Source of the DNA: a virus | Reading direction: 5' to 3' (one strand) | IMG/VR virus record: IMGVR_UViG_3300047564_002279 | Location: 1 to 20,928 of that record | DNA: 20,928 nucleotides | Part shown: positions 1-20,928 of the stretch, piece after piece | Numbering within the stretch: position 1 is the first letter of the stretch | Layout of the letters: each line of letters opens with the position of its first letter | Made by a program: the position numbers and the translations under genes | The notes under the pieces: model-generated | What the model was told of the DNA's origin: nothing | Database searches by the model: none | What the model saw: the letters and a program-made list of their open reading frames with translations, nothing else

Positions 1-127
1 TGGCTGCGCAGGAATTAAGCATATTATTTGTTACTCGGAGTTAATTCCCCCCTCACACATCAACACTATACTTCATCGGCTGCATCGGGATATCATATAG
101 CCTGCGATAATTGATGGAGAGATAGCG

Positions 128-340
128 ATGAGTAAAATGGAATGGTATCAAGAAAATATTAAGTGTTATGTCAATCCTAGTGAAGCGCATAACTTTTTAG
201 CGGTGAGTTACGTTAAATCAGCGTCTGTTATGCAAGCAACAACATTGATGTGCAGTCATTGCTTACAAATTATAGAATTAAAAGATGTTCAAGAATTTAA
301 TCATGAAGCTACGCTTTTATGTACTTCAGATAGTGTTTGA
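128..340 (+). CDS. Small hypothetical phage protein with one CxxC pair
   Basis: I do not recognise this 70-residue protein. It is soluble-looking, with no signal peptide or membrane segment. It has cysteines at about residues 13, 42, 45 and 65; the 42/45 pair forms a CSHC knuckle, which could bind a metal, but a second clear pair is missing. The start is supported by GGAGAG at 116-121, seven bases before the ATG. Its last 32 bases overlap, tail to tail, the end of the minus-strand transglycosylase-like gene. It lies just upstream of the structural block, but its role in the virion or in host takeover cannot be told. That it is a gene is fairly likely from the ribosome site; its function is unknown. 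Confidence 0.6.
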   Translation: MSKMEWYQENIKCYVNPSEAHNFLAVSYVKSASVMQATTLMCSHCLQIIELKDVQEFNHEATLLCTSDSV

Positions 341-779
341 TTGAAGTATCTTTTTCTGCTTTTCCTAGGTGTGTGTTGTAATGCTTTTTGTAGTATTCCC
401 ATACACCATCTATGTCCGTGGCCTTTGGTAAAGGTTCTTTGCGTCTACGATAGTGGAGTCTTGCCATCGCTGTCGCAAATCTTAAATCATAAATCATGCG
501 TTCTGGTAACGGCATGTTATGACAAGAAAAATTTAAGGTTAGAAGATTTACAACCATACCATGATTTTTAATATAGTTTTGCCAAATATCGGTATATGTA
601 GCTGGTTCCATCTGATAAATTCCCAGAGCTGGACCTTTAACTTGTTTAAGATATGTACCACCTAAGGATTCACAGGCACAAGTAAAAACGAGTAATTCTT
701 CAGCTTCTGCACTATACATTTGCAACAAGTCTAGTGATGGCTTTATAATTAACTCTCTGAGCTGTTTATTATCAATCAT
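309..779 (-). CDS. Lytic transglycosylase / lysozyme-like phage enzyme
   Basis: This 156-residue protein looks like a phage murein-cleaving enzyme of the SLT/lysozyme-like fold. The visible core is ACESLGG at residues 35-41, with Glu37 as the likely catalytic acid, followed by GPALGIYQMEPAT at 49-61. That is the ExxG...GxxQ pattern of transglycosylases and resembles the N-terminal region of T7 gp16 (ES...GPLGMMQ). A second conserved-looking stretch is ATAMARLHYRRR at 102-113 and HYNTHLGKA at 133-141. There is no signal peptide or membrane anchor. It is the only minus-strand gene here; GGAA precedes the ATG on that strand. It could be a virion-associated hydrolase or an endolysin. The fold is inferred from motifs; the exact cleavage is not known. 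Confidence 0.68.
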   Translation of the reverse strand: MIDNKQLRELIIKPSLDLLQMYSAEAEELLVFTCACESLGGTYLKQVKGPALGIYQMEPATYTDIWQNYIKNHGMVVNLLTLNFSCHNMPLPERMIYDLRFATAMARLHYRRRKEPLPKATDIDGVWEYYKKHYNTHLGKAEKDTSIKHYLKYIKA

Positions 780-814
780 TTGTATTCCTTTTAAATATTA
801 TACATAATGATTGT

Positions 815-821
815 AAAGGAG
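815..821 (+). promoter_or_regulatory. Ribosome binding site deciding the terminase small subunit start
   Basis: AAAGGAG lies nine bases before the ATG at 831. An in-frame ATG also occurs at 807, upstream of this site, but the bases before it (TTAAATATTATACATA) hold no Shine-Dalgarno match. The 831 start is therefore preferred, giving 193 residues instead of 201. Confidence 0.7.
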
Positions 822-830
822 AATCTAACA

Positions 831-1412
831 ATGACCAAATTAGACCCTAAAAAAATTTATGCAACAGTTAAAAAAAATATTAGCTACGATGAAAACAAAC
901 ATTGTTTAATGGTTTTAGAAATCATAGGCAATGGTGGTTCAGTTGCTGAATTTTGCACCCAAGCTTTAGTTTCTGATAGAACATATTACAGATGGCGAAG
1001 AAGCCATCCTATATTTGATGAATGCTCACGAATAGCACATTTACATTCGCAAGTTCTATGGGAACGTGAAGGCGAAGAAAATGCAGATAATTTAGATTTT
1101 AACTGGAGATATTGGGAAGGCATTGGTGCGCAGAAGTTTAATCATGGAAAGCAATCAAGAATTAGATTAAACATTGATGAACACGCAGACCCATATACCC
1201 AATATAAACAACTTGTTCAACAAGCTGGAGAAGGTGATTTAACTGCATCTGAAGTTAAGCAACTGATGGAATCTATCAATATCGGCATACGAAGTTATGA
1301 AAGCTTTAAACTGCAAAGCGAAGTTGATAAGATGAAAGACGACCTAGTTAAGATGAGCGTAGACAATGGCAACAATATCGTCCCAATTGCGGGCTTTACG
1401 CAAACAAATTAA
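831..1412 (+). CDS. Probable terminase small subunit (DNA-packaging, HTH)
   Basis: This 193-residue protein has the look of a phage small terminase subunit, which recognises phage DNA and loads the large subunit for packaging. Residues about 35-58 form a probable helix-turn-helix (GGSVAEFC...SDRTYYRWRR) followed by HPIFDECSRIAHLH, a typical arrangement of small terminases where a DNA-binding helix pair precedes the HPxF segment. The C-terminal half is helical and charged, fitting an oligomerisation domain. It starts 51 bp from the divergent transglycosylase-like gene. The large subunit is not next to it and is not in the window. A generic phage DNA-binding regulator is the alternative. The call rests on motif appearance and on its place before the portal gene. 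Confidence 0.6.
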   Translation: MTKLDPKKIYATVKKNISYDENKHCLMVLEIIGNGGSVAEFCTQALVSDRTYYRWRRSHPIFDECSRIAHLHSQVLWEREGEENADNLDFNWRYWEGIGAQKFNHGKQSRIRLNIDEHADPYTQYKQLVQQAGEGDLTASEVKQLMESINIGIRSYESFKLQSEVDKMKDDLVKMSVDNGNNIVPIAGFTQTN

Positions 1413-1500
1413 ACTACCTCATAGAATAATATTTGTAGACCGTGAAATAAAGACGCATGAGTTTGCAGAAAAAACAATCTATGTCCATATATGGATTTAA
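1366..1500 (+). CDS. Possible 44-residue basic small protein
   Basis: A short ORF begins inside the end of the terminase small subunit gene and runs to a stop that touches the Shine-Dalgarno site of the next gene (TTTAAGGAG), so it exactly fills an otherwise empty 97-bp gap. The product starts MATISSQLRALRKQIKLP and continues with RIIFVDREIKTHEF; it is basic near the N terminus and ends in aromatic and hydrophobic residues. The upstream site is weak (AGATGAG). There is an in-frame stop just before the ATG, so it is not an extension of a longer frame. I do not recognise a family. The tight fit argues for a gene; the weak ribosome site and small size argue against. Confidence 0.4.
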   Translation: MATISSQLRALRKQIKLPHRIIFVDREIKTHEFAEKTIYVHIWI

Positions 1501-1509
1501 GGAGATAAA

Positions 1510-1794
1510 ATGAGCTGGTTATCAAAAGGTTTAAAAAATTTAGAAGGCGCAATAGCAAGTGTTATTCCTCATCAAACTGCTGCTGAAAGACGAATGAAGT
1601 CTGATATGATTAGTCAGTACTATCAACAAAAAGAAACTGCTATGGCTGAACAACAACGTGTTGGAGCTGAAAAACAAGCAGAACAAAAACGTATACAAGA
1701 AAAAACTATTCGTGCTATGAGAAGAAAGTATCGTGCAGGTGGATTTATGCAACCAATGACTGATGCTTCTGGAATGCAAGAAAAATTAGGATAA
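1510..1794 (+). CDS. Small coiled-coil phage protein upstream of portal
   Basis: This 94-residue protein has a strong start (AAGGAGATAAA before the ATG). Residues about 25-70 are rich in Glu, Lys, Gln and Ala and should form a long helix or coiled coil. The C-terminal part carries IRAMRRKYRAGGF at 67-79 and a short Gly/Met tail. Its place directly before the portal gene matches T7 gene 7.3, a small tail-assembly and adsorption protein, and gp7.3 also carries a basic RAGG stretch, but this resemblance is slight and positional only. The next start (portal) is three bases after its stop, so the two are translated together. I treat it as a small virion-assembly protein of unknown exact role. Confidence 0.7.
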   Translation: MSWLSKGLKNLEGAIASVIPHQTAAERRMKSDMISQYYQQKETAMAEQQRVGAEKQAEQKRIQEKTIRAMRRKYRAGGFMQPMTDASGMQEKLG

Positions 1795-1797
1795 AAC

Positions 1798-3372
1798 ATG
1801 GCTGAGCTACTAGACCAATTTAAGCAACGATACAACCGTGCTATGCAAATAAGCTACCTTTGGGCTAGTCTGCATGAAGCATGTTATTTTTACGCAATAC
1901 CAAACCGCAATCGTTTTTGGCGACCTAAAGAACAACAAGGTGAAGCAAAAGGTACTCGTGTGTACGATACCACGGCGATTGAGGCAACAAAAACTTTTGT
2001 TAGTAAGCTCCATACTGCAATGACTCCTCCACAAACGCAATGGGGCTTTCTATCAATTGATCCAGAATTTGATGAAGATGATGCTGGCATAAGTCGTGAT
2101 GATGCTCAACGCATGCTTAATGATTACATGCGCAAACTATTTGAATTTATACATGATTCAAATTTTGATGTAGTTATTAATGAATGTTATTTTGATTTAG
2201 CAGTTGGAACTTCATGCTTGGTTATCAATCAATATACTGATGAACAACCATTATTATTTACTAGCATTCCATTAGATAAAATTGCTATTGAAGAAGCAAT
2301 GACTGGAAAAATAGAATCTTGGTATAGAAACTGGGAAGATGTTAAAGCTAATGAAATAACTGTTCGTTGGCCTAAAGCAATTCTTCCTGCTGAATTGAAG
2401 CGTGAAATAAAAAACAATCCTGATTATACTTTAAAAATTGTTTATGAGGGAGTGATGTACAACCCTCAAAATGAAAAAAAATATCAGTATGTTGTATGTT
2501 CTGATAACAATGTTTTTTATACTGAAAACTTTGAGGTTAATCCGGGAATTGTCTGGCGTTTTCAAAAAACCAATGCTGATACATATGGTCGTGGTCCAAT
2601 CATGGATGCGCTTCCATCTATTATTAGTTTAAATGAGCTTGCACGCATTGAACTTGCTGCTGCAAACTTAAACACATTTAAACCATACATGGCTTTTAGT
2701 GATGCGGTGTTTAATCCACATACATTTAAAATGCAACCAATGACGGTAATACCCATTGCGCCATTAGGCTCTTCTGGGCAAGTACCATTAATTCCATTGC
2801 CTGATACTTCTAATCCACAATTTAGCCAATTGTCGATACAAGACTTAAGAATGCAAATTCGTTCACTGCTGTTTGCGGATTCTTTAATTCCAACTGACAG
2901 TAAGCAACCAGTAAGTGCGACGGAAGTAATGATTCAAAAACAAAGTCTTGCTGAACGTATTGGGCCTTTATTTTCAAGATTGCAACAAGAATTCTTGTGG
3001 CCTGTTATTGAGAGATGCTCATATATTCTTGATAAAATGGGACTGTTACCATATCCACAAATTGATAGAAAAATGATATCATTTGTCTATCGTTCGCCAT
3101 TAGCGTTAGCAAAAGGACAAGAGCAGATTGCAAGATTTACTCAATACTTTCAATTATTACAAGGTATTAGTGGTCCAGAAGCTGCACAGATTTTTATTAA
3201 CCCAATGGAATATCCATATTTACTAGCTGATTTAATGCAAATTGATAATCGGTTATTAAATGCGCCAGCGCAAGTACAACAAACTATGCAGGCACAACAG
3301 GATAAACGGAACGAAATGCAGGATATGATGATGCAACAAGGTGGACAACCACCTCAACTACCACAGGTGTAA
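1798..3372 (+). CDS. Portal protein (T7 gp8-like head-tail connector)
   Basis: The 524-residue product is a podovirus portal, the dodecameric ring at the unique capsid vertex through which DNA is packaged and ejected and onto which the tail is built. The length is close to T7 gp8 (536). Family signatures are VYDTTAIEATKTFVSKLHTA near residues 55-74, followed by MTPPQTQW, and VSATEVMIQKQ...ERIGPLFSRLQQEFLWPVIER at about 372-405, both typical of the head-tail connector family. The C-terminal 40 residues are rich in Gln and Met, as is common in this family. AGGA lies inside the end of the previous gene, eight bases before the ATG. It heads the head-gene block and is followed at once by a small Bbp19-like gene. 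Confidence 0.95.
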   Translation: MAELLDQFKQRYNRAMQISYLWASLHEACYFYAIPNRNRFWRPKEQQGEAKGTRVYDTTAIEATKTFVSKLHTAMTPPQTQWGFLSIDPEFDEDDAGISRDDAQRMLNDYMRKLFEFIHDSNFDVVINECYFDLAVGTSCLVINQYTDEQPLLFTSIPLDKIAIEEAMTGKIESWYRNWEDVKANEITVRWPKAILPAELKREIKNNPDYTLKIVYEGVMYNPQNEKKYQYVVCSDNNVFYTENFEVNPGIVWRFQKTNADTYGRGPIMDALPSIISLNELARIELAAANLNTFKPYMAFSDAVFNPHTFKMQPMTVIPIAPLGSSGQVPLIPLPDTSNPQFSQLSIQDLRMQIRSLLFADSLIPTDSKQPVSATEVMIQKQSLAERIGPLFSRLQQEFLWPVIERCSYILDKMGLLPYPQIDRKMISFVYRSPLALAKGQEQIARFTQYFQLLQGISGPEAAQIFINPMEYPYLLADLMQIDNRLLNAPAQVQQTMQAQQDKRNEMQDMMMQQGGQPPQLPQV

Positions 3373-3373
3373 A

Positions 3374-3679
3374 ATGAGCAATCCGTATATTGAACCGCAA
3401 AATTATTATGAAAATTACCAAACTGCTGAACAACCAAAAGAAGGTATAGCTCTTGATGAGTTATGCTGGCATGTTTTTAATACAGAAGATGGAAAAAAGC
3501 TTTTGGAAATCATGAAAGACCGGTTTATTCTAACAGCAACACCCGGACCTATTAATGAAACATATCCAAATATGTGTGTTTTTTATGAAGGTTTTCGTGA
3601 AGCGTTTAGGCAAATTATTGGTAGTGTACAATCTTATCAAATTAAAAAAGATAACGAGGCTAAACAGGCAGGTGTTTAA
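3374..3679 (+). CDS. Bbp19-like small phage protein
   Basis: The frame is open from a GTG at 3341 inside the portal gene, but the ATG at 3374, two bases after the portal stop and preceded by AGGTG, is the likely start and gives 101 residues. The core reads CWHVFNTEDGKKLLEIMKDRF and later FYEGFREAFRQIIGSV. This pattern (aromatic, F.t.dGkk.L..m..rf, then a G.R..i..I helix) is that of the Bbp19-like domain found between portal and scaffold genes in podoviruses such as Bordetella phage BPP-1. Its function is not established. Its stop overlaps the scaffold start by one base (TAATG), so the two are probably translationally coupled, which suggests a role in head assembly. Confidence 0.72.
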   Translation: MSNPYIEPQNYYENYQTAEQPKEGIALDELCWHVFNTEDGKKLLEIMKDRFILTATPGPINETYPNMCVFYEGFREAFRQIIGSVQSYQIKKDNEAKQAGV

Positions 3680-4380
3680 TGGGTTTTGATACTATTTCAG
3701 CAACAGTAGAAGATATGGCTATTCAAGATTCTGGAATTTCGAATACTCCAGAACCAGCATGGTGGTTAGATGATAATACACCGGGCGTAGGTGATAGACC
3801 TGAATGGTTACCTAGCCAATTTAAAAAAGCCTCTGATGTTGCCAAGTCATATCAGGAACTACAAAAACGTTTTGGTGAAGCTCCTAGTGAGTATTCTTGG
3901 GAAGCAGGCAAAGGATGGGTTGAGCCGGATTACGAACCTTTTCAAGAACTAGCTCAATTTGCAAAATCAAAGCGTGTTCCACAAGAGGTAATGGATAAAA
4001 TGCTATCCACGGTTGGAAAATATTTAGATGAATTTGGTGTTGACTATGAAGCTGAAAAACAAGCTTTAGGTGAAAAAGCAGATGAACGTTTAGATATTTT
4101 AAATAACTGGGCTAGAAGCAATTTATCAGAACAAAGTTTTCAAGCACTTACAACCAATCTTAGAACGGCTGATGCAGTTTTAGCACTAGAAGAATTGAGG
4201 TCAAAAATGTTAGGACAAAATACAATGATACCCGGTAATGAGCAAGCGCAATCAGATGGCGTGTTTAGCTTAGAAGACCTGCAAACTGAACTAACTCAAA
4301 ATATAGAGAAGTATAAATCTGACCCACGCTATAGACGTGAAATTACAGAAAAAATTGAAAGATTGCAAAATAATCGATAA
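3679..4380 (+). CDS. Scaffolding / capsid assembly protein (T7 gp9-like)
   Basis: This 233-residue acidic, mostly helical protein lies between portal and major capsid genes, the standard place of the scaffold. It carries the usual N-terminal feature of T7-like scaffolds, RPEWLPSQFKKASDVAKSYQ at residues 40-59, followed by LQKRFG, with a Trp- and Pro-rich acidic stretch before it. The C-terminal part (about 190-233) is a charged helix expected to contact the capsid shell. It is shorter than T7 gp9 (307). It starts by a TAATG overlap with the preceding gene and is followed by a 142-bp non-coding gap before the capsid gene. Scaffolds guide capsid closure and leave before or during packaging. Confidence 0.88.
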   Translation: MGFDTISATVEDMAIQDSGISNTPEPAWWLDDNTPGVGDRPEWLPSQFKKASDVAKSYQELQKRFGEAPSEYSWEAGKGWVEPDYEPFQELAQFAKSKRVPQEVMDKMLSTVGKYLDEFGVDYEAEKQALGEKADERLDILNNWARSNLSEQSFQALTTNLRTADAVLALEELRSKMLGQNTMIPGNEQAQSDGVFSLEDLQTELTQNIEKYKSDPRYRREITEKIERLQNNR

Positions 4381-4390
4381 ATCTTTAAAC

Positions 4391-4438
4391 TAAATGCAAG
4401 TGTCCAGTTTTCTGGAGAAATTGGAAAACTTGCATTTA
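4391..4438 (+). promoter_or_regulatory. Nested inverted repeat upstream of the capsid gene
   Basis: TAAATGCAAGT at 4391-4401 is perfectly matched by ACTTGCATTTA at 4428-4438, an 11-bp stem. Inside it, TCCAG at 4403-4407 and CTGGA at 4412-4416 can form a second small hairpin with a TTTT loop. An alternative pairing extends the outer stem by joining AGTTTTC to GAAAACT. In the RNA this would be a branched or switching hairpin about 85 bases before the capsid start. No U-run follows it directly, so it is not a classical terminator; the T-rich tracts come only at about 4487-4509. It may be a transcript processing or stabilising element that sets the capsid mRNA level. It sits in the largest gap within the head-tail gene block. 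Confidence 0.5.
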
Positions 4439-4522
4439 CGGCCCTTATTGGACAACCAGACAAATTCAAGCCCAATTTAAAACGAGTTTTTTATTTATTA
4501 ACTTTTTTTAGAGGGGACAATT

Positions 4523-5353
4523 ATGTCTACATCTTTGACCAATGTACAACAGATTGAGTTCGATGCACTCGTAAAAGCAGAATATCGTTCGCAAGGTTTT
4601 TTACTTCGTGATTCCGTTCGTATGAAATATGATGTTATCGGTGCGCAAGTAGAATTTCGTAAAGTAAACCAAGTTATTTCTGTACCAACTGCTTATTTAG
4701 CTGCTGTTACAATTCAAGATCCTGGCTACAATAAAGTTCTATGTACTTTACAAAAATACACTACACCAACCGCAGTGGATGAAGTGCAAGAATTAACAGT
4801 TAACTTTGACGCTAAAATGGAAAACGCCATGTTAGTCGCTCAAGCTATGGGTCGTCGTTCTGACCAGATTACAATTGACGCAATTGCTGCTGACGTTGGT
4901 GACACTATTCCAGATGGTGGTACTAACTTTAACTACGAAAAATTCACCCAATGTTTAGAATTTTTTGATAATCATGCAGTACCATTAGCTGAAAGATTTG
5001 TTGCTATGTCTGCAAGTAACTTCAAATCTTTAATGCAAGATGACCAATTCACCAGTACATTCTATACTCGTAACGATCCAATCGACCGTGCACGTATTCG
5101 TGAATACTTAGGCTTTAACGTCGTTATCATTCCTCAAATGACTGAAGGTGGTTTACCACAAGTTGGTAACATCCAAACTGCTTTAGCTTGGCACAAAATG
5201 TCTACTGGTATGGGTATCGGCATGAACTTCCGTACTGAAATCAACTACATTCCACAAAACACTTCTTACTTAGTAAACGGTGTATTTTCTGCTGGTGCGG
5301 TTGTAATTGATAATCGTGGTACATTAGCAATTGAATGTGATATCACTGCTTAA
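4523..5353 (+). CDS. Major capsid protein
   Basis: The 276-residue product is the shell protein, of the short HK97-fold phage capsid type. The position directly after the scaffold, the strong ribosome site (GAGGGG at 4511-4516, seven bases before the ATG) and the typical N-terminal segment (MSTSLTNVQQIEFDALVKAE, then DSVRMKYDV) support this. Later parts include FDAKMENAMLVAQAMGRRSD near 97-116, expected in the long spine helix and its flank, and a C-terminal strand region that reads NTSYLVNGVFSAGAVVIDNRG. It is shorter than T7 gp10A (345). Codon use differs from its neighbours: 12 of 13 arginines are CGT, and more codons end in C, which fits very high expression. There is no sign of the T7-type capsid frameshift extension. 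Confidence 0.93.
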   Translation: MSTSLTNVQQIEFDALVKAEYRSQGFLLRDSVRMKYDVIGAQVEFRKVNQVISVPTAYLAAVTIQDPGYNKVLCTLQKYTTPTAVDEVQELTVNFDAKMENAMLVAQAMGRRSDQITIDAIAADVGDTIPDGGTNFNYEKFTQCLEFFDNHAVPLAERFVAMSASNFKSLMQDDQFTSTFYTRNDPIDRARIREYLGFNVVIIPQMTEGGLPQVGNIQTALAWHKMSTGMGIGMNFRTEINYIPQNTSYLVNGVFSAGAVVIDNRGTLAIECDITA

Positions 5354-5367
5354 TAAGGGGAATTATA

Positions 5368-5964
5368 ATGGCTTTTAATGATTCAAGATGGACTAGACAA
5401 ACTCTAGCTTTTAACTCTGGTCGTGTAGTTACTGATGCAGGCCCTGAAAATGGCCCAGCAATATTTACCTATGCTTCTGCAACTGACAATATTGCAACTG
5501 TAACTGCAGCCGACTATTTTGCGCCTGTTGTTTATGATTTAGCAGTTGGCGACTTAATTTTTATCGATGCATCTGATGCAGACGGTATTTATTTAGTAAG
5601 CGCTGTTGATCGTGATTTAGGAACTATTTCTGTAGTTTCTTATGGTCCTGCTGGCGCTGTTGCAACTGCTAATATTCAAGCTGGTGCTGTAACTTTAGCA
5701 AAATTAGCTGCTGGAATTACACCTAGTCATGTTGTGAAATATGCTGCACAGTACACAACTACCGGTGGTTCTGCATCTGAAGCAATTACTGTAAATGGCG
5801 TATTAGCTACTGACTTAGTATTTATTCAAGTTAAAAACGATGGTACTAATAATCGCACAGTTTTAGCTGCTGCTGCAACATTAGATACTATCACCGTTAC
5901 ATTCTCTGGAGACCCTGGTGCTGACTTAGTTCTGTACTATCAAGTCTTAAGAGCTGCTGTTTAA
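5368..5964 (+). CDS. Probable capsid decoration / head-fibre protein
   Basis: This 198-residue protein follows the capsid gene by 14 bases and has a strong ribosome site (AAGGGG). The N-terminal part (about 20-95) is beta-rich and hydrophobic, of a kind common just after the capsid gene in podoviruses. Residues 101-117 (TANIQAGAVTLAKLAAG) form the short trimerising linker often seen in fibres. The C-terminal part, EAITVNGVLATDLVFIQV to ITVTFSGDPGADLVLYYQ, is a small beta-sandwich of the type found on phage decoration proteins and fibre tips. It is Ala- and Thr-rich and has no cysteine. It probably sits on the capsid surface; a tail-associated fibre is the alternative. The role is inferred from place and composition. 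Confidence 0.62.
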   Translation: MAFNDSRWTRQTLAFNSGRVVTDAGPENGPAIFTYASATDNIATVTAADYFAPVVYDLAVGDLIFIDASDADGIYLVSAVDRDLGTISVVSYGPAGAVATANIQAGAVTLAKLAAGITPSHVVKYAAQYTTTGGSASEAITVNGVLATDLVFIQVKNDGTNNRTVLAAAATLDTITVTFSGDPGADLVLYYQVLRAAV

Positions 5965-5984
5965 TAATTGAGGAGCGCAGGAGT

Positions 5985-6575
5985 ATGATTACCAAAACAT
6001 CCATTATATCAAATGCGGTGACACAGTTGGGCCATGCTCCTGTTGTTTCCTTAATTAACCAAGATGAGCTTATAGTTTCTGCTGAACAGGCTTATGACAT
6101 GCTGTTACCTAGTGTTTTGTCTCAAGGTAACTGGAGATTTGCGACAAAGATAGAACAATTAAGCAAACTTGTTGAAACACCCCCAGCACCATATAAATAT
6201 GTTTATCAATTACCAAGTGGATGGTTAAAAACCTTAAGCGTTTGGCCCAATACATATGACTGGGATATTTTTCATGGTAATAAAATCTATGCGTTTCAAG
6301 ATACTGAATGGTATATGCAATTTGTATATCAACCAGACGTATCTATGTTGCCACCATGGTTTGTAAATTATTTTGTATTTGAAATTTCAACGTACCTTTG
6401 TTTAAGTAACGCAGAGAAAACAGACTATTATGCTGTTCTTGAAAAAAAGAGAATAGAAATGCAAGCTTTAGCGATGGGTGTTGATTGCCAAAATAGACCG
6501 CAATTTACACAAGTTGATTTTCCAGTGTTAGGAAATCGTTATATTGGCGGTGTTTATCCAAACTCTTTATCATAG
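5985..6575 (+). CDS. Tail tubular protein A (T7 gp11-like)
   Basis: The 196-residue product has the same length as T7 gp11, the adaptor ring that joins the portal to the tail nozzle. Family traits are an N-terminal helix with ISNAVTQLGHAPVVSL and EQAYDMLLPSVL, then the tight SQGNWRFATKI (residues 47-56, with Trp50) and YQLPSGWLK at 74-82, the segment where members of this family carry y.LP. An aromatic C-terminal half follows. The gene has two AG-rich sites just before the ATG (GAGGAG and CAGGAG) and lies eight bases before the tail tubular protein B gene, the usual pair. I am confident in the assignment from both sequence and gene order. Confidence 0.9.
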   Translation: MITKTSIISNAVTQLGHAPVVSLINQDELIVSAEQAYDMLLPSVLSQGNWRFATKIEQLSKLVETPPAPYKYVYQLPSGWLKTLSVWPNTYDWDIFHGNKIYAFQDTEWYMQFVYQPDVSMLPPWFVNYFVFEISTYLCLSNAEKTDYYAVLEKKRIEMQALAMGVDCQNRPQFTQVDFPVLGNRYIGGVYPNSLS

Positions 6576-6583
6576 GAATTGAT

Positions 6584-8914
6584 ATGCCAGAAGTTACATG
6601 GTCGCAAGATGAGTTTAGTAGAGGCGAATTATCACCTATGATTTATGGTCGGGTGACAATTGATGCATCACAAAAAGGTGTTAAAAAAGGTTTAAACACA
6701 ATTACTTATCCTCAAGGAGGAATAGGTAAACGTTTTGGTACAATCTACCGTGGAGAAGTTACCGGTGTTACAGATTGGCGTGACATATTTTTTGAGTCAT
6801 TTCCATATTTGAATGAATGCGTTTACTTATTAGTCTTTGTGCCGGGTCAATTAGAAATTTATTTAGAAGATTTTTTAGTTGCAACTATTGCAGCGCCAAC
6901 TCTAATTAGTGAAGTTATACGAACAATGGACTGGACTATTTTAGATAGGTATTTCCGTATTGCAGCCCATAGAATTCAACCAAAAGATTTAACTAGAACT
7001 AGTCTTGCAGCTAATCCTATTAATGCCGGTGCAGGTATTGTAGCTAATCAATTTACTTTAACTAATCCAATAACTGGAAATATTATTTCTGCTGCACGCT
7101 TTACAACGACAGGTACACTACCAGTTACTACACCTCAAATAATTACTGAAAGAACATATTTTATTAGAACTGATGCAACTGGGACATTGATTAAAGTTTA
7201 TAATACTGCTGCTGAAGCTTCAGCTGATACAAATGCATTCACTCTTACGAATGTGGGAACAGGCGTTAATAATGTTTTGGTATTAAATAGCTGGTCATTA
7301 GTAGATGTTGTGTTTCAAAATAGGCCTCAGTATGACTTTACTGGTGGTTATGATACATACACTTTTAATTTGGGTGCAACAATTGTTGGTTCAACAACAA
7401 CATTGACTAGTAGTACAGCAATGTTTAACCCTCTTTATGTTGGTGGAACATTTTCAGATGGTACAGGAATGGCTTCAATTACTGCAATTGGTGCAGGACC
7501 ATATCCAGTAACACAAGTAACTGTTCTTATAACCTCTACATTTCCATCTGCTACTGGGATGTTGGGACGTTTATGTCAAATTACAGAACCAGCGTGGAGT
7601 AATACAATAGTATCAGGCGCACAAACTTTTCCTGGTCGTGGATGGCCTGCTAAGTGTTCAAGTTTTCAAAGCAGAGCTGTTTTTGCGAATACTGAATTAC
7701 TACCAAATGGCATATGGTTATCAGTTATTAATGATTATAATAATTTCGATATGACTAATATTCCACCTGATGATGATGATTGTATTAGTTATTACCCATC
7801 TAGTGATACAGTAAATGTTATTAGGTTTTTAGTACCATATCGTAGTTTTACAGTACATACTAATACTGGAATTTATTCAACACCATTAAGTTTTGAAACT
7901 GCACTAACGCCAAGCAATTTTAGTTTACAATTACAAGAATCTAATCCTGCTACAGCAATTCAACCACAGGGTGTAGATAACCAAATTATTATCGTATCTG
8001 GTAATGACGTACATACAATGCTTTGGGACGGTATTAATAATGCATACGCCTCAAACATCATTAGCGTTTATTCAGAGCATTTATTTAGCTCACCCCATGA
8101 TGAGATACCCTTTGTTAATTTAAATCGTGCTGGCAGTCGCTATGTCTTTTTTATTAACGACGATGGTTCCATGATTATCTATCAAACTTTGATAGCTGAA
8201 AATGTAAGTGGATTTACTCCTTGTACAACTGGTAGAGTTGATCCAGATAGACCTGAGCTAAAAGGTTATTTTAGATGGGGAACAAGTAGTCCAGATGGTC
8301 GAGCTTGGTTTGTAATTGAAAGACAAATAGCTAATGAATTGGTTCCACCATTTACATACAGCACAAAGTATTTTATTGAAGAAATTAGTTTTGATGTTTT
8401 TACTGATTGTTCTTATGTTTATTCTGGACCACCAACATTGAGCATTTCTGGCTTACCAAGATTTAATGGAAGAACAGTAGTTATGCAAGGTGATGGATAT
8501 GGTTTTGAAGATTCAGTAACTAATTCAACTGTAGAATTTGTTGCACATGGACAGCCATTTGATGTTACTAATGCATTTATTGGATTACCAGTTGATACTG
8601 AAATACAATTAATGCCTAATAACATACCAGGTGCTGGTGGCTACAAAGGCTCATCATTGGTTTTTCCACAACATATTAGAAACGCAACATTTTTCTTTAA
8701 TAACACAATTGGTGGTTTTGTAAATGGACAACCAATTTCTATTAAAACATTAGAACAATTCAATCCATTAACACCACCAGAACCGTTAACTGGATTATTT
8801 AAAAAAACATTGATGTCTGGCTGGAATGAATTTTACCGACAACCTATTACTATCACGCATTCAGAACCATTTGATATTCGTTTGTTAGGCGTGTATTACA
8901 AAATTGAGGAGTAA
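6584..8914 (+). CDS. Tail tubular protein B (T7 gp12-like tail nozzle)
   Basis: This 776-residue protein is close in length to T7 gp12 (794), the hexameric nozzle that forms the tail tube and attaches the fibres. Its N-terminal segment, WSQDEFSRGELSPMIYGRV near residues 5-24, followed by a QGGIGKRFGT stretch, matches the usual opening of this family (F..GelSp...GR..., then GG..kR.Gt). The rest is beta-rich with many Thr, Ile and Asn residues and no membrane segment. It follows tail tubular protein A and precedes the ejection genes, as in T7. Its start has AGGAA eight bases upstream. The stop is two bases before the next start, showing a continuous late operon. Confidence 0.92.
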   Translation: MPEVTWSQDEFSRGELSPMIYGRVTIDASQKGVKKGLNTITYPQGGIGKRFGTIYRGEVTGVTDWRDIFFESFPYLNECVYLLVFVPGQLEIYLEDFLVATIAAPTLISEVIRTMDWTILDRYFRIAAHRIQPKDLTRTSLAANPINAGAGIVANQFTLTNPITGNIISAARFTTTGTLPVTTPQIITERTYFIRTDATGTLIKVYNTAAEASADTNAFTLTNVGTGVNNVLVLNSWSLVDVVFQNRPQYDFTGGYDTYTFNLGATIVGSTTTLTSSTAMFNPLYVGGTFSDGTGMASITAIGAGPYPVTQVTVLITSTFPSATGMLGRLCQITEPAWSNTIVSGAQTFPGRGWPAKCSSFQSRAVFANTELLPNGIWLSVINDYNNFDMTNIPPDDDDCISYYPSSDTVNVIRFLVPYRSFTVHTNTGIYSTPLSFETALTPSNFSLQLQESNPATAIQPQGVDNQIIIVSGNDVHTMLWDGINNAYASNIISVYSEHLFSSPHDEIPFVNLNRAGSRYVFFINDDGSMIIYQTLIAENVSGFTPCTTGRVDPDRPELKGYFRWGTSSPDGRAWFVIERQIANELVPPFTYSTKYFIEEISFDVFTDCSYVYSGPPTLSISGLPRFNGRTVVMQGDGYGFEDSVTNSTVEFVAHGQPFDVTNAFIGLPVDTEIQLMPNNIPGAGGYKGSSLVFPQHIRNATFFFNNTIGGFVNGQPISIKTLEQFNPLTPPEPLTGLFKKTLMSGWNEFYRQPITITHSEPFDIRLLGVYYKIEE

Positions 8915-8916
8915 CG

Positions 8917-9438
8917 ATGGACCCATTAACTGGTATATTATTAGCTATGCAAGCTGCTGGCATGATAGTTGATTACTCACAAACACGTAGACAACAAGGT
9001 TTGATTCGTGCCGGTCGTGAAATTGAGCAAGCACAATATGAAGCTAATTTAGAATCTTTAAGAGCACAAACAGAACAAGAGTCGTTATTTTCAATGCAGC
9101 AGTTACGGTCTAATATTGGAACACAAATTGCAGTACAAGCAGCTAGGGGTACAAGTTCTGCAGCCGGTACGGCAGTAAGTTTGAGAAGCGCATCACAAAA
9201 AGCATTTGCTGAAGATGAAAGAACAAGACGTATGAACTTACTTGCTAAAGAAGCTGATTTAAGAGCTAGCAATGTATTATCTGGATTACACACATCAGCA
9301 AGTGAATCACAACTAGGTCAAGCAATGGCTGGTCGTTTCTTAAATCTAATACCCCTCTCACAAACACTATCTGACATAAGAGGTGGAATGAAAGGCGGTA
9401 AACAAAATACTAAATTTGGTGCTAAGGAGCTTGTATAA
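8917..9438 (+). CDS. Internal virion protein, T7 gp14-like
   Basis: The 173-residue product is the smallest ejection protein of the T7-type set, the one thought to form a pore in the outer membrane. T7 gp14 has 196 residues. The N-terminal stretch (residues 1-20, LTGILLAMQAAGMIVDY) is hydrophobic and could insert in a membrane. A Gln/Arg/Glu-rich helix follows (about 22-62), then LRSNIGTQIAVQAARGTSSA at 63-82, the conserved core of this family. A GAGGAG site lies inside the stop of the preceding gene and the stop overlaps the next start (TAATG at 9436-9440). Order gp12, gp14, gp15, gp16 is kept (no gp13-like gene is seen between). Confidence 0.85.
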   Translation: MDPLTGILLAMQAAGMIVDYSQTRRQQGLIRAGREIEQAQYEANLESLRAQTEQESLFSMQQLRSNIGTQIAVQAARGTSSAAGTAVSLRSASQKAFAEDERTRRMNLLAKEADLRASNVLSGLHTSASESQLGQAMAGRFLNLIPLSQTLSDIRGGMKGGKQNTKFGAKELV

Positions 9439-11873
9439 TGGCGCAAAATATCCAAACATTAGAACCAACACAAAGATTAAATATTACAACCCAGCCGCAA
9501 AATTTTGCCAATGTTATGACGCAAATTGCTAGTCAACCTACTTTATTAGGAATGATTGGAACAACAATGGCTAGTAATGCTTCACAGTCCTATCAAAAGT
9601 TAAGAGGAATAGAAGCTGGAAAAACACCAGGTAATGATTTGTTACCACCAATAACAGAAGCTGATAAAGCGTTTGCAGAAGGCTATAGTGCACAAGCCCA
9701 ACAGACTTTATCTATGCAAGCACAAAAAATGTTAATGCAAGGACAATTAGATTTAAATCAAAACTATAAATTGTCTAGAGGCGACATTGAAGTATACCAA
9801 AAGAATATGACTCAAGGGTTGCAAAGTATTATAGAACAAGCGCCATATACAATACGATCTGATTTAGCAAACCAATTCAGCAGTCAATTACAGTTAGATG
9901 TATATAATTATAACAACAAACTTTTAACACAACAAAAAACTGAAGCTAAAGAAAATGCTAGTGTTTATCAAAATCAGCAATTAAATACTATGTATAATAC
10001 GGCTTTATCTGGTGGAAATAGTGCTCCTATTGAAACCAAAAAAATTTATGATAAAACACTAAAAAATATTGAAGGAAATTTAGCTAGTGGTTTAATTAGT
10101 CCTGTTGAAGCAGAAACACAAAAACAGGCAGCAAAACAAACTTATTTAAGCAGCTTATTAAGCGCTGATGCAGCTAATGCCAAACAAAATAAAAATACTG
10201 CTCAGTTTCTAAATAGCTTAATTGAAACACCTTCAGAATATCAAGGTGTTAAAGTAACACCTAGTGATTGGGAAGTTGCTAGACAAAAAGCTTTTAATTA
10301 TGTAGCTACATTAGACCAGTTTTCTAATCGTAATCAGAACCTTATCTTGTCTGATGCTATGGTAAAAATGCAAGAAACTGGATTAACATCGAGTGATATT
10401 GCTGAATTAAAATCTACACTTGACCCTGAAAAATTTAATACATTTTATGTAAGTTATTTAAAAACTGAAAACCAAAGATTAAGCTCTGCTAACAATGCGC
10501 AATTTGTTGCTGCTAATTATACTAATCCTACAATAATGTCTGGGTTGTCTAACCAACAAAAAAATAATGCTTTTGATTTACACGCAAGCAATATTTATAC
10601 AAGACAATTAGATATTGGTAAACCTATTAGTATTCAAGAAGCTCAGTATCGTGCACAAGCTGCAAGTCCAGTGCCAATACCGAAATATATAAATTCTTTG
10701 GCTGCTGCTTTAGACAGTCCTAATCCACAAATAGCTGCTGAATCTGCTGCAACTGTACAAAGATTTTTTGATTCAAATTTAGGTTCTGCTTTAGGAACAA
10801 CTTTTCAACAAAATAGTCGTCCTAGTATGATGCAACACGCCATTACAAATTTTGTAAATGGTGGAAATAGTGCTGAAGAAGCAGTAATGCTTGCAAGACA
10901 AATGTTTAATCAACCAAAAGATAAACTTGAAGCGAATCAAGCAATTGCAAATCAATGGTCAAAACGAGTTAATACTCCAGCGCAAGTCGCAACATGGGCA
11001 AAAAATTTTATAAACAATCCTTCAGGGGTAATTATTCCCAACCAACCTGTATTGCAAAACCAAATGAAACAGGTTTACATGGATTATCTTGTAGCATTTA
11101 ATGGTGATGAGCAAATGGCATCTAGTTACATGGAAAAAGGCATGAATCGTGCTTACGGTGTTACTAGAGTGAATGGTCGAGATGAGTATATGTATATGCC
11201 AATCGAACAAGCTGCTGGTTTAGATGAATATGCTACACCTTTAGTATTAGATGACATTTACGAGCAGACACAAAAACAATTTGCTAATATGAAAGCTATT
11301 TATGATAAACCTAATAGTCAATTAGATTTTTATTATGAACTAAAACCTCGTGTAACATATGATCAGTACGCAGAAGCTAAAATATTTTTGCAAGATAAAG
11401 ATAAAGGGTTTCAACCAACTGGTAAAACTGCTCAAGAGATTACACAGTCTTTAAATGTTAGAGCGTTTCGTATTCAGGAAGCAGAAGAACAAGTAAAACA
11501 ATATGAAGCTGGTAATCCAATTGAACTTGAGCAAATTTATCGTAATGGTGAAAAATACAGTAGATTTATTGAAATTGTAAATAATCCTTTTATGTCGATT
11601 TCTACTGGTGAAAATCCCACAATTGGTGGTTACGATATTCAAATGCGAGACAAAGATGGTGTTCCTGTAAAACTGTATGGTGTATTTGATCAAAACTATA
11701 CTTATCCTGCTTATGTTCCAGATATTCAAAAAATTAAAGATAGATATGCTGGGGTAGCAAAAATCCCCGGGCAGCCTATGGAAAGTTTTGAAAGTCGTGT
11801 TAAAAATTTATTAACTAGTGAAAATAGACCGGGTCAATTAGGTGCAGCATTTATGGCAGCTCCGTTAAGATAA
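9438..11873 (+). CDS. Internal virion protein, T7 gp15-like
   Basis: This 811-residue protein is in the place of T7 gp15 (747), which with gp16 forms the periplasmic tunnel for DNA entry. It is very rich in Gln, Asn and Ala and mostly helical, with repeated short helical stretches such as ADKAFAEGYSAQAQQTLSMQ near 75-94, a feature common to gp15-like proteins. I see no signal peptide, membrane segment or enzymatic motif. It starts by a TAATG overlap with the gp14-like gene and has AAGGAG at 9424-9429. The C-terminal 100 residues have beta character and a final SRVKNLLTSENRPGQ stretch. The identity rests on place, size and composition; sequence similarity to T7 itself is not visible by eye. 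Confidence 0.8.
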   Translation: MAQNIQTLEPTQRLNITTQPQNFANVMTQIASQPTLLGMIGTTMASNASQSYQKLRGIEAGKTPGNDLLPPITEADKAFAEGYSAQAQQTLSMQAQKMLMQGQLDLNQNYKLSRGDIEVYQKNMTQGLQSIIEQAPYTIRSDLANQFSSQLQLDVYNYNNKLLTQQKTEAKENASVYQNQQLNTMYNTALSGGNSAPIETKKIYDKTLKNIEGNLASGLISPVEAETQKQAAKQTYLSSLLSADAANAKQNKNTAQFLNSLIETPSEYQGVKVTPSDWEVARQKAFNYVATLDQFSNRNQNLILSDAMVKMQETGLTSSDIAELKSTLDPEKFNTFYVSYLKTENQRLSSANNAQFVAANYTNPTIMSGLSNQQKNNAFDLHASNIYTRQLDIGKPISIQEAQYRAQAASPVPIPKYINSLAAALDSPNPQIAAESAATVQRFFDSNLGSALGTTFQQNSRPSMMQHAITNFVNGGNSAEEAVMLARQMFNQPKDKLEANQAIANQWSKRVNTPAQVATWAKNFINNPSGVIIPNQPVLQNQMKQVYMDYLVAFNGDEQMASSYMEKGMNRAYGVTRVNGRDEYMYMPIEQAAGLDEYATPLVLDDIYEQTQKQFANMKAIYDKPNSQLDFYYELKPRVTYDQYAEAKIFLQDKDKGFQPTGKTAQEITQSLNVRAFRIQEAEEQVKQYEAGNPIELEQIYRNGEKYSRFIEIVNNPFMSISTGENPTIGGYDIQMRDKDGVPVKLYGVFDQNYTYPAYVPDIQKIKDRYAGVAKIPGQPMESFESRVKNLLTSENRPGQLGAAFMAAPLR

Positions 11874-11881
11874 GGACGTAT

Positions 11882-14800
11882 ATGAAAAATTTGGATGAAA
11901 GATATCAACGTGCTTTAACTCAAATGTACAATGATGAAAATAAGTACATTGGACCAGATGATTTTCCTTATGACTTATCTGAAATTAATGCTGGCGTGCA
12001 ATACGGTAATCAACCTCAATTTAAAACTTTAGAGGAAGAAAAACCCGGGTTTATAGAAACTACTGCCAGAGCCTTTTGGAAAGTCAATCCTTTAGCTAAT
12101 GCCGGTAAATTTACCCTAAATACCGGTATGGACTTATACTACCTGAGCGACCCAGTTCCAGATGGATGGAATACTAATGACCCAGAAATCTATAAACCAT
12201 ATCCAGAAAAATATTGGCCTAGATTAAGAGATTCAGCTTCTCCTAAAGATTTAGAAAGACGCAAAGAGCAAATTGAACAAGAAATGTATTTTGACCAAAG
12301 ATTGAATGATGGTAGTTATGTAGCTCAATTTATTGGTGGTGCTGCTGGTCTCTCTGCTACGCCATTTCTATCAAGTGTATTTCTGCCAACATTGTCCTCT
12401 ATTAAATATGGGAAGTTAGGCCAAAATATTTTGCAAAATGTTATCCAAGCAACACCAAAGCTTACTTATAGTTCTTTAGCTACCGAAGGACTGATGCAAG
12501 CAGCTTCAATGGGTGGAAATCTCCAGGATGCAATGGTTGATTCGTTTCGAGATGTTGTTTTTGGTGATGCCTTAGTTGGTGCAGGAAGTGCTTTTTCTTC
12601 AATAATAAATAGTTCTAAAGTCTGGAATGCACGAAAAGTTTTAAATATGTCTTATGATGGCTCTAGTATTGAGCAAGTCGTTAACGAAAAAGGTGAGTTA
12701 GTTGGGCATAAATTTGTGCCCGGTGAGCGTATTGCTGGTAACGCCCAGAAAGTGCAAGAAGGAACAGAGGCTGCACAAAACATGATGGCTATGTCTGGAG
12801 CTTTTGCTGTTCCGGGGTTAGGTAAAGGTTTAGCTTGGTTAGGAGGACATCCTCTACTTGGAAGTCCATTAGTAAGAGGTTTAACCTCACAGTTCAAGGC
12901 TGTGCAGAATTTTACAAATACAATTGCTAAAAGTTCTATAAGAACACAAGATGTTATTGAAGGCATTGCAAGGCCAGACAGCGCAGAAGATATTCGAAGC
13001 TTTTATCAAGCTATGGGCAGTTATACAAGTGAAGCTTTAAAAAGTCATTACTATAACGAAAATGGTTTAACTAGCTCTATACAAACCGTAAATGCTGTAA
13101 AAAACTTAACTCAAACATTTACAGAAGGAAAAAATGTTTCGTGGGAAGAGTTTGGACAAAGGGTCCGTCAAGTTATTATTACTGGTGAATCTGACGTTAG
13201 TGCCAATATTAATAATGCTGCAAAAGATTTAACGGATACTTTAGAAAGATTTAATAGAGATTATGCCGAAGCTCATGGAACACATTTATTTGAATCTCCA
13301 AAAAATGCTGTTAACTATATTTTCCAAAATTGGAATATAGAAAAACTAATGCAAGACCCAGAAGGGTTTGTAAATATTTGTGTTGATGGTTTTAAATTAA
13401 GAGCAAAACAAATACTAGAATTACAACAACCTGTAAAATATGCGCAGGATGAAGTTGATAGATTAACAAGTATTCTAGAAGCTCCGGATTTTGAAACTGA
13501 AACAAGAGCACTTGTAAACGAACGAAAAGTTGCCGTTGAAAGATTAAATAAAGCTAAAGAAGAATTAGATACCAAACTAAGAAACAATGAAGATTACCAT
13601 TATTTGCTTGAAGATAGAATTATTTTAAACACAGAAGAAAAAACACAACTAAAAGAATTATTTTCAGATGTGAACCAAGCAAAATATGAACAAATTAAAG
13701 CAGAAAAAGATTTAGAAAATTTAAAAAAGTCACTATCAAGCGAGCAATCCAGAATAAAAAAAGGCGTAGACCCATTAGAGCGGGAAAAGTCTCAAATGGC
13801 TATAAAAGAATATAAAAAAGCAATTGACGCTAAAACTAAAGAACTAGATTTAATGATTGAAAAAGTTCAGGCTGAACAATCAAAAATTGAATCATTAGCA
13901 AGAACAGGAAAAATCAATCAAAGATTTTTCACATTAAGTGAAGGTAAGGTTAATTTTAGAGATCTAAATGCTACCCCTAAATTTGCTAAAGTTCATTCCA
14001 GTGAAGAAGAAATGCGCCAAGAAGCAAACGCTTGGATACAGCATATTTTAGGAAATACACCTGAAAGATTGATTGATAATGTTATTGGTCACAATACACC
14101 GGGCTACAGTGAAGCACCTAACCCAGTTAGGGCACGAACTATTTTATTACCTCAAAAACTGTTTAACCAAGTCGATGGTTATCTAGATAATGATTTGACT
14201 AAAGCAATAGGCGCTTATGCCAATTCCATGGGAAGAAGAATTGGTCTTAAAAAAGCATTTGGTGAGTCTTATGGCCCCGGAGGAATTGAGGATTTGCTAA
14301 GAGGTTTCCAGCAAGAGTATGATGCTAAACGTGCACAAATTTTAGCAAAACCTGCTAGTAAACAAAGAGCTAAAGAATTAACCAAATTATCCAATGACTT
14401 TAAAAAAGACCAAAAACTTATGCGAGACATGTATGAAGTTTATCATGGCAGATATCAAAAAGCTGGAACCGATGGCGGTGAGTTGGTTGGAATATTACGC
14501 AATCTAACATTTTCCGCAAAAATGGGTGCTGTTACAGTATCTCAGTTAACGGATATCACAGCTATTACCTTGCGCAATGGTGTGTTGCCGTGGATGGTTA
14601 AAGGTATAATTCCTCATATTAAATCATTAAATGGCAGATTAAATACACCAGAAGGTGAGGCAATTCGTGATGCTGCTGCAAAACATTTTCTAGGTTTGAA
14701 TCATGTGAACCAAAATATGATGGCTAAATGGTTTGGGACTAACTCAATGTCTTATCAACCGGGCGTTGGAAGATTAGCTAAAGCCACTGAAAATATAGCT

Positions 14801-15727
14801 CATTTGTCATCTAACTTTTATGGTACAAATGCTCTTGAAAACCTCAATGAATTAATGGCTGCTAGTGCAGTACAAAGCGATATAATGAAAGCAGTTTTTG
14901 CGCATTTAGACGGAACGATTACAAAAGACCAGCAAGTACAAATGGCAGGATTAGGTATACAGCTTGAAGATTGGGCTAACCGTTTTGCAGAAAACTATAA
15001 AAAATCTGGTGGTTATAGTCAATTTAACAATCGTGCATTTGAATCCAACTGGTTTGATTGGGAAGATATTGACGCAGTTAATCGTATGGCTATGTCTGTC
15101 AGACGTGGAGTTGAAGAAACTGTGGTGAAACGTACAGCATTTACCAGCCCATTATGGACTAATGACCCAATACTTGGAACTCTGTTTATGTTTCATGGCT
15201 GGTCTTATGGTGCTACAGCACGATATTTAATACCAATGCTACAAAGACCAGACGCACAACATTTAACAGGTATTTTAATGATGAGTATGGTATCTGTATG
15301 GCAAGACCCATTGAGACGATTAGCAAATGGCAAACCTGCATTTGAAGACGAGGACACACTTGCTAACGTTGCATTGCGTAGTTTAATGAACAACGGTGTT
15401 TTAGGGGTTGTACCAGAGGCTTTTGAAGGTTTAAATTTAGCTTTAAATAACCAACTACTTCCTAAATTACAAGGAGAGCGCTATAAAGAAAGAGGACCTT
15501 CCGGTAAAATTGTTTTAGGAGGAGCAGCTTTAGGGTATGTAAATGACACATTAGAATTAATACGTATGGTAATTTCAGGCCAAATCAATGAAAATGATAT
15601 GAAGCGTTCGGCAAGATTACTTCCATTTGTTGGCTCATTGTATACTAGAGGACTGTTAAATAAATGGATTGAGTCTTTAAATTTACCTAAAACAAGAGCA
15701 GAAGCAAAAAATCTGCAAGGAGCGTAA
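11882..15727 (+). CDS. Large internal virion protein, T7 gp16-like
   Basis: At 1281 residues this is close to T7 gp16 (1318), the large ejection protein that leads DNA across the envelope. In T7 its N terminus carries a lytic transglycosylase with Glu37. Here the N terminus (KNLDERYQRALTQMYN...) has no ESxF or GxMQ pattern, so the murein-cutting domain is missing. Residues about 145-170 are hydrophobic (FIGGAAGLSATPFLSSVFLP) and could insert in a membrane. Residues about 519-676 form a long charged coiled coil. The C-terminal third carries LRNLTFSAKMGAVTVSQLTD and TNDPILGTLFMFHGWSYGAT, typical of large podovirus ejection proteins. AAGGA precedes the ATG. The fibre gene starts the base after its stop. 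Confidence 0.85.
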   Translation: MKNLDERYQRALTQMYNDENKYIGPDDFPYDLSEINAGVQYGNQPQFKTLEEEKPGFIETTARAFWKVNPLANAGKFTLNTGMDLYYLSDPVPDGWNTNDPEIYKPYPEKYWPRLRDSASPKDLERRKEQIEQEMYFDQRLNDGSYVAQFIGGAAGLSATPFLSSVFLPTLSSIKYGKLGQNILQNVIQATPKLTYSSLATEGLMQAASMGGNLQDAMVDSFRDVVFGDALVGAGSAFSSIINSSKVWNARKVLNMSYDGSSIEQVVNEKGELVGHKFVPGERIAGNAQKVQEGTEAAQNMMAMSGAFAVPGLGKGLAWLGGHPLLGSPLVRGLTSQFKAVQNFTNTIAKSSIRTQDVIEGIARPDSAEDIRSFYQAMGSYTSEALKSHYYNENGLTSSIQTVNAVKNLTQTFTEGKNVSWEEFGQRVRQVIITGESDVSANINNAAKDLTDTLERFNRDYAEAHGTHLFESPKNAVNYIFQNWNIEKLMQDPEGFVNICVDGFKLRAKQILELQQPVKYAQDEVDRLTSILEAPDFETETRALVNERKVAVERLNKAKEELDTKLRNNEDYHYLLEDRIILNTEEKTQLKELFSDVNQAKYEQIKAEKDLENLKKSLSSEQSRIKKGVDPLEREKSQMAIKEYKKAIDAKTKELDLMIEKVQAEQSKIESLARTGKINQRFFTLSEGKVNFRDLNATPKFAKVHSSEEEMRQEANAWIQHILGNTPERLIDNVIGHNTPGYSEAPNPVRARTILLPQKLFNQVDGYLDNDLTKAIGAYANSMGRRIGLKKAFGESYGPGGIEDLLRGFQQEYDAKRAQILAKPASKQRAKELTKLSNDFKKDQKLMRDMYEVYHGRYQKAGTDGGELVGILRNLTFSAKMGAVTVSQLTDITAITLRNGVLPWMVKGIIPHIKSLNGRLNTPEGEAIRDAAAKHFLGLNHVNQNMMAKWFGTNSMSYQPGVGRLAKATENIAHLSSNFYGTNALENLNELMAASAVQSDIMKAVFAHLDGTITKDQQVQMAGLGIQLEDWANRFAENYKKSGGYSQFNNRAFESNWFDWEDIDAVNRMAMSVRRGVEETVVKRTAFTSPLWTNDPILGTLFMFHGWSYGATARYLIPMLQRPDAQHLTGILMMSMVSVWQDPLRRLANGKPAFEDEDTLANVALRSLMNNGVLGVVPEAFEGLNLALNNQLLPKLQGERYKERGPSGKIVLGGAALGYVNDTLELIRMVISGQINENDMKRSARLLPFVGSLYTRGLLNKWIESLNLPKTRAEAKNLQGA

Positions 15728-17176
15728 ATGTCTACACAAGTACAAATTAATGATGTCATTCCCAAAACCCAAATTACAGCTACTGGCGGACAAACAGTAT
15801 TTACAACAAACTGGACTGCTAATGCTGCATCTGATGTTGTTGTTTATGCTCGTACTTCAACGCAAGAACCAGACGATTTAACGCAAATTGTAAGTAATGT
15901 AAATTATAATGTGGCGTTTATAGGTGGCTCAGAAGTTGTAGAAGTAACTTTTTTAGTCGGGCGTACTGCTGGTGATATAATTACCATAACTAGAAACACA
16001 CCTGCTGACCGTCTTAATCTTTATACCAACACAAACTTTACCCCCAGTATGTTAAATCAAGATGTTGGTATTCTTACTTTGGTTGACCAGCAAGCACAGT
16101 TATATAATCAAAATGTTGCACCACATTATAATATTTCAGCTACGATTGATTTAGGTAATCAAATATCTGGACTTGGGGGTGATATTTATTTGCCAGTATT
16201 AGAAGCCAATCAGTTTTGGTATAAAAACTCTAGCAATACAGAAATTAGAGCTGCAACATTACCAACTGGTGGCGGTCAACTACCAGTATCTTTACCTTTA
16301 TTAACTTATACGGCAACTGCTTATTTAACTAATGAAGCAAATCTCGGTGCATTATCTACAGGATTTTTATTTCAAACAGTTGCTGCCGGTATAGCAACGT
16401 TTAGTTCTGTTAGTGATACAGGAACTGGTGATGTAGTTAGAGATACAAGTCCAACCATATCATCTCCTAATCTTGAAGAAGCTAGAGTAATTAATGTATC
16501 TGCAACAATTACAGATTATACAGAGTTACAAAGTGATGCAACTGGTACAAAAATTGCTACTTTTCCTGATGAAACTGGAACTGTTCAATTTCAAAAATCA
16601 TCTCCAACAGTACAAGTTTTAACAGTAGGTTCTGGTACTTACACTACACCTGCTGGAGTTAAATATATAGTTGTTGAAATAGTAGGTAGCGGTGCAGGTG
16701 GCCAAGGTTCTATTACAGGCGCTGCAACATCAACAGGTAATGCTAGTACATTCGGCGCTTTGTTAACTGCAAATGGCGGTAATGCTGCTATCGGTGGTAC
16801 AACAACTATCAATGCTCCAGCAATAGGTTTTGGTGTTAACGGTGGTGATGGTGGCGAAAAATATGCACAGAATACAGCAACTTTTAGTTTAACATTTCCT
16901 GGTGGTGCTGGCGGTTCTTCATATTTTGGCGGTGTGGGTGCATATGGTTCCGGTGGTAATGGTGGTGGCTATACCGGAGTTGGCACTGCAGAAACAGGAG
17001 CTGGTGGTGGTGCTGGTGGTTATATCAAAGCAATCATTAATAATCCAAGCGCAAGTTATGCTTATGTTGTAGGAGCTAAAGGTTTAGGTACTGCTACTGC
17101 TGGCACACCACCGGCCGATAAAAATGGTTCTGATGGCAGTGATGGAATTTGTATTGTAACTGAATACTATCAGTAA
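15728..17176 (+). CDS. Tail fibre, T7 gp17-like N terminus and glycine-rich tip
   Basis: This 482-residue fibre begins with a virion-attachment domain of the T7 tail-fibre type: QITATGGQTVFTTNW at residues 15-29, then GDIITITRNTPADRLNLYTN near 86-105 and a LTLVDQQAQLYNQNV helix. The middle (about 140-295) carries phrases common in phage fibres, such as VVRDTSPTISSPNL. From about residue 300 a new domain starts with TYTTPAGVKYIVVEIVGSG and runs through GGDGG, GGAGGSSYFGG, GSGGNGGGY and GAGGGAGGY blocks to the end, the layout of the glycine-rich adhesin domain that forms stacked polyglycine helices in some phage tips. It is the likely receptor-binding part. AAGGAG lies just before the ATG. Confidence 0.85.
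   Translation: MSTQVQINDVIPKTQITATGGQTVFTTNWTANAASDVVVYARTSTQEPDDLTQIVSNVNYNVAFIGGSEVVEVTFLVGRTAGDIITITRNTPADRLNLYTNTNFTPSMLNQDVGILTLVDQQAQLYNQNVAPHYNISATIDLGNQISGLGGDIYLPVLEANQFWYKNSSNTEIRAATLPTGGGQLPVSLPLLTYTATAYLTNEANLGALSTGFLFQTVAAGIATFSSVSDTGTGDVVRDTSPTISSPNLEEARVINVSATITDYTELQSDATGTKIATFPDETGTVQFQKSSPTVQVLTVGSGTYTTPAGVKYIVVEIVGSGAGGQGSITGAATSTGNASTFGALLTANGGNAAIGGTTTINAPAIGFGVNGGDGGEKYAQNTATFSLTFPGGAGGSSYFGGVGAYGSGGNGGGYTGVGTAETGAGGGAGGYIKAIINNPSASYAYVVGAKGLGTATAGTPPADKNGSDGSDGICIVTEYYQ
16624..17176 (+). repeat. Region coding for a glycine-rich adhesin tip domain
   Basis: The last 180 or so residues of the first fibre gene contain several runs of Gly with Ala, Ser and Asn between them, at about 16838-16856, 16898-16974 and 16998-17022. 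At the DNA level these are GGT/GGC-rich and imperfectly repeated. The domain opens with the beta-strand signature TPAGV...I.VE.VG and ends in a strand before the stop, so the glycine runs are enclosed by a beta frame. Such segments can recombine easily and so vary between relatives. Confidence 0.65.
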
Positions 17177-17208
17177 TATTATATTTATAAAAAATAAGGA
17201 ATTTTCCT

Positions 17209-17556
17209 ATGACAGTAGCATTAAAATTTGGGCGTGATGCGAATTCATTTAACGCCTTTGCACCCAAACCTTCTGATACAAAATACAGCGCAACTTTAGT
17301 CGTAAACGTTGAAACTAATATTACACTACCCGGAACAGATGAAATTTATTGCGTATCTTTTCGATATCAACCCGGAAGTTCTGTTTATGTAGATGTTTCT
17401 GGAGCTACTGCAACCGTTCCTGCTGGTGGCACTTTAGCATCTACAACTAGTGAATTGAATCCAGCATCTTTAACATTATCAGCCGGTACTAAGATTTCTA
17501 TGATTACTGATTACGATACTTCTCAAGTAAGTGTCGTCGCTTGGAGAATTGGTTAA
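17209..17556 (+). CDS. Small beta-rich virion structural protein
   Basis: The 115-residue product is beta-rich and neutral, with no membrane segment. It starts with FGRDANSFNAFAPKPSDTKY and contains YQPGSSVYVDVSG and STTSELNPASLTLSAGT. This layout (NAFAPP-like start, a YQPG..v.V strand pair, then a SELNPA turn) is one I know from small uncharacterised podovirus structural proteins that lie beside tail fibre genes. A function is not known; a fibre-associated or head-surface protein is likely. AAGGA lies before the ATG in a short AT-rich gap. The next gene starts by a TAATG overlap, so the two are coupled. Confidence 0.7.
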   Translation: MTVALKFGRDANSFNAFAPKPSDTKYSATLVVNVETNITLPGTDEIYCVSFRYQPGSSVYVDVSGATATVPAGGTLASTTSELNPASLTLSAGTKISMITDYDTSQVSVVAWRIG

Positions 17557-17732
17557 TGGAAAATTTTAGTCCATTAGGTTTCGATACTAACTTTTCTTTT
17601 GGTCAACAAAGTGTCTTTACCGTTGTAGATACACAATGGCAGGTATTTGTTGGACCTAGTTTTGAAATGATTACAGAATCAGGCATTCTAATGGAAACTG
17701 AAGACGGCCTCGACGAAATGATAACGGAGTAA
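17556..17732 (+). CDS. Short acidic phage protein with TESG/TEDG repeats
   Basis: A frame is open from a TTG at 17541, but the ATG at 17556 that overlaps the previous stop (TAATG) is the better start, with GGAG at 17542-17545 in reach. The product has 58 residues. After a small N-terminal part (FSPLGFDTNFSFGQQS) comes an acidic tail with three short repeats, EMITESG, METEDG and DEMITE. Short ITESG/TEDG repeats of this kind occur at the ends of other phage fibre-associated proteins. It is between a small structural protein and a large adhesin with four bases to the next start. Function unknown; likely part of the tail-fibre complex. Confidence 0.65.
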   Translation: MENFSPLGFDTNFSFGQQSVFTVVDTQWQVFVGPSFEMITESGILMETEDGLDEMITE

Positions 17733-17736
17733 GAAA

Positions 17737-19917
17737 ATGCCAAAAATCAAATGGAGTCAATTCCCCAATGCTGGTGACATTCAAACTGGCGACATTCTAG
17801 TAGGATTAAGAGCTGGAACTAACGTACAACTTAATGCCGTAACACCAGAAGAAATACAATCTTCCGCTTTTAACTTTGCGTTAGCTGGTGGTGCAAATGA
17901 TGCTTTTACATTAACTTTAAATCCACCAATAACATCTTATACAGACGGTTTGTTAGTCACCATGACAACAAATGGTTTGACTAATTTGACCGGAACACCA
18001 ACTTTAAATGTTGATGGTGTGGGTGCTAAAACAATCACCTATCAAGGTTTGCAACTTGAGGTTGGGGATTTAAATGGAACCGGTACATATGTATTAGTTT
18101 ACAATGCTACAAACAATTACTTTGATTTAGTAAATCCAAGTGTATCGGCAGCTAATACTCGATTAGTTCAGTATAACGAATATAATTACTCCATAGATAC
18201 AGGCGCTGCCAATGCTTACGTTGCTACATTGCAGCCCGGAGATGTTTCTTACACTGACGGCCTTTGTGTTTTGTTAAGGGTGACTAATGCAAACTCTGGC
18301 GCATCTACAATTAATGTTAATGGTGCTGGTGTTATTCCAATAGTTTTAAGCAATAACGCTGCTTTAGTTGGTGGCGAATTAGTAGTTGGTCAAGTCGCAT
18401 TATTAACGTACAGCTCTGCATATTCTAAATTTATTTTAATTAATCCATCTGATGATACTACTACATTATTGCCAGTTACTAATCATAGAATTGCTAGATT
18501 TGATGGCACATCAGGACGCATTCAAAATAGCTCTGCATCTATCTCTGACGCCGGTGTTTTAACTACACAAGCAGATGCTGTCATTCATACTGTAAATGTT
18601 GGCTTAGGTGGTGGGGCTGTAGCTACTAATACAAGAGTTGGGGTAAGTGCTCTTGCAAGTAATACAACGGGAAATAATAATACAGCTGAAGGTAATTTAT
18701 CTTCAAATCAAATTACAACAGGAAGCGGAAATGCTTCATTTGGATCACAATCATTGCAGCAAAATATATCAGGAGCAAATAACACTGCAATTGGTTATGT
18801 AGCATTGAATTTAAACACTGCTAGTTCTAATACAGCTGTTGGTGCTGGAGCTTTACAACTAAATACGAGTGGTACACAAAATACTGCATTTGGTTATGCG
18901 GCTGGTAATCAAATAACTACAGGGATTCAAAATACCTTTGCAGGTAATCTTTCTGCTTATAAACAAACAACTGCAAGCGGTAATTCTGGATTTGGACACG
19001 AAGTTTTATATCAAAACATTACTGGTGCAAGTAATTCAGCTTTTGGATATCAAGCTTTAACATCCACTACAAGTTCATTAAATTCTGGTTTTGGTTATCA
19101 GGCTGGTGGTAATAATACATCAGGAACCAATAATACTTTTATTGGTTATAAATCTGGCTTTACATCGACAACTACTAGTAACATAACCGCAATAGGCTAC
19201 CAGGCTTTGTTAAATAATACAGTTGCAAACAACACCGCGGTAGGTAGTGGGGCTATGGACGCATGTACCATGGGAACAGGCGTTGGTATTGGTTTAGATG
19301 CTTTAGGAGTATTGACTACCGGTGTTAGAAATACAGCTGTTGGAACATCAGCAGCAGCAACAATAACAACAGTCAATGACGTTACCGCTATTGGCCATGG
19401 TAGTTTAACTTTAAATACTGGCGCACAAAATACGGCAACAGGATCTAATTGTTTATTTTCAAATAGCAGTGGTATACAAAATTGTGCTTTCGGTTCGTAT
19501 GCTGAATATTCAAATTCAACCGGTTCAAATAATACCGGATTTGGTTACAGTGTAAATTATTCACTTTCAACTGGTTCGAATAATACAGCCATAGGCAGTA
19601 TTGCTGGATATATTGGCGCAACAGGAGCCGTTTCATTAACGACTGGTTCGAACAATACTTTCCTTGGTTACCGCTCATGCGCTAATGCAGCGGACGCAGC
19701 AGGAACAATTGGTATTGGTGCTGATTCTGTTCCGGAGAAAGCAACAGGTGCAACCAGCGCAGACAATGGGCCAGGTATTGCTATTGGCTCAGCTAGTTAC
19801 CCTGTAGGTTTCCGTGGCGATGGTACGATTTACCCAAGTGCTGGAACTAGTTCTGGTTATTTTAGAATCAAACTGAACGGAACTTATTACAAAATTTTAT
19901 TATGTGCTGACGTATAA
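17737..19917 (+). CDS. Large tail adhesin with about 20 short beta repeats
   Basis: This 726-residue protein is a probable trimeric fibre that binds the host surface. Residues 1-40 (IKWSQFPNAGDIQTGDILVG) are a common fibre N terminus that attaches to the virion or to another fibre. Two copies of a domain of about 90 residues follow (45-135 and 149-238). Residues about 297-648 are some 20 repeats of 16-17 residues with the pattern NTAxGxxAL..nTtGxN, which should form a beta-roll or beta-prism like that of YadA-type adhesin heads. The tip, YFRIKLNGTYYKILLCADV, is a common fibre ending. No S74 peptidase domain or visible depolymerase motif is present. GGAG precedes the ATG. Function is inferred from architecture. 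Confidence 0.82.
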   Translation: MPKIKWSQFPNAGDIQTGDILVGLRAGTNVQLNAVTPEEIQSSAFNFALAGGANDAFTLTLNPPITSYTDGLLVTMTTNGLTNLTGTPTLNVDGVGAKTITYQGLQLEVGDLNGTGTYVLVYNATNNYFDLVNPSVSAANTRLVQYNEYNYSIDTGAANAYVATLQPGDVSYTDGLCVLLRVTNANSGASTINVNGAGVIPIVLSNNAALVGGELVVGQVALLTYSSAYSKFILINPSDDTTTLLPVTNHRIARFDGTSGRIQNSSASISDAGVLTTQADAVIHTVNVGLGGGAVATNTRVGVSALASNTTGNNNTAEGNLSSNQITTGSGNASFGSQSLQQNISGANNTAIGYVALNLNTASSNTAVGAGALQLNTSGTQNTAFGYAAGNQITTGIQNTFAGNLSAYKQTTASGNSGFGHEVLYQNITGASNSAFGYQALTSTTSSLNSGFGYQAGGNNTSGTNNTFIGYKSGFTSTTTSNITAIGYQALLNNTVANNTAVGSGAMDACTMGTGVGIGLDALGVLTTGVRNTAVGTSAAATITTVNDVTAIGHGSLTLNTGAQNTATGSNCLFSNSSGIQNCAFGSYAEYSNSTGSNNTGFGYSVNYSLSTGSNNTAIGSIAGYIGATGAVSLTTGSNNTFLGYRSCANAADAAGTIGIGADSVPEKATGATSADNGPGIAIGSASYPVGFRGDGTIYPSAGTSSGYFRIKLNGTYYKILLCADV
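17869..18141 (+). repeat. First copy of a duplicated fibre domain
   Basis: Codes for residues 45-135 of the large adhesin. It shares with the second copy the frame ANDAFTLTLNPP..SYTDGL, then TLNVDGVGAK..I, then a final FDLVNPS strand. The two copies are clearly diverged, so the duplication is old or came with the domain family. Confidence 0.6.
18181..18450 (+). repeat. Second copy of a duplicated fibre domain
   Basis: Codes for residues 149-238 of the large adhesin. Matching landmarks are ANAYVATLQPG..SYTDGL, then TINVNGAGVI, then FILINPS. A linker of about 13 residues separates it from the first copy. Confidence 0.6.
18625..19680 (+). repeat. Array of about 20 degenerate 16-17-codon repeats
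   Basis: The coding repeats begin with AAT-ACT/ACA-GCT type codons (Asn-Thr-Ala), a Gly-Tyr pair three codons later and a Thr-Gly-x-Asn end. Examples of units are NTAIGYVALNLNTASS, NTAVGAGALQLNTSGTQ, NTAFGYAAGNQITTGIQ and NTGFGYSVNYSLSTGSN. No two units are identical, and the last long one (about 19585-19650) has a seven-residue insertion. The array is a likely site of unequal recombination. Confidence 0.78.
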
Positions 19918-19928
19918 GGGGAATTATT

Positions 19929-20528
19929 ATGCCTGTTAATTTAAAATTAGATGGAAATATACAAGCACCGTATATCACTACAAATGGTACAAATCTAATC
20001 ACGGTTCCGGCTACAACTGGGACCATGGCCTGTTCTAGTAATACAGGAACATCTGGTCAAGTGCTTACATCCAATGGCGCAGGTGTTGCCCCAAGTTTTC
20101 AAAACGCTTCTGGTGGAACTATAACTTCATGGGTGCAGTATACTCCAACATTTACAGGATTAGGTACATGCACAAGTGTTAATGTTTGGTCTAGAAGAGT
20201 CGGCGATACATTAGAAATTATGGGTACTTTTACATTAGGCACGCCTACAGCTACCGAAGCTAGAATAACCCTAGGTTATGCAGGTAGTAATTCAAATGTT
20301 ACAAGTTCAAATACTGTAATTACAGCAATTACTTTTGCTGGAAATTTATTAATTGGCTCTGCCACTGCATCAACATTTTATACATTAATTGAAGCAAACA
20401 CTGGATACTTAACATTATCAAGACAATCTGGTTCAAATGCAGCATTAACTAAAATAAATGGTAATACATTTAGTGCTGGTGAAATATTTTCAATTAATGC
20501 AAAAGTCCCAATCGCAAGCTTCCCATAG
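19929..20528 (+). CDS. Small tail fibre / receptor-binding protein
   Basis: This 199-residue protein joins a short fibre stalk to a C-terminal beta domain. Residues 38-60 carry the common fibre phrase NTGTSGQVLTSNGAGVAPSF. From residue 67 the tip begins with WVQYTPTFTGLGTCTSVN and WSRRVGDTLEIMGTF and ends in SINAKVPIASFP, a layout I know from the C-terminal binding domain of many phage fibres. It starts after a strong AAGGGG site 11 bases behind the large adhesin, and its stop TAG lies within the ribosome site of the next ORF. It is probably a second, separate receptor-binding fibre or a tip on the large adhesin. Confidence 0.78.
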   Translation: MPVNLKLDGNIQAPYITTNGTNLITVPATTGTMACSSNTGTSGQVLTSNGAGVAPSFQNASGGTITSWVQYTPTFTGLGTCTSVNVWSRRVGDTLEIMGTFTLGTPTATEARITLGYAGSNSNVTSSNTVITAITFAGNLLIGSATASTFYTLIEANTGYLTLSRQSGSNAALTKINGNTFSAGEIFSINAKVPIASFP

Positions 20529-20537
20529 GAGATAAAA

Positions 20538-20651
20538 ATGTCACAAGGATTTACATCGCAATTACCTATTCCCTTGCCTGTAGCGCAAGGCGGAACTGGC
20601 TTAACTAGCACAACCGCTTCAAAACGATATCAATACTTGCCCAGATATTGA
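20538..20651 (+). CDS. Very short fibre-type ORF, apparently frameshifted
   Basis: As it reads here, a 37-residue product ends at 20651. It has a perfect ribosome site (AGGAGATAAAA). It opens MSQGFTSQLPIPLPVAQGGT, and PVAQGGTG is a very common phage fibre phrase. After residue 28 the frame ends in KRYQYLPRY. In the +1 frame, however, a sensible tail NDINTCPDIDLLKLIYDSLG continues to a stop at 20695-20697 that overlaps the next start as ATGGATAA. Removing one A from the AAAA run at 20621-20624 joins the two into a 52-residue protein. So this is either a sequencing or assembly error, a real frameshift mutation or a programmed shift. What the protein does is not known; it probably belongs to the fibre complex. 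Confidence 0.5.
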   Translation: MSQGFTSQLPIPLPVAQGGTGLTSTTASKRYQYLPRY

Positions 20652-20689
20652 CTTATTAAAATTAATCTATGATTCATTAGGAGATAAAA

Positions 20690-20917
20690 ATGGATAAAGA
20701 TGTACAACAAGATATTAAAGCAATGTGGGATTCAGTTCATCTTATTGATGAAATTATTGCTGCTAACAAACATGATGAATATTTAGATGATGATGTTAGA
20801 CGCAATTACAAACATCTTGAAATCATGCTTGGCAAAGATTGGATTATTGATAGTGGTGTAGATTTACAGCCGTTTGTTGATTGTATTGCTCGTGCCAAAG
20901 CATGGTTAGGTGAATAA
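20690..20917 (+). CDS. Small conserved-type phage protein after the fibre genes
   Basis: The 75-residue acidic protein is all helical by appearance. It contains IIAANKHDEYLDDDVRRNYK and HLEIMLGKDWI, a layout (N..H......v.RN..HL..ML.KD) that I recall from small phage proteins coded next to tail fibres or lysis genes, for which no function is known. It has a strong AGGAGATAAAA site 5' of the ATG. The start overlaps the putative +1-frame end of the preceding short ORF by eight bases. The following gene begins one base after its stop. No membrane segment is present, so it is not a holin. Confidence 0.68.
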   Translation: MDKDVQQDIKAMWDSVHLIDEIIAANKHDEYLDDDVRRNYKHLEIMLGKDWIIDSGVDLQPFVDCIARAKAWLGE

Positions 20918-20918
20918 T

Positions 20919-20928
20919 ATGGAATTTA
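20919..20928 (+). CDS. Start of the next gene, cut by the window end
   Basis: An ATG lies one base after the preceding stop with AGGTG six bases before it, and the first codons read Met-Glu-Phe. The gene runs out of the window, so nothing can be said of its product. By position it may belong to the lysis or packaging genes. Confidence 0.4.

Follow-up and report, generated by a model that had tools for sequence, protein, structure and literature searches.

Regulation by proteins that bind mRNA leaders is a known kind of control, and several described systems share features with the locus examined in this study. The scaffolding protein of phage P22 is said to autoregulate by acting after transcription (a report attributed to Wyckoff and Casjens, 1985, J Virol 53:192), and the present case likewise concerns a phage scaffolding protein that would affect gene expression; however, control in P22 is reportedly negative and exerted on the scaffold's own gene, whereas here the target would be the next gene, encoding the major capsid protein (MCP), the RNA is defined, candidate specificity residues can be named, and the effect is probably positive. 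The MS2-type coat protein and its operator hairpin are similar in that a capsid-building protein acts as a symmetric dimer on a short RNA structure at a start site, but here the protein would be the scaffold rather than the coat, the phage has a dsDNA genome, two internal loops replace one hairpin loop, and the Shine-Dalgarno (SD) sequence takes part in an alternative pairing. Antiterminator (RAT) hairpins of the LicT/SacY type are roughly two-fold symmetric, offer two asymmetric internal loops to a dimer and compete with a second hairpin, which is a terminator there but an SD hairpin here, and no sign of a related protein was seen. Autoregulating ribosomal-protein leaders are comparable in that an assembly protein acts on an mRNA leader and balances the production of a complex, the genes here being phage structural genes.

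Deletion of the scaffold in phage 80alpha impaired capsid protein production, which the authors interpreted as misfolding and degradation (PMC5744158); an effect on expression is another reading of that result. No report of a scaffold-binding capsid leader was found in searches of open-licence literature, which does not prove that none exists. The reading favored here is that the scaffold binds a candidate operator in the leader of the MCP gene and controls MCP translation, probably by activation, to which a probability of roughly 0.65 is assigned from comparative sequence analysis.

The window, meaning the whole stretch of DNA analyzed, comprises 20,928 nucleotides of viral sequence (positions 1 to 20,928 of IMG/VR record IMGVR_UViG_3300047564_002279). 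Family searches identified the neighboring genes as head-tail adaptor (portal), head assembly (scaffold), major head protein and tail proteins, with the scaffold gene located between the portal and MCP genes. The scaffold also matched PF05396 (T7-type scaffolding protein) weakly, scoring 24.0 bits against a cut-off of 27.1 over residues 122-226. Elsewhere in the window, an ORF of 156 aa encoded on the minus strand, at the left end (309-779), is lysozyme-like in appearance, and a 726-aa tail-region protein (17737-19917) is rich in NTAxG-type repeats. A gap of 142 nt separates the ORF at 3679-4380 from the MCP gene at 4523-5353, and the features discussed below are collected in Table 1.

Table 1. 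Positions in the window of the leader features, the adjoining genes and the scaffold codons discussed in the text.
Feature	Position	Strand	Basis
Scaffolding (head assembly) protein gene, 233 aa, proposed leader ligand	3679..4380	+	PHROG head assembly E 1.9e-9
Codon of F48 (F mostly with AYAA; Y with AYAC, AYCA)	3820..3822	+	7/8 class-change branches
Codons of predicted helix 51-65, proposed RNA-contact helix	3829..3873	+	Structure model; top coevolving columns
Codon of S57 (S, A or H by loop class)	3847..3849	+	8/8 class-change branches
Probable sigma70-like promoter TTGCAA-17-TAAACT, weak match in window	4363..4391	+	Sequence reading; clear in relatives
Left arm of 11-bp repeat (strand A)	4391..4401	+	Read-through RNA only, window's clade only
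Outer helix 5' strand, ends in invariant GG	4418..4424	+	pre-3.post3 covariation; best fold of RNA 4398-4480
Internal loop 1, AAAA in the window (relatives: AYAA/AYAC/AYCA)	4425..4428	+	Leader fits, covariation
Right arm of 11-bp repeat, contains strand B	4428..4438	+	Window fold, clade compensatory changes
P2 5' strand (B)	4429..4437	+	Covariation and pairing counts
H2: lower stem GG/CC, C 4442 opposite loop 2 ACAA 4452-4455, upper stem CC/GG	4440..4457	+	
P2 3' strand (C), ends AAG	4462..4470	+	Covariation and pairing counts
C 4471 (loop 1 partner), then CC-post 4472-4478; pairs with outer helix strand or SD	4471..4478	+	
Shine-Dalgarno GGGG of MCP, buried by P3	4513..4516	+	Leader folds
Major capsid protein (MCP) gene, 276 aa	4523..5353	+	PHROG major head protein; PF19821 E 2e-41

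The initial annotation had described an 11-bp inverted repeat in the gap before the capsid gene, enclosing a 5-bp hairpin and lacking a direct U-run. Its placement in the gap was right and the repeat is exact (arms 4391-4401 and 4428-4438), and RNA from 4380-4450 folds at -22 kcal/mol compared to a shuffle mean of -10.3 (z -4.18; 0/200 shuffles equally stable). The U-run is indeed missing: the terminator scan has no entry at 4391-4438, where the GC-rich stem followed by a U-run of an intrinsic terminator was not found. The inner hairpin, TCCAG with CTGGA, is not the best inner fold, which is instead a 9-bp pairing of 4403-4411 with 4417-4425. A competing pairing had also been suggested, and a switch of this kind exists in spirit, but the strands with support are 4418-4424, 4429-4437, 4462-4478 and the SD rather than AGTTTTC and GAAAACT. 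Compensatory changes in relatives, the test named beforehand for refuting the hairpin, were found and favor a structure.

The relatives are uncultured viral contig loci collected by MCP sequence searches, among which 276 loci with an MCP start yielded 109 distinct leaders; five of these (isolates or clones with an MCP identity of about 30%) were set aside, leaving 104. Leader gaps in the relatives are mostly 117-206 nt long and structured. Within the window's clade (12 distinct leaders), 98.3% of the cells of the 11-bp repeat are paired, and both sides have changed in 3 pairs and 10 cells, a number of cells reached in 0/500 shuffles. Outside this clade, the partner strand matches the upstream strand of its own leader no better than it matches those of other leaders (39 representatives, p 0.54); the generality of the reported repeat (A.B) was rejected on this result, as was that of the closing pairs of H1 (p 0.15). 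The 11-bp arm is a feature of the window's clade alone, and the reported hairpin marks the 5' border of a conserved element of greater extent, most of which lies downstream in the same gap (4418-4478, plus an SD hairpin extending to 4516).

The leaders also carry promoter sequences. A sigma70-like promoter is clear in 76 of the 104, which contain TTGACA within 115 nt upstream (4% in background stretches), each box being followed 16-20 nt on by a -10-like hexamer; a scan restricted to spacers of 16-18 had missed many sites with a 19-nt spacer. TATAAT occurs in 43 leaders (2.7% in background) and TGnTATAAT in 35 (0.9% in background), and a relative of the window, L108, has TTGCAA-18-TATAAT. The TTGACA box of some relatives (e.g., L168 and L190) overlaps the Val/Ile-Asp-Lys codons at the C-terminus of the scaffold; in these promoters the spacer is often 19 nt long and the -10 extended. 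From the corresponding boxes in the window, we infer an RNA start near 4398. Most of the left arm precedes this likely start and would therefore exist only in read-through RNA, and window RNA that begins upstream of the start folds into the 4391-4438 hairpin. The reported hairpin is thus most likely the read-through form of the RNA.

All 104 distinct leaders before this MCP family could be fitted to a long hairpin of approximately 65 nt, where the fits force the GG, the third and fourth loop letters (A[AC] or CA) and AAG-like anchors, biasing counts of those letters, and leave unforced the outer helix, loop letters 1-2, the choice of A or C at loop position 4 and scaffold residue 57. The automatic fit accommodated 101 leaders; the remaining three have AYCA in both loops and fit once AYCA was allowed. 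The long hairpin holds two copies of an asymmetric 1x4 internal loop (C opposite A-Y-A-A) in opposite orientation, following the plan GG-AYAA-B ... [R-C-CC-loop-GG-AYAA-Y] ... C-strand-C-CC-post, then the SD and AUG. Strand B pairs with the C strand to form P2 and GG-pre pairs with CC-post, all nested in one long hairpin, while in H2 covarying upper and lower stems flank the fixed loop of a C opposite four bases. Most leaders also have a hairpin that buries the SD.

Among 25 representatives, 83.0% of cells were paired (65.7% when shuffled), 16 of 19 pairs had changes on both sides, and double-change cells numbered 90 compared to 36.4 (0/500 shuffles as high); sliding the strands against each other abolished the pairing signal. 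H2, P2 and the outer pair pre-3.post3 gave some of the strongest signals in a tree-aware analysis of the 104 leaders, in which the null was a home-made reshuffling of substitutions and not R-scape. The outer pair, which was not used in fitting, is 88% paired with a z of 11.3 and fails in 5 of 41 representatives; co-changes in P2 are weak if counted on the scaffold tree. The loops are separated by 12-14 nt on the 5' side in 35/41 representatives and by 15-17 nt on the 3' side in 33/41, and two opposed loops about 13 nt apart make a roughly two-fold symmetric site. The leader hence combines covarying structure, conserved unpaired bases and an adjoining start site, as expected of a protein-responsive mRNA leader. 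Among the leaders of L177, L182, L190 and kin, many H1 hairpins have a UGAC-type loop in common, which may be a third contact site.

The element is confined to one genomic position. A covariance model placed a site upstream of the MCP gene in 77/81 loci (the window and 80 others) and in 65/65 further loci, missing only L056 and L058-L060, which have a GCAA variant, and found no second site above chance in any of these 81 and 65 loci. Whole records of 17-35 kb contained exactly one match each, always before the MCP gene (16/16), and the model found no copy of the leader before the scaffold gene. A pattern search of viral contigs returned 33 stretches, 33/33 of them just before an MCP gene of this family. 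In L058, two inserted genes (4359-5827; 260 and 229 aa, replication- or regulatory-looking) separate the scaffold gene from the MCP leader, which stays with MCP and has the GCAA loop variant. The element was absent from named isolates with 27-33% MCP identity (MEP301, SI2, ZCVPP1, EXVC031P, Vibrio 1.179.O and D105). Methylophilales phage MEP301 has one loosely H2-like hairpin before its MCP gene (GG-C-CCAGA...UCUGG-CAUA-CC, at L083:2817-3000), which the covariance model does not match and which was left uncounted.

The SD-hiding alternative pairing, the conserved loops and the separate promoter could suggest a riboswitch for a small molecule or a binding site of a host protein. However, Rfam 15 (4227 families) gave 0 matches at gathering score in the window and in the loci of 14 relatives, and a relaxed search of the gap gave three matches, all far under gathering scores. 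The pattern was matched once in bacterial and archaeal genomes, at a locus without this MCP and overlapping an unrelated gene, which is approximately the chance expectation by our own estimate. In addition, such a ligand would need to follow scaffold residue 57 (see below), and this explanation is considered extremely improbable.

A change in one loop copy is matched in the other on 6/6 branches for position 4 (A or C) and on 2/2 for position 3, while position 2 is not concerted (4 compared to 4.05 expected). The two loops of a leader are nearly always of one class. Concerted change of both loops suggests one ligand that contacts both. Another suggestion of the initial annotation, an RNase III processing site or mRNA stabilizer between the scaffold and MCP messages, accords with a long stretch of paired RNA between two genes of a structural block and is possible as a side role. 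As the main function it is highly unlikely: a cleavage site needs neither invariant C/AYAA loops nor a concerted second copy nor a scaffold residue that matches them, and neither role would explain the coevolution with the scaffold.

When columns of MCP, the scaffold and the next protein were screened for association with loop class, the clearest column with many changes was scaffold residue 57 (counted from the start codon), located in the motif LPxKF-KxxxDLAK-S-YxELEKR. Among 95 scaffolds, with the AYAA class taken as loops ending in AA and the AYAC class as loops ending in AC, residue 57 was S in 69, G in one and A in one of the AYAA class (the exceptions being L264 with G57 and L219 with A57), A in all 21 of the AYAC class and H in all three of the AYCA class. 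On the scaffold's own tree, 8/8 class changes fall on branches where residue 57 changes (0.71 expected; 0/20,000 simulations), and residue 48 (F or Y) follows 7/8; on the MCP tree, residue 57 matches 7/7 class changes, although some of the nodes that place class switches have low support. The top five coevolving scaffold columns (48, 53, 54, 57 and 62) all lie within residues 48-62. A few columns of MCP and the next protein also reach high z, with one or two substitutions each.

The class switches are convergent. The scaffold of L165 is nearest to scaffolds of the AYAA class, yet it has Y48 and A57, with ACAC in both loops, and L152 and L237 show the reverse switch among scaffold neighbors of the other class. 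Six leaders from later searches were held out (L296, L307, L355, L356, L357 and L360), and 6/6 matched the RNA model and 6/6 were compatible with the class rule, though L296 and L307 had been found by a pattern that fixes AYAA, so that only their residue was free. L356 and L357 have AYAC with Y48/A57, and L355, L296 and L307 have AA-ending loops with F48/S57; L360 has ACAA with F48/G57, so one of the six lacks S on AYAA. The MCP of L355 is 80% identical to that of L158 (AYAC), yet L355 has S57 and AA-ending loops, adding one more switch.

Autoregulation by MCP, as with the coat proteins of RNA phages, was considered since the leader occurs only before this MCP family and MCP columns 232 and 108 have high z (20.2 and 12.2), but these columns have 1 and 2 substitutions. 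Moreover, MCPs that are 95-97% identical differ in loop class (identities of 0.97 for L175/L186, 0.96 for L152/L149 and 0.95 for L165/L169), while scaffold residue 57 tracks the class. MCP is therefore unlikely to determine specificity, and the coat protein was rejected as ligand on these switches, leaving this alternative a very small probability. A different possibility is that the scaffold gene and the leader travel together as neighbors and that residue 57 has another contact partner; the leader immediately follows the scaffold gene, and scaffolds of leaderless named phages (Vibrio, Pelagibacter and Methylophilales phages) keep a related N-terminal motif with S. Such indirect coevolution is improbable, given that switches recur inside scaffold clades of the other class, that only residues 48-62 follow them, and that in L058 and its kin (GCAA loops) the rule of S57 with AA-ending loops holds despite the two genes between scaffold and leader. 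Taken together, the sequence comparisons make it very probable that the scaffold is the ligand of the leader. A protein-binding site that sets the capsid-to-scaffold ratio had been among the initial suggestions, and it fits remarkably well with two loop copies that coevolve with the scaffold.

A structure model of the scaffold, of middling confidence (pLDDT 74, pTM 0.38), places residues 53, 54, 57 and 62 on a helix spanning residues 51-65, with F48 just ahead of it. A fold search with this model gave no PDB match at E 0.001, and a profile search against solved structures gave only weak death-domain matches (best E 0.0025), outside residues 48-62. Scaffolding proteins are generally dimers or larger assemblies, which fits a two-fold RNA site. 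The related motif of the leaderless isolates, RPxW/Y-xPExF...(A/G)KS, is found in L083:2010-2813, L086:1623-2414, L087:2077-2883 and L089:2071-2883. Its presence in leaderless phages means that the region may have another or older role, or other RNA targets.

The pairing of the SD bears on the direction of control. In best folds, CC-post pairs with the SD region in 41/41 post-C segments and in 39/41 folds from pre to AUG, and this pairing is better within a leader than across leaders (p 9e-7, or p 0.004 without the CC), as is that of the outer helix (p 0.003). Column-by-column evidence for P3, the hairpin that buries the SD, is modest. On the MCP tree, post3 and pre-3 change on a shared branch five times (1.7 expected) and post3 and x1 likewise five times (1.3 expected); on the scaffold tree, each of these combinations does so six times. 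The strand after AAGC thus shows covariation with two partners, the long hairpin and the SD strand, which is the mark of alternative pairing. Both alternative pairs are possible in 28/41 representatives, and the mutually exclusive pairings involve the SD. For window RNA spanning 4398-4480, which stops short of the SD, the long hairpin is the most stable structure (cost 0.0), and in RNA extended to contain the SD, the SD is paired. Across leaders that stop short of the SD, the median cost of the long hairpin is 4.9 kcal/mol if 45 nt of sequence upstream are included and 0.4 if they are left off.

On the full leader, the state with the long hairpin is on average 13.4 kcal/mol less stable than the best fold (41 leaders), a cost that disfavors a simple equilibrium switch on the full transcript. 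Forcing the long hairpin raises the openness of the SD from 0.15 to 0.31 on average and in 32/41 leaders, while in the window itself it falls from 0.25 to 0.18. With this cost and this modest opening, either activation has to take place while the RNA is being transcribed or the proposed direction is mistaken. Negative control is the rule in most known phage operators, and the scaffold may instead repress MCP by binding a three-way junction in which H1, P2/H2 and P3 coexist and the SD is locked shut. This alternative, which is considered unlikely, agrees with P3 as the default fold in the counts above and with the cost of the long hairpin on the full leader; however, it has no need for the covariation of the outer helix (pre-3.post3 and pre-4.post4), within the window's clade, post3 and post4 are paired as part of the outer helix, and P3 of the window has the A of post3 opposite an A. 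Provided that the scaffold is the ligand, activation is the likely direction, and capture during transcription is preferred over an equilibrium switch.

Under activation, the MCP gene would have its own promoter and a structured 5' leader, an operator on which the phage's scaffolding protein acts. RNA transcribed from this promoter would form the long hairpin first, and a scaffold dimer would contact both loops through helix 51-65. Binding as the RNA emerges would keep CC-post in the long hairpin, leaving the SD free and allowing MCP to be translated, while without scaffold CC-post would pair with the SD and translation would be low. The output of shell protein would then be coupled to the supply of scaffold. 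The sequences show the structure, the alternative pairings, the concerted loops and the coevolution with scaffold residues 48-62; binding is inferred from that coevolution, and its stoichiometry and direction belong to the proposal.

The balance between scaffold and shell protein in tailed phages is an old question, for which the comparisons offer a candidate for the RNA target, residues likely to make the contact and three specificity classes that occur in nature. The new element would be a scaffold-specific capsid-gene leader with a natural specificity code and, at its core, a new RNA family. A broader proposal, judged to have about even chances, is that phage scaffolding proteins are sequence-specific RNA-binding regulators that act as a dimer through a one-residue code (S57/AYAA, A57/AYAC and H57/AYCA), with capsid mRNA switched on during its synthesis and only when free scaffold is present. 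If true, the leader would represent a new RNA family and the scaffold a new class of phage RNA-binding protein, linked by a code of one residue to one base, and the motif in scaffolds of leaderless Vibrio, Pelagibacter and Methylophilales phages would point to further RNA targets.
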